From Isoptericola halotolerans (lineage in GTDB: Bacteria > Actinomycetota > Actinomycetes > Actinomycetales > Cellulomonadaceae): a DNA stretch of 64,000 nt. This document shows positions 1 through 64,000 of the stretch, piece after piece. A model generated the notes under the pieces. That model saw nothing but the letters and a program-made list of their open reading frames with translations. It was not told where the DNA came from and did not search any database. Position 1 is the first letter of the stretch. Each line of letters opens with the position of its first letter. The position numbers were made by a program, and so were the translations under genes. The DNA lies in NCBI RefSeq assembly GCF_003003075.1, contig NZ_PVTX01000001.1:372001-436000 (forward strand). The letters are read 5' to 3'.

Positions 1-2088
1 GTCACGCCCGAGATGACCGAGCACCTGCTGGTGGGCATCGGGGAGAACGCCGGCGTCGTCGACATCGGTGACGGCTGGGCCGTGACCTTCAAGGTCGAGT
101 CGCACAACCACCCGAGCTACGTCGAGCCCTACCAGGGCGCCGCGACCGGCGTGGGCGGCATCGTGCGCGACATCATCTCGATGGGCGCGCGCCCCGTGGC
201 CGTGATGGACCAGCTGCGGTTCGGCGCGGTGGACCACCCCGACACCGCCCGCGTCGTGCACGGCGTCGTCTCCGGCGTCGGCGGCTACGGCAACTCCCTC
301 GGCCTGCCGAACATCGGCGGCGAGCTCGTCTTCGACTCCTCGTACCAGGGCAACCCGCTCGTCAACGCGCTCTGCCTGGGCGTGCTGCGGCACGAGGACA
401 TCCACCTCGCCAACGCCTCCGGCACGGGCAACAAGGTCATCCTGTTCGGTGCGCGCACGGGTGGCGACGGCATCGGCGGCGCCTCCATCCTCGCCTCGGA
501 GACCTTCGAGGACGGCGTGCCAGCCAAGCGCCCGTCGGTGCAGGTGGGCGACCCCTTCATGGAGAAGGTGCTCATCGAGTGCTGCCTCGAGCTCTACGCG
601 GCGAAGGTCGTCGAGGGCATCCAGGACCTCGGCGCGGCCGGCATCTCCTGCGCCACGTCCGAGCTCGCCTCCAACGGCGACGGCGGCATGCACGTGGACC
701 TCGACGACGTCCTGCTGCGCGACCCGTCCCTGAACGCCGGCGAGATCCTCATGTCGGAGTCGCAGGAACGGATGATGGCCGTCGTCACCCCGGAGAAGCT
801 GGACGCCTTCCTGGCGATCACCGACAGGTGGGACGTCGAGACGTCCGTGATCGGCGAGGTCAACGGTTCCGGCCGCCTCACCATCGACCACCACGGCCAG
901 CGCATCGTCGACGTCGACCCGCGGACGGTCGCGCACGAGGGACCGGTCTACGACCGCCCGTACGCCCGCCCGGTCTGGCAGGACGAGCTGCAGAAGGCGT
1001 CCGTCGTCGGCCTCGGGCTCACCCGCCCGGAGTCCGCCGACGACCTGCGGGCCACCGCGCTGCGCCTGCTCGCCTCGCCGAACCTCGCCTCGCCCGCCTG
1101 GGTGACCGACCAGTACGACCGCTACGTCCAGGGCAACACCGCGCTCTCGCAGCCCGACGACGGCGGCGTGGTGCGGGTGGACGAGTCGACCGGCCTGGGC
1201 GTGGCCCTGGCCACCGACGCGAACGGCCGCTACGGCAAGCTGGACCCCCGGGCCGGCGCCCAGCTCGCGCTGGCGGAGGCCTACCGCAACGTGGCGACGA
1301 CGGGGGCGACGCCGCTCGCCGTCACCGACTGCCTCAACTTCGGCTCGCCGGAGCACCCCGACTCCATGTGGCAGCTCGTCGAGGCCATCGAGGGGCTGGC
1401 CGACGCCTGCCAGGAGCTCGGCGTGCCCGTCACCGGCGGCAACGTCTCGCTCTACAACGGCTCGGGTGAGCCCGGCCAGATCGACTCGTCGATCCACCCG
1501 ACGCCCGTGGTCGGCGTGCTCGGGGTCATCGAGGACGTCCGCACCGCGTTGCCCTCGGGCTGGCGCGCCGCGGGCCTGTCGGTGCTGCTGCTGGGCGCCA
1601 CGGCCGACGAGCTCGACGGGTCGGCGTGGGCCGACGTCGAGCACCGCCACCTGGGCGGCCTGCCCCCGCGCGTCGACCTCGCGGCCGAGCGGGCCCTGGC
1701 CGGCGTGCTCGTGGAGGCGCGTCGCTCCGGGGCGGCGACGGCGGCGCACGACCTGTCCGAGGGCGGGCTCGTGCAGGCGCTGCTCGAGGCCTCGCTGCGC
1801 TACGGCGTGGGCGTGACGGCCACGGTGGACGCGGTCACGGCGCGGGACGCCGTGACGCCCTTCAGCGCGCTGTTCAGCGAGTCGACCGCCCGGGCGCTGG
1901 TCGCCGTCGCGCCGGAGCGCGAGGCGGAGCTCGTGGCAGCGGCCGAGGCGGAGGGTGTGCCCGTCGCGCGGCTCGGCGAGACCGGCGGCGACGCGGTGAC
2001 GGTGTCGTTCGGCGACGAGTCCTTCGCGATCGCGCTGGACGAGGCGCGCGAGGCCCACGAGGGCACGCTGCCCCGCATCTTCGGCTGA
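1..2088 (+). CDS. purL: Phosphoribosylformylglycinamidine synthase subunit PurL (5' end outside window)
   Basis: Catalyses the ATP- and glutamine-dependent conversion of FGAR to FGAM, step four of de novo purine synthesis, with PurS and PurQ in the cytoplasm. The frame is open from base 1, so the start codon lies upstream; about 695 residues are visible. Actinobacterial small-type PurL is roughly 750-780 residues, so perhaps 60-80 are missing. Visible family features are the substrate segment [19 protein letters not shown] near the start, the glycine-rich GGDGIGGAS, and the repeated second half with [19 protein letters not shown] and TGGNVSLYN, reflecting the duplicated PurM-like fold. Inner ATG codons exist but lie inside the conserved domain. 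The gene ends in a strong shared terminator facing dps. purF and purM follow 9.7 kb downstream. Confidence 0.97.
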
Positions 2089-2092
2089 CACG

Positions 2093-2132
2093 ACGACGGC
2101 GCGGCCCCTCGGGTGAGGGGCCGCGCCGTCGT
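2093..2132. terminator. Bidirectional hairpin between purL and dps
   Basis: A perfect 18-bp stem (2093-2110 with 2115-2132) closes a 4-nt GGGT loop immediately after the purL stop and ahead of the dps stop on the other strand. There is no clear T-run on either side, which is usual for GC-rich actinobacterial terminators. Confidence 0.85.
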
Positions 2133-2145
2133 GCGTGCTGCGTGC

Positions 2146-2631
2146 TCAGGCCTCGGTGTTCTCCGAGGAGATCATCCAGGCCTGCTTCTCCAGGTCGGCG
2201 ATGATCTCGTGGAGCAGGTCGGCCGAGGTCGGGTCCTCGGCGTCGACCTCGTCGTGCACCGTGCGGGCGACCTCGACGGTCTGCGCCACGCGCTCGACGA
2301 TCGTGTCGACGGTGTCGCCGACGGACACCAGCCCGGCCGGGTAGGGCGAGAGGTCGGTCTGGGTGGCGACGGTCTCGGTGCGGCCGTCCGGCACGGCCTG
2401 CAGCGCCCGCAGGCGCTCGGCGACGGTGTCGCTGTGCTCGCGGGCGACGTCGACGAGCTCGTCGAGCTGCAGGTGGAGGTCGCGGAACCCGCGCCCGGTC
2501 ACGTTCCAGTGGGCCTGCTTGCCCTGGACGTGCAGGTCGACGAGGGCCACGAGGACCCGCTGCAGGTGTGCGTGGAGCTTCTCCGACGCCTCGGCGCGGT
2601 GCGTGCTGCGATGGATCGACGGTGCGGACAT
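2146..2631 (-). CDS. dps: Dps family ferritin-like DNA-protection protein
   Basis: A 161-residue protein of normal Dps length that stores iron and uses H2O2 to oxidise Fe(II), in some species also compacting DNA, as a cytoplasmic dodecamer. The diagnostic segment QGKQAHWNVTGRGFRDLHLQL carries the ferroxidase His, followed by LDELVDVAREHSDTVAERL with the acidic ligands. The start was set at the ATG at 2631 because an AGGA ribosome site precedes it (aggaacacc-ATG) and because upstream residues do not look like Dps. The first ~20 residues (SIHRSTHRAE) form a short basic tail that could contact DNA. Transcribed alone, convergent with purL. Confidence 0.95.
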   Translation of the reverse strand: MSAPSIHRSTHRAEASEKLHAHLQRVLVALVDLHVQGKQAHWNVTGRGFRDLHLQLDELVDVAREHSDTVAERLRALQAVPDGRTETVATQTDLSPYPAGLVSVGDTVDTIVERVAQTVEVARTVHDEVDAEDPTSADLLHEIIADLEKQAWMISSENTEA

Positions 2632-2858
2632 GGTGTTCCTCGCTCTCTCGGGGATCGCCCGGTGGCGGTCACCGTGCTTGCTTCGCGGTGCTTCCCGTTC
2701 TCTTGAACGATTCCAGGCTAGGAGCATTCCCGCAGGTGCGCCAGCAAGGGCAGGCGTGCCTTCGGGAGCCCGGGCAGGCCAGGCAAACCTTCGCCGATGC
2801 CGATCTCCGGCGGTAGGATGTGGCACAGGTCACCGTGCTGGGACCGGGAGGCTGTTCG

Positions 2859-3251
2859 ATGACGTGGCCGCTGGCGTACCTGGTGTCGGTCGTGCTCGTG
2901 CTGACGATCATGGCCGTCGTCACCTGGCTGCGCTCGGCACCCCACCGGGCGGCGGTGGCACGGCGGCGACGGCGCCGCGCCGGGCCCGACCCCCTCGTCA
3001 CGCTGGCGATCCAGATCCGCCTCGGCGAGCTGTCGCACGAGCTGCGCAAGGTCACCGAGGACCCCGACGTCTACGCCCGTGCCCACCACTGGAGAGCCGC
3101 GCAGGACGCGTACGACGCGATGCTGCGGGACGCGTGCCGCGCGGCCGGGCTGGCCGTCGTCGACCACCCCCTGCGCGCCGACGAGCGCGTCACCGAGGAC
3201 GAACGGCTGCGGGAGGAGCTGGAGCTCAGCGCGCGTGGCTGGTCCTGGTGA
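2859..3251 (+). CDS. Small single-pass membrane protein, function unknown
   Basis: 130 residues. The N-terminus is one hydrophobic helix (residues ~3-25, MTWPLAYLVSVVLVLTIMAV), then a basic patch with six consecutive arginines, then a soluble, probably helical domain rich in charged residues (RLGELSHELRKVTEDPDVYARAHHW). This predicts a membrane-anchored protein with a cytoplasmic C-terminus. The ATG at 2859 is chosen because a GGGAGG site lies 8 nt upstream. A monocistronic unit: promoter region shared divergently with dps, and a strong hairpin directly after the stop. No family is recognised with confidence. Confidence 0.75.
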   Translation: MTWPLAYLVSVVLVLTIMAVVTWLRSAPHRAAVARRRRRRAGPDPLVTLAIQIRLGELSHELRKVTEDPDVYARAHHWRAAQDAYDAMLRDACRAAGLAVVDHPLRADERVTEDERLREELELSARGWSW

Positions 3252-3258
3252 CGAACGT

Positions 3259-3300
3259 GGACGGGCCCGGCCGAGGAAGAGATCTCGGCCGGGCCCGTCC
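3259..3300. terminator. Bidirectional hairpin between the small membrane gene and icd
   Basis: A perfect 17-bp stem (3259-3275 with 3284-3300) encloses an 8-nt loop between two convergent genes whose stop codons are only 60 nt apart. Confidence 0.85.
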
Positions 3301-3311
3301 TCGTCCTCGGG

Positions 3312-7165
<3,854 letters not shown>

Positions 7166-7230
7166 ACCCCGCCCGGTAGAGGTCGCGCAGGAGGCACATC
7201 TCCGCGCCGGCACCGACATAGCCTGTCCCC

Positions 7231-7602
7231 ATGACTGCACGACGACGGACGGACCCGGCAGCAGGCCGGGCGGCGGTGGCCGAGTGGCTCACCGGGACGG
7301 CGGACCGCCGGAGCACGACGACGGCGGTCCGGTTCACCCTCGAGGAGCTGGCCGACGTCGCGCCCGGCAACGCCGTCGAGGTGCGGGTGCCGCCGGCCGG
7401 CGCCGTCCAGGCCGTCGAGGGGCCGCGGCACACGCGAGGCACCCCGCCGAACGTCGTGGAGACCGACGTGCAGACCTGGTTGGCGCTCGCGACCGGTCGC
7501 GAGACGTGGGCCGAGGCCGTCGCGTCGGGTCGCGTGCACGCGTCCGGGGAGCGGGCCGACCTCGCGGCCCTGCTCCCGCTGCAGGCAGCCCGCCCGCGCT
7601 GA
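7231..7602 (+). CDS. Sterol carrier (SCP2-like) family protein
   Basis: 123 residues, small and soluble, matching the actinobacterial 'sterol carrier family protein' related to the C-terminal SCP2 fold of maleylpyruvate-isomerase-like proteins. Typical segments are [44 protein letters not shown] and [16 protein letters not shown] near the end. These proteins are expected to bind a hydrophobic ligand; no substrate is known to me. Leaderless: TAGCCT (7219-7224) ends 6 nt before the ATG. It is a single gene between the RNase and the GAF-ANTAR gene. Confidence 0.8.
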
Positions 7603-7736
7603 GCGGACGACCTGCCGCCGGGTGGTGCGGGTCCCGGGCTCCTGTGCCTACGGTGTTCCCGGGGGAGCGACGCCGGTGCCGGGCGGGCCGGACGTCGTGA
7701 GGGTGCCGGCCGCCCGCCGCGGAAGGAGCACTGAGG

Positions 7737-8408
7737 ATGAGCATCTCCTCGTACCCGGAGGAGTTCGCACGCCGGGCTGCCACCGTCCTGGGCCTGGACA
7801 TCGAGGCGAGCGTGATCGTGCGCGACCACCAGCTGTCGTTGCGCGCCGGGAGCAGCTCCCCGGCCTCTGCCCGGTGCGACCAGGCCGAGACGGCAGCGAA
7901 CGCCGGCCCGTGCGTCGACGCGATGGACAAACGGTCCGTCCGCGTCGTGCCGAGCATCGCGGACTCGACCGGCTGGGAGCGCTGGCGCGAGCAGGCGCTC
8001 GCCGAGGGCTACGTGTCGGCGCTCGCGGTCCCCGCGCTGGTGCGCGAGGACCTCGCGGTCGCCCTCAACCTCTACTCGCGTTCCCCGGACCCGTGGACGC
8101 CGGAGGTGCTGACCGCCGCGGACGGCTACGCCCAGCTCATCGCCTCGATGGTTCGGGTGCGCCTGCAGCTCGCCGAGATCGAGGACGCCGCGGCCGGCCT
8201 GTACCGGAACATGGGCGACGCGCTGGTCGCCGAGCGTGCCGTGGGCGCCATCATGCAGACCAACGGGTGCAGCGAGGACCAGGCGCGGCACATCCTCGAG
8301 TCCGCCTCGAAGCACCGCAGCGTGGATCGGCGCGAGGTCGCCGAGACCATCCTCCGCGCGCTCGTCGACGTCGACGCGGGCGATCAGCAGGACCCCCTCG
8401 GCGGCTGA
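7737..8408 (+). CDS. GAF and ANTAR domain regulator
   Basis: 223 residues. Residues ~10-145 form a GAF sensory domain (ALAVPALVREDLAVALNLYS near residue 100), and ~150-212 form an ANTAR domain (ALVAERAVGAIMQTNGCSEDQARHIL). ANTAR domains bind tandem RNA hairpins and act as antiterminators; the GAF part would sense a small molecule or redox state. GGAAGGAG 8 nt before the ATG fixes the start. A CTACGGTGT element near 7647 may be part of the promoter. No kinase or obvious ANTAR target hairpin pair lies beside it, so its RNA target is probably elsewhere. Confidence 0.9.
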   Translation: MSISSYPEEFARRAATVLGLDIEASVIVRDHQLSLRAGSSSPASARCDQAETAANAGPCVDAMDKRSVRVVPSIADSTGWERWREQALAEGYVSALAVPALVREDLAVALNLYSRSPDPWTPEVLTAADGYAQLIASMVRVRLQLAEIEDAAAGLYRNMGDALVAERAVGAIMQTNGCSEDQARHILESASKHRSVDRREVAETILRALVDVDAGDQQDPLGG

Positions 8409-8560
8409 GCAGTCCGGGGTGCCGCCGTCGGTGGGTGGCGATAGCGTCGCGGGCACCGGCCTCCTGCCCGCAGCACGCCCGTGACCCGGGGTTCAACCGG
8501 GGTTCACACCGGCCTGCTTGGCTGAGCCCGCCCTGTCGACCCTGATCGAGGAGGACCAGA

Positions 8561-11401
8561 GTGACTCATCCGTCACCGACCCCACGACGTCCCCGGACCG
8601 CAGGCACGGCGGCGGTCGCCGCGCTGCTGCTCCCGGCCGCCGCGCTGCCCGCCCTGCCTGCCGCGGCCGTGCCGTCGTCGGACGCCGTCGTCCTCGTCGA
8701 CGAGGTCTACGGGGGTGGCGGCAACAGCGGCGCCGTCTACGACCAGGACTTCGTGGAGCTCTACAACCCGGGTGACGAGCCCGTCTCCCTGGACGGCTGG
8801 TCGGTCCAGTACGGCTCGGCGGGCGGCACCACCTGGTCGGGGCAGACCGACCTGTCGGGCGAGATCCCCGCGGGCGGGTCGTTCCTCGTCGGGCAGTCGC
8901 GCGGCAACGACACCGACCTGCCGGACCTCCCGACGCCCGACGCCGAGGGGTCGATCTTCCTGTCCGGCTCCGGCGCGGAGGTGGCGCTGGTCTCCTCCAC
9001 GGACCGGCTCGACTGCACCGGTGCGGCGTGCGCCGACGTCGCGGACCTCGTCGACCTGGTCGGCTGGGGCTCGGCGAACACCTACCTCGGGTCCGGTGCG
9101 GCCCCGGGCACGAGCAACGCGACGTCGGTCGCGCGGGTCGGGCACAGCCACACCGTCGACAACGCCGTGGACTTCGTGGCGGGGACGCCGACGCCGGCCA
9201 ACAGCGGCACGGCGACCGACCCGGACCCGGACCCCACGCCGACCGACGACCCTGACCCACAGGCCGCCACCATCGCCGAGATCCAGGGGACGGGGGACGC
9301 CTCGCCGCTCGACGGGCAGGTCGTCACGACGCGCGGCGTGGTGACCGCCGTCTACCCCACCGGCGGTTTCGACGGCCTCTACCTGCAGACCGCGGGGACC
9401 GGCGGCGCCCCGGCCGACGACGCCACCCCGGGCGCGTCCGACGCGCTCTTCGTCTACTCCGCCGCCGCGGCCCGGGAGGTCGAGGTCGGCGACCACCTCG
9501 AGGTGACCGGCGTCGTCGGCGAGTTCTACGGCCTGACGCAGGCGACGCCGTCGGCCTGGACTGTCCTGGACGAGCCGGCCGTCGCCGTGAAGCCGACCAC
9601 CACCACCTGGCCCGCCGCCGAGGCCGAGCGCGAGGCGCTCGAGGGCATGCTGCTGGAGCCCCGGGGCGACTTCACCGTGACCGACAACTACTCCACCAAC
9701 CGCTACGGCACCGTCGGCCTCGCCGCGGGCGACACCCCGTCGGTGCAGCCCACCAGCGTCGGCCGTCCCGGCTCGCCGGAGGCGGCCGCGCAGGCCGCCG
9801 ACAACACGGCCCGCGCCGTCCAGCTCGACGACGGCGCCACGTGGGACTACACGAGCTCCTCCCGCTCGGGCACGCCGCTGCCGTGGCTCAACGGCACCGA
9901 CCCGCTGCGCGTCGGCGCGTCCGTCACCTTCACCGGACCGGTCGTCCTCGACTACCGGTACAGCGCCTGGTCGTTCCAGCCGCTCGAGCAGCTCACGGGT
10001 GAGAACGCCGACGGCGTGCAGCCGGCCACGTTCGCCGACACCCGGGAGGCGTCTCCCGAGGACGTCGGGGGCAACCTGACGGTCGGCACCTTCAACGTGC
10101 TCAACTACTTCACCACTACCGGTGACCAGCTCGACGGGTGCCAGTACTACACCGACCGTGACGGCGACCCGATCAGCGTCCGCACCGGGTGCCTCGCCCG
10201 CGGCGCCGCCGACGCCGAGAACCTGGAGCGCCAGGAGACCAAGATCGTCGCCGCGATCGGCGCGCTCGACGCCGACGTGGTCGCGCTGGAGGAGATCGAG
10301 AACTCCGCGCCGTTCGGCAAGGACCGCGACCAGGCCCTCGCGGACCTGGTCGACGCCCTGAACGCGGCGCAGGGGACCGGCACCTGGGCGTACGTGCCGT
10401 CACCTGCGCAGGTGCCGGCGGACGAGGACGTCATCCGCAACGCGTTCATCTACCGCCCGGCGGCGGCCGAGCCGGTCGGCGACTCGCGGATCCTCCTCGG
10501 GTCCGAGGCGTTCGGCAACGCCCGCGAGCCGCTGGCGCAGGTGTTCCAGCCCGTTGACGGAGCGTCCGGTGAGGCGGGCGACGACGTGCTGGTCGTCACG
10601 AACCACTTCAAGTCCAAGGGGTCGGCCGGGCCGTGGCCCGGGGACGCCGACACCGGCGACGGCCAGGGCGCGTCGAACGAGTCCCGGGTGCGTCAGGCGA
10701 CCGCGCTGGTCGACTTCGCCGACGAGGTCGCGGCCGAGGCCGGTACCGAGCGGGTCCTGCTGGCCGGCGACTTCAACGCGTACGAGCAGGAGGACCCGAT
10801 CGTCGTCCTGACCGACGCCGGGTACACCGACCTGGGCCCGACGACGGGCGAGTACACCTACCTGTTCGGCGGTCAGGTCGGCTCCCTCGACCACGTGCTC
10901 GCCTCGCCGGCGGCGCTCGACGCGGTGACCGGCGTCGACGTCTGGGACATCAACGCCGACGAGCCCGTCGCGAACGAGTACAGCCGGTACGACTACAACG
11001 TGACCGACCTGTACGACGAGACGCCGTTCCGGTCGTCCGACCACGACCCGGTGCTCGTCGGGCTGGACCTCCCGGCGGACGGCTCCGGCGAGCCCGACGC
11101 CCCCGCCTGGGAGAGCGACGTCGTCTACACCGCCGGGGACCGGGTGAGCCACGACGGCCGGGTCTTCGAGGCGCTGTGGTGGACCCGCGGCCAGACGCCG
11201 GGAGCGAGCCCCTGGGGCGCCTGGGCGGAGATCGGCACGCCCGTCGAGACCGAGGCCGGCACCTTCCCCGCCTGGACGTCCTCGCAGGTGTACGTGGGCG
11301 GCGAGACCGTGGTGCACGACGGCGAGCGGTGGCGGGCCCGCTGGTGGACGCGGAACCAGGAGCCCGGCCAGCGCCACGGCCCGTGGGAGCTGCTCGACTG
11401 A
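8561..11401 (+). CDS. Secreted ExeM/NucH-family endonuclease with two CBM5/12 modules
   Basis: 946 residues. A signal peptide (residues ~1-36, twin arginines then an Ala/Leu core ending LPAAAVP) is followed by a lamin-tail domain (~40-215, FVELYNPGDEPVSLDGWSVQY), an Asp/Pro/Thr linker (~220-235), an OB-like domain (~240-345), and an endonuclease/exonuclease/phosphatase domain (~510-840) with TFNVLNYF, EEIEN, NHFKSKG, AGDFNAY and SSDHDPV as metal and catalytic motifs. Two chitin/cellulose-binding CBM5/12 repeats end the protein (~853-893, ~905-946; WWTRGQTPG and WWTRNQEPG). It should degrade extracellular DNA. GTG 8561 follows GAGGAGG. The chitinase at 61.4-62.4 kb carries the same type of module. 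Confidence 0.93.
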   Translation: MTHPSPTPRRPRTAGTAAVAALLLPAAALPALPAAAVPSSDAVVLVDEVYGGGGNSGAVYDQDFVELYNPGDEPVSLDGWSVQYGSAGGTTWSGQTDLSGEIPAGGSFLVGQSRGNDTDLPDLPTPDAEGSIFLSGSGAEVALVSSTDRLDCTGAACADVADLVDLVGWGSANTYLGSGAAPGTSNATSVARVGHSHTVDNAVDFVAGTPTPANSGTATDPDPDPTPTDDPDPQAATIAEIQGTGDASPLDGQVVTTRGVVTAVYPTGGFDGLYLQTAGTGGAPADDATPGASDALFVYSAAAAREVEVGDHLEVTGVVGEFYGLTQATPSAWTVLDEPAVAVKPTTTTWPAAEAEREALEGMLLEPRGDFTVTDNYSTNRYGTVGLAAGDTPSVQPTSVGRPGSPEAAAQAADNTARAVQLDDGATWDYTSSSRSGTPLPWLNGTDPLRVGASVTFTGPVVLDYRYSAWSFQPLEQLTGENADGVQPATFADTREASPEDVGGNLTVGTFNVLNYFTTTGDQLDGCQYYTDRDGDPISVRTGCLARGAADAENLERQETKIVAAIGALDADVVALEEIENSAPFGKDRDQALADLVDALNAAQGTGTWAYVPSPAQVPADEDVIRNAFIYRPAAAEPVGDSRILLGSEAFGNAREPLAQVFQPVDGASGEAGDDVLVVTNHFKSKGSAGPWPGDADTGDGQGASNESRVRQATALVDFADEVAAEAGTERVLLAGDFNAYEQEDPIVVLTDAGYTDLGPTTGEYTYLFGGQVGSLDHVLASPAALDAVTGVDVWDINADEPVANEYSRYDYNVTDLYDETPFRSSDHDPVLVGLDLPADGSGEPDAPAWESDVVYTAGDRVSHDGRVFEALWWTRGQTPGASPWGAWAEIGTPVETEAGTFPAWTSSQVYVGGETVVHDGERWRARWWTRNQEPGQRHGPWELLD

Positions 11402-11436
11402 TCGGCGCTCTCCTGCGCGGGAGATAGGCTCGAGGG

Positions 11437-11793
11437 GTGAGCAGCACCAGCCCCGAGCCCTCTCCCGCGCAGCCGGCCGAGCAGCCCGTCGAGCAGCCGG
11501 CCGAGGAGTCGGCCGAGCAGCCTGCGCCGGACGACCACCTGCTCGTCGACCCGGCCCGGGTGCGGCGGGCGCCCCGCTACCGAGGCTTCTTCACGGTGGG
11601 GGCCGTCGTCGGCGTGGTGGTCGGCGTGGTCCTCGGCATGTGGCTGACCGACGTCGCCGGGGACGAGGGTGCGCTGCTCCTCAAGCCGGGTGTCTTCGTC
11701 TCGGTGGTGGTGCTGGGCACCACGACCTTCTTTGTGCTGCTCGCGGGCGGTCTCGCGGCGCTGGCGGACCGCCGGAGCCTGCGCCGCAGGTGA
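11437..11793 (+). CDS. Two-helix membrane protein upstream of purF, function unknown
   Basis: 118 residues. Residues 1-35 are a Pro/Gln/Glu-rich low-complexity tail with PAEQPVEQPAEESAEQP repeats. Two hydrophobic helices follow (~50-72 with TVGAVVGVVVGVVLGMW, and ~83-108). The C-terminus is basic (DRRSLRRR), so both ends should be cytoplasmic. Leaderless GTG: TAGGCT (11425-11430) ends 6 nt upstream. purF follows 43 nt later but has its own leaderless promoter, so co-transcription is only partial. Confidence 0.72.
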   Translation: MSSTSPEPSPAQPAEQPVEQPAEESAEQPAPDDHLLVDPARVRRAPRYRGFFTVGAVVGVVVGVVLGMWLTDVAGDEGALLLKPGVFVSVVVLGTTTFFVLLAGGLAALADRRSLRRR

Positions 11794-11836
11794 GCGCGAC
11801 GCGGGCCCGTGCCGTCGTCTGTGGGATACTCGGGGC

Positions 11837-13384
11837 ATGCCCCTGCGCCCTGACGGCCGTCTGAACCACGACCTCATGCCCGGCGAGAAGGGGCCGCAGG
11901 ACGCCTGCGGTGTCTTCGGCGTCTGGGCCCCCGGCGAAGAGGTCGCGAAGCTCGCGTACTTCGGCCTGTACGCCCTGCAGCACCGCGGCCAGGAGTCCGC
12001 CGGCATCGCCACCAGCAACGGTGAGCAGATCCTCGTCTACAAGGACATGGGACTCGTCTCCCAGGTGTTCGACGAGACGGCGCTGAACGCTCTCACCGGG
12101 CACATCGCCGTCGGACACTGCCGCTACTCCACGACCGGTGGCGTGACGTGGGAGAACGCCCAGCCCACGCTCGGCGCCACGGCGTCCGGGACGGTCGCCC
12201 TCGGTCACAACGGCAACCTCACGAACTCGGCCGAGCTCGTCGACCTGGTCGCGGAGCGCTACGGCGCGCAGCGCCGCGGCGAGCTCGCGCGCGGCAACAC
12301 CACGGACACCGCGCTGGTGACCGCGCTGCTCGTCGGCGACGAGGACCACACCCTCGAGCAGACGGCGCTCGAGGTGCTGCCCCGCCTGCGCGGCGCCTTC
12401 TCGCTGGTGTTCATGGACGAGCACACCCTGTACGCGGCGCGTGACCCGCAGGGCGTGCGTCCCCTCGTCCTCGGGCGCACCCAGCGCGGTTGGGTGGTCG
12501 CCTCGGAGACGCCCGCGCTCGACATCGTCGGGGCGTCGTTCGTCCGGGAGGTCGAGCCGGGCGAGCTGATCAGCATCGACGACGACGGGTTGCGTTCCAC
12601 GCGGTTCGCCACGCCCGAGCGCGCCGGCTGCGTCTTCGAGTACGTGTACCTGGCCCGGCCCGACACCTCGATCAAGGGCCGGCCGGTGCACGCCGCCCGC
12701 GTCGAGATGGGCAGGGTCCTGGCCCGGGAGCACCCGGTGGACGCCGACCTGGTCATCCCGGTGCCCGAGTCGGGCACCCCGGCGGCCGTCGGCTACGCCC
12801 AGGAGTCCGGCATCCCGTTCGGCCAGGGACTCACCAAGAACGCCTACGTCGGGCGGACGTTCATCCAGCCGTCCGACACGCTCCGCCAGCTCGGCATCCG
12901 GCTCAAGCTCAACCCGCTGCGCGAGGTGATCCGCGGCAAGCGGCTCGTCGTCGTCGACGACTCGATCGTCCGCGGCAACACGCAGCGCGCGCTGATCCGC
13001 ATGCTCCGCGAGGCCGGTGTGGCGGAGGTGCACGTGCGCATCTCGTCGCCCCCGGTCAAGTGGCCGTGCTTCTACGGCATCGACTTCGCCTCGCGGGCGG
13101 AGCTCATCGCCAACGGCCTCACCCCGGAGGAGATCGGCCAGTCCCTCGGCGCGGACAGCCTCGGCTACATCTCGACCGAGGGCATGATCGCGGCCACCGA
13201 GCAGCCGGCGTCGCAGCTCTGCGCCGCCTGCTTCACCGGCACCTACCCGATCGAGCTCCCGGAGGAGCACCAGCTCGGCAAGTACCAGCTGGAGCAGGCG
13301 GAGCTGCCCCTCGGCGCCCCGGAGGACGGCCTCTCGCAGCTCTCCGTCGGCGTGGGCGGCCAGACCGCGCTCGACCACCCCTGA
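11837..13384 (+). CDS. purF: Amidophosphoribosyltransferase PurF
   Basis: 515 residues. First committed step of purine synthesis: PRPP + glutamine to phosphoribosylamine. The class-II glutamine amidotransferase domain follows a 23-residue propeptide that must be removed to expose Cys24 (DACGVFGVW). PRPP binding is at KRLVVVDDSIVRGNTQRAL (~residues 370-388). The cysteines in VKWPCFYGID and LCAACFTGTYP fit the Bacillus-type enzyme with a [4Fe-4S] cluster. Start ATG 11837 is supported by GATACT (11825-11830) 6 nt upstream, a leaderless arrangement. purM follows after 37 nt and is probably co-transcribed. Confidence 0.98.
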   Translation: MPLRPDGRLNHDLMPGEKGPQDACGVFGVWAPGEEVAKLAYFGLYALQHRGQESAGIATSNGEQILVYKDMGLVSQVFDETALNALTGHIAVGHCRYSTTGGVTWENAQPTLGATASGTVALGHNGNLTNSAELVDLVAERYGAQRRGELARGNTTDTALVTALLVGDEDHTLEQTALEVLPRLRGAFSLVFMDEHTLYAARDPQGVRPLVLGRTQRGWVVASETPALDIVGASFVREVEPGELISIDDDGLRSTRFATPERAGCVFEYVYLARPDTSIKGRPVHAARVEMGRVLAREHPVDADLVIPVPESGTPAAVGYAQESGIPFGQGLTKNAYVGRTFIQPSDTLRQLGIRLKLNPLREVIRGKRLVVVDDSIVRGNTQRALIRMLREAGVAEVHVRISSPPVKWPCFYGIDFASRAELIANGLTPEEIGQSLGADSLGYISTEGMIAATEQPASQLCAACFTGTYPIELPEEHQLGKYQLEQAELPLGAPEDGLSQLSVGVGGQTALDHP

Positions 13385-13421
13385 CCCGCACCGCCCCGCG
13401 ACACCCCAGGAGCCTCGCCCC

Positions 13422-14525
13422 GTGACTGATGGACTGACCTACGCCGCCGCCGGCGTCGACACCGAGGCCGGCGACAAGGCCGTCGAGCTGATGAAGGACG
13501 CGGTCCGCCGGACGCACGGCCCGGCCGTCCTCGGCGGCGTGGGCGGGTTCGCCGGGCTCTACGACCTCTCGGCCTTCCAGCGGTACCGCAAGCCGCTGCT
13601 CGCCACGTCCACGGACGGCGTCGGCACCAAGGTCGCGATCGCGCAGGCGCTCGACAAGCACGACACGATCGGGTTCGACCTGGTCGGCATGGTCGTCGAC
13701 GACATCGTCGTGGTCGGTGCGGAGCCCCTGTTCATGACCGACTACATCGCCACGGGCAAGGTCGTGCCCGAGCGGGTGGCGGACATCGTGCGTGGCATCG
13801 CGCAGGCGTGCGAGGTCGCCGGGACGGCGCTGGTGGGCGGCGAGACGGCCGAGCACCCCGGCCTGCTGGCACCGGACGAGTACGACGTCGCCGGTGCGGC
13901 CACCGGGATCGTCGAGGCGGACGCGGTGCTCGGCCCGGAGCGGGTCCGGGCCGGCGACGTGCTCGTCGGCATGGCGTCCAGCGGCATCCACTCCAACGGC
14001 TACTCGCTCGTGCGGGCCGTGATCAAGCACGCCGGCTGGGAGCTCGACCGGCACGTGGAAGAGTTCGGCCGGACGCTGGGCGAGGAGCTGCTCGAACCGA
14101 CGCGCGTGTACGCGAGCGACTGCCTGGCCCTGGCCCGCGACGAGGCGGCCCAGGTGCACGCGTTCACCCACGTCACCGGGGGAGGGCTCGCTGCGAACCT
14201 CGCGCGCGTGCTCCCGCAGGGTGTGGTGGCCACGGTGGACCGCTCCTCCTGGGAGGTGCCGGCCGTCTTCCGGACGGTGCGGGAGCTCGGCGGGGTGCCG
14301 CGCCGCGACCTGGAGAACACGCTGAACCTCGGCGTGGGCATGGTCGCCGTGGTCGGGGCCGACGGCGTGGACGCGGCTCTGGAGCACCTGCGGCGTCTCG
14401 GTGTGGACGCCTGGACGATGGGCACGGTGACGGAGCACGACCCCGCGGCCCCGGCCGAGGACTTGGTGGTGGGAACGAAGGGCGTGCACGCGGGAGCGGT
14501 CCGGCTCGTCGGCGACTACCGCTGA
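13422..14525 (+). CDS. purM: Phosphoribosylformylglycinamidine cyclo-ligase (AIR synthetase)
   Basis: 367 residues, slightly longer than E. coli PurM. Converts FGAM plus ATP to aminoimidazole ribonucleotide, directly after the PurL step. Family motifs are STDGVGTKVAIAQAL, FDLVGMVVDDIVVVGAEPLF, GGETAEHPGLL, ASSGIHSNGYSLVR and HVTGGGLAANLARVLP. GTG 13422 has an AGGAG site about 9 nt upstream. The last gene of the purF-purM unit, closed by a 13-bp hairpin at 14537. Confidence 0.98.
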   Translation: MTDGLTYAAAGVDTEAGDKAVELMKDAVRRTHGPAVLGGVGGFAGLYDLSAFQRYRKPLLATSTDGVGTKVAIAQALDKHDTIGFDLVGMVVDDIVVVGAEPLFMTDYIATGKVVPERVADIVRGIAQACEVAGTALVGGETAEHPGLLAPDEYDVAGAATGIVEADAVLGPERVRAGDVLVGMASSGIHSNGYSLVRAVIKHAGWELDRHVEEFGRTLGEELLEPTRVYASDCLALARDEAAQVHAFTHVTGGGLAANLARVLPQGVVATVDRSSWEVPAVFRTVRELGGVPRRDLENTLNLGVGMVAVVGADGVDAALEHLRRLGVDAWTMGTVTEHDPAAPAEDLVVGTKGVHAGAVRLVGDYR

Positions 14526-14536
14526 CGGACGCACGA

Positions 14537-14566
14537 AGGGTCGGACGGCGGTTGCCGTCCGACCCT
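14537..14566 (+). terminator. Hairpin after purM
   Basis: A perfect 13-bp stem (14537-14549 with 14554-14566) with loop GGTT sits 11 nt after the purM stop, convergent with the DUF3073 gene. It probably serves both strands. Confidence 0.85.
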
Positions 14567-14598
14567 GTCGAGACGCGTGCTGGCGACGGAGGTGCGGC

Positions 14599-14802
14599 TC
14601 AGCGCCGGTCGTCGTCCCACGAGGCGTAGCCGTTGTCGTACGCCGAGTCCGCGCTGTCGTTCCACCGGTCCTCGGTGACGACGTCGGTCGACTGGTCGGC
14701 CTTGAGCTCTTGCTCCAGAGCGTGGTAGTTCGTCTCGGGGCTGTAGTACTTCAGCTCGCGAGCGACCTTCGTGTGCTTAGCCTTCTGACGGCCCCGGCCC
14801 AT
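14599..14802 (-). CDS. DUF3073 domain protein
   Basis: 67 residues. The N-terminus MGRGRQKAKHTKVARELKYY and following SPETNYHALEQEL match the small actinobacterial DUF3073 family, whose function is unknown. The N-terminal half is very basic; the C-terminal tail is acidic and polar (DSAYDNGYASWDDD). ATG 14802 is preceded by a GAGGGGG site; the 12 codons upstream do not fit the family. Adjacent and divergent to bldC. Confidence 0.9.
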   Translation of the reverse strand: MGRGRQKAKHTKVARELKYYSPETNYHALEQELKADQSTDVVTEDRWNDSADSAYDNGYASWDDDRR

Positions 14803-15161
14803 GGCTCCGACCCCCTCAACGTAAGAGCGGGGCGGCAACGTCGCAGACGTGCGGCCCCGAGAGAAGATTTCGTCTGTTCAGGTTCCAACGGTACATGCTG
14901 GAACGGCATTCCCTCCACTCGGCGCGGCACCAGAACCTCACCAGTCTGCGCCTGGTCAGGTCGGGGACCGTCCGGGGCGTGACTCATGTCACGTCGGGAA
15001 GCGCGGCGATCCGGACCCACGGGGCGAGCAGGACCTCACGACCGCAAAGCCTCTGCTCGGTTCAAGTCGCCTCAATCCCGCTTTCTGCACACAATGGAAC
15101 GACACGGCCGTGGAGCTTCAGGGCGCCGCCCGGACCGGCCGCGTGCCAGGAGGTGCAGGGG
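14803..15161. other. 359-bp intergenic region: DUF3073 promoter and long bldC leader
   Basis: No credible gene is seen here. The minus strand carries the likely DUF3073 promoter in the less GC-rich part (~14860-14905), with an inverted repeat GTTCCA...TGGAAC around 14882-14904. Rightward, a CRP-type palindrome lies at 14978-14993 and a 7-bp stem CGAGCAG/CTGCTCG (15023-15029 with 15051-15057) encloses a 21-nt loop containing CGCAAAGCC. A transcript starting near here would give bldC a leader longer than 100 nt. Confidence 0.5.
14978..14993. promoter_or_regulatory. CRP/GlxR-type binding site upstream of bldC
   Basis: CGTGACTCATGTCACG matches the GTGA-N6-TCAC core bound by CRP-family regulators and is a perfect 6-bp inverted repeat with a 4-nt centre. 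It lies 169 bp before the bldC start. Binding is inferred from the consensus only. Confidence 0.45.
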
Positions 15162-15416
15162 ATGTCGTTTCACGGTGACTCCGAGGTCCTGTTGACGCCC
15201 GCCGAGGTCGCCAGCCTCTTTCGTGTCGATCCGAAGACTGTGACTCGTTGGGCCAAGGCCGGCAAGCTCTCGTCCATCCGGACGCTCGGCGGGCATCGGC
15301 GCTACAAGGAGTCGGAGGTCCGGGCGCTGCTCGGTGCCGCCTCCGAGGCGGCCGAGGCCGAGGCGGCGGCGAACGCCGCGGCGGCAGACCCCGGGAAGGA
15401 CGACCGGCAGCGGTGA
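15162..15416 (+). CDS. bldC: BldC-family MerR-like DNA-binding protein
   Basis: 84 residues: a single winged-helix MerR-type domain with no effector domain. The core LLTPAEVASLFRVDPKTVTRWAKAGKLSSIRTLGGHRRYKESEVRALL is nearly the Streptomyces BldC sequence, a regulator that binds direct repeats cooperatively and times development; in this non-sporulating lineage its targets are unknown. It differs by an Ala/Glu-rich C-terminal tail (~residues 58-84). ATG 15162 has a perfect AGGAGGT 7 nt upstream. The long leader and CRP-type site suggest layered control. Confidence 0.95.
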   Translation: MSFHGDSEVLLTPAEVASLFRVDPKTVTRWAKAGKLSSIRTLGGHRRYKESEVRALLGAASEAAEAEAAANAAAADPGKDDRQR

Positions 15417-15421
15417 GTCGC

Positions 15422-15439
15422 CGGCCCGTGACCGGGCCG
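15422..15439. terminator. Short hairpin between bldC and the DUF3618 gene
   Basis: A 7-bp GC stem (CGGCCCG/CGGGCCG) with loop TGAC lies between two convergent genes. It is weak compared with other terminators in the window. Confidence 0.5.
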
Positions 15440-15453
15440 ACGACCACCGGGGA

Positions 15454-15789
15454 TCAGTGACGGACCGCGCGGACGAGGATGATCGCGACGGTCGCCGCCC
15501 CGACGGCGGCCACGCCGAGGAGGATCTTGGCGTTGCGCGACCGGGACGGGTCGTGCTCGGGGAGGCCGTTGCCGGTGAGCAGCCCGCCCACGTCGGCCGC
15601 GGCCTGCTTCGTCCCGTGCGCGAGCTGCGCCGCCTGGTAGGAGGGTGACAGCCGGGTCGTCAGCTCGTCGAGGGCGTCGCCGAGCTCGCGCCGCGCCTCG
15701 ACCACCTGGGCCTCCAGCTCCGCCCGGCTCATGGCCGCCGTGCCGTTGTCCCCGGGTGCCGCCGTCTGGGCTGCTCGCTCCGTGCTCAT
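15454..15789 (-). CDS. DUF3618 domain membrane protein
   Basis: 111 residues. The segment SRAELEAQVVEARRELGDALDELTTRLSP matches DUF3618, which is followed by a variable region and one C-terminal membrane helix (AKILLGVAAVGAATVAIILV, ~residues 86-106). Function unknown; such proteins occur with holin-like partners in actinobacteria. Its ATG overlaps the stop of the upstream holin-like gene by four bases (ATGA, 15786-15789), so the two are translationally coupled. Confidence 0.85.
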   Translation of the reverse strand: MSTERAAQTAAPGDNGTAAMSRAELEAQVVEARRELGDALDELTTRLSPSYQAAQLAHGTKQAAADVGGLLTGNGLPEHDPSRSRNAKILLGVAAVGAATVAIILVRAVRH

Positions 15790-16202
15790 CCCTTGATCCC
15801 CTCCTTGAGCGCGGTGACGTCGTCCTTGACGCGGTCGATGGTCTCCGGCCGGCGCGCGGCCTGCTTGAGCTGGCGGACGGCCACCAGCACCAGCAGCGCG
15901 GCGAACAGCAGCATCGCCACACCGATGACGAGGGCCGAGAGCCACAGCGGCCAGACCACGTCGAGGCCCGCGATCGCGGTGAACACCAGGACCCCCACCG
16001 CGTAGAAGACGATGACGAGTGCCGCGCACACGAGCCCGACGCCGATGCCGGAGCGCTTGGCCTTTTCGCCCAGCTCCGCCTTGGCGAGGGCGATCTCGGC
16101 CCGGACCAGGCGGGTGGCCTGCTCCGAGAGCTGTTCGACGAGCCGGCCCATGCTGGGAGGCCGGTCTGCCGGTGGTGTCTGCCCGTCGTCCCAGTCCGTC
16201 AT
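15786..16202 (-). CDS. Phage-holin-family / actinobacterial holin-like membrane protein
   Basis: 138 residues. The amphipathic N-terminal half (MGRLVEQLSEQATRLVRAEIALAKAEL) and two adjacent membrane helices (~51-78 and ~83-107) match the cellular holin-superfamily III / phage holin family found beside DUF3618 genes; it is not evidence of a prophage. The role is probably in the envelope but is undefined. ATG 16202 is chosen because the preceding residues are shadow sequence. First gene of a two-gene operon with DUF3618; downstream of the tRNA cluster, separated by a strong terminator. Confidence 0.85.
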   Translation of the reverse strand: MTDWDDGQTPPADRPPSMGRLVEQLSEQATRLVRAEIALAKAELGEKAKRSGIGVGLVCAALVIVFYAVGVLVFTAIAGLDVVWPLWLSALVIGVAMLLFAALLVLVAVRQLKQAARRPETIDRVKDDVTALKEGIKG

Positions 16203-16394
16203 CGGCTGCTCCGATCCTCGACGAGTGTGTGCGTGTGGTCCCACTCAACCCGTCCTGACTGGTCCAGGCAATTCCAGAGCCCCGGTGAGTCGCCCCGGGT
16301 CTGCCGAAGAGGTCGTCTGCCGGCGGCCGGACGACGGGATCGTGGGGCGCGTGTCGCCGCCTGTGCGGGAGCCCGGGAACGACCCGGGAACGAC

Positions 16395-16426
16395 GAAGAC
16401 CCCCGGGCTGCTGCCCGGGGGTCTTC
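16395..16426 (-). terminator. Terminator of the tRNA Glu-Asp-Phe unit
   Basis: A perfect 14-bp stem (16395-16408 with 16413-16426) with a 4-nt loop begins only 2 nt after the CCA end of tRNA-Phe. Confidence 0.85.
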
Positions 16427-16428
16427 GG

Positions 16429-16504
16429 TGGTGGCTCCGACCGGCGTCGATCCGGTGACCTTTCGATTTTCAGTCGAACGCTCTACCAACTGAGCTACAG
16501 AGCC
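16429..16504 (-). tRNA. tRNA-Phe (GAA)
   Basis: Minus-strand cloverleaf with acceptor GGCTCTG/CGGAGCC, D-loop GCTCAGTTGGTAGAGC, anticodon stem TTCGA/TCGAA around loop CTGAAAA (anticodon GAA) and T-arm GGATCGACGCC. The 3' CCA is encoded (16429-16431), unlike the other tRNA genes in this window. Confidence 0.97.
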
Positions 16505-16560
16505 GAGCCGTGACACGAACGCCCGGGGCGCCGATACCGACGAACCGGGCGCTACATGCG

Positions 16561-16634
16561 CGACCCTGACGGGACTTGAACCCGCGACCTCCGCCGTGAC
16601 AGGGCGGCGCGCTAACCAACTGCGCTACAGGGCC
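16561..16634 (-). tRNA. tRNA-Asp (GTC)
   Basis: Minus-strand cloverleaf: acceptor GGCCCTG/CAGGGTC with one G-T pair, anticodon stem CCGCC/GGCGG around CTGTCAC (anticodon GTC), T-loop GGTTCAAGTCC, discriminator G. CCA is not encoded. Confidence 0.97.
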
Positions 16635-16734
16635 AAGATCGGTCGTGAACGTCCGATCCAGGGGCTCTTTTCGAGCCGAGGAAAAGCGTACCCCATGCTT
16701 GGCTGGATCCTAAAATCGAATCCTGACCAGGCAC

Positions 16735-16755
16735 GATGCCCCGTGACGGGGCATC
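16735..16755. terminator. Hairpin between tRNA-Glu and tRNA-Asp
   Basis: A 9-bp stem (16735-16743 with 16747-16755) with loop TGA lies 28 nt past the 3' end of tRNA-Glu. A second palindrome, GTGACCGGGGTCAC (16760-16773), also matches a CRP-type GTGA-N6-TCAC core but here more likely forms RNA structure. It could terminate part of the tRNA-Glu transcripts or guide processing. Confidence 0.45.
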
Positions 16756-16783
16756 CGAGGTGACCGGGGTCACGTCACTCGAG

Positions 16784-16856
16784 TACCCCCAACGGGATTC
16801 GAACCCGTGCTACCGCCGTGAAAGGGCGGGGTCCTAGGCCGCTAGACGATGGGGGC
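16784..16856 (-). tRNA. tRNA-Glu (TTC)
   Basis: Minus-strand cloverleaf: acceptor GCCCCCA/TGGGGGT, anticodon stem CCGCC/GGCGG around CTTTCAC (anticodon TTC), T-arm CGGGTTCGAATCCCG, discriminator A. CCA is not encoded. First gene of the Glu-Asp-Phe cluster. Confidence 0.97.
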
Positions 16857-16935
16857 CGGCCGAGACAGCATACCGGGGGAGCCGCGCAGGGTGAACCTGC
16901 GGCCGTCGGGGCTGCCGTGGGAGAGGATGGGCGAC

Positions 16936-17289
16936 GTGGTGGAGATGTCGCGCGAGGACTTCGAGACAGCAGTCTCCGAGGGCCTGGACCAGGTACCGGC
17001 CGAGCTGACCAGGCTCATGGACAACGTGGTCGTCCTGGTGGAGGACGACGCGCCCGCCGACGACCCCGAGCTGCTCGGGCTCTACGAGGGCGTTCCGCTC
17101 ACGGAGCGCGGCGAGTCGTGGGCCGCGGGCTCGCTGCCGGACCGGATCACGATCTACCGGAACCCGACGCTCGCGTTCTGCGAGTCCGTGGACGACGTCG
17201 CCGAGGAGGTCGCCGTCACCGTGGTCCACGAGATCGCGCACCACTTCGGGATCGACGACGACCGGCTGCACGCCCTCGGCTGGGGCTGA
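16936..17289 (+). CDS. Zincin-like metallopeptidase family protein (DUF1025-type)
   Basis: About 117 residues. The C-terminal VVHEIAHHFGIDDDRLHALGWG contains the HExxH zinc motif with a downstream Asp as likely third ligand, typical of the small bacterial 'metallopeptidase family protein' fold. MSREDFETAVSEGLDQVPAEL near the start is the usual N-terminus. Substrates are unknown. GTG 16936 is preferred because GAGGAT (16923-16928) lies 7 nt upstream, giving a leaderless start; ATG 16927 and ATG 16945 are alternatives in the same frame. Confidence 0.85.
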   Translation: MVEMSREDFETAVSEGLDQVPAELTRLMDNVVVLVEDDAPADDPELLGLYEGVPLTERGESWAAGSLPDRITIYRNPTLAFCESVDDVAEEVAVTVVHEIAHHFGIDDDRLHALGWG

Positions 17290-17317
17290 GCGCGCAGACG
17301 GGGACAGACCGCCGCTC

Positions 17318-18553
17318 TCAGTCGAGCGGCGTGTACTCCCAGTGCCACGCCTCCGGCTTGCGGCCGTCGGCCCGGGCCCAGCCCGGGTTGTCCCAGCCGA
17401 AGGCGGGGGCGTTCTCGCGCAGCCAGTCGTACTGCGCGGTGCCGAACGACTCCACGCCGTCGCCGAGGTCCACCGCGACGCCCCACCCGTGGTTCGAGTG
17501 GCCGGGGACGGCGGCGAGGTAGCCCTTGGCGGCCTTGGTGGCGACCTGCGACGCGTACGACCGGTAGGAGTCGGTGATGGACAGGTGCGAGCCGAACTTC
17601 GCCTTGTACGCCCGGTCGAGGCGCTCGAGCTGCGCGCCCGCGTCGCAGCGCAGGGTCTCGCCGGGGGCGAAGGAGAGCTCGCACATCGCGGCCGTCGGGA
17701 TCTGCCCGTTCTCGTAGGCGGCGACCGACCCGGCCTGCTTGGCGAGCTCGGCGGCCGCCTCGTCGGCCTTGGCCTTCTGGTTGGCCAGGATCTCTGCCGG
17801 CGTCGGGGGCGCGGCGTCGACCTCCACGGTGGACTCGGCGTCCTCGAGCAGCACGGTCAGCTCCTCGGTGGCCGCGGTGAGCGCCGCCTCCGCCTCGGCC
17901 GCCTCGGCGTCACCTGCCGCGGCCTCGGGCTCGGCCGACGGCTCCGCCTCGGGCTCGGGCTCGGCCTCGGTGCCGGACGGCTCCGTCTCGGCCGGCGCCG
18001 AGGACGCCGACGGCTCCGCGGTGGCGGGTGCGTCGTCGGCCGGGGGCTCTTCGGCGGTGTCCTCGCCGCGCAGGGCCGGCGCCGGCAGGGGTGTGCGCTC
18101 GGCGGACCGCGACGCGGCCTCGTCGCTGCGGCTCGTGAGGATCTCGGTGACCTCGTCGGCCTGCGCGGCGATCTTCTTCTGCTGCTTCCTCGACACGGAC
18201 GTCGACTCGGTGATGACGTGCTCGGCGCGCTGGAGGGCGGTGGTGGCCGCGACCTCGGTGGCGTCCGTGGCGGTGCTCGCGGTGGTGCCGGCGCTCGGCT
18301 GCGACCCGGCGGTGGGGTCGGTCGACGGCGCGGACTCGGCCGCGGGGGTGGAGCTGTTCTCGCCGGCGCCGCCGGTCAGCGGGCCGACGGCGGTGGCGGT
18401 ACCGGCCGTGAGCGCCAGGACGGCGGTCAGCGCGGCGATGCCGGTGCGGTAGGTACGAGCGCTGTCCGTCGTGCGGCGCGTGCGCTGCTGGAGGTGCCTG
18501 CCGGAGTTGCGGGTCTGACGCAGCCGGGGCAGGGTGAATCGACGTGTGCTCAA
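17318..18553 (-). CDS. Secreted M15-family D-Ala-D-Ala carboxypeptidase-like protein
   Basis: About 411 residues. A basic N-terminus and hydrophobic segment (TGIAALTAVLALTAGTATAV) act as signal or anchor. Residues ~60-300 are low complexity, rich in Ala, Glu, Pro, Ser and Thr, with possible coiled coil. The VanY-type M15 domain occupies the last ~130 residues: GYLAAVPGHSNHGWGVAVDLG carries the zinc His and Asp, and EAWHWEY the last His. It should trim peptidoglycan stem peptides. TTG 18553 is preferred because GAGGAAA lies about 7 nt upstream; ATG 18589 in the same frame lacks a ribosome site. Convergent with the metallopeptidase gene. Confidence 0.85.
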   Translation of the reverse strand: MSTRRFTLPRLRQTRNSGRHLQQRTRRTTDSARTYRTGIAALTAVLALTAGTATAVGPLTGGAGENSSTPAAESAPSTDPTAGSQPSAGTTASTATDATEVAATTALQRAEHVITESTSVSRKQQKKIAAQADEVTEILTSRSDEAASRSAERTPLPAPALRGEDTAEEPPADDAPATAEPSASSAPAETEPSGTEAEPEPEAEPSAEPEAAAGDAEAAEAEAALTAATEELTVLLEDAESTVEVDAAPPTPAEILANQKAKADEAAAELAKQAGSVAAYENGQIPTAAMCELSFAPGETLRCDAGAQLERLDRAYKAKFGSHLSITDSYRSYASQVATKAAKGYLAAVPGHSNHGWGVAVDLGDGVESFGTAQYDWLRENAPAFGWDNPGWARADGRKPEAWHWEYTPLD

Positions 18554-18806
18554 GGGTGTGTTTCCTCGGGTCTCGGGGCCGCCGTCCATCGTGACGGCCG
18601 GATGTGACCGCCCTCTGGGAGAGCCGCGAGGATTGGCGGGCCATCACGCGGGGACTTCGCGGACCGCCGGTGAAGTCCGGACACATGTCGCGTCTCGCCC
18701 TCGATTGCCGGTGTGAGCGCCAACACAGGTCCGGATGGTGGGACGTGCGGTCCCGGCCGTCGCACCCCGGGACGCGACCGCGGTGCTCGTGCCGAACACT
18801 GCAGGG

Positions 18807-19388
18807 ATGAGCCCAGCACCCGTCACCGTGTCGATCCACCGTGTCGTGAGCCCGGAACGCGTCCCGGAGGTCACCGCGTGGGTCCAGGCGGGCGTGAACC
18901 TGGCGAACCGGTGGCCCGGGTTCCTCGGGTCCGGGTGGATCCGGGTGGCCGAGGGGTCGACCGACTGGGTGATGCTCTACCGCTTCGCCGACGCCGAGCG
19001 GCTCGAGGCGTGGGAGGGCTCCGCCGAGCGCCAGGCATGGCTCGCCCGCGGAGAGCACCTCGTCTCCGAGCAGGCCGTCACGAAGCGCACCGGCATCGAG
19101 GGCTGGTTCGACCCGCCCGTGCGTCAGGACGAGCCGTCGGGCCCGCCGCTGCTGCACGCACCGCCCCGGTGGAAGCAGTCCGTGGCGATCTGGCTGGGCT
19201 TCTTCCCCGTCAACCTGGCCTTCACCGCGCTCGTCGCCTGGCTGGTCCCCGGCTTCCGGGACCTGTTCCTGGTGCTCCAGGTGCTCGTCTCCACGCTCGT
19301 CCTCACGCCGATCATGTCCTTCTGGGTCCTGCCGTGGGTGACCGGCCGGCTGCAGGGGTGGCTGCACCGGCCGCCCCGCGAGCGCTGA
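18807..19388 (+). CDS. ABM-like (dimeric alpha-beta barrel) membrane protein
   Basis: 193 residues. Residues ~5-95 look like an antibiotic-biosynthesis-monooxygenase fold (VNLANRWPGFLGSGWIRV, DWVMLYRFADAERLEAW), followed by a linker and two membrane helices (~125-150 and ~155-180, ending in a basic tail). The ABM fold often binds haem or quinones, but no substrate can be inferred. ATG 18807 has an AACACT element ending 6 nt upstream, a weaker version of the leaderless pattern. Monocistronic, 59 nt before the MscS gene, which has its own promoter. Confidence 0.8.
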   Translation: MSPAPVTVSIHRVVSPERVPEVTAWVQAGVNLANRWPGFLGSGWIRVAEGSTDWVMLYRFADAERLEAWEGSAERQAWLARGEHLVSEQAVTKRTGIEGWFDPPVRQDEPSGPPLLHAPPRWKQSVAIWLGFFPVNLAFTALVAWLVPGFRDLFLVLQVLVSTLVLTPIMSFWVLPWVTGRLQGWLHRPPRER

Positions 19389-19447
19389 GCGGGGACCGCA
19401 CCGCCGACGCGCAGCGGGCGTCCAGGTGCCCGTCCTAGTGTGGAGCC

Positions 19448-21148
19448 ATGTTCCTGGACTCCGACTCCGACTCCCCGATCGATCCCGGCACGGTCGAGTC
19501 CACCGTGTCCCTCACCGTCACCCTGGCGTGGGCGGCCGCCGCCCTGGTCGCGGCCTACGTCGTCGTGACCCTCCTCTCGGTGCTGGTCCGGAGGTTCGCG
19601 AGCCGTCGCCCCCTGTTGCGTGACCTCGCCACCCGGCTGCGCCAACCCATGCGTGTGCTGCTGATGATCGTCGCGGTGTGGGTCGCGTTCCGGCTCTCGG
19701 CGCACGAGGACGAGGCGTGGTTCGACTTCCTCCAGCACGGCCTGCTCATCGCCACCATCGTCGCGGGGGCGTGGCTGGTCGGCGCGATGGCGTTCGTCGT
19801 CGAGGACCGCACCCTGGCTCGGGTCAGCTACTCGGGCGACGACCGGCACGCGCGGCGGGTCCAGACCCAGATCTCGATCCTGCGCCGGGTCACCGTGGCG
19901 ATCATCGTCATCCTCGCCATCGCGGCGGTGCTGCTCACGTTCCCGGCGATGCGCGCGGCCGGCGCCTCCATCCTCGCCTCGGCGGGTGTGCTCTCCGTGG
20001 TCGCCGGTATCGCCGCGCAGTCGAGCCTCGCCAACACGTTCGCCGGGATGCAGATCGCCTTCACCGACGCGATCCGCGTCGACGACGTCGTCGTCCTGGA
20101 CGGGGAGTTCGGCCGGATCGAGGAGATCACCCTCACCTACGTGGTCGTGCACGCCTGGGACGACCGCCGGCTCATCCTGCCCAGCACCTACTTCACGACC
20201 ACGCCGTTCGAGAACTGGACCCGGCGTGCCGCCGATCTCCTCGGCACCGTCGAGGTCGACGTGGACTACAACGTCCCGCTGCCCGCGATGCGTGCGGAGC
20301 TCGAACGGCTGCTCGAGGCGTCGCCGCTCTGGGACCGCCGCATGGGCATCCTGCAGGTCACCGCCGCGACCGGCGGCGTGGTCCAGGCCCGCGCGCTCGT
20401 CAGCGCCGCCGACGCCGGGACGCTGTGGGACCTGCGCTGCCACGTGCGGGAGGGGCTCGTGGAGTGGCTCCAGCGGGAGGCTCCGTACGCCCTGCCCCGC
20501 CGCCGCTACGAGGGCGCGACGGCACTGCCCGAGGGGGCACGGGCCGGGGACGCGGCGGACGCGGAGGCACCGGCCGGACCCGCCGGTGCCGACGAGGAGC
20601 GCAAGCCGCTGCCGGTCGCCGTCGAGCCGCCGTCGAGCGCCGCGTCCGCCGCCTCCGCGCCGGCCCCTCGGGTCGGCCGGCGTGACGGCGAACCGGTGGT
20701 GGTCCCCGGCCGGACCGGCACCAGCCGGCCTCGCCGCCCCTCCGTGCTCCACCGACAGCGGATGCGGTCCGGCGTGCCGCCGGTCGAGCCCGCCCAGGAC
20801 GCGACGGTCGTGCTCGGCGAGGTCCCGGCTCCCCAGCGCGGGGTGGACGAGACCACGATCATGCCGCCCTCGCAGCCCGCGGGCCTCTACAGCGGCAGCG
20901 AGGAGGCCGAGGCGCGGCGGGAGAACTTCGAGGGACCGGGCGAGGACGCCATCGCCGAGCGCGAGGCGCTGGCCGAGCGCCGGATGACCGGCGAGATCGA
21001 GATCGACGACGACGGCGAGCCGCGGACGTCGCGCGGCACCGGCCGCGAACGGGTCGCCCTGGACTCGGGTGACGGCGGTCCGACGGACGGCCCCGGCGAG
21101 GGCGGCGGTCGCGGCGACGGGGGCGACGGGGGTGACGGCGGGCAGTAG
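19448..21148 (+). CDS. Mechanosensitive ion channel (MscS family) with long acidic C-terminus
   Basis: 566 residues. Four hydrophobic helices precede the pore helix and MscS beta domain: AAGASILASAGVLSVVAGIAAQSSLANTFAG (pore, ~175-205), FTDAIRVDDVVVLDGEFGRIEEITLTYVVV and the FTTTPFENWTR segment. The channel should release solutes on hypo-osmotic shock. From ~residue 350 to the end lies a ~215-residue low-complexity, acidic and Pro-rich cytoplasmic tail ending in Gly/Asp repeats, not part of the usual ~290-residue channel. Leaderless ATG: TAGTGT (19436-19441) ends 6 nt upstream. Confidence 0.92.
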   Translation: MFLDSDSDSPIDPGTVESTVSLTVTLAWAAAALVAAYVVVTLLSVLVRRFASRRPLLRDLATRLRQPMRVLLMIVAVWVAFRLSAHEDEAWFDFLQHGLLIATIVAGAWLVGAMAFVVEDRTLARVSYSGDDRHARRVQTQISILRRVTVAIIVILAIAAVLLTFPAMRAAGASILASAGVLSVVAGIAAQSSLANTFAGMQIAFTDAIRVDDVVVLDGEFGRIEEITLTYVVVHAWDDRRLILPSTYFTTTPFENWTRRAADLLGTVEVDVDYNVPLPAMRAELERLLEASPLWDRRMGILQVTAATGGVVQARALVSAADAGTLWDLRCHVREGLVEWLQREAPYALPRRRYEGATALPEGARAGDAADAEAPAGPAGADEERKPLPVAVEPPSSAASAASAPAPRVGRRDGEPVVVPGRTGTSRPRRPSVLHRQRMRSGVPPVEPAQDATVVLGEVPAPQRGVDETTIMPPSQPAGLYSGSEEAEARRENFEGPGEDAIAEREALAERRMTGEIEIDDDGEPRTSRGTGRERVALDSGDGGPTDGPGEGGGRGDGGDGGDGGQ

Positions 21149-21175
21149 CCCGGCAGCGCCGTCAGCGCAGCCCCG

Positions 21176-21967
21176 TCAGCGCAGCGCCGCTCCCGCGCGT
21201 CCGGCGAGCCAGCCCCGCAGCTCGCCGGGCCGGTCGGTGATGATCGCGTCGACACCGGCCGCGACCAGGCCCTCCCACTCGCTCGCCTCGTTCGCGGTCC
21301 ACGGCATGACCCGGACGCCGGCCGCGTGCGCCGTGGCGACCAGGCCCGGGTCGGCGAGCACGGCGGCGACCGCCGGGTTCACGGTGACCACGCCGAGCTC
21401 TGCCGCCACCTCAAGGAGGTCCGCCGGGGCGGCCTCGCAGAGGTAGCCCCGGGGGAGGTGCGGCGCCGCCTGCCGCAGCGCCGCGACGGTGCGGCGGTCG
21501 AACCCCTGCACCACGGTGCGGCCGCTGAGCCCGGCGGCGTCGATGGCCGCCACGGTGGGCTCGAGCTCCGCCGGCGTCCACAGCCCCTTGTACTCGCACA
21601 GCAGGTCCATGCCGGGGCGCGCGGCGAGGAAGTCCACCGCCTCGGCGAACGTGGGGATCCGCTGCCCGGCGTGGACCGACGAGAACCGGGAGCCCGCGTC
21701 GAGGCCACGCACCGTGGCGGCGTCCAGCTCGTCCACCGCACCCACGCCGTCGGTGACCCGGTCGACGACGGGGTCGTGGATCACCACGGGGACGCCGTCG
21801 GCCGTGCGGCGCACGTCGAGCTCCAGGGCCGGCGCGCCGGCGCGCCAGGCCGCCTCGAAGGCGACGAGCGTGTTCTGCGGGGCGACGGCGCAGTAGCCGC
21901 GGTGCGCGACGACGACGGGTCCGGTCGGGTGCGGTGCGGCGGGCAGGAGCGTGGTCACCCGGTCCAT
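21176..21967 (-). CDS. Glycerophosphodiester phosphodiesterase family protein
   Basis: 263 residues with the GDPD TIM barrel. VVAHRGYCAVAPQNTLVAFEAAWRAGA has the HRG and catalytic Glu/Asn region, and LELDVRRTADGVPVVIHDP the metal-binding ELD and second catalytic His. Hydrolyses glycerophosphodiesters to glycerol-3-phosphate and alcohol; no signal peptide, so cytoplasmic. ATG 21967 is given; GTG 21958 is also possible, with CAGGAT ending 7 nt upstream as a leaderless start. Convergent with mscS; the 27-nt gap has a repeated CCGTCAGCGCAGC but no clear terminator. Confidence 0.93.
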   Translation of the reverse strand: MDRVTTLLPAAPHPTGPVVVAHRGYCAVAPQNTLVAFEAAWRAGAPALELDVRRTADGVPVVIHDPVVDRVTDGVGAVDELDAATVRGLDAGSRFSSVHAGQRIPTFAEAVDFLAARPGMDLLCEYKGLWTPAELEPTVAAIDAAGLSGRTVVQGFDRRTVAALRQAAPHLPRGYLCEAAPADLLEVAAELGVVTVNPAVAAVLADPGLVATAHAAGVRVMPWTANEASEWEGLVAAGVDAIITDRPGELRGWLAGRAGAALR

Positions 21968-22053
21968 CCTGGCGCGCGTGACGCCGTCGGGCCAGCGCCG
22001 ACTGCCCGCCGGGTCGTCGCGCACGGTCAGTGAGTGACCGGCCCGTGGGGGAG

Positions 22054-22126
22054 TGGGCCCCCCGGGGATCGAACCCGGAACCCGCGGATTAAAAGTCCGC
22101 TGCTCTGCCAGTTGAGCTAGAGGCCC
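22054..22126 (-). tRNA. tRNA-Lys (TTT)
   Basis: Minus-strand cloverleaf: acceptor GGGCCTC/GGGGCCC with one G-T pair, D-arm GCTCAACTGGCAGAGC, anticodon stem GCGGA/TCCGC around CTTTTAA (anticodon TTT), T-arm CCGGGTTCGATCCCCGG, discriminator A. CCA is not encoded. Confidence 0.97.
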
Positions 22127-22376
22127 GCGGCCGCTCGGTCGGCGAGCGGCGGCTGCGGGCCAGCCTACGCGCGCGGCACGCCCCGCGGGACACGTGCCGA
22201 CTCCGGTGTGACCGGCCTCTCGGCAGGCCCGGAGGGCAGCATACGGCGGGCGCGGAGCACCGGCAGGGGATGTCTCGGCCTCCGAGAGATCGCGTGACGA
22301 TTTCGTCCCCGCGTTGCGCGACGGCCCCGGGTACTGCTTCGGTGGAGAGGTCGCGTACCCGACGAGAGGAGCAATC

Positions 22377-22664
22377 GTGCTCACCGTGACGGACAACGCC
22401 CGCACCGCCGTCGAGTCGCTGGCCCAGCAGGCCGGCGTCCCCCACGAGGGAGGGCTGCGGATCGCGCAGTCCTCGGGGCAGCCCGGGAACTTCGAGCTCG
22501 CGCTCGTGCCGGCGCCCCAGCCCGACGACACGGTCGTCGACGACTCCGGCGAGACCAAGGTCTTCGTCGACACCGAGGCTGCCGGCGCCCTGGAGTCGCT
22601 GCAGCTCGACGCCGAGCCCTCCACCGAGGGCCCGGGATTCGTGCTCACGCCCCAGCAGGCCTGA
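22377..22664 (+). CDS. HesB/IscA-like protein lacking the cluster cysteines
   Basis: 95 residues with the overall IscA/HesB pattern (MLTVTDNARTAVESLAQQAGVP, GGLRIAQSS, FVDTEAAGALESLQLD, PGFVLTP). Canonical A-type carriers have three conserved cysteines; this protein contains none, so it cannot bind an Fe-S cluster in the usual way. Such degenerate members occur across actinobacteria and their role is unknown. GTG 22377 has a GAGAGGA site 6 nt upstream. The upstream 250 bp, to tRNA-Lys, hold a TCTCGG-CCT-CCGAGA inverted repeat (22273-22287). Confidence 0.82.
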   Translation: MLTVTDNARTAVESLAQQAGVPHEGGLRIAQSSGQPGNFELALVPAPQPDDTVVDDSGETKVFVDTEAAGALESLQLDAEPSTEGPGFVLTPQQA

Positions 22665-22680
22665 GCCTCCCCAGCCTGTC

Positions 22681-22717
22681 CGACGGCGGGTCGCCCCTCG
22701 GGTGCGGCCCGCCGTCG
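22681..22717. terminator. Bidirectional hairpin between hesB-like and the DUF6510 gene
   Basis: A 14-bp stem (22681-22694 with 22704-22717), perfect except for one T-G pair, encloses a 9-nt loop between convergent genes. Confidence 0.85.
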
Positions 22718-22724
22718 CGCTGTC

Positions 22725-22997
22725 TCAGCCCCGCACCCACGCCAGCCCGCGGGCCGCGACCTGGACCCCGTCGGGGCGTTCGACCACGACCATCAGCACC
22801 TGCCCGCACGCGCGGCAGCGGGCGACCCGGCCCATGGGGTGGGCGAACACCACGGCGCCCGCGAGGACGGCGACGTCGCCGCATCCCGCGCACCGTCCGG
22901 TCGCGACCGTGACGTCCAGCGCCCAGACGCCGGCCAACGGGCCGGCGAGCACGTTGCCGTCGAGAACATCGCCGTCGAGCACGTCGTCGTGCGTCAT
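22725..22997 (-). CDS. DUF6510 small zinc-ribbon protein
   Basis: 90 residues. Two CxxC pairs (GRCAGCGD near residue 36 and ARCRACGQ near residue 60) form a probable zinc ribbon or rubredoxin-like knuckle; an Asp/Leu/Gly repeat (DDVLDGDVLDGNVL) starts the protein. It belongs to the DUF6510 family that sits beside oxidoreductase genes. It shares one base with the stop of the preceding FNR gene (TGATG), so is translated with it. A role as structural partner or electron-transfer accessory to the upstream enzymes is inference. Confidence 0.82.
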   Translation of the reverse strand: MTHDDVLDGDVLDGNVLAGPLAGVWALDVTVATGRCAGCGDVAVLAGAVVFAHPMGRVARCRACGQVLMVVVERPDGVQVAARGLAWVRG

Positions 22998-23707
22998 CAG
23001 GTACCTCCGAAGCGTTCGGTCCGGATCCGCGCCGGGTCGTGCCCCGCGTCGAGCAGCAGCGCCGCGGCGGACTCCACGAACCCCGTGGGCCCGCAGACGA
23101 AGACCCGGGCGCGCTCGCCCGGCGGGATGACGTGCGCGTCGACGTCCGCGGCCGAGAGCCGGCCCACGGGACGGGTGACGCCGGGCGGCGCTTCGCGGGT
23201 GTACACCCACGTCGTCGCGACGCCGTCGGGCGCCGACAGCTCGTCGGCCCAGAAGGCGTCGGCCGGGGAGCGGACCGAGCACAGCAGGCGGAACGGGGCC
23301 GGCGACCCCGACGTCGCGCGCGCCCGCACCATCGCCGCCAGCGGCACGACGCCGGAGCCTCCCGCGACCAGCTGCACCGGGCCGACGTCGTCCGGGTGCC
23401 ACACGAAGAAGCCGCCGAGCGGGCCCCGCACCTCCATCCGGTCGCCCACCTCGGCGACGTCGACCAGGTAGGTCGAGACCTCGCCGTCGTCCACGCGGTC
23501 CACGGCGAGCTCCACCACCTCGTCCCGGCCGACCCGCGCCAGGGAGTACGACCGCACCGCCTGGTAGCCGTCCGGGGCGGTGAGCCGCAGGTCGACGTGC
23601 TGCCCGGCGACGGCGCCGGCGAAGCCCGGCACCGCCAGGGTCAGCGTGCGGGCGGTCGACGTGAGGCGGCCGACGGCGACGACCTGCGCGACGTGCCAGG
23701 TGTTCAC
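22997..23707 (-). CDS. Ferredoxin-NADP reductase-like FAD/NAD(P)-binding oxidoreductase
   Basis: 236 residues. FAD-binding barrel motif RSYSLAR (~residue 52) with GQHVDLRL before it, then LVAGGSGVVPLAAMVRA for NAD(P) binding (~110) and VFVCGPTGFVESA (~205) near the C-terminus, in the standard FNR order. No ferredoxin domain is fused. Its GTG overlaps the stop of the molybdoenzyme gene by four bases (GTGA, 23704-23707), indicating it supplies electrons to, or accepts them from, that enzyme. Confidence 0.92.
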   Translation of the reverse strand: MNTWHVAQVVAVGRLTSTARTLTLAVPGFAGAVAGQHVDLRLTAPDGYQAVRSYSLARVGRDEVVELAVDRVDDGEVSTYLVDVAEVGDRMEVRGPLGGFFVWHPDDVGPVQLVAGGSGVVPLAAMVRARATSGSPAPFRLLCSVRSPADAFWADELSAPDGVATTWVYTREAPPGVTRPVGRLSAADVDAHVIPPGERARVFVCGPTGFVESAAALLLDAGHDPARIRTERFGGT

Positions 23708-24297
23708 GAGTACCGCTGCTCCGACCAGGGGTCGCCGTACAGGTGGTAGCCGTTCTGCTCCCAGAACCCCGGCTCGTCGTGCTCGTGCAGCGTCAGTCCG
23801 CGCAGCCACTTGGCGGACTTCCAGAAGTACAGGTGAGGGACCAGCAGCCGCACCGGTCCGCCGTGCACCGGCTCGAGCGGGTCGCCCTCGTACTCGTAGG
23901 CCACCCAGGCGCGCCCGTCCAGCAGGTCGTCCAACGGCACGTTGGTCGTGTAGCCGCCGTACGAGTGCGCCACGACGAAGTCGGCGGCCGTCTCCACGTC
24001 CTCGAAGAAGGCGTCGACCGGCACACCGCGCCAGCGCGTGTCGTGCTTGGACCACCGGGTGACGCAGTGGATGTCCACCGTCACGTCCTCGGCCGGCATC
24101 GCCTGCAGCCCGGCCCAGTCCCAGCGGTGCTCCGCGCCCGACTCCGTGCGGACGGTCAGCTCCCAGCGCGCGGCGTCGACGTTCGGCGTCGGCCCCGCCG
24201 AGAGGACCGGGAAGTCCGCGGTGAGGTGCTGCCCCGGCGGCAGCGGTCGGTCTGCCTCGGGGTGGTGGCCACCGAACCCTCGGGTGAACACGGCCAT
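23704..24297 (-). CDS. Sulfite-oxidase-like molybdopterin-dependent oxidoreductase
   Basis: 197 residues, a minimal molybdopterin domain of the sulfite oxidase/MsrP superfamily. DIHCVTRWSKHDTRWRGVPV contains the molybdenum-ligand Cys (~residue 78); HSYGGYTTNVPLDDL and PVRLLVPHLYFWKSAKWLRG are characteristic. No signal peptide or twin-arginine motif is seen, so it should be cytoplasmic, unlike MsrP. First gene of a coupled three-gene operon with an FNR and a zinc-ribbon protein. The physiological substrate is unknown. Confidence 0.92.
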   Translation of the reverse strand: MAVFTRGFGGHHPEADRPLPPGQHLTADFPVLSAGPTPNVDAARWELTVRTESGAEHRWDWAGLQAMPAEDVTVDIHCVTRWSKHDTRWRGVPVDAFFEDVETAADFVVAHSYGGYTTNVPLDDLLDGRAWVAYEYEGDPLEPVHGGPVRLLVPHLYFWKSAKWLRGLTLHEHDEPGFWEQNGYHLYGDPWSEQRYS

Positions 24298-24449
24298 GTC
24301 GGTCTCCAGGTGTGCTGGTCCGGGTGGTGCCTCCGTCAGTCTCGCGCGGTGCGGCCGGCGGCGCGCGAGATGCTCATGATGGCGTACACGACGGATCTAC
24401 GACAGGGTGGCGTCGACGCCGCGAGATCCGCGGCCCACGGAGGTGACTG

Positions 24450-25265
24450 GTGTCTGCACGAGGACAAGCCCAGGGAGCGGCTCGCCGCGCCCAGCACAGC
24501 ACGGGGCTGCGCGCCCTGGCCCGCGGCGGCTACGCGGCGTCCGGGGTGGTGCACCTGCTCATCGGCTGGCTGGCCGTCCGGCTGGCGCTCGGCTCCTCCT
24601 CCGGCAGCGCGGACGAGTCGGGCGCGTTCCAGCAGCTCGCGAGCGCCCCCGGCGGGACGGTCGCTCTCTGGGCGGTGACCCTCGGGTTCGCCGCGCTCGC
24701 GCTGTGGCAGCTCGCCGAGGCCGCCGTGGGTGTCCCGGGCGTGGAGGACGCCAAGGAGGCGGCTGCCCGCGTCAAGGCTGCCGGCAAGGGCGTCCTCTAC
24801 GGCGTCCTCGCCTTCTCGGCCGCGCGCTACGCCACGGGCGACGGCGGGGGAGGTGGCCAGCAGGAGAGCCTGACCGCGAAGCTCATGCAGGCGCCGGCCG
24901 GCCGCTGGCTCGTCGTCGCGGTCGGTCTGGTGATCGTCGGCGTCGGCGTGTTCCACGTGGTCAAGGGCTGGCGCAAGAAGTTCCTCGAGGACCTGCGCGG
25001 CACGGGCGGCGGCTCCGTCGGCGCGGCCGTGGTGCGGCTCGGGCAGATCGGCTACGTCGCCAAGGGCGTGGCGCTCGGTGTGCTGGGCGGGCTGTTCGTC
25101 GCGGCGGGCGCGACGCACGACGCGGAAAAGGCCGGCGGGCTCGACGACGCGCTGCAGGCGATCCGGGAGCAGCCGTTCGGCACGGTGCTGCTGGTCGTGA
25201 CCGGCGTCGGCATCGCGGCGTACGGCGTCTACTCCTTCGCCCGGGCCCGGTACGCGAAGCTCTGA
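24450..25265 (+). CDS. DUF1206 domain integral membrane protein
   Basis: 271 residues. Three repeats of paired membrane helices, each starting with a basic/aromatic GYxxxGVxxxLIG-like motif: ARGGYAASGVVHLLIGW, AAGKGVLYGVLAFSAARY and QIGYVAKGVALGVLGGL. This is the DUF1206 arrangement of six helices; function unknown. GTG 24450 has GGAGGTGA 4 nt upstream. Monocistronic, convergent with the M50 gene with only 15 nt between stops and no obvious terminator. Confidence 0.9.
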   Translation: MSARGQAQGAARRAQHSTGLRALARGGYAASGVVHLLIGWLAVRLALGSSSGSADESGAFQQLASAPGGTVALWAVTLGFAALALWQLAEAAVGVPGVEDAKEAAARVKAAGKGVLYGVLAFSAARYATGDGGGGGQQESLTAKLMQAPAGRWLVVAVGLVIVGVGVFHVVKGWRKKFLEDLRGTGGGSVGAAVVRLGQIGYVAKGVALGVLGGLFVAAGATHDAEKAGGLDDALQAIREQPFGTVLLVVTGVGIAAYGVYSFARARYAKL

Positions 25266-25280
25266 CCTGCGTCCCTGCCG

Positions 25281-26030
25281 TCAGGCGGCGACGGGTCCCA
25301 CGATCCACCCGGCGCCGAGGACCAGGCAGCCGAGCGTGACGAGCCCGAAGACGACCACCCAGAGGATGCCGGGCACGCCCGTGAGTCGCCCGAGCTGGTC
25401 GGCGTCGGAGGAGCGTGCCCGGCCCCGGGCACGCTGCGCCTGCAGCTCGAGGACCGGCCGGACCGCGCCCAGCAGGAGGAACCAGGTCACGGCGTAGGCG
25501 ACGGCGGACTGCGTCGCGGGCTCCAGCCACCAGGAGACGCCCACCAGCGCGGCGCCGCTCACGAGCACCGACCACAGCCCGAACCAGTTGCGGATCTTGA
25601 GCAGCAGCAGCGCCAGCAGCGCCACGAGGAGCCACAGCAGGCCGACGGCGTACCCCGCGCGGAGCAGCCAGGCCGCCCCGAGTCCGACCAGGCCCGGCCC
25701 GACGTACCCGGCGAACGCCGTGAGGACCATCCCGAGCCCGCGCGGTCGCCCGGCCGTGACCGTCAGGCCGGAGGTGTCCGAGTGCAGCCGGATGCCGTCG
25801 AGGCGGCGTCCGGTGAGCATGGCCACGACGGCGTGCGCGCCCTCGTGCGCGATGGTGACGACGTGCCGCGCCACCCGCCACACCGGGCCGACGACGACGA
25901 CGGCGAGCGCCACCAGGGCCACGGCGAGCACGACGGTCTGGTCGGGCGGGTCTACCGGCGTGGTGGCCGCCGTCCAGATCTGTCCGAGCACGTCACCGAC
26001 GGTCGCGAAGAAGTCGTCCACGCGCCACAT
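25281..26030 (-). CDS. M50-family membrane metallopeptidase
   Basis: 249 residues, several membrane helices. VVTIAHEGAHAVVAMLTGRRL (~residue 60) contains the HExxH zinc motif inside a hydrophobic helix, as in site-2 proteases; a GYVGPGLVGLGAAWLL helix follows. No clear NPDG-type motif is seen, so it belongs to the 'M50 family / peptidase M50B-like' group of unknown substrate. ATG 26030 is used; GTG 26021 with TGCAAT seven bases upstream is a possible leaderless start. Divergent from the DEAD-box gene. Confidence 0.87.
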   Translation of the reverse strand: MWRVDDFFATVGDVLGQIWTAATTPVDPPDQTVVLAVALVALAVVVVGPVWRVARHVVTIAHEGAHAVVAMLTGRRLDGIRLHSDTSGLTVTAGRPRGLGMVLTAFAGYVGPGLVGLGAAWLLRAGYAVGLLWLLVALLALLLLKIRNWFGLWSVLVSGAALVGVSWWLEPATQSAVAYAVTWFLLLGAVRPVLELQAQRARGRARSSDADQLGRLTGVPGILWVVVFGLVTLGCLVLGAGWIVGPVAA

Positions 26031-26198
26031 TGCACCACGCCCCGCTGGGTGCCGATGCGGCCGATCGGCGTCGACGTGCGACAATGGTCGTGAGAGGGCA
26101 GTGCGAACCCGCGCGCCCCACGTCGTGGAGATCCCCCCGGATTGCGTGCGGCGGACCCCGACCCGGACGTCGTACGACGTCCCCAGAGAGGCTCATCT

Positions 26199-27608
26199 GT
26201 GACTACCTTTGCCGATTTCGGCCTGCCGACCCCCGTCGTGAAGCACCTGACGGACGCCGGTATCACCACCCCCTTCCCCATCCAGGCCGCGTCGTTGCAG
26301 GACACGCTGGCCGGGACCGACGTGCTCGGCCGCGGCCGCACCGGTTCCGGCAAGACGCTGGCGTTCTCCCTGCCGGTCGTGACGCGCCTGGCCCGCGAGA
26401 CGGCGCAGAACAAGGCCGCGGGCCGGCGCGGGCTGCGTTCCTCCGCGCCCCGCGCCCTGGTGCTGTGCCCCACCCGCGAGCTCGCCAACCAGATCGACGC
26501 CGTGATGAAGCCGATCGCCCAGGCGCTCGGCCTGCGCACGACGACGATCTTCGGTGGTGTGGCGCAGTCGCGCCAGGTCACGGCGCTCAACCAGGGTGTC
26601 GACATCGTCATCGCCTGCCCGGGCCGGCTCGAGGACCTGCTCAACCAGAAGGTCCTCACGCTCGACGACGTCTCGATCACGGTGCTCGACGAGGCCGACC
26701 ACATGGCCGACCTCGGGTTCCTGCCGGGCGTCAAGCGGATCATGGACCGCACGCCCCGCACGGGTCAGCGCCTGCTGTTCTCCGCCACGCTCGACAACGG
26801 CGTGGACGTGCTGGTCAAGCGGTACCTCAAGGACCCCGTCACCCACTCGGTGGACGACGCCGCGGCCCCGCCGCCGCAGATGACCCACCACATCCTCGCC
26901 GTGGCCGACAAGGAGGCGAAGAAGCAGGTCGTGCACCAGCTCGCCCAGGGCACCGGCCGCCGCGTGCTGTTCATGCGCACCAAGCACCAGGCCAAGAAGC
27001 TCGCCAAGCAGCTCACGGCGGCGGGCGTGCCCGCGGTCGACCTGCACGGCAACCTCGGCCAGGGGGCCCGTGAGCGCAACCTCGCGGCGTTCTCCTCCGG
27101 CGACGTCAAGGTCATGGTCGCCACGGACATCGCGGCGCGCGGCATCCACGTCGACGAGGTCGAGCTCGTGGTGCACGTGGACCCGCCGGCCGAGCACAAG
27201 GCGTACCTGCACCGTTCCGGCCGCACCGCCCGCGCCGGCTCGGTCGGCGACGTCGTGACCGTGATGCTCCCCGAGGAGCGCGGCGACGTGCGCGACCTGA
27301 CGCGCAAGGCCCGCATCACGGCCCGCCCGCAGCAGGTGGCCCCGGGCGACCCCGTGGTGGCCGCGCTCGTCGGCGAGGTCGCGGCGTACGTCAAGCCGGC
27401 TCCGCCGGTCGAGCAGCAGCAGCCCGCCCGCAAGAAGCCGCAGGGGCAGCGCTCGGGCGGTGGGCAGCCGCGCTCGGGTGCCGCGAACCCGCAGGGTGCC
27501 GGCGGCGGCCGCAACCGCCGTCGTCGGGGCCGTGGTGGCCAGGGCGCTGCGACGGGTGGCCGCACCGCGCAGGGGTCCGCGCAGGGCGGGGCCCGCGGGC
27601 GTCGCTGA
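26199..27608 (+). CDS. DEAD-box RNA helicase
   Basis: 469 residues. Ordered motifs: Q motif region FPIQAASL, Walker A GRTGSGKTLAF, PTRELANQ, LDEADHMADLGF (DEAD), SATL, then helicase C domain with LHGNLGQGARERNL, ATDIAARGIHVDEV and HRSGRTARAG. The C-terminal ~75 residues are an unstructured Gln/Gly/Arg-rich RGG-like tail for RNA binding. Likely roles are ribosome assembly or mRNA decay in the cold. GTG 26199 is preceded by AGAGAGG. Monocistronic with a strong terminator. Confidence 0.95.
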   Translation: MTTFADFGLPTPVVKHLTDAGITTPFPIQAASLQDTLAGTDVLGRGRTGSGKTLAFSLPVVTRLARETAQNKAAGRRGLRSSAPRALVLCPTRELANQIDAVMKPIAQALGLRTTTIFGGVAQSRQVTALNQGVDIVIACPGRLEDLLNQKVLTLDDVSITVLDEADHMADLGFLPGVKRIMDRTPRTGQRLLFSATLDNGVDVLVKRYLKDPVTHSVDDAAAPPPQMTHHILAVADKEAKKQVVHQLAQGTGRRVLFMRTKHQAKKLAKQLTAAGVPAVDLHGNLGQGARERNLAAFSSGDVKVMVATDIAARGIHVDEVELVVHVDPPAEHKAYLHRSGRTARAGSVGDVVTVMLPEERGDVRDLTRKARITARPQQVAPGDPVVAALVGEVAAYVKPAPPVEQQQPARKKPQGQRSGGGQPRSGAANPQGAGGGRNRRRRGRGGQGAATGGRTAQGSAQGGARGRR

Positions 27609-27621
27609 GACTCCAGGACGA

Positions 27622-27656
27622 ACGACGGCCGGGCGGGAACACCGCCCGGCCGTCGT
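27622..27656 (+). terminator. Terminator after the DEAD-box gene
   Basis: A perfect 15-bp stem (27622-27636 with 27642-27656) with loop GAACA, followed by CTGTTG, ends 14 nt before msrB. Confidence 0.85.
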
Positions 27657-27670
27657 CTGTTGACCAGGGC

Positions 27671-28075
27671 ATGACGTACGAGGTCGCGAAGAGCGAGGAC
27701 GAGTGGCGCGTCGAGCTGTCGCCGCAGGAGTTCACGGTGCTGCGCCAGGCGGGCACGGAGCGTGCCTGGACGGGTGAGCTCCTCGACGAGAAGCGCGAGG
27801 GCGTCTACCGGTGTCGGGCCTGTCGCAACGAGCTGTTCCGCAGCGAGTCGAAGTTCGACTCGCACTGCGGCTGGCCGTCGTTCTACACGCCCCTGGCCGG
27901 TGACCGGGTCGAGCTGATCGAGGACCGCTCGCTCGGCATGGTGCGCACCGAGGTGCGCTGCGCCCGCTGCGGCTCCCACCTGGGCCACGTGTTCGACGAC
28001 GCGCCGCAGACCCCCACGGGCGACCGCTTCTGCATGAACTCGGTCAGCCTGACGTTCGAGCCCGCCGGCGACTGA
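27671..28075 (+). CDS. msrB: Peptide-methionine (R)-S-oxide reductase MsrB
   Basis: 134 residues. Repairs methionine-R-sulfoxide using thioredoxin or mycoredoxin. Zinc-binding pairs CRAC and CARC, the fold signature HCGWPSFY, SHLGHVFDD and the catalytic Cys in RFCMNSVSLTF are all present. MTYEVAKSEDEWRVELSPQEFTVLR is a typical N-terminus. Promoter probably lies between the preceding terminator and the start; no ribosome site is evident. Confidence 0.97.
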   Translation: MTYEVAKSEDEWRVELSPQEFTVLRQAGTERAWTGELLDEKREGVYRCRACRNELFRSESKFDSHCGWPSFYTPLAGDRVELIEDRSLGMVRTEVRCARCGSHLGHVFDDAPQTPTGDRFCMNSVSLTFEPAGD

Positions 28076-28146
28076 TCCGTCTGATCCGCGTGACCGGCTG
28101 ATCCGGCTGACGGCACCGGGCACCCGCGACCGCTACGGTCGACCCC

Positions 28147-28869
28147 ATGAGTGCCGAGACCTCCGTGGTGCCGGACCGCCTGGTCAACCTGCGCGACGTC
28201 GGCGCCGCGTCCGACCGGCTGCGGCGCGGCGTGCTGCTGCGCTCCGACGCGCCGCATCCCGGCGACGTCGGGCCGCAGGACGTCGTCTGGCCGCCGCGCA
28301 CGGTGCTCGACCTGCGCGACGTCGGCGAGGGCGGCCGCGAGCACCCGCTCCGGGAGGTCGCCCGGGTCGTCAGCCTGCCCGTCCTCACCGGCGCCACCCG
28401 GGCCGACCGGGCGGGCGACGTCGCCCCGTTCGACCTGGGCCGGTTCTACGTCGAGCTGCTCCACGGGGCGGGCGCCGCGTACCTCGTCGACGGTGTGCGC
28501 GCCGTCGCGGCGGACGACGCCCCCGTGCTGGTGCACTGCACCGCCGGCAAGGACCGGACCGGCGTGCTGGTGGCGATCCTGCTCTCCCTGGTCGGCGTCG
28601 ACCGTGCGGACATCGTCACGGACTACGTCCGCACCGAGCCGAACATGCCGGGGATCATCGCCCGCGCCCGGCTCGCGCACCGGACGCCGGAGCGTGACGC
28701 GCACGTGCTCGCCACGCTCCCGCCCGAGCTGCTCACGGCGCCGGCGCACGCGATGGAGGCGGTCCTGGACGCCCTGGCGGCCCACGACGACGGTGCGGCC
28801 GGCTGGTTCGCCGCGCACGGCGGCGAGCCGGGCACGGTCAGCGCGCTGCGCGCGCGTCTGCTGCGCTGA
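28147..28869 (+). CDS. Tyrosine-protein phosphatase (MptpB/LipA-like)
   Basis: 240 residues. The signature VLVHCTAGKDRTGVLVAILL carries the catalytic Cys and the Lys-Asp pair typical of bacterial 'tyrosine-protein phosphatase' (Y_phosphatase3) enzymes that act on phosphotyrosine and phosphoinositides. The N-terminal LVNLRDVG and LLRSDAPH motifs fit this family. No signal peptide. ATG 28147 is leaderless, with TACGGT (28134-28139) 7 nt upstream. Its 3' end overlaps the convergent marR gene by 32 bp. Confidence 0.92.
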   Translation: MSAETSVVPDRLVNLRDVGAASDRLRRGVLLRSDAPHPGDVGPQDVVWPPRTVLDLRDVGEGGREHPLREVARVVSLPVLTGATRADRAGDVAPFDLGRFYVELLHGAGAAYLVDGVRAVAADDAPVLVHCTAGKDRTGVLVAILLSLVGVDRADIVTDYVRTEPNMPGIIARARLAHRTPERDAHVLATLPPELLTAPAHAMEAVLDALAAHDDGAAGWFAAHGGEPGTVSALRARLLR

Positions 28870-29368
28870 GCATGGTGGCCGCCTGCTGGCTGCCCAGCCA
28901 GGTGACGACGTCCGTGGAGTAGAGGTTCAGCAGGCGGGCGAGAGCCGCGACGTCGGACTTCTCCCACTGCGACAGGGCGCCCTCGAGCATGGCCACGCGG
29001 GCGTCGCGCGCGCGTCGGAAGCGGGACGCGCCGTCGTCGGTCAGGGTGATCCGCTGGCCGCGGGTGTCCTCGGGGTCGGTCTCGCGGTGCACGAGCCCGA
29101 GCTCGGAAAGCCGGCTGAGCTGACGTGACACCGTGGCGCGGCCGACGCCGAAGTGTGCCGCGAGGTCCGACCCCCGGGTGCCCGGGTGCATCGCGATGTG
29201 CGCGAGCAGCGGGTAGGCCGACGCGTCGAGCTCCGGATGGACGAGCCGTGCCATCTGCGCCGAGGTGGAGTGGGCGCGCCGGATGAGCACACGGACCTCG
29301 CGCTCGAGCGACCCGAAGGGATCGGCCTGCGGGTCCGGGACGGTGGCTGCGGAGTCGACGTCGTGCAT
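28838..29368 (-). CDS. MarR-family transcriptional regulator
   Basis: 176 residues. Winged helix: SAYPLLAHIAMHPGTRGSDLAAHFGVGRATVSRQLSRLSELGLVHRETDPEDTRGQRITLTDDG, with dimerisation helices at both ends. Probably regulates itself or the divergent aldo/keto reductase gene, 105 bp away. ATG 29368 is the plausible start; an overlapping ATG two codons upstream is in another frame. Tail-to-tail overlap with the phosphatase gene is 32 bp. Confidence 0.9.
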   Translation of the reverse strand: MHDVDSAATVPDPQADPFGSLEREVRVLIRRAHSTSAQMARLVHPELDASAYPLLAHIAMHPGTRGSDLAAHFGVGRATVSRQLSRLSELGLVHRETDPEDTRGQRITLTDDGASRFRRARDARVAMLEGALSQWEKSDVAALARLLNLYSTDVVTWLGSQQAATMLSAADARAAR

Positions 29369-29473
29369 GGCCCCATCATGGACTCGTCCGGAGGCCTGCG
29401 GGGCCTTCTCCAGGTCACGATTCGGGTGATTCCGCGCTCGCGCCGGGTGAAAAGGCGCCCCTACGCTCCTGGC

Positions 29474-30502
29474 ATGAGCGCCACCACCCCGCACCGCGTC
29501 CCCGATCCGCACGCCGTCCCGGCCCCGGACGCCCCCGGCTGGCAGCGGCCGCTGCCCGGGACGGGCCTCACCGTGAGCGCCGTCTGCTCCGGCGGCGGCC
29601 CGCTCGGCTCGATGCCGGGCCTGTTCGGCTACGACGTCGTCACCGAGCAGGCCGTCGAGACCGTGCTGGCCGTGCTGGGGTCCCCGGTCCGGTTCCTCGA
29701 CACGGCCAACGGCTACTCCGACGGCGAGAGCGAGCGACGCGTCGGCCTCGGGCTCGCCGCCTACCGCGAGCGGCACGGCGCGCTGCCGGACGACGTCGTC
29801 GTCGCGACCAAGGTCGACCCGCGCGACGGCGACTACTCGGGAGACCGGGTGCGGCGCTCGGTGGACGAGTCGCGCGAGCGGCTCGGCCTGGACCACCTGC
29901 CGCTGGTGCACCTGCACGACCCGGAGAACTTCGACATCGGCGAGCTCACCGCTCCGGGTGGTGCGGTCGACGCGTTGGTGGCGCTGCGCGACGCCGGGGA
30001 GGTCGGCGCGATCGGCCTCGCGGGAGGCCCGGTGCCCGAGATGCGCCGGTACCTGGACCTCGGGGTCTTCGACGTGCTGCTGGTGCACAACCGGTGGACG
30101 CTCGTGGACCGCTCGGCCGGCTCCTTGATCGCCGCGGCGGCCGAGCGGGGGATCGGCGTGCTCAACGCGGCCGTCTACGGCGGTGGCATCCTCGCGCAGC
30201 AGACGCCGTCGTCGGACCGGCCGAGCGCCCGGCGGTACGGCTACCGCGAGGCGCCGCCCGAGACGCTCGCCGCCGTCGACGCCCTGCGCGCGCTGTGCAC
30301 CCGGTTCGGCACGACGCTGCCGACGGCGGCGCTGCAGTTCTCGGTGCGCGACCCCCGGGTGGCCTCCACGATCGTCGGGATCTCCCGGCCGCAGCGGGTG
30401 GCGCAGACGCTGGAGGCCTGCGCCGCACCGCTGCCCGAGGAGTTCTGGACCGAGGCGGAAGCGCTGCTCCCCGGGCCGGGAGCCTGGCTCGACGGAGCCT
30501 GA
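29474..30502 (+). CDS. Aldo/keto reductase (aldose 1-dehydrogenase-like)
   Basis: 342 residues. AKR barrel features: FLDTANGYSDGESERRVGLGL (catalytic Asp and Tyr), VVVATKVDPRDG with the Lys, and LPLVHLHDPE with the His. The LDTANxYSDGESE form resembles D-threo-aldose or L-fucose dehydrogenases. ATG 29474 is leaderless, TACGCT (29462-29467) ending 6 nt upstream. Divergent from marR, sharing a 105-bp promoter region. Confidence 0.9.
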   Translation: MSATTPHRVPDPHAVPAPDAPGWQRPLPGTGLTVSAVCSGGGPLGSMPGLFGYDVVTEQAVETVLAVLGSPVRFLDTANGYSDGESERRVGLGLAAYRERHGALPDDVVVATKVDPRDGDYSGDRVRRSVDESRERLGLDHLPLVHLHDPENFDIGELTAPGGAVDALVALRDAGEVGAIGLAGGPVPEMRRYLDLGVFDVLLVHNRWTLVDRSAGSLIAAAAERGIGVLNAAVYGGGILAQQTPSSDRPSARRYGYREAPPETLAAVDALRALCTRFGTTLPTAALQFSVRDPRVASTIVGISRPQRVAQTLEACAAPLPEEFWTEAEALLPGPGAWLDGA

Positions 30503-30518
30503 CCGCCGGGCCAGGTCC

Positions 30519-30546
30519 GGTGCTCGGTGCTCGGTGCTCAGCGCTC
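30519..30546. repeat. 7-bp tandem repeat at the 3' end of the MFS gene
   Basis: GGTGCTC is repeated three times in tandem (30519-30539) followed by a diverged AGCGCTC. The stop codon of the MFS gene (30538-30540 on the minus strand) lies inside the repeat, so a change in unit number would alter the C-terminus by frameshift. Confidence 0.7.
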
Positions 30547-32163
30547 GGTGGCCGGCTGCCCAGCGGTCAGGTCGCGGGCCTGCTGGATGCCGGAGCGCTC
30601 CCCGAGCGGGATCTCGCGGATGAAGCAGATCGCCACCAGGGCGACCAGCGCCATCGGCACGGCGATGAGGAAGATCCCCGTGATGCCGTCGGTGTAGGCG
30701 TTGGCGACGACGTCGGCGACCGGTGCGGGCAGCTGCGACATGTCCGGCACGGCGCCGGCGGAGTCGCCCATGGCGGACGCCGGGACGCCGAGCCGTGCCA
30801 GGCCCGCGGCGATGTCGTCCTTGACGTTCAGCGCGAGGATCGCGCCGAGCACGGAGACGCCGACCGAGCCCCCGAGCGACCGGAAGAACGCCACGGTGGC
30901 GGTGCCCGCGCCCATCTCGCGGACGTCGAGCGTGTTCTGCGTGGCGAGCACCAGGTTCTGCATGAGCGCGCCCACGGACAGCCCGAGCCCGAACAGGTAG
31001 ACGGAGATGATGACGAAGCTCGTGTCCGTGCTGATGGTGGACATGCCGAACAGGGAGAGCGACAGCACCGCGGCGCCGCCGACCATGATCGCCTTGTAGC
31101 GGCCGGTGCGGGAGATGATCCGCCCCAGCACGATCCCTCCGAGCATGGTGCCGACGACCATCGGGATGGTCTGCAGGCCTGCCTCGGTGGGCGTCTTGCC
31201 GCGGGCCAGCTGCAGGTACTGCGACAGGAAGACGGCGGTGCCGAACATGGCCACGCCGACGGCCGCGGAGGCGACGATCGACAGCACGAAGGTGCGGTTG
31301 CGGAACAGGTGCAGCGGGATGATCGGCTCCGCCACCTTGCGCTCCACCAGCACCGCCACGGCGAGGGAGACGACGGCGGCCCCCACCATCGCGGCGGTCT
31401 GCCAGGACGCCCACGCGAACTGGTCGCCCGCGAAGGTGACCCAGACCAGCAGGAGCGCGACCCCGAGGGCGATGAGCGTGGCGCCGAGGTAGTCGATGGT
31501 GACCTTGCGCTGGTCCCGGGGCGGCAGGTGCAGGGTCTTCTGCAGCACGATGAGGGCCGCGATCGCGAAGGGGACGCCCACGAAGAACGTCCAGCGCCAG
31601 CCGAGGAACGAGTCCGTGATGACGCCGCCGAGCAGCGGGCCGCCGATCTGCGCGACGGCCATGACACCGCCCATGAGACCCATGTACTTGCCGCGCTCGC
31701 GCGGGCTGATGATGTCGGACATCAGGACGGTCGCCAGCGACATCAGCCCGCCGGCGCCGACGCCCTGCAGGGCACGGAAGGTGATCAGCGTCGTCATGTC
31801 CTGGGAGAACCCGGCGGCCGCGGCGGAGACCACGGTGATGACCAGGGCGACCTGGATGAGGACCTTGCGGTTCGTCAGGTCGGCCAGCTTGCCCCAGAGC
31901 GGGGTGGAGATGGTCATCGTCAGCAGCATGGCCGTGACGACCCAGGTGTAGGAGTGCTGCGACCCGCCGAGGTCCGCGACGATGCGCGGCAGGGCGGTCG
32001 AGGTGATCGTGGTGGCGAGCAGCGAGACGAAGACGCCGAGCAGGATCCCGGAGAGCGCCTCGAGGGTCTCGCGGCGCGTCATCGCCGGGTTGTCGTCGGC
32101 CAGGGCGTCGACGAGCGGTACGTCAGGATCGGTCGCAGGGGTGGAGCTGGTGGTGTCGGTCAT
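30538..32163 (-). CDS. DHA2-family multidrug MFS exporter
   Basis: 541 residues with 14 predicted membrane helices. The DHA2 (EmrB/QacA) pattern is clear: LDxTxVxTALP-like LLATTITSTALPRIVADLG in helix 1, GKLADLTNRKVL motif A, FRALQGVGAGGLMSLA, and PLLGGVITDSFLGWRWTFFVGVP motif C. A proton-driven efflux pump of amphiphilic drugs. It is coupled to the upstream marR gene by an ATGA overlap (32160-32163), so the regulator and pump are one autoregulated unit. Confidence 0.95.
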   Translation of the reverse strand: MTDTTSSTPATDPDVPLVDALADDNPAMTRRETLEALSGILLGVFVSLLATTITSTALPRIVADLGGSQHSYTWVVTAMLLTMTISTPLWGKLADLTNRKVLIQVALVITVVSAAAAGFSQDMTTLITFRALQGVGAGGLMSLATVLMSDIISPRERGKYMGLMGGVMAVAQIGGPLLGGVITDSFLGWRWTFFVGVPFAIAALIVLQKTLHLPPRDQRKVTIDYLGATLIALGVALLLVWVTFAGDQFAWASWQTAAMVGAAVVSLAVAVLVERKVAEPIIPLHLFRNRTFVLSIVASAAVGVAMFGTAVFLSQYLQLARGKTPTEAGLQTIPMVVGTMLGGIVLGRIISRTGRYKAIMVGGAAVLSLSLFGMSTISTDTSFVIISVYLFGLGLSVGALMQNLVLATQNTLDVREMGAGTATVAFFRSLGGSVGVSVLGAILALNVKDDIAAGLARLGVPASAMGDSAGAVPDMSQLPAPVADVVANAYTDGITGIFLIAVPMALVALVAICFIREIPLGERSGIQQARDLTAGQPATER

Positions 32164-32612
32164 CGGGACGGGGCCTCCTGGGTCACTGAGCTGATGGCGG
32201 CCGCGACGTTGCGGATCTGGGTGATGGCGTCGGTGAGGTCGGCCGCGGACCAGTCCGCGAAGGCCTCGTCGACGAAGTCGTCGAAGTAGCGGTCGGACTC
32301 CGCGGCGAACGCGTGCCCGGCGTCGGTGAGCTCGAGGGTGCGGGCGCGTCGGTCGGCGCGGTCGACGGTGCGGCGGACGTAGCCGGCGTCGACCAGGGCG
32401 CTGACCTGGCGGCTGGCGACGGAGGCGTCGACCCGCAGGGCCTCGGCCACCTCGCAGAGCTGGACCGCGCCGCGCGCCCGGACCATGCGCACGATGCCGA
32501 GCCCGGAGCGCGGCCAGTCGAGGTCGCGTGCGATTCGGGCCGCTGCCTCGCGCTGGGCGCGCGAGAGGGACTCGAGCGCTGCGACGAGTGCTGTGGAGGC
32601 ACGTTCCGACAC
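32160..32612 (-). CDS. MarR-family regulator of the MFS exporter
   Basis: 150 residues. Winged helix with GLGIVRMVRARGAVQLCEVAEALRVDASVASRQVSALVDAGYVRRTVDRADRRARTLELTDAG. GTG 32612 has AAAGGGG six bases upstream; ATG 32642 upstream in frame would sit on the predicted -10. It precedes and overlaps the exporter gene, and the operator at 32651-32665 within its promoter predicts negative autoregulation relieved by a drug ligand. Confidence 0.92.
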   Translation of the reverse strand: MSERASTALVAALESLSRAQREAAARIARDLDWPRSGLGIVRMVRARGAVQLCEVAEALRVDASVASRQVSALVDAGYVRRTVDRADRRARTLELTDAGHAFAAESDRYFDDFVDEAFADWSAADLTDAITQIRNVAAAISSVTQEAPSR

Positions 32613-32637
32613 GTCGACCCCTTTCGTTGCCTCGGGC

Positions 32638-32666
32638 ACCATATGATGGATGCTTGCGTCAAGCAA
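32638..32666 (-). promoter_or_regulatory. marR-mfs promoter with MarR operator
   Basis: On the minus strand TTGCTT (-35, 32661-32666) and TATGGT (-10, 32638-32643) are 17 nt apart. A perfect inverted repeat TGCTTG-ACG-CAAGCA (32651-32665) covers the -35 and spacer, the expected geometry for MarR repression. The region is less GC-rich than its surroundings. Confidence 0.7.
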
Positions 32667-32688
32667 ATGTCTCGCCGGAACATTCCCG

Positions 32689-32788
32689 CGAGGTAGTGCG
32701 GGGTTGCGCGAGGCAGTGGCGCTCGTGCCGAGGTAGCGCTGCGTTGCGCGAGGTAGTAGCTCGCGTCGCGAGGTAGTGGGCAGCCCAG
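32689..32788 (+). repeat. Left arm of phased repeat locus: five 20-bp units
   Basis: CGAGGTAG-like cores start at 32689, 32709, 32729, 32749 and 32769, exactly 20 bp apart. Four are CGAGGTAG and one is CGAGGCAG. The remaining 12 bp of each unit are GC-rich but variable. No plausible coding sequence or ribosome site lies here. Confidence 0.9.
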
Positions 32789-32803
32789 GGCGGTTCGGGT
32801 GCC

Positions 32804-32897
32804 GCCGGGTGGCGGGTCCCGTGCACGGTCGCGTTCACGGGCGCAGGGCGCCCTCCACTTCGGGACTGACGACCGTGCACGGGACCCGACACCCGGC
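32804..32897. repeat. Central long inverted repeat of the repeat locus
   Basis: A 28-bp stem with one mismatch pairs 32804-32831 with 32870-32897; its inner 18 bp (GGGTCCCGTGCACGGTCG and complement) are perfect. The 38-nt centre contains a nested 6-bp hairpin GGGCGC-AGG-GCGCCC (32839-32853). It could extrude as a cruciform or form a stable RNA hairpin. It is placed between two repeat arms of opposite orientation. Confidence 0.9.
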
Positions 32898-32905
32898 TTT
32901 GGCGT

Positions 32906-33065
32906 TCCCGCCCGGCGCTACCCCACGCCGTCGGGCACTACCTCGCGCCGCGCGCTGCTACCTCGGCGGGCGGGGCGCTACCTCGGGCCGGGCGTTGCTA
33001 CCTCGGCGGGCGGGGCGCTACCTCGGGCCGGGCGTTGCTACCTCGGTGACCGGCGCACTACCTCG
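32906..33065 (-). repeat. Right arm of phased repeat locus: eight 20-bp units, inverted
   Basis: CTACCTCG (the complement of the left-arm core) occurs at 32938, 32958, 32978, 32998, 33018, 33038 and 33058, with a decayed copy CTACCCCA at 32918; all are exactly 20 bp apart. Bases 32958-32997 and 32998-33037 are an exact 40-bp tandem duplication of two units, showing recent expansion. Confidence 0.9.
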
Positions 33066-33085
33066 GCGGGGGGCGGGGGACGACG

Positions 33086-33119
33086 ACGGCGGCCCGCCCC
33101 GGGAGGGACGGACCGCCGT
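33086..33119 (-). terminator. Probable terminator of the sugar transporter gene
   Basis: A 7-bp ACGGCGG/CCGCCGT stem (33086-33092 with 33113-33119) with GC-rich inner pairing lies 18 nt past the transporter stop on the minus strand. Confidence 0.45.
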
Positions 33120-33137
33120 GGCCGTGGCGAGGGTGGC

Positions 33138-34595
33138 TCAGACGCGGTGACGTACGTCCTCGGTCATGTCCTCCAGCTCCTTGCCCTTGGTCTCCGACAC
33201 CTTGAACCAGATGAAGAAGAAGGAGATCACGGCGAAGAGTCCGTACATGCCGTACGGAACCGCCGGGCCGAACGCCGACAGCATCGGTGGGAAGGTCAGC
33301 GTGATGGTGAAGTTCGCCAGCCAGTTGGCCGCCGCGCCGACACCCAGCGCCGCGGCGCGGATCCGGTTCGGGAACATCTCGCCCAGCATCACCCACATGA
33401 GCGGGCCCCACGTGGCGCCGAAGAAGACGACGAAGGCGTTCGCGGCGATCAGCGCGATGGTGCCCCACGGGTCACCGAGGGACAGCGTCGACTCGCCCGC
33501 GGCGTCGACCGTGGTGGTGCCCTGCGTGAACACCGCGGCCATGGTCAGCAGCGAGACCGCCATGCCGGCCGACCCGATGAGCAGCATCGGACGGCGCCCG
33601 ACCTTGTCGATGAGGGCGATCGCGATGAAGGTCACCGCGATGTTCGTGATCGCGGTGATGGTGGAGACGAGGAACGCCTGCGACTCGTCGAACCCGACCG
33701 CCTGCCACAGCGTCGTGGAGTAGTAGAAGATGATGTTGATACCCACGAACTGCTGGAAGATCGCCAGCAGGATGCCCACCCAGACGATGGACTTCAGGCC
33801 GAGGAACCCCTTGCCCTTGAGAGAGCCGAGGTCGGCGTTCTTCTCGTCGACGGCGATCGACCGCTTGATCTCCTCGATCCGGTCGTCGACGTCCTCCTGC
33901 GGCCCGAGCACCGAGGCGAGCACGCTGCGTGCCTCGCCGACGTCACCCTTGGCGACCAGGTAGCGCGGCGACTCCGGCATGCGCAGCGCCAGCAACCCGT
34001 AGACGACGGCCGGGACCGCCTCGACGAAGAACATCCACCGCCAGGCCTCCCAGCCCAACCACAGCTCCTCCGACGCGCCGCCGGCGCTGCTCGCCAGGAT
34101 CTGGTCGCTCAGGAGCGCGCCGAAGATGCCCACCGTGATGGCGAGCTGCTGCAGCGAGGCCAGGCTGCCGCGGATCGACGCCGGGGAGATCTCGGCGATG
34201 TAGGCGGGCGCGATGACCGACGCGATACCGATACCGATGCCGCCCAGGAACCGCCAGAGCGACAGGTCCAGCGCGGTCCAGGCCAGGGCGGACATCACCG
34301 CGGAGAACAGGAACAGGCCCGCTCCCAGCAGCATCACCTTGACGCGACCGATGCGGTCCGCGAGCCGGCCGGCGCCCCAGGCGCCCAGGGCGCAACCCAG
34401 GAGCGCGACCGCCACGACGAGGCCGGTGACCGTGGCCTCGAGCTCGAACTCACCCTCGATCGCCGACACCGCGCCGTTGATCACCGACGAGTCGAATCCG
34501 AACAGGAAGCCACCGACGGCGGCGGCGAACGACAGGCCGATCGCCTTGCGGTGCGCCGATCGTGCTCCGGCGCCGCTGGGTGCGGATGCGGTCAT
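33138..34595 (-). CDS. Sugar porter family MFS transporter
   Basis: 485 residues, 12 helices. Sugar-porter signatures: GFLFGFDSSVINGAV in helix 1, GRLADRIGRVKVM, PESPRYLVAKG after helix 6, QQFVGINIIFYYSTTLW in helix 7, and KVGRRPMLL. It resembles xylose/glucose/arabinose proton symporters; the exact sugar is not predictable. ATG 34595 has a GAGAGGAG site 7 nt upstream. Monocistronic; its 3' end faces the repeat locus. Confidence 0.94.
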   Translation of the reverse strand: MTASAPSGAGARSAHRKAIGLSFAAAVGGFLFGFDSSVINGAVSAIEGEFELEATVTGLVVAVALLGCALGAWGAGRLADRIGRVKVMLLGAGLFLFSAVMSALAWTALDLSLWRFLGGIGIGIASVIAPAYIAEISPASIRGSLASLQQLAITVGIFGALLSDQILASSAGGASEELWLGWEAWRWMFFVEAVPAVVYGLLALRMPESPRYLVAKGDVGEARSVLASVLGPQEDVDDRIEEIKRSIAVDEKNADLGSLKGKGFLGLKSIVWVGILLAIFQQFVGINIIFYYSTTLWQAVGFDESQAFLVSTITAITNIAVTFIAIALIDKVGRRPMLLIGSAGMAVSLLTMAAVFTQGTTTVDAAGESTLSLGDPWGTIALIAANAFVVFFGATWGPLMWVMLGEMFPNRIRAAALGVGAAANWLANFTITLTFPPMLSAFGPAVPYGMYGLFAVISFFFIWFKVSETKGKELEDMTEDVRHRV

Positions 34596-34752
34596 CACCA
34601 AACTCCTCTCGGGTCCCGGTCCCGGGGCCGTCCCCTGCATGCTAGGAGCGTTGCGCCGAGCGAGCACGGCGAGCGCCCGTGGCGATCCCCACAGGGGATC
34701 GGGCGCCCACCTGCGCCGTCGCCCGTCGCACCGGACCTGCGAGACTGGGCGG

Positions 34753-35382
34753 GTGAACGACCGACGCTTCCGTCGCCCGGCCATGCTCGACCCGCGCGAC
34801 GCCGACGCCCTGGCGGGCGCCCTCGACCCTGCGCGGCGCGACGAGGTGGCGCACACCACCGCCCGCGCCGTCGTGCACCGCGCCCGCGCGGCCGAGGATC
34901 CCGAGGTGGTCGCCCGCCTCGTCCGGCTCGTCGAGGACGAGGGCCTCGACGTCGTCGCCGAGCTCTGGTCGGACGCCGCGCCGGCGACCCTGCCGGGAGC
35001 GCTCTGGCGGCTGTACGCGCTGCGCGAGTGGGTCCGGCGCGACCCCCGCACGATCGGCCTGCGCTACCGGCTCGGCGTCGACGTGGCGCCCGTGGAGGAG
35101 GTCGTGGCCGGCGTCCCGCGCCCGCCCACGCCGTCGGACCTGCGCCAGCTGGCCGACACGGTGCTCTCCGGGGTGTACGCCGGTGACCTCGCGGTCGCCC
35201 TGGAACGGGCGGCGGCGTTCTGCCGCATCCTGGCGACCGGCGCCGCCTACGACGCCGACGCGCGGGAGGTCGCCGACCCGGAGGCGGCGGCGCGCATGAC
35301 GCGCGGAGCGGCCGACCTGGTGGGCACCGCCGGGGAGCTCGAGCACGCCGCCGCGCTCTGGCGTGCGGGTTCGCTCGACTGA
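34753..35382 (+). CDS. Conserved actinobacterial protein of unknown function
   Basis: 209 residues, soluble, probably all helical, rich in Ala, Arg, Asp and Glu. No catalytic motif is obvious. Stretches ARRDEVAHTTARAVVHRARAA, ALWRLYALREWVRRDP and VLSGVYAGDLAVALERAAAFCRI look conserved rather than random; I recall similar proteins in Cellulomonas-type genomes given a doubtful RNA polymerase beta-subunit label, which nothing here supports. GTG 34753 is leaderless: GAGACT (34741-34746) lies 6 nt upstream. Its 3' end is directly followed by the putative structured RNA. Confidence 0.72.
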   Translation: MNDRRFRRPAMLDPRDADALAGALDPARRDEVAHTTARAVVHRARAAEDPEVVARLVRLVEDEGLDVVAELWSDAAPATLPGALWRLYALREWVRRDPRTIGLRYRLGVDVAPVEEVVAGVPRPPTPSDLRQLADTVLSGVYAGDLAVALERAAAFCRILATGAAYDADAREVADPEAAARMTRGAADLVGTAGELEHAAALWRAGSLD

Positions 35383-35406
35383 GGGGAGCGGTCGTACGAT
35401 GGACGC

Positions 35407-35534
35407 GCGACGTCGGACCGCGGTAGCCCCGGGCTCCATCTTCAGCCGCTACGAGCGGCCACGCGCCGAGAGGCGCTCCCGGTCCGGCGTCGCACTTCTG
35501 CGTCCGGAGCCGGAACGCACCGGACGGTCGATTT
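35407..35534 (+). ncRNA. Putative structured RNA upstream of the phosphate-transport operon
   Basis: A TACGAT -10 box (35395-35400) predicts transcription from 35407, which has no start codon but is the first base of a 14-bp helix: 35407-35420 pairs with 35480-35493, all Watson-Crick except one T-G pair. Inside are hairpins GCCGCT-ACG-AGCGGC (35445-35459) and GCGCC-GAGA-GGCGC (35463-35476, GNRA loop) and a small AGCC/GGCT stem (35425-35435). After it, TGCGTCC/GGAACGCA (35499-35519) forms a further hairpin before ATTT. CCGGAC (35520-35525) can also pair with GTCCGG at 35482-35487 inside the closing helix, so two exclusive folds exist. It may be a free RNA or a pit leader. Confidence 0.5.
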
Positions 35535-35600
35535 AGCCCGGCCGCGGGGCGGGATCTACTCTGTGTCTGACCGAGCGTCCTTCCTCACCGGGAGCCTCAC

Positions 35601-36221
35601 GTGCGCCTGCGCCTCACACCGCGCGACACCACCTTCTTCGACCTGCTGGCCGTCCTGGCCGGACACACCGTCACCGGAGCCACGCTGCTCGCCGAGCTCC
35701 TCGGTGCGTCGCGCCCCGAGCGTGAGGAGATCGTGGGGCGGCTGACCGAGGCCGAGCACGAGGCGGACGATGCCACGCACCAGATCATGCGGCGGCTCAA
35801 CAAGACGTTCGTCACGCCCTTCGGACGGGACGAGATCTACAGCCTCGCCTCCGCGCTCGACGACTGCATGGACGCCATGGACGAGGCGGGGCACCTCATC
35901 GTCCTGTACAAGATCGACGAGCTGCCGATGGCGGTCTCGGAGCAGATCCAGGTGCTGCTGCGCTGCGCCGAGCTGACGGCCGACGCGATGCCGCGCCTGC
36001 GCAAGCTCGACCAGCTCCCCGAGTACTGGGTCGAGATCAACCGGCTCGAGAACCAGGGCGACAAGCTGCACCGCACGCTGCTCGCGCACCTCTTCGACCG
36101 CGTGGCCGACCCGATCCTGCTGATCAAGCTCAAGGAGGTCGTCGACATCCTCGAGGAGGCCACCGACGCCTTCGAGAAGGTGGCGAACCTCGTCGAGACG
36201 ATCGTCCTCAAGGAGTCGTGA
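35601..36221 (+). CDS. DUF47/PhoU-like accessory protein of the Pit phosphate transporter
   Basis: 206 residues, all-helical PhoU-like fold. RLTPRDTTFFDLLAVLAGHTVTGA, EHEADDATHQIMRRLNKTFVTPFGRDEI and NRLENQGDKLHRTLLAHLF are typical of DUF47 proteins encoded with Pit transporters, where they modulate transport. GTG 35601 follows GGGAG by about 7 nt; a TACTCT box at 35557-35562 may be the proximal promoter. Stop and pit start overlap as GTGA (36218-36221). Confidence 0.94.
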   Translation: MRLRLTPRDTTFFDLLAVLAGHTVTGATLLAELLGASRPEREEIVGRLTEAEHEADDATHQIMRRLNKTFVTPFGRDEIYSLASALDDCMDAMDEAGHLIVLYKIDELPMAVSEQIQVLLRCAELTADAMPRLRKLDQLPEYWVEINRLENQGDKLHRTLLAHLFDRVADPILLIKLKEVVDILEEATDAFEKVANLVETIVLKES

Positions 36222-37231
36222 GCGTGGAGCTCGCCCTCGTCGTCGTGGTCGTGGTCGTGGCGCTCGGCTTCGCGTACACGAACGGGTTCCTCGACGCGGC
36301 GAACTCCGTCGCGACCTCGATCTCGACCCGGGCGCTCACGCCGCGCATCGCGGTGGCGATGGCCGCCGCGATGAACTTCGTCGGCGCCCTGCTCGGCACG
36401 TCCGTCGCCGAGACCATCGCGACCTCCATCGTGGACCTCGACGGTGCGCCTGCCGTCGACGCCCTGGGCGTCCTGCTGTGCGCGCTGCTGGGCGCCATCG
36501 CGTGGAACCTCGTGGCCTGGTGGTTCGGCATGCCGACGTCGTCGACCCACTCGCTCGTCGGAGGTCTCCTCGGCGCCGGGCTCGCTGGCGGCATGGTCGT
36601 GCACGGCGAGGAGGTCCTCGACCGCGTGGTGCTCCCGCTGCTCGTGTCGCCCGTCATCGGTTTCGTGGCGGCGTTCGCGCTCATGGTCGCCCTGCTCTGG
36701 GCGTTCCGGAACGCGGCGCCGTCGCGGGTGAACCGGCGCTTCCGGATCGCGCAGACGGCGTCGGCCGCGGCCGTGGCCCTCGGGCACGGTCTCCAGTCGG
36801 CTCAGAAGACCATGGGCGTCGTGTGGCTGGCGCTGCTCACCGTCGGCGCCGTCACCCCCGTCGAGGGCATCCCGCTGTGGGTCAAGCTCGCGGCGGCGAC
36901 CGCGATGGCCGCGGGCACCTACGCCGGCGGCTGGCGCATCATGCGCACCCTGGGACGGCGGATCATCGAGATCGACCCGGCGCGCGGGTTCGTCGCCGAG
37001 TCGGTCTCCGCCATCGTGCTGTACGTCAGCTCGATCGTGCTCCACGCCCCGGTGTCCACCACGCACACCATCACCGCCGCGATCGTCGGCGTGGGCTCCA
37101 CGCGGCGGCTCTCCGCGGTGCGCTGGGGGGTGGCCCGGACGATCGCCGTGTTCTGGCTCCTGACCGCGCCGGCGGCAGGCCTCCTCGCCGCCGGGACCAC
37201 CTGGCTCCTGCTGGGCGTCCTCGGGAGCTGA
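36218..37231 (+). CDS. pit: Low-affinity inorganic phosphate transporter (Pit family)
   Basis: 337 residues. Duplicated PHO-4 fold with GFAYTNGFLDAANSVATSISTRALTPR near the N-terminus and APVSTTHTITAAIVGVGSTRR in the second half; WWFGMPTSSTHSLVGGLLGAGL carries the other repeat motif. Moves phosphate, usually as a metal-phosphate complex, with protons. Coupled to the DUF47 gene. Only 7 nt separate its stop from the convergent mutT1 stop. Confidence 0.96.
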   Translation: MSVELALVVVVVVVALGFAYTNGFLDAANSVATSISTRALTPRIAVAMAAAMNFVGALLGTSVAETIATSIVDLDGAPAVDALGVLLCALLGAIAWNLVAWWFGMPTSSTHSLVGGLLGAGLAGGMVVHGEEVLDRVVLPLLVSPVIGFVAAFALMVALLWAFRNAAPSRVNRRFRIAQTASAAAVALGHGLQSAQKTMGVVWLALLTVGAVTPVEGIPLWVKLAAATAMAAGTYAGGWRIMRTLGRRIIEIDPARGFVAESVSAIVLYVSSIVLHAPVSTTHTITAAIVGVGSTRRLSAVRWGVARTIAVFWLLTAPAAGLLAAGTTWLLLGVLGS

Positions 37232-37238
37232 GCCCGGC

Positions 37239-38285
37239 TCAGAAGACCGGCGGCGCGACGCGCTCGGCCGCGACCACCCGCGGGCCGCGGCCCGTCGTGG
37301 CGACGTGGGCGACGAGGGCCTCGCCGGGCTCCAGGTACGGGTCGCGCCGGGGCAGCGCGTTTGCCACCGCACGGCGCGAGTGCTGCCCGAGCACGTCGAG
37401 GACCGTCGGCAGCACGGGCCGGTGCGTGCACAGCACCGACGACCGGCCTGACTCCAGGAGGTCCCGCACGGCGCCGGCGACGCGCGCGGGCGACCGCTCG
37501 TGCTGCGCCTCGCCGAGGTTGTCGCTGTACTCGGGGCGGACGCCGGACGCCCGCACGTAGGGGTCGATCGATGTCGCGCACCGCTCCCACCGGCTGGAGA
37601 CCACGGAGTCGACGCCGTAGGCCGCGAGCACGGGCACCAGCGCGGCCGCCTGAGCGTGCCCGACCGGTGTGAGCGGACGCTCCTGCTCGGCGCCGTACCA
37701 CGCCGCGCGGGGCAGCGCCCGGCCGTGCCGCACGATGACGACGGCGTGGGTGGCGAGGTGGTCCTCGCGCGCGGCCTCGACCAGGGCGTCCAGCGGTCCC
37801 CGGTCGGTCGCCCGGGTGAGCCGCTCGCCGGCGACGTCGGCGTCGACCCACTCGCACCGGTCGATCTCGTGCTTGTCCACCGCGGCGACGGGGGACCGGG
37901 CGGCGAGCGGGCGCGCGTCGCGCTCGGAGGCCGCACGCCGCGCCGCCCAGTAGTGCACGCGCTTCACGCGCCCTTCGGGCGTGAGGTACTGCAGGCCGGG
38001 CAGCGGCAGGCCCAGCACCACGGCGCGACCCGTCTCCTCGGCGACCTCGCGCACCGCCGTCGTGGCGAGGGACTCGCCCTCCTCGTGTTTGCCCTTCGGC
38101 CACGACCAGTCGTCGTAGCGAGGGCGGTGCACGAGCTGCACCTGGAGCTTCTTGTGCCGGATGCGCCACACGAGCGCGCCGGCCGTCTCGATGACGGGAG
38201 CGTGCTGCACGGACGTGGCCCCGAGGGGGTCGACGAACGGCGTCGCGGTGCGGAGCGGGCGGGGCGACTGCGGTGCGGAGACCAT
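37239..38285 (-). CDS. mutT1: MutT1-type Nudix hydrolase fused to a histidine phosphatase
   Basis: 348 residues. Nudix domain (~27-170) with box GKHEEGESLATTAVREVAEETGRA; histidine phosphatase domain (~180-348) starting at AVVIVRHGRALPR. This two-domain order is that of mycobacterial MutT1, which sanitises 8-oxo-dGTP and related diadenosine polyphosphates, the phosphatase removing the terminal phosphate. Last gene of the mshD-ppk-mutT1 operon, 8 nt after ppk. Confidence 0.93.
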   Translation of the reverse strand: MVSAPQSPRPLRTATPFVDPLGATSVQHAPVIETAGALVWRIRHKKLQVQLVHRPRYDDWSWPKGKHEEGESLATTAVREVAEETGRAVVLGLPLPGLQYLTPEGRVKRVHYWAARRAASERDARPLAARSPVAAVDKHEIDRCEWVDADVAGERLTRATDRGPLDALVEAAREDHLATHAVVIVRHGRALPRAAWYGAEQERPLTPVGHAQAAALVPVLAAYGVDSVVSSRWERCATSIDPYVRASGVRPEYSDNLGEAQHERSPARVAGAVRDLLESGRSSVLCTHRPVLPTVLDVLGQHSRRAVANALPRRDPYLEPGEALVAHVATTGRGPRVVAAERVAPPVF

Positions 38286-38293
38286 CGGTGGGA

Positions 38294-40645
38294 TCAGCGC
38301 GTCATGCTGGGTCGACGGCGGTGACGGCGGACGAGCTGTGACTGCAGGTCGGCGAGCGGCCGGCCGTCCGGTCCTGCCGCCCGCAGCCACGTGCCGTCCG
38401 GCTGCAGGTGCCAGGAGGCTGTCTTGTCGGACATCGACTCGTTGATGAGCTCGAGGAGCTCGAGGACCTGGCCCTCGTCGCTGATGCGCACCAGGGCCTC
38501 GACCCGGCGGTCCAGGTTGCGGTGCATGAGGTCGGCGGAGCCGATGAACACCTCCGGACCGGTCTCGGGCCCCTCGCCGATCGCCGGGCCCGCGGAGTTC
38601 GCGAACGCGAAGATGCGCGAGTGCTCCAGGAACCGGCCCAGGAGGGACCGCACCCGGATGTTCTCGCTCAGCCCGGGCACCCCCGGGCGCAGGGCGCAGA
38701 TGCCGCGCACGACGAGGTCGACCTTGGCGCCGGCCTGCGACGCCCGGTAGAGCGCGTCGATGGTGGCCTCGTCGACGGCGGAGTTGACCTTGATCTTCAC
38801 CCACGCCTCGTGGCCCGCCCGGGCGGCGGCGGCCTCGCGGTCGATGCGCTCGATGAGGCCGGACCGCACGGTGCGCGGTGCGACCAGCAGGCGGTGGAAC
38901 CGCGAGCGGGGCGCGTAGCCGGACAGCTGGTTGAACAGGCGCGTGAGGTCCTGGCCGACGTCCGGGTCGCAGGTCAGCAGACCGTGGTCGGTGTAGAGCC
39001 GCGCCGTCTTCGGGTGATAGTTGCCCGTGCCGACGTGGCAGTACCGGCGCAGCCCGTCGGACTCCTGCCGGACCACGAGGGACAGCTTGCAGTGGGTCTT
39101 GAGGCCGACGATGCCGTACACGACGTGCACGCCGGCCTGCTCGAGCTTGCGGGCCCAGGAGATGTTCGCCTGCTCGTCGAACCGGGCCTTGATCTCCACC
39201 AGCGCGAGCACCTGCTTGCCGGCCTCGGCGGCGTCGATGAGGGCGTCGACGATGGGGGAGTCGCCCGAGGTGCGGTACAGCGTCTGCTTGATCGCCAGGA
39301 CCTTGGGGTCGGCCGCGGCCTGCTCGAGGAAGGTCTGCACCGACGTCGAGAACGAGTCGTACGGGTGGTGCAGCAGGACGTCGCGCTCCCGGATCGCCGC
39401 GAAGACGTCGCCCGGCATCGCCGACTCCACCTCGGCGAGCTGGCGGTGCGTGGTGGGGATGAACGGCGGGAAGTGCAGCTCGGCCCGGTCGATGTCCGCG
39501 ATGACGTTGAGGCCCGTGAGGTCCAGCGGGCCGTCCAGCTCGTAGACCTCCTCCTCGACGACGCCGAGCTCGCGCACGAGCAGCTCGCGGATGCGCGGCG
39601 AGATGCCACCGGCGAGCTCGAGGCGCACCGGCGGGCCGAACCGGCGCCGCAGCAGCTCCTTCTCCATGGCCTGCAGGAGGTTCTCGGCGTCGTCCTCCTC
39701 CACCTCCACGTCCTCGTTGCGCGTGACGCGGAAGGTGTGGTGCTCGCGCACCTCCATCCCGGGGAAGAGGTGGTCCAGGTGGTGGGCGATGACCTCCTCC
39801 AGCGGGACGAACGACTTCTGCGTGCCGCCCGCCTGCGTCGGGGTCGGCGCGCTGGGGCGCCCGCGGTCGTCGACGGCGATGAACCGGGGCAGCAGCGGCG
39901 GCACCTTGACCCGCGCGAAGTGCTCCTTGCCGGTCAGCGGGTTCTCGACGACGACGGCGAGGTTCAGCGAGAGGCCGGAGATGTAGGGGAAGGGGTGTGC
40001 GGGGTCGACGGCGAGCGGGGTCAGCACCGGGAAGATGTGCTTGCGGAAGAACTTGTGCAGCCGCTGCTGCTCCTTGTCGAGCAGCTCGTCCCAGTGCACG
40101 ATCGTGATGCCCTCGGTGGCGAGCGCCGGCTGGACGTCGCCGCGGAAGACGGCGGCGTGCCGCTCCATCAGCCGGTGCGCGTTCTCGCCGATGCCCTGCA
40201 GCACCTCACGGGGGTTGAGGCCCGACGCCGCGGTGACGGCGATGCCGGTGGCGATGCGGCGCTTCAGGCCGGCCACCCGCACCATGAAGAACTCGTCGAG
40301 GTTCGAGGCGAAGATCGCCAGGAACCGCACGCGCTCCAGCAGAGGCATGGAAGCGTCCTCGGCCAGCTCCAGCACGCGCTCGTTGAAGGCCAGCCAGCTG
40401 AGCTCACGGTCCGCGAACCGGTCCTCCGGGAGCGGGGTGGGTTCCGGCGCGACGATCTCGACGTGGTCGGTCGTGTCGTCGGTGTCCTCGGCGATGTGCT
40501 CGGCGATGTGAGCGGCGAGCTGGGGGTCCATGCGGTGCGGTCCTGCCTTTGCGGTCGTGCGTGTCTCGGACGTGCTGGCGGTGGCCGCGGCGACGAACCG
40601 CCCGCGGGAGTCACGCCGGGCGGTGCGCGGGCTGGACGCAGTCAT
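38294..40645 (-). CDS. ppk: Polyphosphate kinase 1
   Basis: 783 residues. Reversibly polymerises ATP gamma-phosphate into polyphosphate. Domain order N, H, C1, C2 is seen: [33 protein letters not shown] (N), [24 protein letters not shown] (H), [23 protein letters not shown] with the phosphorylated His (C1) and [18 protein letters not shown] (C2). The first ~55 residues are an actinobacterial basic extension. ATG 40645 is confirmed by a four-base ATGA overlap with mshD; ATG 40531 is an inner alternative. Confidence 0.97.
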
Positions 40646-41634
40646 GACCCCATGTTGGCATCGTTTGATGAACGGTGGGTGACGTGCGGCGCGTACTGGA
40701 CGTCGATCGCCGCGCGCTCGAAACCTGCCCGCTCGTACGTCGCCAGGGCGGCAGGGTTGTCGCCGTCGACGTAGAGCACCGCCCGGGTGCACCCCACGGA
40801 CGCCAGGTGGTGCAGCCCCGCCGCGGTGAGCAGGGCACCGAGGCCACGGCCCTGCGCGGCCGGGTCGACGCCGACGGCGTAGATCTCGCCGTCGCGCGCG
40901 TCGTCCGGCTGGCCGGTGGGCACCTTGGTCCAGACCGAGCCGGCGAGGTGGCCGTCGGGGCCCTCCAGCAGCCAGAACCCGGCGGCGTCGAACCAGGGTT
41001 CGGCCGCGCGCGCGTGCAGGTCGTGGACGGTCAGGCGGCCCTGCTCCGGGTGGTCCGCGAACGCCCGGGCGTTGAGCGCGACCCATGCCTCGTCGTCGGA
41101 CCCCGGCCGGAACGTGCGGAGCCGGTAGCCCTGCGGGGGCTCCGGCGCCGCCGGGACGTCGTCGAGGGCGAGGGCGAGGAACAGCAGCTCGCGCACGCTC
41201 GCGTAGTCCCGCGCCGCGGCGAACGCGCGGGCCGCGGGCAGGTCGCCGTGCGCCCAGACGCGCAGCGCCTTGCCGCGCTGGTCGGGGGCGCCGGAGCGGT
41301 CGGGCAGGCGGGCGTCGCGCTCGGCCGTGCGCAGCAGGATCGTGCCGATGCCGGTGCGGCGGTGGTCGGGGTGGACCACGAGCTCGGCGCTCGCCACGTC
41401 GCCGCCACGGTCCACCTGCAGGTAGCCGGTGGTGGCGCCGGTCCGGGTCTGCACGCGCACGTGCGTGAGGTCCGGGTGGTCGTCCCCGAGGCGCAGCAGC
41501 GGCTGCTCCGAGAGCGGGGCCACGCCGTCGTGGGCCTCGGCCGCGGCCGCGAGCTCCCGGACGGCGTCCTGCGACGCGACGGTCAAGGGATGGATCTCGA
41601 TCGGGAAGGGGAAGCGCACGTCGTCATTCTCCAT
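40642..41634 (-). CDS. mshD: Mycothiol synthase
   Basis: 330 residues, two tandem GNAT acetyltransferase domains. It acetylates Cys-GlcN-Ins to mycothiol, the main actinobacterial thiol. Domain one: [17 protein letters not shown]; domain two: [28 protein letters not shown] and [24 protein letters not shown] 41634 is given; GTG 41619, with GAGAAT 6 nt upstream, is a possible leaderless start. Starts further upstream are excluded by the acs terminator. First gene of the mshD-ppk-mutT1 operon. Confidence 0.95.
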
Positions 41635-41646
41635 GCCGAGCCACGG

Positions 41647-41684
41647 GGCCACCCGCCGAGGTGGTGCTTCCTCGGCGGGCGGCC
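41647..41684 (-). terminator. acs terminator
   Basis: A 10-bp perfect stem (41652-41661 with 41670-41679) extended by four further pairs after one mismatch, loop TGGTGCTT. A second 8-bp hairpin (41685-41703) lies between it and the acs stop. Confidence 0.8.
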
Positions 41685-41724
41685 CCGCCGTCGTCGACGG
41701 CGGCACGGGCCGGGCGGGAGCGGT

Positions 41725-43731
41725 TCAGTCCTCCGCGGGCTTGGCGAGGCCCGCCTGGATGAGGTTCATGACCGACGAGTCCGCCAGCGTCGTGGCGTCG
41801 CCGACCTCCCGGTTCTCGGCCACGTCGCGCAGGAGGCGGCGCATGATCTTGCCGGAACGGGTCTTCGGCAGCTCGGCGACCACGAGGATCCGCTTCGGCT
41901 TGGCGATGGGACCGATCTCCTGGGCGACGTGGTCGCGCAGGGTCTTCTCGATGCGGGCCGAGCCCTCGTCGGTGCCCGCCTCGTCGGCGTGCTCGCCGCG
42001 CAGGATGACGAACGCGACGACGGCCTGGCCGGAGACGTCGTCCGCGGCGCCGACGACGGCGGCCTCCGCGACGAGCTCGTTCGACACCAGGGCCGACTCG
42101 ATCTCGGTGGTGGACAGCCGGTGCCCCGAGACGTTCATGACGTCGTCCACGCGGCCGAGCAGCCAGATGTCGCCGTCCTCGTCCTTCTTGGCGCCGTCGC
42201 CCGCGAAGTAGATGCCCGGGAACCGTGACCAGTAGGTGTCCTTGAACCGCTGCAGGTCGCCCCAGATGCCGCGCAGCATGGAGGGCCAGGGCTCCGACAG
42301 CACGAGGTACCCGCCGCCGCCGTCGGGCACGGGGTTCGCCTCGTCGTCGACCACCGTGGCCGCGATCCCGGGCAGCGGGACCTGGGCGGAGCCGGGCTTG
42401 GTCGCGGTGACGCCGGGCAGCGGGGAGATCATGATGGCGCCGGTCTCCGTCTGCCACCACGTGTCGACGATCGGGGTGCGGTCCGAGCCGATGACGCGGC
42501 GGTACCACATCCAGGCCTCCGGGTTGATGGGCTCGCCCACGGACCCGAGCACGCGCAACGAGGACAGGTCGAACTCGGCCGGGATCTCCTCGCCCCACTT
42601 CATGCAGGCGCGGATGGCGGTGGGGGCCGTGTAGAAGATCGAGACGCCGTACTTCTGGACGATCTCCCACCAGCGGCCGCGGTGCGGGGTGTCGGGGGTG
42701 CCCTCGTAGATCACCTGGGTGGCCCCGTTGAGCAGCGGGCCGTAGACGATGTACGAGTGGCCCGTGACCCAGCCGATGTCCGCGGTGCACCAGTAGACGT
42801 CGGACTCGGCCTGGAGGTCGAACACGTTCTTGTGGGTGAACGCCGTCTGGGTGAGGTAGCCGCCGGTGGTGTGCAGGATGCCCTTGGGCTTCCCGGTGGT
42901 GCCCGAGGTGTACAGGATGAACAGCGGGTGCTCGGCGTCGACCCACGCGGGCTCGTGGAACGTGTCGGCGGCCTCGACGGCCTCGTGCCACCAGACGTCG
43001 CGGCCCTGGGTCCACTCGACGTCCTGCTCGGTGCGTCGCACGACGAGCACGTGCTCGACGGTGGTGGCCGGCTCGCCCTCCTTCGCGGCGAGCGCCGCGT
43101 CGACGGCGGGCTTGAGCGCGCTGGGCGCACCGCGGCGGTAGCCGCCGTCGGCCGTGATGACGAGCTTGGCGCCGGCGTCGGCGATGCGGCTGCGCAGCGC
43201 GTCGGCGCTGAACCCGCCGAAGACGACGGAGTGCGCGGCTCCCAGCCGGGCGCAGGCGAGCATCGCGACGACCGACTCGACGAGCATCGGCAGGTAGATG
43301 ACGACGCGGTCGCCGGACTCGACGCCCAGGGTGGCGAGCGCGTTGGCGGCGCGGGAGACCTCGCGCTGCAGGTCGGCGTAGGTGACGGTGCGGGTGTCGC
43401 CGGGCTCGCCCTCGAAGTGGATGGCGACCCGGTCGCCGAGCCCGGCCTCGACGTGCCGGTCGACGGCGTTGTACGCGGCGTTGAGGGTGCCGTCGGCGAA
43501 CCACTTCGCCACGGGGGCCCCGGACCAGTCGAGCGTCTGGGTGAAGGGCGTCTTCCAGGAGACGAGCTCGCGGGCCTGCCGGGCCCAGAACTCCACGCGG
43601 TCGGCGGCGGCCTCGTCGTACATCGACGGCTGGGCGTTGGCCTGGGCGGCGAACTCGGGACTCGGCGGGAACGCGCGGGTCTCGTGGAGCAGGTTCTCCA
43701 GGCTCGGGCTGGTGGAGTGGCTGTCGGTCAC
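41725..43731 (-). CDS. acs: Acetyl-CoA synthetase
   Basis: 668 residues, standard length. Activates acetate through acetyl-AMP to acetyl-CoA. Core motifs: ILYTSGTTGKPKGILHTTGGYL, WWQTETGAIMISPLPG, and the C-terminal PKTRSGKIMRRLLR with the Lys that is acetylated by Pat enzymes. GTG 43731 follows a GGAGGAAC site. Monocistronic. The upstream 386 bp hold a promoter, a CRP-like site and three 21-bp-phased repeats, so expression is probably carbon-regulated. Confidence 0.98.
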   Translation of the reverse strand: MTDSHSTSPSLENLLHETRAFPPSPEFAAQANAQPSMYDEAAADRVEFWARQARELVSWKTPFTQTLDWSGAPVAKWFADGTLNAAYNAVDRHVEAGLGDRVAIHFEGEPGDTRTVTYADLQREVSRAANALATLGVESGDRVVIYLPMLVESVVAMLACARLGAAHSVVFGGFSADALRSRIADAGAKLVITADGGYRRGAPSALKPAVDAALAAKEGEPATTVEHVLVVRRTEQDVEWTQGRDVWWHEAVEAADTFHEPAWVDAEHPLFILYTSGTTGKPKGILHTTGGYLTQTAFTHKNVFDLQAESDVYWCTADIGWVTGHSYIVYGPLLNGATQVIYEGTPDTPHRGRWWEIVQKYGVSIFYTAPTAIRACMKWGEEIPAEFDLSSLRVLGSVGEPINPEAWMWYRRVIGSDRTPIVDTWWQTETGAIMISPLPGVTATKPGSAQVPLPGIAATVVDDEANPVPDGGGGYLVLSEPWPSMLRGIWGDLQRFKDTYWSRFPGIYFAGDGAKKDEDGDIWLLGRVDDVMNVSGHRLSTTEIESALVSNELVAEAAVVGAADDVSGQAVVAFVILRGEHADEAGTDEGSARIEKTLRDHVAQEIGPIAKPKRILVVAELPKTRSGKIMRRLLRDVAENREVGDATTLADSSVMNLIQAGLAKPAED

Positions 43732-44117
43732 TGGGTTCCTCCGCGTCGTCGCGTTCCGTCCGTGGGGCGCCCGAGGGCCGCCCTCTGGGGAGTGTAGACC
43801 TGCGTCGTGGTGCAGATCACGCCTGGCGGGGACCATAGTAAGGGGAGATGACTTATCGGTCGCCGGGGGTAGGCGCCGGCGCTCTCCGGCGAGCGGTCGG
43901 CTGGGATACCCGAGCGGTCGCGGCGAGTTCCCGAGCGGTCACGGGCCGGCCGGTCGCACGAGCTCGGCGCACGAGGGCTCCGGCGAGCGAAGGCCTCCGC
44001 GCACGAGGGCGGCGCCCGGGATCGGTCCACCGAGCGCCGCTCTCGCCGGACGGTCCGCGGGTAGCAGGCGCGTGGTCCTCGCGTCGTCGTACCGGGACAA
44101 GCCCGCTCGACGAGTCC
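43732..44117. promoter_or_regulatory. 386-bp acs control region, no gene
   Basis: On the minus strand a TACTAT -10 (43835-43840) lies in an AT-richer patch (43831-43856). Downstream of it, GTGG-N6-TCAC (43807-43820) differs from the CRP-type GTGA-N6-TCAC by one base. Upstream, CGAGCGGTC occurs at 43890, 43911 and 43932, exactly 21 bp apart. The rest to the HAD stop at 44118 is GC-rich with several GCACGAG motifs; I see no gene. Confidence 0.5.
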
Positions 44118-45041
44118 TCAGTGGACTGTCTGTGCGTGGGTCCCGTGCACCGTCCTGATGTCTCCATGGAACGCCGAGCCACCACGGTCCGCAAGAGGAG
44201 CCGGGTGTCCGGTCCGGCGTCGCCACCGCCGCCACCACGTCCAGGCGAGCCCTGCGAGGGCGAGCGTCCCGATCACTGCGAGCACCGGCGTCGGGCGGAT
44301 CGTGGGACGCAGCGCGACCGGCCGGTTGAACGTGAGCGTGCCCCAGCCGTTCTGTGCCGCGAGCCGGCGCAGCCCGCGGTCCGGGTTCACGGCGAACCCG
44401 TGCCCGACGGCCGCCAGCATCGGGGCGTCCGTGACGGAGTCGGAGTAGGCGTAGCAGCGCTGCAGGTCGTAGCCCCGTGCGGCCGCCAGCTCCCGGATCG
44501 CCGTGGCCTTGTTCTCCCCGTAGGCGTAGAAGTCGATCTCGCCCGTGAACCGGCCGTCGGCCACCTCCATCCGGGTGGCCACCACGTGGTCCGCCCCCAG
44601 CATCGCGGCGATCGGCTCCACGAGCTCCGTGCCCGACGCCGAGACCACCACGACGTCGTGGCCCATCGCGTGGTGCTCCGCGATGAGGTCGACCGCCTCG
44701 GCGTAGACGTAGGGGTCGATGTGCTCGTGGAGCGTCTCGGCGACGATCTGCTCGACCTTGGCCACGTCCCACCCCGTCGCGAGCTCGGACAGGTGCTGGC
44801 GCATCCGCTCCGTCTGGTCGGCGTCCGCGTTGCTCGCCATGTACAGGAAGTGCGCGTAGGCGCTGCGCAGCACGTCGCCGCGGGTGATGAGCCCGCCCGC
44901 GAAGAACGACCGGGAGAACGCCGCGGTGGAGCTGGTCGCGATGACGGTCTTGTCCAGGTCGAAGAACGCCGCCACCCGGTGGCCCGCCCGTGACCGCGCC
45001 CGCCCCTGCGGCGGAGGCGTGGCCGGCGACGGGTTGATCAC
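44118..45041 (-). CDS. HAD-IB family phosphatase (SerB/CicA-like) with C-terminal membrane helix
   Basis: 307 residues. HAD motifs: VAAFFDLDKTVIATSS (motif I), VVVVSASGTEL (II), and RCYAYSDSVTDAPMLAAVG (IV). The FFDLDKT form and GLITRGD segment match HAD-IB hydrolases related to phosphoserine phosphatase and lysophosphatidate-type enzymes. A hydrophobic helix (PVLAVIGTLALAGLAWTWW, ~residues 252-270) and basic tail follow. GTG 45041 is leaderless, TAGGCT (45049-45054 on the complement) 7 nt upstream. Confidence 0.9.
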   Translation of the reverse strand: MINPSPATPPPQGRARSRAGHRVAAFFDLDKTVIATSSTAAFSRSFFAGGLITRGDVLRSAYAHFLYMASNADADQTERMRQHLSELATGWDVAKVEQIVAETLHEHIDPYVYAEAVDLIAEHHAMGHDVVVVSASGTELVEPIAAMLGADHVVATRMEVADGRFTGEIDFYAYGENKATAIRELAAARGYDLQRCYAYSDSVTDAPMLAAVGHGFAVNPDRGLRRLAAQNGWGTLTFNRPVALRPTIRPTPVLAVIGTLALAGLAWTWWRRWRRRTGHPAPLADRGGSAFHGDIRTVHGTHAQTVH

Positions 45042-45065
45042 CCGACAGAGCCTACGGCCTGCGGC

Positions 45066-45746
45066 TCAGACCTCGTCGGCCCGTACCGCCACGAGCGCCG
45101 CCTCGACGCGGTTGCGCACCTCGGTGGTCCGCAGGATCGAGGTGACGTGCACCTTGACGGTGCCCTCGGCCAGATGCAGCGCCGCCGCGATCTCGGTGTT
45201 CGTCAGGCCTCGTCCGACGAGCCGGAGCACGTCCTGCTCGCGCGGCGTGAGCCGAGCGAACCGTGCTCTGGCGCGATGTGCCGCGTCGAGGGCGGCGGTG
45301 CGTCGCACGGTGAGCAGGCGGCGGGCCACGGCGGGGGAGAAGAACGCCCCGCCGCCGGCCACGGCGTGCACGCCCAGCAGCAGCTCGCGCGGGTCACCGG
45401 ACTTCAGCACGAACCCGTCCGCACCCAGGGCCAGGGCCTCGGCGACGTAGTCGTCCTCACCGAACGTGGTGACGAACAGAACCGGTGCTCCCGACCCCTC
45501 GCGACGCAGCTCGGCCAGCACCTCGAGTCCGGACAGTCCTGGCATGCGGACGTCGAGGACCAGCGCGTCGAACCGGTGCGCCCGGGCCGCCGCGAGGGCC
45601 TCGTCCCCGGCGCCGGCCTCGCGCGCGACATCGATCCCCGCATCGGTCCGCAGGATGCCGACGACGCCGGCACGCGTCAGTGGTTCGTCGTCGGCCACCA
45701 GCACCCGGACCGGTCGCGCCTCCGGCCGGGCGTCGGACCCCGTCAC
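45066..45746 (-). CDS. NarL/LuxR-family response regulator
   Basis: 226 residues. Receiver domain (~11-125): VRVLVADDEPLTRAGV, phosphoacceptor Asp in LVLDVRMPGLSG, VTTFG, and Lys in FVLKSGDP. C-terminal LuxR helix-turn-helix: LTPREQDVLRLVGRGLTNTEIAAALHLAEGTVKVHVTSI. Acts with the kinase encoded just upstream; their genes overlap as GTGA (45743-45746). Targets unknown; the divergent PAP2 gene is an obvious candidate. Confidence 0.95.
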   Translation of the reverse strand: MTGSDARPEARPVRVLVADDEPLTRAGVVGILRTDAGIDVAREAGAGDEALAAARAHRFDALVLDVRMPGLSGLEVLAELRREGSGAPVLFVTTFGEDDYVAEALALGADGFVLKSGDPRELLLGVHAVAGGGAFFSPAVARRLLTVRRTAALDAAHRARARFARLTPREQDVLRLVGRGLTNTEIAAALHLAEGTVKVHVTSILRTTEVRNRVEAALVAVRADEV

Positions 45747-47164
45747 CGGTCTGCCGGGGCGAGACGACCGGCGAAGGCGACGACGCCGTCGGTGAAGCAC
45801 ACGCGGTGGACGTCGCCGGAGGCGTCGTCGAACCTGGCGGTCGTGATCGCGTAGTCGTGGCACGTCGTCCCCGCCTCGGCAGCGGGAGGGGGCAGCAGCT
45901 CGTGCTCGGGCAGCAGGTGGGTGACGTCGTCGCGGGCGTCCCCGATCTCGATCCGGGCGAAGTCCTGCTCGGGGAGCAGAGCACGGTGGGCCTCGACCAG
46001 GGTGAAGGCCTCGACGGCGCCGAGGGCCGCGACGATCACCACGGTGGCCGCCAGGAGGACGACCCGGCCGCGCCGCCGCGCCCCGGACAGCAGTGCTGCC
46101 TCGCGCTCCGGCCCGTCGTCGTCCTCGTGGTCGTCATCGTCTGCTCCGTCGTCCGGGCGCGAGTCGTCGGTGAAGGCCTCGGCGGGCCGGCGCGTCGCGA
46201 CGGTAGCGCGGAGCGTGAAGGTCTCGCCGTCGTCGCCGGCGTGGAGCGTGCCCCCGGCCCGTTCGAGGTGGCCGGTGAGAGAGGCCAGCCCGGTCCCGGA
46301 CGTCCGGCCGGTGGGCGGGTGCGGGGCCAACGGGTTGCGGACGGTGACCACCAGCGGCCCCTCGCCGGCGACCGCGACGGTCACGGGCTGCCCGGGTGCG
46401 TGCCGGACGGCGTTGGTCAGGCCTTCCCGCAGCACCCGCACGAGCGACGCCCGGTCGGCCGTCCCGGGCAGCTCGTGGGACAGGCCGGTGACGCTGACGG
46501 CGGCGCCGGCACGCCGGGCCTCGGTGAGCAGGGCGACGACGTCGTCGGAGCGCGCCAGGCCGGGCGCGGCACCGCTGCGCAGCGAGTCGACCGACGTGCC
46601 GAGGCCGTCGACCGCACGAGCGAGCTGGCGGCGGGCGGCGGCCACCCGGTCCCGGGCGGGTCCCGTGAGGTCCGGGTCGAGCTCGAGGCGGCCGAGCTGC
46701 AGCGCGACGAGGCTGAGGTCGTGGCCCAGGTGGTCGTGCAGGGACTCGGCGAGCGCCAGTCGTTCGGCGTCGCGCCGCCGCCGCGCGGAATCCCGGCGCG
46801 CGTGCCGCTCTTGGGCCAGCCGCTCGACCGCCTGGCGGCGCACCTGGGTGCGCAGCCGCCACGCGTAGCCGACGAGCCACGGCACGCCGCCGCGTACGGA
46901 GGCGAACAACATCTCCCGGGCGGCCACGGCTGGATCGTTCCCCTGCGCGAGGGTCAGGAGCATGACCGTCGCCGTCGCCAGGAGGAACGCCGCCGCGCCG
47001 CGCCGCGCGCCGTCGTCGGACAGGCCGACGGCGCACGCGACGACCGCGAGCAGCAGAAACGTCCACGGCCGGGGCTGCGGCAGCGCGAGCAGGCCGGCGA
47101 GCACGACGACGGCGACCGGTCCGGCGAGCGGGCGCAGCCTCACCGGGAGGGGGCGGTCGTCCAT
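45743..47164 (-). CDS. Sensor histidine kinase with C-terminal extracytoplasmic domain
   Basis: 473 residues. N-terminal membrane helices (~residues 12-100), a charged linker, DHp region with the phospho-His in LAESLHDHLGHDLSLVALQLG (~143), ATPase N box REGLTNAVRHAPG (~245) and G box GTGLASLTGHLERAGG. After the kinase core comes an acidic linker (DDGADDDDHEDDDG), basic residues, a membrane helix (VVLLAATVVIVAALGAVEAF, ~370-390) and an ~85-residue outside domain with IEIGDARDDVTHLLPEHE resembling SmpA/BamE-like folds and two cysteines. A leaderless ATG: GATCAT ends 6 nt upstream. Confidence 0.92.
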   Translation of the reverse strand: MDDRPLPVRLRPLAGPVAVVVLAGLLALPQPRPWTFLLLAVVACAVGLSDDGARRGAAAFLLATATVMLLTLAQGNDPAVAAREMLFASVRGGVPWLVGYAWRLRTQVRRQAVERLAQERHARRDSARRRRDAERLALAESLHDHLGHDLSLVALQLGRLELDPDLTGPARDRVAAARRQLARAVDGLGTSVDSLRSGAAPGLARSDDVVALLTEARRAGAAVSVTGLSHELPGTADRASLVRVLREGLTNAVRHAPGQPVTVAVAGEGPLVVTVRNPLAPHPPTGRTSGTGLASLTGHLERAGGTLHAGDDGETFTLRATVATRRPAEAFTDDSRPDDGADDDDHEDDDGPEREAALLSGARRRGRVVLLAATVVIVAALGAVEAFTLVEAHRALLPEQDFARIEIGDARDDVTHLLPEHELLPPPAAEAGTTCHDYAITTARFDDASGDVHRVCFTDGVVAFAGRLAPADR

Positions 47165-47307
47165 GCGTCCATGATCGCCGACCCGAGGGCCCGCACGCGT
47201 CCGCCGAGAGGACGATCCCGGCCGTGCCCGCCTACGACCAGGGTCATAGCCGGGTCGTGCCCTCGGGGGGATCTGGCGCGTCCGGGCGCTCCGTAGCGTC
47301 CGTCGAC

Positions 47308-47970
47308 ATGTTCTCTCGAAGCCTCCCGCCCACCTCGGGCGACCGTGTCGCTCCAGCCGTGGTGGCCCTGCGTCCGGTCGGCCTGGTCGTCGGCATCCTC
47401 GTGCTCCTGTCGGCGACGACCTACACCGTGCGCGATCCCCTCTACCTCGCGCTGGCGGGCGCGGCCGGGTCGTCGTCCCTGTGGGGGCCCGTGGCCGGTC
47501 TGGTGGCAGGGAAGGGCCTGCTGGTCCTGGTCGCCGTGACCGCGTGGCTCGTCGTCCGGTCGTGGCGACGGGGGCGCCGCGTGTTCTGGACCCTGGCGGC
47601 TGCTGGTGCCGGCGTCGTCGGTGCCTATGTGACGAGCGAGGCCGTCAAGATGCTGGTCGCCGAGGAGCGGCCGTGCCGTGCCCTGGTGGTGCGGACCGTG
47701 CTCGCCTGCCCGCCTCCGGGTGACTGGTCGTGGCCCTCGAACCACGCGGTGATCGCTGCTGCGTTCGCGACGGCGTGCGTCGTCGCGGCACCCCGGACGG
47801 CCTGGTTCGTGGCGCCGGTGGCGGTCTCGATCGCCGCCGGCCGGGTCCTCGCCGGTGTCCACTACGTGCACGACGTGGCGGCCGGGCTCGCGCTGGGGGT
47901 GCTCGGGGTGGTGCTGGTAGTCCTGGTTGCCAGGCGGTGCACAACTCTTGTGCACAAGAGTCGTGCATGA
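47308..47970 (+). CDS. PAP2-family membrane phosphatase
   Basis: 220 residues, about six helices. The three PAP2 motifs are KMLVAEERPCR, WPSNHAV and RVLAGVHYVHDVAAG, on the outside face. Candidate substrates are undecaprenyl-pyrophosphate or phosphatidate-type lipids. ATG 47308 is chosen with TAGCGT (47294-47299) upstream. Divergent from the two-component genes. The last ~34 bp of the gene contain operator repeats for the next gene. Confidence 0.93.
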   Translation: MFSRSLPPTSGDRVAPAVVALRPVGLVVGILVLLSATTYTVRDPLYLALAGAAGSSSLWGPVAGLVAGKGLLVLVAVTAWLVVRSWRRGRRVFWTLAAAGAGVVGAYVTSEAVKMLVAEERPCRALVVRTVLACPPPGDWSWPSNHAVIAAAFATACVVAAPRTAWFVAPVAVSIAAGRVLAGVHYVHDVAAGLALGVLGVVLVVLVARRCTTLVHKSRA

Positions 47971-47988
47971 TTATTGTGCACGCATGGA
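47937..47988 (+). promoter_or_regulatory. arsR promoter with four 13-bp-phased GTGCAY repeats
   Basis: GTGCAC, GTGCAC, GTGCAT and GTGCAC begin at 47937, 47950, 47963 and 47976, exactly 13 bp apart. Repeats 1-2 are part of the perfect 18-bp palindrome ACTCTTGTGCACAAGAGT (47944-47961). TATTGT (47972-47977) is the predicted -10 of the leaderless arsR gene, so the array overlies its promoter. It also overlaps the end of the PAP2 coding sequence. Confidence 0.7.
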
Positions 47989-48610
47989 CACGAACCCGGA
48001 GCAGCCCTGGACCCGCCTCGACCTCACCGCCGAGTCGGTCAAGGTCCTGGCCCACCCGCTGCGCTCACGCCTGCTGAGCGCCCTGCGGCGCGGTGGCCCG
48101 GCGTCGGCCACGGCGCTCGCCGCCGAGCTCTCCACCAACACGGGCGCCACCAGCTACCACCTGCGCAAGCTGGAGTCGGTCGGGCTGGTGGAGGACACCG
48201 GCGGCGGCCGCGGCAAGGAGCGCATCTGGCAGGCGGCGACCGAGAGCCACGCCTGGTCCCACGCCGACCTCGCCGACGACGAGGACGCCCGCACGGCGCT
48301 CGGCTGGCTCGTGCGTGACTACCACCGGCAGTTCGACGTCGCGTACTCCCGCTGGCTCGACGTCGCCGAGTCCTGGCCGATGCCCTGGCAGGAGGTCTCC
48401 GGCATGGGCGACGCCTGGGTCGAGGTGACTCCGGAGCAGGCGCGCCAGATGCAGGCGGAGCTGGACGCCGTCGTCGCGCGGTACGCCCACGCGGGTGCCG
48501 AGGACCCCCGCGCGCGGCGCCTGCACCTGTACATGACGTCGTTCCCGCTCGAGCCGGACGACGTGCCGGCCACCGGAGGCGCCGACGGCACCGAGGACGC
48601 CGGCTCGTGA
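47984..48610 (+). CDS. ArsR-family winged-helix regulator
   Basis: 208 residues. LTAESVKVLAHPLRSRLLSALRRGGPASATALAAELSTNTGATSYHLRKLESVGLVEDT is a typical ArsR/HTH_5 domain; the C-terminal half is a longer helical region (YHRQFDVAYSRWLDVAESWPM) without metal-binding cysteines, so it probably senses something other than arsenic. ATG 47984 is leaderless (TATTGT, 6 nt). Coupled to the MFS gene by GTGA (48607-48610), hence an autoregulated exporter operon. Confidence 0.93.
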   Translation: MDTNPEQPWTRLDLTAESVKVLAHPLRSRLLSALRRGGPASATALAAELSTNTGATSYHLRKLESVGLVEDTGGGRGKERIWQAATESHAWSHADLADDEDARTALGWLVRDYHRQFDVAYSRWLDVAESWPMPWQEVSGMGDAWVEVTPEQARQMQAELDAVVARYAHAGAEDPRARRLHLYMTSFPLEPDDVPATGGADGTEDAGS

Positions 48611-49899
48611 CCGGGCTCACGCCGGCCGCCGCGCGCCGGGTCTTCCTGCTGCTGAGCGCCACCCGCTGGTTCCCCGTGGGCCTGGTCGTCGCCGTGACGA
48701 CCCTCCTCCCGGTGGAGCGCGGGCTCACCGTGACGCAGACCCTGACGCTCGCGTCGGTGACCGGGATCGTCGTGTTCGCGCTCGAGCTGCCGACCGGCGG
48801 CACCGCGGACGCGTTCGGCCGCAAGCCCGTGCTCGTCGCCGCCGCGGCGACCCAGGTGGTCGCGGCGACCGTGTTCGCCGTGGCGGGCAGCTTCTGGCAG
48901 TTCGCCGTCGCGGCCGCCGCCACGGGGGCTTTCCGGGCGCTGGACTCCGGCCCGCTCGAGGCTTGGTTCGTCGACACCGTCCACGCGACCAGCCCGGGCG
49001 CCGACGTCGACCGCACCCTGGCACGGCACGGCGGCGTCGTGGGCCTGTCCGTCGCGTCCGGCGCGCTCGTCTCGGGGGGCCTCGTGTGGTGGCATCCCGT
49101 GACGGCCTGGTCCGCGCTCACCCTGCCGTACGTCGTCTACGCCGGGCTCGCCGTCGTGCACCTCGTCGCGGTGTGCCTCCTGCTCCGGGAGGTCCGTCCG
49201 GTGCCCGACGGCGGTGCCCGCTGCGGGGGAGCGGCCCGGCGTGCGCTCGCCTCGGCCCGCCAGACGCCCGCCGTCGTCGCCGACGGGCTGCGCCTGGCCG
49301 CCACCAACCGGGTGCTGCTCGGGCTGCTGCTCGTCGAGGTGTTCTGGTCGACAGCGATGGTCGTGTTCGAGTCGTTGCAGCCGATCCGGCTGGGCGAGCT
49401 CGTCGGCAGCGAGGCGCGCGCCGGCGCGATCATGGGACCGGTGGCATCCGTGGGGTGGGGCGTCTTCGCGCTCGGCTCGGCGCTCGCAGGCATGGCCTCC
49501 CGGCGCGTCGGGGTGGTGCGTGCGGCGATGGCGGCGCGCGTCCTCAACGGGCTCGGCGCGGTGTGGATGGGTCTGGTGGCCGGCCCGGCGGCCCTCGTGG
49601 TGGCCTACCTCGTCACCTACGCGCTGCACGGCGCGGCGGGCCCCCTGTACAACGCGCTGCTGCACCGCGAGGCCGCGTCGCGCAACCGCTCGACCGTGCT
49701 CTCTCTGGCGTCGATGACGGCCTTCGCCACCTATGCGATCGCCTCGCCCGCCCTCGGCTGGACCGCCGACCTGCTGTCCACCCCGACGGCGATGGTGCTC
49801 GGCGGCGCGGCGAGCGTGCTCGGCGTCTTCTGCTTCCTGCCCGCCCTGCGTCGCGAGCGCGAACTGCATCGTGCAGGCCAGGTCGCCCTGAGCGTGTAG
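48607..49899 (+). CDS. MFS transporter controlled by ArsR-type regulator
   Basis: 430 residues, 12 helices. Motif-A-like GGTADAFGRKPVLVAAA lies in the loop between helices 2 and 3. Overall it resembles the small-drug or macrolide-type exporters of actinobacteria (DHA1/DHA3-like). The N-terminus is short (MTGLTPAAARRVFLLLSATRWFPVG). Its coupling to arsR suggests drug or metabolite export; the substrate is unknown. No clear terminator follows. Confidence 0.92.
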   Translation: MTGLTPAAARRVFLLLSATRWFPVGLVVAVTTLLPVERGLTVTQTLTLASVTGIVVFALELPTGGTADAFGRKPVLVAAAATQVVAATVFAVAGSFWQFAVAAAATGAFRALDSGPLEAWFVDTVHATSPGADVDRTLARHGGVVGLSVASGALVSGGLVWWHPVTAWSALTLPYVVYAGLAVVHLVAVCLLLREVRPVPDGGARCGGAARRALASARQTPAVVADGLRLAATNRVLLGLLLVEVFWSTAMVVFESLQPIRLGELVGSEARAGAIMGPVASVGWGVFALGSALAGMASRRVGVVRAAMAARVLNGLGAVWMGLVAGPAALVVAYLVTYALHGAAGPLYNALLHREAASRNRSTVLSLASMTAFATYAIASPALGWTADLLSTPTAMVLGGAASVLGVFCFLPALRRERELHRAGQVALSV

Positions 49900-49988
49900 C
49901 CCGCGGCGAGTCCGTCCCCAGGCGGGTCGTTCCACCGCCGGGCACACCCACCCGACGGCGGAGCCTCCGATCGCTCCAGGGTGGCGGC

Positions 49989-50804
49989 ATGGACCACGCC
50001 ACCGAACCACCCACCACCCCGCGGCCGGTGCCGGCCCGCCTCACCGCCGTCGTCGGCGCGTGCGGTGGTGCCGGCGCCAGCGTGCTCGCCGCAGCGCTCG
50101 CACGTGGCCTGCGGCGGCGGGTGGGCGCGGCCGCACTCGTGGACCTCGACGTGCCCGGCGCAGGGCTCGACGTGCTGCTCGGGGTCGAGGCCGACCCCGG
50201 TGCGCGCTGGCCAGACCTGGCCGACGCCCGGGGGAGCGTCGACGCGGAGGGTCTCGTGGCCGCACTGCCGCGCTGGCGCGCCGTGCCGCTGCTGTCGGGC
50301 ACACGAGAGCGGGCGCCCCACGGCGGCCCCGACGACGCGGTGGTGCTGGACGTGGCGACGGCGCTGCTGCGGTCCGGCCATCGGGTGGTGCTCGACCTGC
50401 CACGGCCGTCCGGCTGGGGCGAGGCGACCCGCTCCCTCGTGACCGCCGCCGACGCGGTGGTCCTCGTCGTCCCGCTCACCGCGCCGGCGGTGGCCGGTGC
50501 GATGGCCACCCTGGCGGCACTCGACGCGCTCGGTACCGCCCCCGTGCACGTGGTGCCCCGCCGACCGGCCCCTGGCCGGGTCGACACGGCCGGGGTCGAG
50601 CGGGCGCTCGGCCGCCGGGCGGTCGCCACCGTGAGCTGGGACGGCCGCCTGGCCGCGGCGATCGAGCGCGGCGACGGTCCCCGCACCGGACGCCGCACCC
50701 CGCTGGGTGCGGCCGCCGAGCAGCTCGTGGACGCGCTCGCCCGCCCGGCCCGCACGTCCGGGGCGACGGTCGCGGCGGCCACGACCACCGGGGCGGTCGC
50801 GTGA
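49989..50804 (+). CDS. Ssd/CpaE-like (TadZ) P-loop ATPase of the pilus operon
   Basis: 271 residues. A MinD/ParA-type fold with deviant Walker A VVGACGGAGASVLAAALARGL near residue 21, VDLDVPGAGLDVLLG and ADAVVLVVPLTAPAV. Such proteins head Tad pilus loci in actinobacteria ('septum site-determining protein Ssd') and probably place the secretion machine. ATG 49989 lies 6 nt after CAGGGT, a weak leaderless pattern. Overlaps tadA by GTGA (50801-50804). Confidence 0.87.
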   Translation: MDHATEPPTTPRPVPARLTAVVGACGGAGASVLAAALARGLRRRVGAAALVDLDVPGAGLDVLLGVEADPGARWPDLADARGSVDAEGLVAALPRWRAVPLLSGTRERAPHGGPDDAVVLDVATALLRSGHRVVLDLPRPSGWGEATRSLVTAADAVVLVVPLTAPAVAGAMATLAALDALGTAPVHVVPRRPAPGRVDTAGVERALGRRAVATVSWDGRLAAAIERGDGPRTGRRTPLGAAAEQLVDALARPARTSGATVAAATTTGAVA

Positions 50805-52021
50805 GGGCCGCCGGGCCGGGCCGCGCCGGCACCGGACCCGCACCGGGGGACGGCGGCCGGTCAGCCGTGCTCGACCCCCTGCTCCTGGACGGGTTGCGCA
50901 CCCGCCTCGGCGCCGCGGCCGGCACGCCCGACGACGCGGCGGTCGCCGACGCGCTGCGGGCCAGCGGTCGTGTCCTCGGCTCCGACGCGCTCGCCGAGCT
51001 CACCCGCGCCGCGCGGGCCGAGCTGTCCGGCGCCGGCCCGCTGCAGCCGCTCCTCGAGGAGCCGGGAGTCACCGACGTGCTCGTCAACGGTCCCGACGAG
51101 GTCTGGGTCGATCGGGGGGACGGGCTGCGCCGCAGCGACGTGCGGCTGGCGGGCGCCGCGGAGGTCCGGGCGCTCGCGGTCCGCATGGCCGCCGTCGCCG
51201 GGGCCCGACTCGACGACGCCAGCCCCGTGGTCGACGCGCGCCTCCCGGACGGGACCCGTCTCCATGCCGCGGTCGAGCCGATCGCACCCGCGGGTGCGGT
51301 GATCGCCCTGCGCGTGCTGCGCCAGGCCGTGCTCGACCTGCCGGCCCTCACCGCCCGCGGTGCCGTGCCCGCCGCGTGGGGGCCGCTCCTGGCCGGGCTC
51401 GTGGCCGGGCGGGCCAACCTGCTGGTCACCGGTGGGACGGGGACGGGCAAGACGACATTGCTCGCCGCGCTCCTCGGCCTGGTGCCGCCCGGCGAGCGCC
51501 TGCTCACGGTGGAGGAGGCCCGCGAGCTCGCGCCCGTCCACCCGCACGTGGTGGCGCTCGCGGCCCGGCGGGCCAACGTGGAGGGCACGGGCGAGGTCAC
51601 CCTGACCGATCTGGTCCACGGGGCGCTCCGGATGCGGCCCGACCGGATCGTCCTCGGCGAGTGCCGCGGCGCCGAGGTGCGGGAGCTCTTGCTCGCCCTC
51701 AACACCGGGCACGACGGCGGGATGGCCACGGTGCACGCGAACGCCGCCGAGCACGTCCCGGCCCGCCTGGAAGCGCTGGCCGCGCTGGCCGGGATGCCAC
51801 GTGCCGCCGTCGCCGCGCAGGCGGCCGCGGCCCTCGACGTGGTGCTGCACCTGCGTCGTCGTCGAGGCGTGCGGCACCTGGCGCAGGTGGCCGTGGTGCG
51901 GCTCGCCGCTCCGGGCGAGCTCGAGGTCCGTCCGGTGGCGACCTGGGACGGCCCCGGGACCGGGGACCCGGCGCCGGGACCCGGCTGGGAGGACCTGCTG
52001 AGGCGGTGGGGCCGGTGCTGA
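50801..52021 (+). CDS. tadA: TadA-family secretion ATPase
   Basis: 406 residues. Powers pilus assembly. N-terminal domain VTDVLVNGPDEVWVDRGDGL, then Walker A NLLVTGGTGTGKTTLLAALL (~205), LTVEEARELAP (Asp box), Walker B RMRPDRIVLGECRGAEV and the His box NTGHDGGMATVHANAAE. The typical length of the short actinobacterial TadA. Coupled at both ends. Confidence 0.95.
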   Translation: MRAAGPGRAGTGPAPGDGGRSAVLDPLLLDGLRTRLGAAAGTPDDAAVADALRASGRVLGSDALAELTRAARAELSGAGPLQPLLEEPGVTDVLVNGPDEVWVDRGDGLRRSDVRLAGAAEVRALAVRMAAVAGARLDDASPVVDARLPDGTRLHAAVEPIAPAGAVIALRVLRQAVLDLPALTARGAVPAAWGPLLAGLVAGRANLLVTGGTGTGKTTLLAALLGLVPPGERLLTVEEARELAPVHPHVVALAARRANVEGTGEVTLTDLVHGALRMRPDRIVLGECRGAEVRELLLALNTGHDGGMATVHANAAEHVPARLEALAALAGMPRAAVAAQAAAALDVVLHLRRRRGVRHLAQVAVVRLAAPGELEVRPVATWDGPGTGDPAPGPGWEDLLRRWGRC

Positions 52022-52683
52022 GCACGGCGCTGGTGGGCCTCGGTGTGGCCTGCGCGGCCTGGTGCGTCACGGTGCCCGGCGGTCGCCGTGCGGCGTCGCT
52101 CGTCGTCCCGTCGACGGCGCGCACGGGTCGCCGGCCGGGCGCCGGCTGGTGGCGCCAACTGACGCGGCGGTCCGAGCCCGAGGCGGACCAGGTGCGGCTG
52201 GCCGTGGCCCAGGTGGGTGCACTGCTGCGTTCCGGCGCGTCGCCGGCGGCGGCCTGGTCGCGGGCGCTCGGAGTACCGGTCGATGCCGACGGCCTCCCCG
52301 ACCGTGAGGCGCTGGCCGCGACCGTCGGGGGTACCCGGCCCGCGCACGCCGTCGTCGCCGCGGCGCGGCTCGCCCGGGAGGTCGGTGCACCCCTGGGAGG
52401 CGTGCTGGAGGCCGTCGGCGCAGCTCTCGTCGCCCAGACCGAGGCCGACGCGGAACGCGAGGCGTCCCTCGCCGGACCGCAGGCCACGGCGCGTGTCCTG
52501 CTGTGGCTGCCGGCGCTCGGCGTGGTCCTCGGGACGGCGCTCGGCGCCGACCCCCTCGGTACCGCCACCGACGGCGGGATCGGCACCGCTGCGGTCCTGC
52601 TCGGCGTGCTCGCGCTCCTCGCCGGCCGGACCTGGACCCAGCGGCTCGTCGCCACTGCCCGGACGGCGGGAGCAGGTCCGTGA
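52015..52683 (+). CDS. TadB-like type II secretion F-domain protein
   Basis: 222 residues. N-terminal and C-terminal membrane helices around a T2SF domain (VRLAVAQVGALLRSGASPAAAWSRALG; VVAAARLAREVGAPLGGVLEAV). An inner-membrane platform for the pilus. GTG 52015 overlaps the tadA stop by seven bases. It has two obvious C-terminal helices (LLWLPALGVVLGTALG and IGTAAVLLGVLALLAG). Confidence 0.88.
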   Translation: MLSTALVGLGVACAAWCVTVPGGRRAASLVVPSTARTGRRPGAGWWRQLTRRSEPEADQVRLAVAQVGALLRSGASPAAAWSRALGVPVDADGLPDREALAATVGGTRPAHAVVAAARLAREVGAPLGGVLEAVGAALVAQTEADAEREASLAGPQATARVLLWLPALGVVLGTALGADPLGTATDGGIGTAAVLLGVLALLAGRTWTQRLVATARTAGAGP

Positions 52684-53351
52684 GCGCCGCACTGACGAGC
52701 CCTACGCTGACGAGCCCTGCGGTGCTGAGCACCGCCATGAGCCCTGCCGTTCTCGGCGTGCTGGTGGCCCTGGCCGCCTACGCCGGTCTGTCGCCGTGGC
52801 GGTGGGCGGCACGTGCGTCGAGCCGTCGGGTGTCGACGCTCGCCGCCGACCCGTCCCCGCGCGACGACCCGGCCGGGCAGGGTCCGGTGGCGCCGTCGAT
52901 GGACGTGCCGTGCCTGCTCGAGCTGGTCGCGGCAGCGGTGCGGTCCGGCGCGGGCGTGCCGCGTGCGCTGGAGGCGGTGGCCGCGGCGGTCGACGGTCCG
53001 GACGGCCGCGCCCTCGCGCGGGTGGCCGCGGCGCTCCGGCTGGGCGCCGGGTGGGACGCGGCCTGGGCCGGCGCCTGTGGCGAGACCGGCCGTCCCGCGG
53101 CCCCGCACCGGCTCGACGTGCTGCGGCGTGCGCTGCGGGGTGCGTGGGTCGACGGCGCGGCACCCGGCGAGTCGCTGCGGGCCGCCGGGGCGGAGCACCG
53201 CCACGAGCGCCAGGCGGCCGCCCGGACGGCGGCCGCACGCCTGGCCGTCCGGCTCGTGCTGCCGCTCGGCCTCTGCTACCTGCCGGCCTTCGTGCTCGTC
53301 GGGCTCGTGCCCGTGCTGCTCGCGCTCGGCGTGGACCTGCTGTCCGGCTGA
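52680..53351 (+). CDS. TadC-like type II secretion F-domain protein
   Basis: 223 residues, second platform protein. An N-terminal helix (AVLGVLVALAAYAGLSPW), T2SF domain (DVPCLLELVAAAVRSGAGVPRALEAVAAAV) and a C-terminal hydrophobic pair (LVLPLGLCYLPAFVLVGLVPVLLALG). GTG 52680 overlaps the tadB stop as GTGA. Ninety-six bases separate it from the pilin gene. Confidence 0.88.
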   Translation: MSAALTSPTLTSPAVLSTAMSPAVLGVLVALAAYAGLSPWRWAARASSRRVSTLAADPSPRDDPAGQGPVAPSMDVPCLLELVAAAVRSGAGVPRALEAVAAAVDGPDGRALARVAAALRLGAGWDAAWAGACGETGRPAAPHRLDVLRRALRGAWVDGAAPGESLRAAGAEHRHERQAAARTAAARLAVRLVLPLGLCYLPAFVLVGLVPVLLALGVDLLSG

Positions 53352-53447
53352 GCGTGCCCACCCGGCCGATGGTCGGGCGGATCGCCTCCGGTCGACCGGC
53401 CGGAGGCGCGGAAGCCGGGTGCGAGCCCGGTGGAGAAAGGAGAACGC

Positions 53448-53681
53448 ATGACCGAGAAGACGCAGCGCGTCGACGACGACCTGGCCCCCGGGGTTCCGGC
53501 GGGAGCGCCCGGTACCGGCCGTTCCGACGCGCTCGACCCCGAGGCCGGCCTCGCCACCGCGGAGTATGCGATCGCGACGATCGCCGCCGTCGGGTTCGCG
53601 GGGCTGCTCATCCTGGTGCTCCAGAGCGACGCCGTGCGCGGCATGCTCGAGTCGATCATCAGCTCGGCGCTGTCGGTGTGA
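53448..53681 (+). CDS. DUF4244 Flp-like pilin
   Basis: 77 residues. A hydrophilic leader (~40 residues) ends in DPEAGLATAEYAIATIAAVGFAGLLILVLQS, the G-x(3)-E-Y prepilin form with a following hydrophobic helix. This is the DUF4244 family, the presumed major pilin of actinobacterial Tad loci. A strong GGAGAAAGGAG site precedes ATG 53448, suggesting higher translation than its neighbours, as expected for a structural subunit. No prepilin peptidase gene is seen nearby. Confidence 0.92.
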   Translation: MTEKTQRVDDDLAPGVPAGAPGTGRSDALDPEAGLATAEYAIATIAAVGFAGLLILVLQSDAVRGMLESIISSALSV

Positions 53682-54028
53682 GCGCGCGCGACCGGAGAGA
53701 ACGCGGCTCGGTGACGGCCGAGCTGGCCGTCGGCATGCCGGTGGTCGCCCTGCTCCTGGTCGCGGTGCTCACGCTCGCGGCCGCGTCCACCGCGCAGCTG
53801 CGCGCGGCGGACGCGGCCCGGGCGGGAGCCCGGCAGGCCGCCGTGAGCGGGGACCTCTCCGCCGCGCGCTCCGCCGTGGCACGGGTCGCCGGCGGCGACG
53901 CCGAGGCCACGGTGACCCAGGAGGGCGACTGGGTGCGGGTGGTCGTCACCCGGCCGGTCGTCGGCGGCTGGCTCGCCCACGGGCCGCTGCGGGCGACCGG
54001 CGAGGCCGTCGCCTGGGTAGAGCCATGA
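53678..54028 (+). CDS. TadE-family pseudopilin
   Basis: 116 residues. RGSVTAELAVGMPVVALLLVAVLTLAAASTAQLRAADAARAGARQAAVSGD is the TadE signature: a GxxxxE prepilin-like site, a membrane helix and the conserved Ala-Arg run. Minor pilin or assembly factor. GTG overlaps the pilin stop (GTGA, 53678-53681) and its own stop overlaps the next ATG (ATGA, 54025-54028). Confidence 0.92.
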   Translation: MSARDRRERGSVTAELAVGMPVVALLLVAVLTLAAASTAQLRAADAARAGARQAAVSGDLSAARSAVARVAGGDAEATVTQEGDWVRVVVTRPVVGGWLAHGPLRATGEAVAWVEP

Positions 54029-54402
54029 CGGGTCCGCCTCGTGCCAGGAGCAGTGACCGCGAGCGCGGCGCCGGCACGGTGCTCGTCCTCGGGCTGGCGG
54101 CGGTGGTCCTTCTGCTCTGCACGGCGGTCGCGGCGCTGGGCGCGGCCCAGCAGGCGCGGTCCGCGGCTCGTTCGGCCGCGGATCTCGGTGCGCTGGCCGG
54201 AGCGACGGCGCTGCGCTGGGGACACGACGCCTGCACGACGGCGGAGCGCGCCGTCCGGCAGAACCACGCGCAGGTGGTGGCCTGCGACGTCGGGCACGGT
54301 GGCGTCGTGACGGTCACCGCCGCGCGGTCCGTGGCGGGCACCGCCGGGCCGTGGGACGCGGCCGGCCGCGCCGAGGCGACGGCGCGGGCCGGGCCCCGCC
54401 CG
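54025..54402 (+). CDS. TadE/G-like protein, recognisable part; no stop codon where expected
   Basis: The first ~125 residues match the actinobacterial 'Rv3660c/TadE-G-like' pilus proteins: RERGAGTVLVLGLAAVVLLLCTAVAALGAAQQARSAARSAADLGALAGATAL and CTTAERAVRQNHAQVVACDVG. The family normally ends about here, but this frame stays open to 55833, running antisense through the whole aldolase gene and into the helicase gene; it would encode 602 residues, the rest looking like shadow sequence. A +2-type shift near 54400 would reach a TGA at about 54441-54443. The end given marks the recognisable part only. Confidence 0.65.
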
Positions 54403-55269
54403 TCAGCTCGGGTCGATGCGGAACAGCTGGGCGCGCTCGGTGATGAGACGCGCGCGGGCGAGCCGCGGCTTGTCGGACCCGTCGCGGATGACCGACCCGG
54501 ACGCCTCGAACTCCGCGAGGAAGTCGAACGCCCAGGCGACGTCGGCGGGCGCGGGGGACAGGACCTCGTTGACCACGGCGGGCTGCTCGAGGTCCAGGCA
54601 GAGGCGCCCCGTCATGCCCATCGCGACGGCGTCGCCCGACTGCTCGCGCAGCAGGGGGTGGCTGGAACCCACGGTGGGACCGTCGACGGGACCGGGCAGG
54701 CCGCCGATCCGGCTGGCGGTCACGAGCCGCGAGCGCGGGTAGGCCATCGCCAGCGGCTCGTTGGCCGCGCCGGTGTCGCGCCGGTAGTCGCCCGAGCCGA
54801 ACGCGAGCCGGAAGGAACCGGGGGCGCGGGCGATGCTCACCGCGTCCTCGATCCCCAGCGCCGACTCGACGAGGGGCACCACGGGAAGGTGCCCGCCGAG
54901 CCGCTGCACGGTGTCGACCACCTGGTCGGGGCTCTCGGTCTTGGCGAGCATCACCCCGCAGAGGCCCTCGGCGTCGCGGAAGGCACGGACGTCGTCGGCC
55001 CAGGCGTCGGAGCCGCGTTCGTTGATGCGCACCCAGGCGCGGCCGCCGGAGGCGAACCAGTCCAGGACACCGCGACGGGCCTCGTCCTTGCGGGACTCGT
55101 CGACCGCGTCCTCGCAGTCGAGCACCAGCTGGTCGGCGCGCGAGAGCTGCGCGGCGTCGAAGTCGTCGTGGCGCAGCGCGTTGAGCAGCAGCCAGGAGCG
55201 GGCGTTGGCGGGATCCACACGCCGCGCCTCGCGGGTGCGGCGGAGCGCGGTCAGGTCGTCGGTGGTCAC
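54403..55269 (-). CDS. HpcH/HpaI aldolase / CitE-like lyase
   Basis: 288 residues, CitE-type TIM barrel. LVLDCEDAVDESRKDEAR (substrate/CoA-related and metal Asp), VRINERGSDAW with the Arg, GVMLAKTESPDQV, PLVESALGIEDAV (metal Glu) and LAFGSGDYRRDTG. Such enzymes cleave citramalyl- or malyl-CoA-type substrates; the exact one is unclear. GTG 55269 is leaderless: TACGAT (complement of 55276-55281) lies 6 nt upstream. Follows the helicase gene by 16 nt. Confidence 0.92.
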   Translation of the reverse strand: MTTDDLTALRRTREARRVDPANARSWLLLNALRHDDFDAAQLSRADQLVLDCEDAVDESRKDEARRGVLDWFASGGRAWVRINERGSDAWADDVRAFRDAEGLCGVMLAKTESPDQVVDTVQRLGGHLPVVPLVESALGIEDAVSIARAPGSFRLAFGSGDYRRDTGAANEPLAMAYPRSRLVTASRIGGLPGPVDGPTVGSSHPLLREQSGDAVAMGMTGRLCLDLEQPAVVNEVLSPAPADVAWAFDFLAEFEASGSVIRDGSDKPRLARARLITERAQLFRIDPS

Positions 55270-55285
55270 GCGACGATCGTAGGCG

Positions 55286-57847
55286 CTACGTCGCCACCGT
55301 CGGTGCCGACGACGGCGAGCCGTCCGGTGCGTGCCGGAGCAGCGCGTCCAGGACCCGCACGGCCGCCGCCTTGTCCAGCGGCGAGTTGTCGTTGCCGCAC
55401 TTGGGCGACTGGACGCACGCGGGGCAGCCCGTGGCGCACGGGCAGGCGGCGACGGCCTCCCGCGTGGCGCGCAGCCACCGCTCGCCGAGCTCGTAGCCCC
55501 GCTCGGCGAACCCTGCCCCGCCGGGATAGGCGTCGTAGACGAACACCGTCGCCTCACCGGTGTCGGGGTGCTGAGCGGTGGAGACCCCGCCGAGGTCCCA
55601 CCGGTCGCAGGTGGCCAGCAGCGGCAGGAGCCCGATGGCGGCGTGCTCGGCCGCGTGGAGCGCACCCGGCGTCTCGTCGGCGTCGACACCGGCGGCCCGC
55701 AGCACGTGGTCGGGGACCGACCACCACACGGCGGTGGTGCCCAGCGTCCGGGACGGCAGGTCGAGGGCCTCCGTGTCGAGGACCTGCATGTCCGGGATGC
55801 GACGCCGCTGGAAGCTCACGACCTGACTGGTGACCTCCACCGGACCGAGTCCCCAGGTGATCGGGCCCCACTCGCGCCGCTGCGGGGGGCGCGACCCCTC
55901 GGGGGCCGGGTGGTCGGGGTCGCCGGGTTCTTCGAGGGAGATCTCCATGACGTCGCGCGACCAGGTGCCGTGGTCCACGTCGCGGCGCACCACGAGCGCC
56001 ACGTGGTCGTCCAGGTCCAGGTGGTCGACGACGTAGGTGACGCCCTGGTGGACGTAGACCGCGCCGTCGTGCACCTGACCGTCCGCCGACGCCGCGTCGA
56101 CCGTCCCCAGCAGGCGGCCCGTGCTCGCCTCGACCACCCGCACCGGCCGTCCGCCGGACCCGCGCAGGTCCGCCATGCCGGCCGCCGGCTGGGCGTGCGT
56201 CCAGTACCAGCCGGAGGGGCGACGCCGCAGCAGGCCGCGGGCGACGAGCACGTCCAGCACCTCGCGGACCCGGGCGGGGTCGCCGAACCGGGCGAGGTCC
56301 TCGGCGCGCAACGGCACCTCCTGGGCCGCCGCGCAGAGCTGCGGGGCGAGGACGTAGGGGTTGCCGGGATCGAACACGGTCGCCTCGAGCGGGGCGTCGA
56401 ACACCGCCTCGGGATGGGTGACCAGGTAGGTGTCCAGCGGGTCCTCGCGCGCGACGAACGCCACGAGGCCGTCGGCGCCGGCGCGTCCGGCCCGCCCGGC
56501 CTGCTGCCACAGGGACATCCGGGTCCCGGGCCAGCCCGCGACCAGCACCGCGTCGAGGCCGGAGATGTCGACGCCGAGCTCGAGCGCGTTGGTCGTGGCC
56601 AGCCCCAGGAGCTCGCCCGAGCGGATGGCCTGCTCGAGCTCGCGCCGTTCCTCCGGCAGGTAGCCGCCCCGGTAGGCGGCGACCCGGCCGGCCAGCTCGG
56701 TCGACACGGGACGCAGGTGGTCGCGGACCTGCTGGGCCACGGACTCCGCACCGCGGCGCGAACGCGTGAAGGCGAGCGTGCGGGCACCGTGCGCGGCGAG
56801 GTCGGCGAGCAGGTCGGCCACCTCGGCGGTGGCGGACCGGCGCGGGTGCTCGGCCGCGCCCTCGACGGTGAGGACGGCGTCGGTCTCGTTCGCCTCGGGG
56901 TCCAGGGGGTCCGGCAGGGCCCAGGGGTCCTCGTCCTGCGCCGTCGCGCCGCCGGAGCGCTCGAACGCCGGGCCCGTGAGCTCGGGCGGTTGCCAGAGGA
57001 CGACGGTGCGCCGTCCCGCAGGTGAGCCGTCGTCGGTGACCTCGGTGACGTCGTCGGGCGAGGTCCCGAGGAGCCGGGCGACGCTCGCGGCGGGGTCCGC
57101 CGTCGTCGCGCTCGCCACGACGAACGTGGGCGCCGTGCCGCCGTAGTGCTCGGCGAGCCGCGCGAGCCGCCGCAGGACCAGGGCGACGTGGGCACCGAAG
57201 ACGCCGCGGTACGCGTGCCCCTCGTCGACGACGACGTAGCGCAACCCGCGCAGCAGCCGCGTCCAGCGGCGGTGGGCGGGCAGCAGGGCGAAGTGGAGGA
57301 AGTCGGGGTTGGTGAGGACGACGTCGGCGTGCTCGGCGACCCAGCGGCGCTCCTCCGTGGGGGTGTCACCGTCGCACGTGGTGGCCCGGACGTCCCGGGT
57401 GCCGGCGGCGTCGAGGAGCCGGGTCAGCGCGGTCAGCTGGTCCGCCGCCAACGCCTTGGTGGGGGAGAGGTACAGCACCGTGCTGCGGCGGACCGTCGAC
57501 TCGATGCGCCCCTGCCCGTCCCGCGCCGCGGCGTGTCCCGCACGCACGGCCGTCAGCGCGGGCAGCCAGAACGCCAGCGACTTGCCGGAGCCCGTAGAGC
57601 TCGCCAGTGCGACGTCCTCTCCCCGCCACGCGGCGTCCGCCGCGGCGACCTGGTGGGTCCAGGGACGCTCGACCCCGAGGGCCCGGTAGCCCGCCACGAG
57701 CTGCGGGTCGGACCAGCCGGGCCAGTCGGCGTGCTGCGCGGACCGCGCCGGGAATGTGCGGGCGTGCTTGAGCCGGTCGGCCCGGGCGCCCCGAGCGGTC
57801 AGCACGTCCAGCAACGGGTGGTCGGCGGACGGCGTCTCGGATGGCAC
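55286..57847 (-). CDS. MrfA/Hrq1-like DEAD/DEAH helicase with DUF1998 domain
   Basis: 853 residues. Helicase motifs: WTHQVAAADAAWRGEDVALASSTGSGKSLAF (Q and Walker A), VVVDEGHAYRG (DEGH), VVASATTADPAASV, and helicase C with AYRGGYLPEERRELEQAIRSGELLGLATTNALELGVDI and QQAGRAGRAG. The C-terminal DUF1998 domain holds four cysteines, CPCATGCPACVQSPKC, a zinc site required in MrfA, which repairs mitomycin crosslinks in Bacillus. GTG 57847 fits the leaderless pattern (GAGACT 6 nt upstream). Confidence 0.93.
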   Translation of the reverse strand: MPSETPSADHPLLDVLTARGARADRLKHARTFPARSAQHADWPGWSDPQLVAGYRALGVERPWTHQVAAADAAWRGEDVALASSTGSGKSLAFWLPALTAVRAGHAAARDGQGRIESTVRRSTVLYLSPTKALAADQLTALTRLLDAAGTRDVRATTCDGDTPTEERRWVAEHADVVLTNPDFLHFALLPAHRRWTRLLRGLRYVVVDEGHAYRGVFGAHVALVLRRLARLAEHYGGTAPTFVVASATTADPAASVARLLGTSPDDVTEVTDDGSPAGRRTVVLWQPPELTGPAFERSGGATAQDEDPWALPDPLDPEANETDAVLTVEGAAEHPRRSATAEVADLLADLAAHGARTLAFTRSRRGAESVAQQVRDHLRPVSTELAGRVAAYRGGYLPEERRELEQAIRSGELLGLATTNALELGVDISGLDAVLVAGWPGTRMSLWQQAGRAGRAGADGLVAFVAREDPLDTYLVTHPEAVFDAPLEATVFDPGNPYVLAPQLCAAAQEVPLRAEDLARFGDPARVREVLDVLVARGLLRRRPSGWYWTHAQPAAGMADLRGSGGRPVRVVEASTGRLLGTVDAASADGQVHDGAVYVHQGVTYVVDHLDLDDHVALVVRRDVDHGTWSRDVMEISLEEPGDPDHPAPEGSRPPQRREWGPITWGLGPVEVTSQVVSFQRRRIPDMQVLDTEALDLPSRTLGTTAVWWSVPDHVLRAAGVDADETPGALHAAEHAAIGLLPLLATCDRWDLGGVSTAQHPDTGEATVFVYDAYPGGAGFAERGYELGERWLRATREAVAACPCATGCPACVQSPKCGNDNSPLDKAAAVRVLDALLRHAPDGSPSSAPTVAT

Positions 57848-58071
57848 GCCGACAGTCTCGCACCTGCCATTCACCCGCATCGCGTGCCACGGGGGAGGTC
57901 CGCTCGCACCGCCGACGTCTAAGATCGGTCGCGAAACCATCAGCCCGGTATGGCCGTCCTGTCGTCTTCATGCCATGAACCCGACATGTCTGTCTGTCCC
58001 GGCCGGACCACAGCTCCCGGAACACGCCTGGCGCCCTCGGCCGCTGGGCACCGCCCCGACGAAGGACTCGC

Positions 58072-58920
58072 ATGCGCACGCTCCCGGCCGCCGCTCTCAC
58101 CGCCGCTCTCGTCATCGCCCCGGCCGCCCTGGCCTGGGCGGGAGGCTCGGACGACGTCACGCCGTACCAGGTCACGGCCGAGGGCATCCAACTCCCCGAC
58201 GGGGACGTCTTCCCGGACAACGGTCACGTCAACGTGCGGGCGTCGAAGAACGGCGCCCAGATCGGGCAGGCGCACTTCGAGGGCAAGTGCGTCGACCGCA
58301 CGGACGCCGAGTGTGCCGGGACGCGGCACGAGGTCGCCCAGTACATCGGGCAGGGCTTCATCCCCTGGGCCGCGCTGGGTGTGGCGGCCGGTGAGTGCGT
58401 CGGTTGGGTGCAGGTGAGCCACTACGACGAGCACTTCGGCGAAGGCGGCCAGGAGCCGGTCTGCCTCGAGACCTCGGCCCCCGAGGAGACCCCGGAGCCC
58501 GTGGTGACCCCGGAGCCCAAGCCGACGCCGGAGTTCCCCGACACGCCCCCGGTCGTTCCGGGCGAGCCCGTCGAGCCGGGAACCGACCCCACGCCCACCG
58601 AGCCGACGGAGGGTACCGAGCCCACCGAGCCCGTCGCGCCGAGCGAGAGCCCGGCCCCGGTCGTGGACGAGGGCGACGACACCGGCGAGTCGGACGGCAC
58701 GATCGGTCGCCCGCAGGGTGTGGCGGTCACACCGGGTGCCCCGGACGCTTCCGGGGACGCGGCCGAGGTGAGCGCAAGGTCGGCTGAGCAGGTCCGCGCG
58801 CAGACCACCGCGGAGCTGCCGCAGACCGGCGCGACGGTCACCGGCGTCGTCGTCGCGGCAGTCGCCCTCGTGCTGGGAGGTCTCGGCGTCCTGACGGTAC
58901 GCCGCCGCCGCCGCGCCTGA
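58072..58920 (+). CDS. LPQTG-anchored surface protein
   Basis: 282 residues. Signal peptide (MRTLPAAALTAALVIAPAALAWA), a compact domain of ~110 residues with four cysteines (GKCVDRT, ECAG, GECVGW, PVCLE) that may form two disulfides, a Pro/Glu/Thr-rich stalk (~135-235), and a C-terminal sorting signal: LPQTG, a hydrophobic helix and RRRRR. Should be linked to the wall by sortase A/E, whose gene is not in this window. GAAGGA precedes the ATG. Folded-domain function unknown. Confidence 0.9.
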   Translation: MRTLPAAALTAALVIAPAALAWAGGSDDVTPYQVTAEGIQLPDGDVFPDNGHVNVRASKNGAQIGQAHFEGKCVDRTDAECAGTRHEVAQYIGQGFIPWAALGVAAGECVGWVQVSHYDEHFGEGGQEPVCLETSAPEETPEPVVTPEPKPTPEFPDTPPVVPGEPVEPGTDPTPTEPTEGTEPTEPVAPSESPAPVVDEGDDTGESDGTIGRPQGVAVTPGAPDASGDAAEVSARSAEQVRAQTTAELPQTGATVTGVVVAAVALVLGGLGVLTVRRRRRA

Positions 58921-58937
58921 TCGGGCGACACCCGAGT

Positions 58938-58961
58938 CCGGCCCGTCCGACGGCGGGCCGG
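58938..58961 (+). terminator. Hairpin after the LPQTG gene
   Basis: An 8-bp stem CCGGCCCG/CGGGCCGG with an 8-nt loop lies 17 nt past the stop codon. Confidence 0.65.
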
Positions 58962-58995
58962 CCCGGTGGCTCTATCGCCGTTCGCAGGGCATAAG

Positions 58996-59042
58996 CGAAG
59001 AATGATTGACCTGACCGTTCAGAAGCATTTGTCTATTCTTCG
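58996..59042 (+). promoter_or_regulatory. Promoter of the Rpf-like gene within an inverted repeat
   Basis: TTGACC (59006-59011) and TTGTCT (59029-59034) form a -35/-10 pair with 17-nt spacing. Perfect 8-bp inverted repeats CGAAGAAT (58996-59003) and ATTCTTCG (59035-59042) flank it. The region 58995-59065 is the most AT-rich of the window, and the leader to the ATG is about 90 nt, containing a second inverted repeat ATGGTCA/TGACCAT (59059-59065, 59111-59117). Confidence 0.55.
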
Positions 59043-59131
59043 ATGAATGGTTTGAGGAATGGTCATGGACGTCTTGTGAAAGAAGTCCCGACCGGGCTGT
59101 TATCCGTTCGTGACCATCGTTCCCTGGTCTC

Positions 59132-59980
59132 ATGCCCACCACCAGGACCCGGCGGCTCGCTGCTGCCCTCACGGCGGCCACCGCCGTCGCCCTCGCCCCG
59201 CTCGCGGTCGCTCCGGCGAACGCCGCCGCAGCCCCTGCCGCGGCGTCCGCGCTCCCGGCGACCACCGCGGCCACCCTCCCGGCGGCCGTACCGCCGAGCG
59301 CCGCGCCCGCCGCCGCCGTCGGCCCCCTCGCCGCGGCGTCCCGGGGCACCGTGCGCTGGGTCAAGGCCGACCGGGCCAAGGTCACGAAGAAGCGCGACCG
59401 GTCGAGCCGCGTCGTGGCCCGGCCGGACGACGGCACGCGGCTGACGGTGCTCGAGCGCCGCACCCGTCTGCTGGAGGTCCGGCTGCCGAACGGGAAGGTG
59501 GGTTGGATCGGCAAGCGCCACGTGACGGCCACGCCGTTGCGCGACGTCGGCGGCCAGCGGTTCACGACCAAGCGGGTCGCGATCACCCGCGAGGTCCGCG
59601 GGGCGTCCCGCACCGTGGCGCGAGCGGCCCTGGGCACGAAGGTCACCAAGCTCGCTCGGACCACCGGCCGTGACGTCAACCGCGTCAAGGTCGAGCTGCC
59701 CGGCGGGAAGACCGGCTGGGTGTCGGCGAAGAAGCTCCGGACCCGCGACGTGTGGGGCCAGCTCGCGCGGTGCGAGTCCGGCGGCCGGCCCGGGATCGCC
59801 ACGGGCAACGGCTACTACGGCATGTACCAGTTCACCGCCAGCACGTGGCGGGCCGTCGGCGGCTCGGGCCTGCCGCACCGCCACAGCGCCCGTGAGCAGA
59901 CCAAGCGCGCGCAGATCCTCCAGGACCGCGCCGGCTGGGGGCAGTGGCCGCACTGCACCCGCAAGCTGGGGCTGCGGTAG
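59132..59980 (+). CDS. Secreted Rpf-type transglycosylase with SH3-like repeats
   Basis: 282 residues. Signal peptide to ~residue 30 (AVALAPLAVAPANAAA), an Ala/Pro linker, two bacterial SH3-like repeats (~70-130, VRWVKADRAKVTKKRDRSSRVV...GKVGWIGKRHV; ~140-200, GKTGWVSAKKL), and a C-terminal Rpf/lysozyme-like domain: VWGQLARCESGGRPGIATGNGYYGMYQFTASTWRAVGG with the catalytic Glu. Resuscitation-promoting factors cleave peptidoglycan to restart growth of dormant cells. No ribosome site is obvious; ATG 59132 begins the signal peptide. Confidence 0.92.
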   Translation: MPTTRTRRLAAALTAATAVALAPLAVAPANAAAAPAAASALPATTAATLPAAVPPSAAPAAAVGPLAAASRGTVRWVKADRAKVTKKRDRSSRVVARPDDGTRLTVLERRTRLLEVRLPNGKVGWIGKRHVTATPLRDVGGQRFTTKRVAITREVRGASRTVARAALGTKVTKLARTTGRDVNRVKVELPGGKTGWVSAKKLRTRDVWGQLARCESGGRPGIATGNGYYGMYQFTASTWRAVGGSGLPHRHSAREQTKRAQILQDRAGWGQWPHCTRKLGLR

Positions 59981-59998
59981 GGACCACACAGCGCCGCG

Positions 59999-61342
59999 TC
60001 ACCGGACGAGCACGGCGCCCATCGCTCGCGCGAGGTACCACGGGTCGACGACGGCGGTCAGCTCGCGGGCGGAGTGCATCGACAGGATCGGCACGCCGAC
60101 GTCCACGACGCGGATGCCGAGCCGCGTGGCGGTGATCGGCCCGATGGTGGACCCGCACGGGATCGTGTTGTTCGAGACGAACTCCTGGGTGGGCACGCCC
60201 GCGGCGTCGCACGCCGCCTGCCAGAGCGCCGCCCCGTGGGCGTCCGTGGTGTAACGCTGGTTGGCGTTGATCTTGAGGATGGGGCCGCCGCCCGCCCGCG
60301 GGTGGTTGGCGGGGTCGTGCCGCTCCGGGTAGTTCGGGTGCACGGCGTGGCCGACGTCGGACGAGACGCACACCGACGAGGCCAGCGCCCGACGGCGGTC
60401 CTCGCCGCCCGCCCCGAGGGCCCGGGAGACGCGGCCCAGCACGTCGGCGAGGAACGGTCCGGCGGCGCCCGAACGCGACTCCGAGCCGATCTCCTCGTGG
60501 TCGAACGCGGCCAGCACGGCGACGCCGGTGAGGTCCGCGGGCGTGGCGCCGAGCAGCGCAGTGAGCGCCGCGTGGGTGGACAGCAGGTTGTCCAGACGGC
60601 CCGAGGCCCACAGCTCCTCGTGCGTCCCGAACGCGCGCGGTGCCTGGGTGTCGGCGACCACGACGTCGTAGCCGAGGATGTCGGCCGGGTCGACGGTGGC
60701 GCCGTCGGGCAGCTCGGCCCGCGCGGCCAGCGCGGCGAGCACGTCGGCGTCGCCGACCTCGCCCAGGCCGATCACCGGCTGCGTGTGGCGCTGCTTGTCG
60801 AGCGTGAGGCCGTCGTTGACCTGGCGGTCGAGGTGGATCGCGAGCTGCGGGATGCGGGCGAACGGCCCGGTGCGGACCAGGTGCTCCGTGCCGTCGCGGG
60901 TGACGAGGCGCCCGGCGAGCTCGAGCTCGCGGTCCAACCAGGAGTTGAGCAGCGGCCCGCCGTACACCTCGACGCCGGCCTGCACCCAGCCCTCGCGCCC
61001 GGTGGTGGGCCGCGGCTTGAGCTTGAACCCGGGGGAGTCCGTGTGCGTGCCGAGCACCGTGAACGGGGTGGTCGCCCCGGCCGAGGGCGGCACGACGAAG
61101 GCGATGGCCGAGCCGTCGCGCACGACGACGTAGCGGCCGCCCGGGACGACGTCCCAGGTGTCCGTCTCGGCCAGCGGTACGAACCCGGCGGCCTCGGCGC
61201 GGCGGGCCACCTCGGCGGCCGCGTGGTACGACGACGGCGCGGCGGTGACGAACGCGCCGAGGTCCTCGGCGTGCGCCCGGGCCTCCGCGGGAACCTCGGG
61301 GTGCGGGTGCGGTGCAGGGGTGACGGGGGTGTTCTCCGGCAT
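59999..61342 (-). CDS. M18-family aspartyl aminopeptidase
   Basis: 447 residues. Cytosolic dinuclear-zinc aminopeptidase removing N-terminal Asp/Glu. Metal and catalytic motifs: LGTHTDSPGFKLKPRPT, ASGRLDNLLST, AAFDHEEIGSES, SSDVGHAVHPNYPERHD, NTIPCGSTIGPI and LSMHSARE. ATG 61342 is chosen at the start of homology; a Pro/His-rich stretch leads into the domain. Convergent with the Rpf-like gene with an 18-nt gap and no terminator seen. Confidence 0.94.
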   Translation of the reverse strand: MPENTPVTPAPHPHPEVPAEARAHAEDLGAFVTAAPSSYHAAAEVARRAEAAGFVPLAETDTWDVVPGGRYVVVRDGSAIAFVVPPSAGATTPFTVLGTHTDSPGFKLKPRPTTGREGWVQAGVEVYGGPLLNSWLDRELELAGRLVTRDGTEHLVRTGPFARIPQLAIHLDRQVNDGLTLDKQRHTQPVIGLGEVGDADVLAALAARAELPDGATVDPADILGYDVVVADTQAPRAFGTHEELWASGRLDNLLSTHAALTALLGATPADLTGVAVLAAFDHEEIGSESRSGAAGPFLADVLGRVSRALGAGGEDRRRALASSVCVSSDVGHAVHPNYPERHDPANHPRAGGGPILKINANQRYTTDAHGAALWQAACDAAGVPTQEFVSNNTIPCGSTIGPITATRLGIRVVDVGVPILSMHSARELTAVVDPWYLARAMGAVLVR

Positions 61343-61393
61343 GGGGGAATCCTCGCACGCGCGCACGGGTCGGTCGGGGGCACGGACCGACGA

Positions 61394-61427
61394 GGGGCCG
61401 ACGGCGGTGGGTCCCGCCGTCGGCCCC
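61394..61427. terminator. Terminator of the chitinase gene
   Basis: A perfect 14-bp stem (61394-61407 with 61414-61427) with a 6-nt loop lies 10 nt past the chitinase stop on the minus strand. Confidence 0.85.
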
Positions 61428-61437
61428 TGCGGCGAGG

Positions 61438-62394
61438 TCAGCAGCCGAGGTTGCCACCCGTCGTCGTGCCGAGGATCTGCGCGAAGCGCTGGAACGAGGC
61501 GATCCGGCTCTGCACCTGGGCCGGGTTGCCGCCGTCGCACTCCAGGGCGCCGTTGATCGAGCGGATCGACTCGCCGAACCCGGCGCCGGTCACGATCGCC
61601 TGGTGGCCGGTCAGGGTGCCGGGGCCCGACTGGGTGTTCCAGTACCAGAGCCCGGTCTTCCAGGCGACGGCCGGGTCGGTCTCGACGAGGTAGGGGTTGT
61701 TGAGCAGGTCGATGCCCAGGGCGTCGCCCGCGGCCTTGTAGTTGTAGTTCCAGGAGAGCTGGATCGGGCCCTTGCCGTAGTAGGCCGACTGACCGGCGGG
61801 GCACCCGAACGGCTGCGTGGTGTCGCAGTAGTGCGGGTAGTTGGCCTCGTTGATCTCCTTGACGTAGCGCAGCCCGCCCGTCTCGTGGTCCACGTTGGCC
61901 AGGAACGCGGCGGCCTCCCGCTTCGCGATCTCGGGGCCGCCGGCCGCGGCGAAGTCCGGGTACGCGCCGAGGGCGTCGACGAGGCCCTGGTAGGTGTAGA
62001 ACGCGTTCCGCTGCGGGAACATCTGGTCGAACTGCGCGGCGGAGACCACGAAGTCACCGGGGTCGACGGGCGGGTCCGTGGGGTCGGGCGTCGAGCCGCC
62101 GTCGCAGGCGCCCGCGGAGCGCCAGACGCCCCACTGGCCGGTGGTGCCTGGCGTCTCGCCGAGCGTCCACCACTGCGCGTCCCAGTTCTCGCCGCCGTGC
62201 GACACGACGTCGCCGGCGGTGTACACGGTGCCCGCCGACCAGGCGGGCGCGCAGCTCGCGGCGGAGGCCGACGCGGCGGGACCGGCGGTGGTCCAGGCCA
62301 GCGCGCCCGCGGCGGCGACCACGAGGGCGGTGAGGGCGGAGAAGGTGCGACGCACTGCGGCGCCGCGGAGGTCAAAGGCTGTCGATCGGGTCAT
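61438..62394 (-). CDS. Secreted GH19 chitinase with CBM5/12 module
   Basis: 318 residues. Signal peptide (~1-45, FSALTALVVAAAGALAWTTAG...ASA), CBM5/12 chitin-binding module (~50-97, VYTAGDVVSHGGENWDAQWWTLGETPG), Pro/Asp linker, then GH19 catalytic domain: MFPQRNAFYTYQGLVDAL, FLANVDHETGGLRYVKEIN with the acid Glu, YYGKGPIQLSWNYNY and ending GNLGC. Hydrolyses chitin by inversion. GAAAGG precedes ATG 62394. Its CBM is closely similar in motif to those of the nuclease at 8.6-11.4 kb. Confidence 0.96.
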   Translation of the reverse strand: MTRSTAFDLRGAAVRRTFSALTALVVAAAGALAWTTAGPAASASAASCAPAWSAGTVYTAGDVVSHGGENWDAQWWTLGETPGTTGQWGVWRSAGACDGGSTPDPTDPPVDPGDFVVSAAQFDQMFPQRNAFYTYQGLVDALGAYPDFAAAGGPEIAKREAAAFLANVDHETGGLRYVKEINEANYPHYCDTTQPFGCPAGQSAYYGKGPIQLSWNYNYKAAGDALGIDLLNNPYLVETDPAVAWKTGLWYWNTQSGPGTLTGHQAIVTGAGFGESIRSINGALECDGGNPAQVQSRIASFQRFAQILGTTTGGNLGC

Positions 62395-62639
62395 GGCGAA
62401 CCTTTCGTCAGGGATGCTCACAGAACCGAGTCTGGGACGCCGCCCAGCGATGGACAACACCCGTACACCGACGCCTGACCGTGTGGAAAACCCTTAGCGA
62501 GCGACGCCGTGCGGGCCTCGGGTGCGACCCGACGCCGCGGACTGCCGTCGACGATGGTCGTGCGACCGCGCGGCCACCTCCGTACCGTCGTAGGTGGAGG
62601 GCGGCGGCGAGGCCGGGCTCCGGTGGGAGGAGGCGCGCC

Positions 62640-63437
62640 ATGGTGAGGCACCGGTCCGTGCACGGTGTCGACGTCGCGTACCGCCGCGCGGGCGAGGGTC
62701 CGCCGCTCGTCCTGGTGCACGGGGCAGGAGAGGACGGCCGCCTGTGGACTCCGCAGCTGCGGTCGCTCTCGGACGAGCTCACCGTGGTGGCGTGGGACGA
62801 GCCGGGCGCAGGGGGCTCGGGCGGGCTGCCCGAGGGTTTCGCGCTCGCCGACTACGCCGACGTGCTGGCCGGCCTGATCGTCACCCTCGGGCTCGCACCG
62901 ACCCCCGTGTGCGGGCTCTCCTGGGGCTCGACGGTCACCCTCGAGCTGTCCCGGCGGCACCCCGAGCTCGTGTCCGGCCTGATCCTGACCGGCGCCTACG
63001 CCGGATGGAAGGGATCGTTGCCGGCCGCTGAGGTCGCTGCACGCGTCGCCGCCCTCGAGCCCCTGCTGGCAGCACCCGAGGGCGAGGTCGACCTGGTCCT
63101 GCCCGACCTGTTCGCCGCGGGGCCGCCCGGCCCGTTCACGGCGCTGGTCGATGCGATGGCGGCGAGCGTGCGCCGTGACAGCCTGCGCACCCAGCTGGCC
63201 ATCATGGCCGCGACGGACCTGAGTGCCCACCTGCCAGCGGTCCGGGTGCCGACGTTGCTGCTCTGGGGAGAGCTGGACGCCCGGTCGCCGCTCCGTGTGG
63301 CGCACGAGATGGCGCGGGTGATCCCGGGGTCGACGCTCGTGGTGATCCCGGAGTGCGGGCACGTCACGAACCTCGACCGGCCCGACGAGTTCGACCGGGC
63401 GGTCCGTGCGTTCTGCCGAGGGCTGCCCACCCGGTGA
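62640..63437 (+). CDS. Alpha/beta-fold hydrolase
   Basis: 265 residues. LVLVHGAGEDGRLW (oxyanion region), DEPGAGGS, nucleophile elbow CGLSWGSTV (Ser), acid in LLLWGELDARSP and base His in PECGHVTNLDRPDEF: a full catalytic triad of the lactonase/esterase-like family. Cytoplasmic. ATG 62640 has GGGAGGAG 7-8 nt upstream. Substrate not predictable. Convergent with the ArsA-like gene, 3 nt between stops. Confidence 0.92.
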   Translation: MVRHRSVHGVDVAYRRAGEGPPLVLVHGAGEDGRLWTPQLRSLSDELTVVAWDEPGAGGSGGLPEGFALADYADVLAGLIVTLGLAPTPVCGLSWGSTVTLELSRRHPELVSGLILTGAYAGWKGSLPAAEVAARVAALEPLLAAPEGEVDLVLPDLFAAGPPGPFTALVDAMAASVRRDSLRTQLAIMAATDLSAHLPAVRVPTLLLWGELDARSPLRVAHEMARVIPGSTLVVIPECGHVTNLDRPDEFDRAVRAFCRGLPTR

Positions 63438-63440
63438 GGT

Positions 63441-64000
63441 TCAGCGCCACCAGGTCGCCAGACGGGCCAGCCCCTCCGCTCCGACGGGCTCGGCCGCAAG
63501 CAGCGGCACCTCGCAGCCGGGCACGTCGGGCAGCGCGGACCGCAGGGTGGCCAGGTGCGCCGACTCCGCCGCGTGGCGCGCGGCGAGCAGCTCGCCGGCG
63601 TCGGCGGGCGAGCGCTTGTTGACCACGAGCCCGCCCACGTCCACCCCGAGCCGGTCGAGCTGCCCCACGAGCTCGACCGTCTCCAGCACGGGCAGCCGCT
63701 CCGCGGCCAGGACGACGACGAACGTGCAGGCGTCGTGGTCCGTCAGCACGTCCCTCAGGTGCGCGAACCGCTCCCGCCGCCGGGTCAGCACGGAGCGGAT
63801 CTCGGCCTCGCGCCGTGCGGTCGCCTCGCCCCGGCCGCCCAGCATCTGGGCGGCGGCTCCGAGCCGGTCGGACCGGTCCCGGCGGCGCAGCAGGCCGTCC
63901 GTCCAGGCCCCCATGGTCTCCGGCAGGGACAGCAGCCGGGCGGTGTGCCCCGAGGGCGCGGTGTCCAGGACCACGAGGTCGTAGTCGGCCGTGCCCGTCT
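63441..64000 (-). CDS. ArsA/GET3-related ATPase, C-terminal part (5' end outside window)
   Basis: About 186 residues visible, open to the window edge. DYDLVVLDTAPSGHTARLLSLPETM is the ArsA/Get3 switch II region; later LPVLETVELVGQLDRLGVDVGGLVVNKRSP matches the A-loop region of the family. Actinobacteria carry paired ArsA-like ATPases near whiB genes, function unclear; the Walker A and any partner lie beyond base 64000. No arsenite-binding cysteine triad is visible in this part. Confidence 0.85.
   Translation of the reverse strand, partial: TGTADYDLVVLDTAPSGHTARLLSLPETMGAWTDGLLRRRDRSDRLGAAAQMLGGRGEATARREAEIRSVLTRRRERFAHLRDVLTDHDACTFVVVLAAERLPVLETVELVGQLDRLGVDVGGLVVNKRSPADAGELLAARHAAESAHLATLRSALPDVPGCEVPLLAAEPVGAEGLARLATWWR

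Follow-up and report, generated by a model that had tools for sequence, protein, structure and literature searches.

A family of 20-bp-phased repeat arrays at gene ends in Isoptericola and related genomes

A two-armed array between a MarR-family gene and a sugar transporter gene

The window, a stretch of 64,000 nucleotides from Isoptericola halotolerans, contains an array of short repeats in which two arms of 20-bp units are directed at a common centre (Table 1). This array belongs to a family of phased repeat arrays that extends across the genome. All five left-arm cores were observed at exact 20-bp steps (starts at 32689, 32709, 32729, 32749 and 32769, with the core at 32709 reading CGAGGCAG), as an earlier note on this DNA had described, and the 28-bp inverted repeat that it placed in the middle was recovered at its coordinates (32804-32831 and 32870-32897) with 28 nt per side, 96% complementarity and 38 nt between the sides. 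Eight cores had been claimed for the right arm; seven were exact copies of CTACCTCG (starts 32938 to 33058, units spanning 32938-33065), while the eighth and innermost (32918-32925) was, by eye, a degenerate core with 2 mismatches, CTACCCCA. The suggestion that all cores of an arm face one side of the DNA did not hold exactly, since B-DNA with 10.5 bp per turn makes 1.9 turns in 20 bp and the cores of an arm thus rotate by about 34 degrees from one unit to the next.

Table 1. Features of the array and its surroundings (positions within the window)
Feature	Position	Strand	Description
MarR-family regulator gene	32160..32666	-	longest ORF; 5' end toward left arm
Left arm	32689..32776	+	5 units of CGAGGYAG plus 12-nt linker, period 20 bp, directed at centre
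Central module	32777..32937	none	161 bp between both arms
Long hairpin of central module	32804..32897	none	28-bp inverted repeat with nested hairpin
Apical domain	32825..32880	none	CACGGTCG...GGGCGCCCTCCACTTCGGGA...CGACCGTG
Right arm	32918..33065	-	7 exact units and 1 degenerate inner unit, period 20 bp, directed at centre
Terminator-like hairpin, ordinary	33080..33125	-	between transporter stop codon and right arm
Sugar_tr (MFS) sugar transporter gene	33138..34598	-	3' end toward right arm

The codon-usage gene caller placed the start of the MarR-family gene at 32486, while Table 1 gives the longest ORF. The core word CGAGGTAG was present 19 times in the window versus 1.27 copies expected, and 0 of 100 shuffles held as many; 11 of the 19 sit in the arms and 8 are single copies within called genes. 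Computed RNA folds gave a minimum free energy of -77.4 kcal/mol (z -8.6) for the long central hairpin plus its edges, and -40 kcal/mol (z -5.9) for the terminator-like hairpin. A scan of the window with Rfam gathering scores returned tRNAs alone, leaving the array unmatched, and at E <= 1 two sub-threshold matches to miRNA-family hairpins were observed, both on the central hairpin.

Six full copies of the central module (134-161 bp, 94-100% identical) were found in the window genome, including the one in the window, and all six lay between a + arm and a - arm, with the likeness waning outward across the first arm units. As the six copies are near identical together with their inner units, part of the conservation reflects plain dispersal; the composite of module and inner units has been copied and so spreads by copying, while the arms as a class are independent of the module. 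The hairpin at the centre is distinct from the arms and constitutes a second dispersed element. Its apical domain had seven more partial matches in the window genome, on different lower stems, six of them armless and one (L331) with a two-unit arm. Five of these matches fell between convergent genes (two within one intergenic region), another separated two same-strand genes, and the last lay within a called gene. The apical domain, CGTTCACGGGCGC..GGGCGCCCTCCACTTCGGGA, tops stems of differing sequence that appear well paired (window 32825-32880, L331-L334, L341-L343, L200 and L201), and it seems to be a second dispersed element sitting in terminator loops.

Distribution and gene context of the arrays

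Within the window genome (3.85 Mb in 22 contigs) we counted 165 forward and 116 reverse phased core pairs at up to two mismatches, while a reversed-pattern control in the same genome gave 0 phased pairs. Exact triplets were found in 17 of 221 family genomes, with 11 of 18 genomes of the genus Isoptericola (G010 with 4 matches alone), 5 of 17 of genus g8 (1-6 matches each) and the single g12 genome (3 matches). Named records bearing triplets among the 80 loci listed were Isoptericola spp., Krasilnikoviella flava, Oerskovia flava and one Sphaerisporangium. Three further genomes of the genus (G002, G009, G012) carried a different core, CGAGTCAG, likewise repeated every 20 bp. The earlier note had held that absence of phased copies from closely related strains, together with a lack of transcription and of protein binding, would mark the array as a neutral tandem expansion; such copies proved plentiful in relatives.

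A generic scan for repeated 8-mers found period 20 in the sampled array genomes (the window genome, G009 and G012) and at most one period-20 match in each of six other genomes. True arrays were absent from the 300 kb scanned in each of four genus genomes (G003, G005, G008, G013), which indicates that the system is dispensable; period 20 came up in these scans only through a 10-bp tandem in G003 and a poly-C tract in G005. An intergenic 10-bp tandem, GGTCGGAGCA, was noted at L373 (559-640) of G003, which lacks phased arrays. Ten viral contigs matched the two-unit pattern; a scan of these for arms gave no facing arms, and a phage origin was rejected.

Gene context was determined for arms with three or more units, drawn from 162 loci (the window, L013-L113 and L124-L183). 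Duplicates, arms less than 300 bp from a locus end and arms without called genes on both sides were dropped, and 178 arms of 3 to 12 units were kept. Genes were called with a home-made codon-usage caller, so gene starts are uncertain. A same-strand gene preceded 150 of the 178 arms, and the contexts comprised 94 convergent, 56 tandem sense, 20 tandem antisense and 8 divergent arms. For 62 of the 150 same-strand arms the TAG of the core was itself the stop codon of the preceding gene, supplied by unit 1 in 48 cases, by unit 2 in 14 and by unit 3 in none. The remaining 28 arms came after an opposite-strand gene, as does the left arm in the window, which no same-strand gene precedes; 16 of these 28 faced a partner within 400 bp. 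Arms without a partner in tandem gene contexts were sense in 34 cases versus antisense in 4. Facing arms pointed toward each other, with L049 the sole exception noticed among the inspected loci.

Core conservation, dialects and helical register

Constraint was measured on interior units having exact cores on both sides, 555 for CGAGGTAG and 51 for CGAGTCAG. Per-site mismatch in the CGAGGTAG units was 1.1% in the core versus 31% in the linker, and in the CGAGTCAG units 2.5% versus 29%. Within the CGAGGTAG linkers, mismatch was 8-19% over the first three bases, 35-47% over the middle six and 27-34% over the last three, while the A and G of the core TAG were invariant across all 555 units. Spacing between exact cores was 20 bp in 884 of 910 cases for CGAGGTAG and 89 of 90 for CGAGTCAG. 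Core and spacing were thus conserved beyond the linkers, the pattern expected of a protein-binding array, and some arrays were recent, identical tandem copies. A core of 8 bp, linkers of 12 nt that end in species-specific bases and the many loci per genome also distinguish the units, judged by repeat form, from a CRISPR array with its repeats of about 24-48 bp and unique spacers, in agreement with the earlier note.

The three nucleotides that follow the core were mostly species-specific, with GCA in chiayiensis and AK164, CGC in two MAGs and TTC or TCC in K. flava, and were mixed within the window genome and halalbus. Another conserved hairpin loop, containing GAGAGCAGAGGGAGCGCAGCGACCGATTCATTCGAGCGC, was observed at array centres of the CGC-dialect genomes (L077, L112, L184-L186), and in L021 it lay beside the array. 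Phased pairs of CGAGTCAG numbered 55 in G002, 201 in G009 and 249 in G012; elsewhere, G027 and G047 each gave one match, and the control pattern matched 1-2 times in each of three genomes. Arms of the CGAGTCAG dialect occurred in mixed orientation, had TGA stops embedded and showed no polarity in tandem contexts (8 vs 6). We also considered CGAGATAG as a major dialect and rejected it, since of 58 genomes just 3 had pairs, 5 in total, and one of these 3 also had 2 control matches.

One convergent locus, between rlmB and a DUF4032 gene, was compared across relatives. In those lacking CGAGGTAG rows it held 20-bp rows of CGAGTCAG or CGGGTCAG in G012, G009 and G002, a 20-bp row of CGAGATAG in G010, a hairpin of CGAGACAG in G005 and, in the array-free G013, a different hairpin that looked ordinary by eye. 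No array was found at this locus in G003 and G008, or in the carriers G004 and G014. The CGAGTCAG and CGAGACAG forms at the locus contained no sense stop. A two-protein tree placed G017 (CGAGGTAG) and G002 (CGAGTCAG) as sisters with a support of 1.0, and the array-free G008 was nested within carriers; the two sisters bear different cores at this one shared locus. At the 3' end of rlmB in G028, from another genus of the family, we observed a short repeat, GGTCCGAGCNGTCT, with a period of about 14 bp (L207).

Grouping the 150 upstream genes by orthology gave 25 groups whose array sites recur between species. Genes of G009 and G012 that had an array possessed an array-bearing ortholog in 17 of 23 cases, versus 6 of 24 for genes without one (Fisher p=0.0012), in a comparison of genes with an ortholog in CGAGGTAG loci where the loci had been picked for having arrays and one gene (in L216 and L305) entered twice. 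A repeat word that varies by species while many sites stay fixed points to a putative DNA-binding factor.

The distances between the innermost facing cores grouped near multiples of about 10.5 bp. A first set of 47 loci gave R=0.50 at 10.2 bp, and a newly fetched set of 23 loci, taken alone, gave R=0.70 at 10.5 bp, with 10 of the 23 at 10-14 bp. After orthologous loci were merged, which left 52 groups from 70 pairs, the distances gave R=0.54 at 10.5 bp, and 0 of 4000 random sets equalled this value. The signal was retained for gaps above 20 bp (32 groups, R=0.50 at 10.5 bp, p=0.0005). Rival periods also scored, namely period 9 in the full set (p=0.0008), period 13 for gaps above 20 bp (p=0.012) and, for gaps above 30 bp (24 groups), period 14 (p=0.005) next to 10.5 bp (p=0.013); a 20-bp peak was absent from the full set. 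With each gap value taken once the grouping was not significant (R=0.29, p=0.054). The mean phase, from the 23-locus phases and the 8-bp core, places core centres about 1 bp or less from whole turns.

Interpretation and relation to known systems

We propose, with a probability of about one half, that the arrays are a lineage-specific family at gene boundaries, bound by a putative cooperative DNA-binding protein whose recognition code changes fast. Each arm would be a head-to-tail row of recognition sites of about 11 bp (the 8-bp core plus the 3-nt extension), one per 20 bp, which a putative polar, cooperative protein would line head-to-tail. The two protein assemblies would meet or bridge across the centre, and bridging would require that opposing cores lie whole helical turns apart. 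A likely effect would be to seal the border between adjacent genes, most of them convergent, either as a block to read-through or as a separation of chromosome segments; it is from array position that we infer this role in transcription or chromosome organisation. A shift in the specificity of the protein would lead to arrays being re-written in situ and so to species dialects. A polar cooperative protein bridging in helical register would thereby account for core, spacing, phase and dialect. The earlier note had also suggested a binding array for an oligomeric protein, and this gives the best fit to the core and spacing constraint and to the phasing of facing arms, while the protein itself and its role are what we infer. 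We hold more tentatively to the full boundary system, in which the protein would coat arrays at the 3' borders of many genes, bridge facing arms in helical register and co-evolve with the arrays so fast that words differ between sister species even where the chromosomal site is shared; it might be seen as the bacterial equivalent of a moving recognition code. If true, the genus would possess a genome-wide layer of gene-boundary marks with dialect switching between sister species and many positions fixed, a natural experiment on how such a protein changes together with the many sites it binds, and array DNA could serve as bait for an actinobacterial chromosome or termination factor.

It is doubtful, in our judgement, that the arrays are instead REP/BIME-like selfish or neutral repeats, which would spread by copying and tandem expansion, be tolerated solely at gene 3' ends, be kept alike through gene conversion and have no function for the host. 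With REP/BIME elements (GTAG superfamily, RAYT-associated) the arrays share dispersed extragenic copies, opposed pairs, a 3' and convergent bias and TAG stops; PMC3733652 describes REPs as extragenic, biased toward 3' and convergent positions and supplying TAG stops from their termini, and we observed the same of the arrays, in gene-end position for 150 of 178 arms and in stop supply for 62 of those 150. The near identity of six copies of the central module with its inner units, the recent identical tandem copies in certain arrays and the lack of arrays in 300 kb of each of four genus genomes are also consistent with selfish spread. However, plain tandem copying should hold linkers like cores, and the linkers were about 28-fold more divergent per site; exact spacing, helical phasing and orthologous sites across dialects would likewise be unexpected. 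The array unit differs in being non-palindromic, with an asymmetric core and a variable linker in strict 20-bp direct-repeat rows, and its core varies between sister species at one site. The Y1 (RAYT) transposase, PF01797, was detected in 0 of 36 family genomes including the window genome, with a positive E. coli control, and its matches in 2 of the 58 genomes searched both lay outside the family. We therefore rejected REP/RAYT membership on the palindromic unit as well as on the Y1 transposase. Even if selfish, the arrays would represent an extragenic repeat class with a non-palindromic unit and no Y1 transposase in the family, in which the linkers drift but the core and the spacing are kept.

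Paired arms fold very stably as RNA, reaching -105 kcal/mol over 139 nt at L282, and could act in the 3'-UTR as a long hairpin that terminates transcription or protects mRNA 3' ends. The sense orientation of most CGAGGTAG arms to the upstream gene, the excess of sense over antisense among partnerless arms in tandem contexts and the ordinary-looking hairpin in place of an array at rlmB in G013 would agree with such an element. We nevertheless consider it unlikely. Allowing two mismatches per core, 85 of 178 arms had no partner within 300 bp, so the array class is not mainly an RNA hairpin and the hairpin that intrinsic terminators would show at each site was lacking at these arms; the template of a large RNA hairpin envisaged in the earlier note is thus disfavoured. 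Mirrored linkers matched at 6.82 of 12 positions (56 arm pairs, 130 linkers), slightly better than off-register linkers of the same locus (6.22) or partners permuted between loci (5.93 +/- 0.14), but most would pair poorly. Certain single linkers matched at 12 of 12 positions, some of them at unequal places in the two arms, which suggests that units are exchanged between arms. The CGAGTCAG dialect lacks tandem-context polarity, helical phasing at 10.5 bp is a property of DNA, and in the window the transporter has its own normal hairpin before the right arm, so simple termination is insufficient there.

An uptake-sequence-like watermark, whose dialect would follow a pilin receptor as in Neisseriaceae, is highly improbable. 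Uptake sequences are placed at gene ends, a point of likeness, and to our knowledge none form 20-bp-phased rows; they are single copies, whereas the arrays are phased rows. In the window alone, all eight single copies of the core were genic and 0 were intergenic. Short-core dialects and dispersed copies do recall the Neisseriaceae case, for which PMC3630211 describes a short core with dialects between related taxa. We give still less credence to fail-safe translation stops, for which the 20-nt period would offer TAG in three frames over three units. The stops supplied by cores in 62 of 150 sense arms and the invariant A and G of TAG would be in line with this use, yet the third unit never supplied a stop, frame coverage would be had without an exact 20-nt period and without 10.5-bp phasing, and we dropped this reading because relatives carry stop-free cores at the shared rlmB locus.

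No description of the array layout was found in the open-licence literature on the core, on repeats of Isoptericola and related genera, on tandem stops and on RAYT, or under roadblock, direct repeats, uptake dialects and nucleoid occlusion. Like the arrays, plasmid iterons consist of direct repeats about 20 bp long that share a conserved core, but the arrays occupy many chromosomal gene-end loci. BldC has a promoter role and a repeat spacing of about 10 bp, both unlike the arrays. Cooperative BldC multimers on direct repeats are described for Streptomyces in PMC5859096. The arrays resemble sites of such head-to-tail binders in their direct repeats and in a cooperative multimer, the latter only putative for the arrays. 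Noc and SlmA nucleoid-occlusion sites are short palindromes with a ter-free distribution, while the arrays are asymmetric phased rows at gene ends. PMC4331003 and PMC3573117 describe the Noc and SlmA sites as scattered. The arrays are likewise scattered and thinner toward the terminus. In four complete genomes (G017, G001, G009, G012), with the origin side set by dnaA, 23 of 124 listed clusters fell in the third opposite dnaA versus 49.5 expected, a depletion that is confounded by gene content and by cluster counts that are lower bounds in three of the four genomes, and that gave, by genome for the clusters listed, p = 0.028, 0.004, 0.0003 and 0.086.
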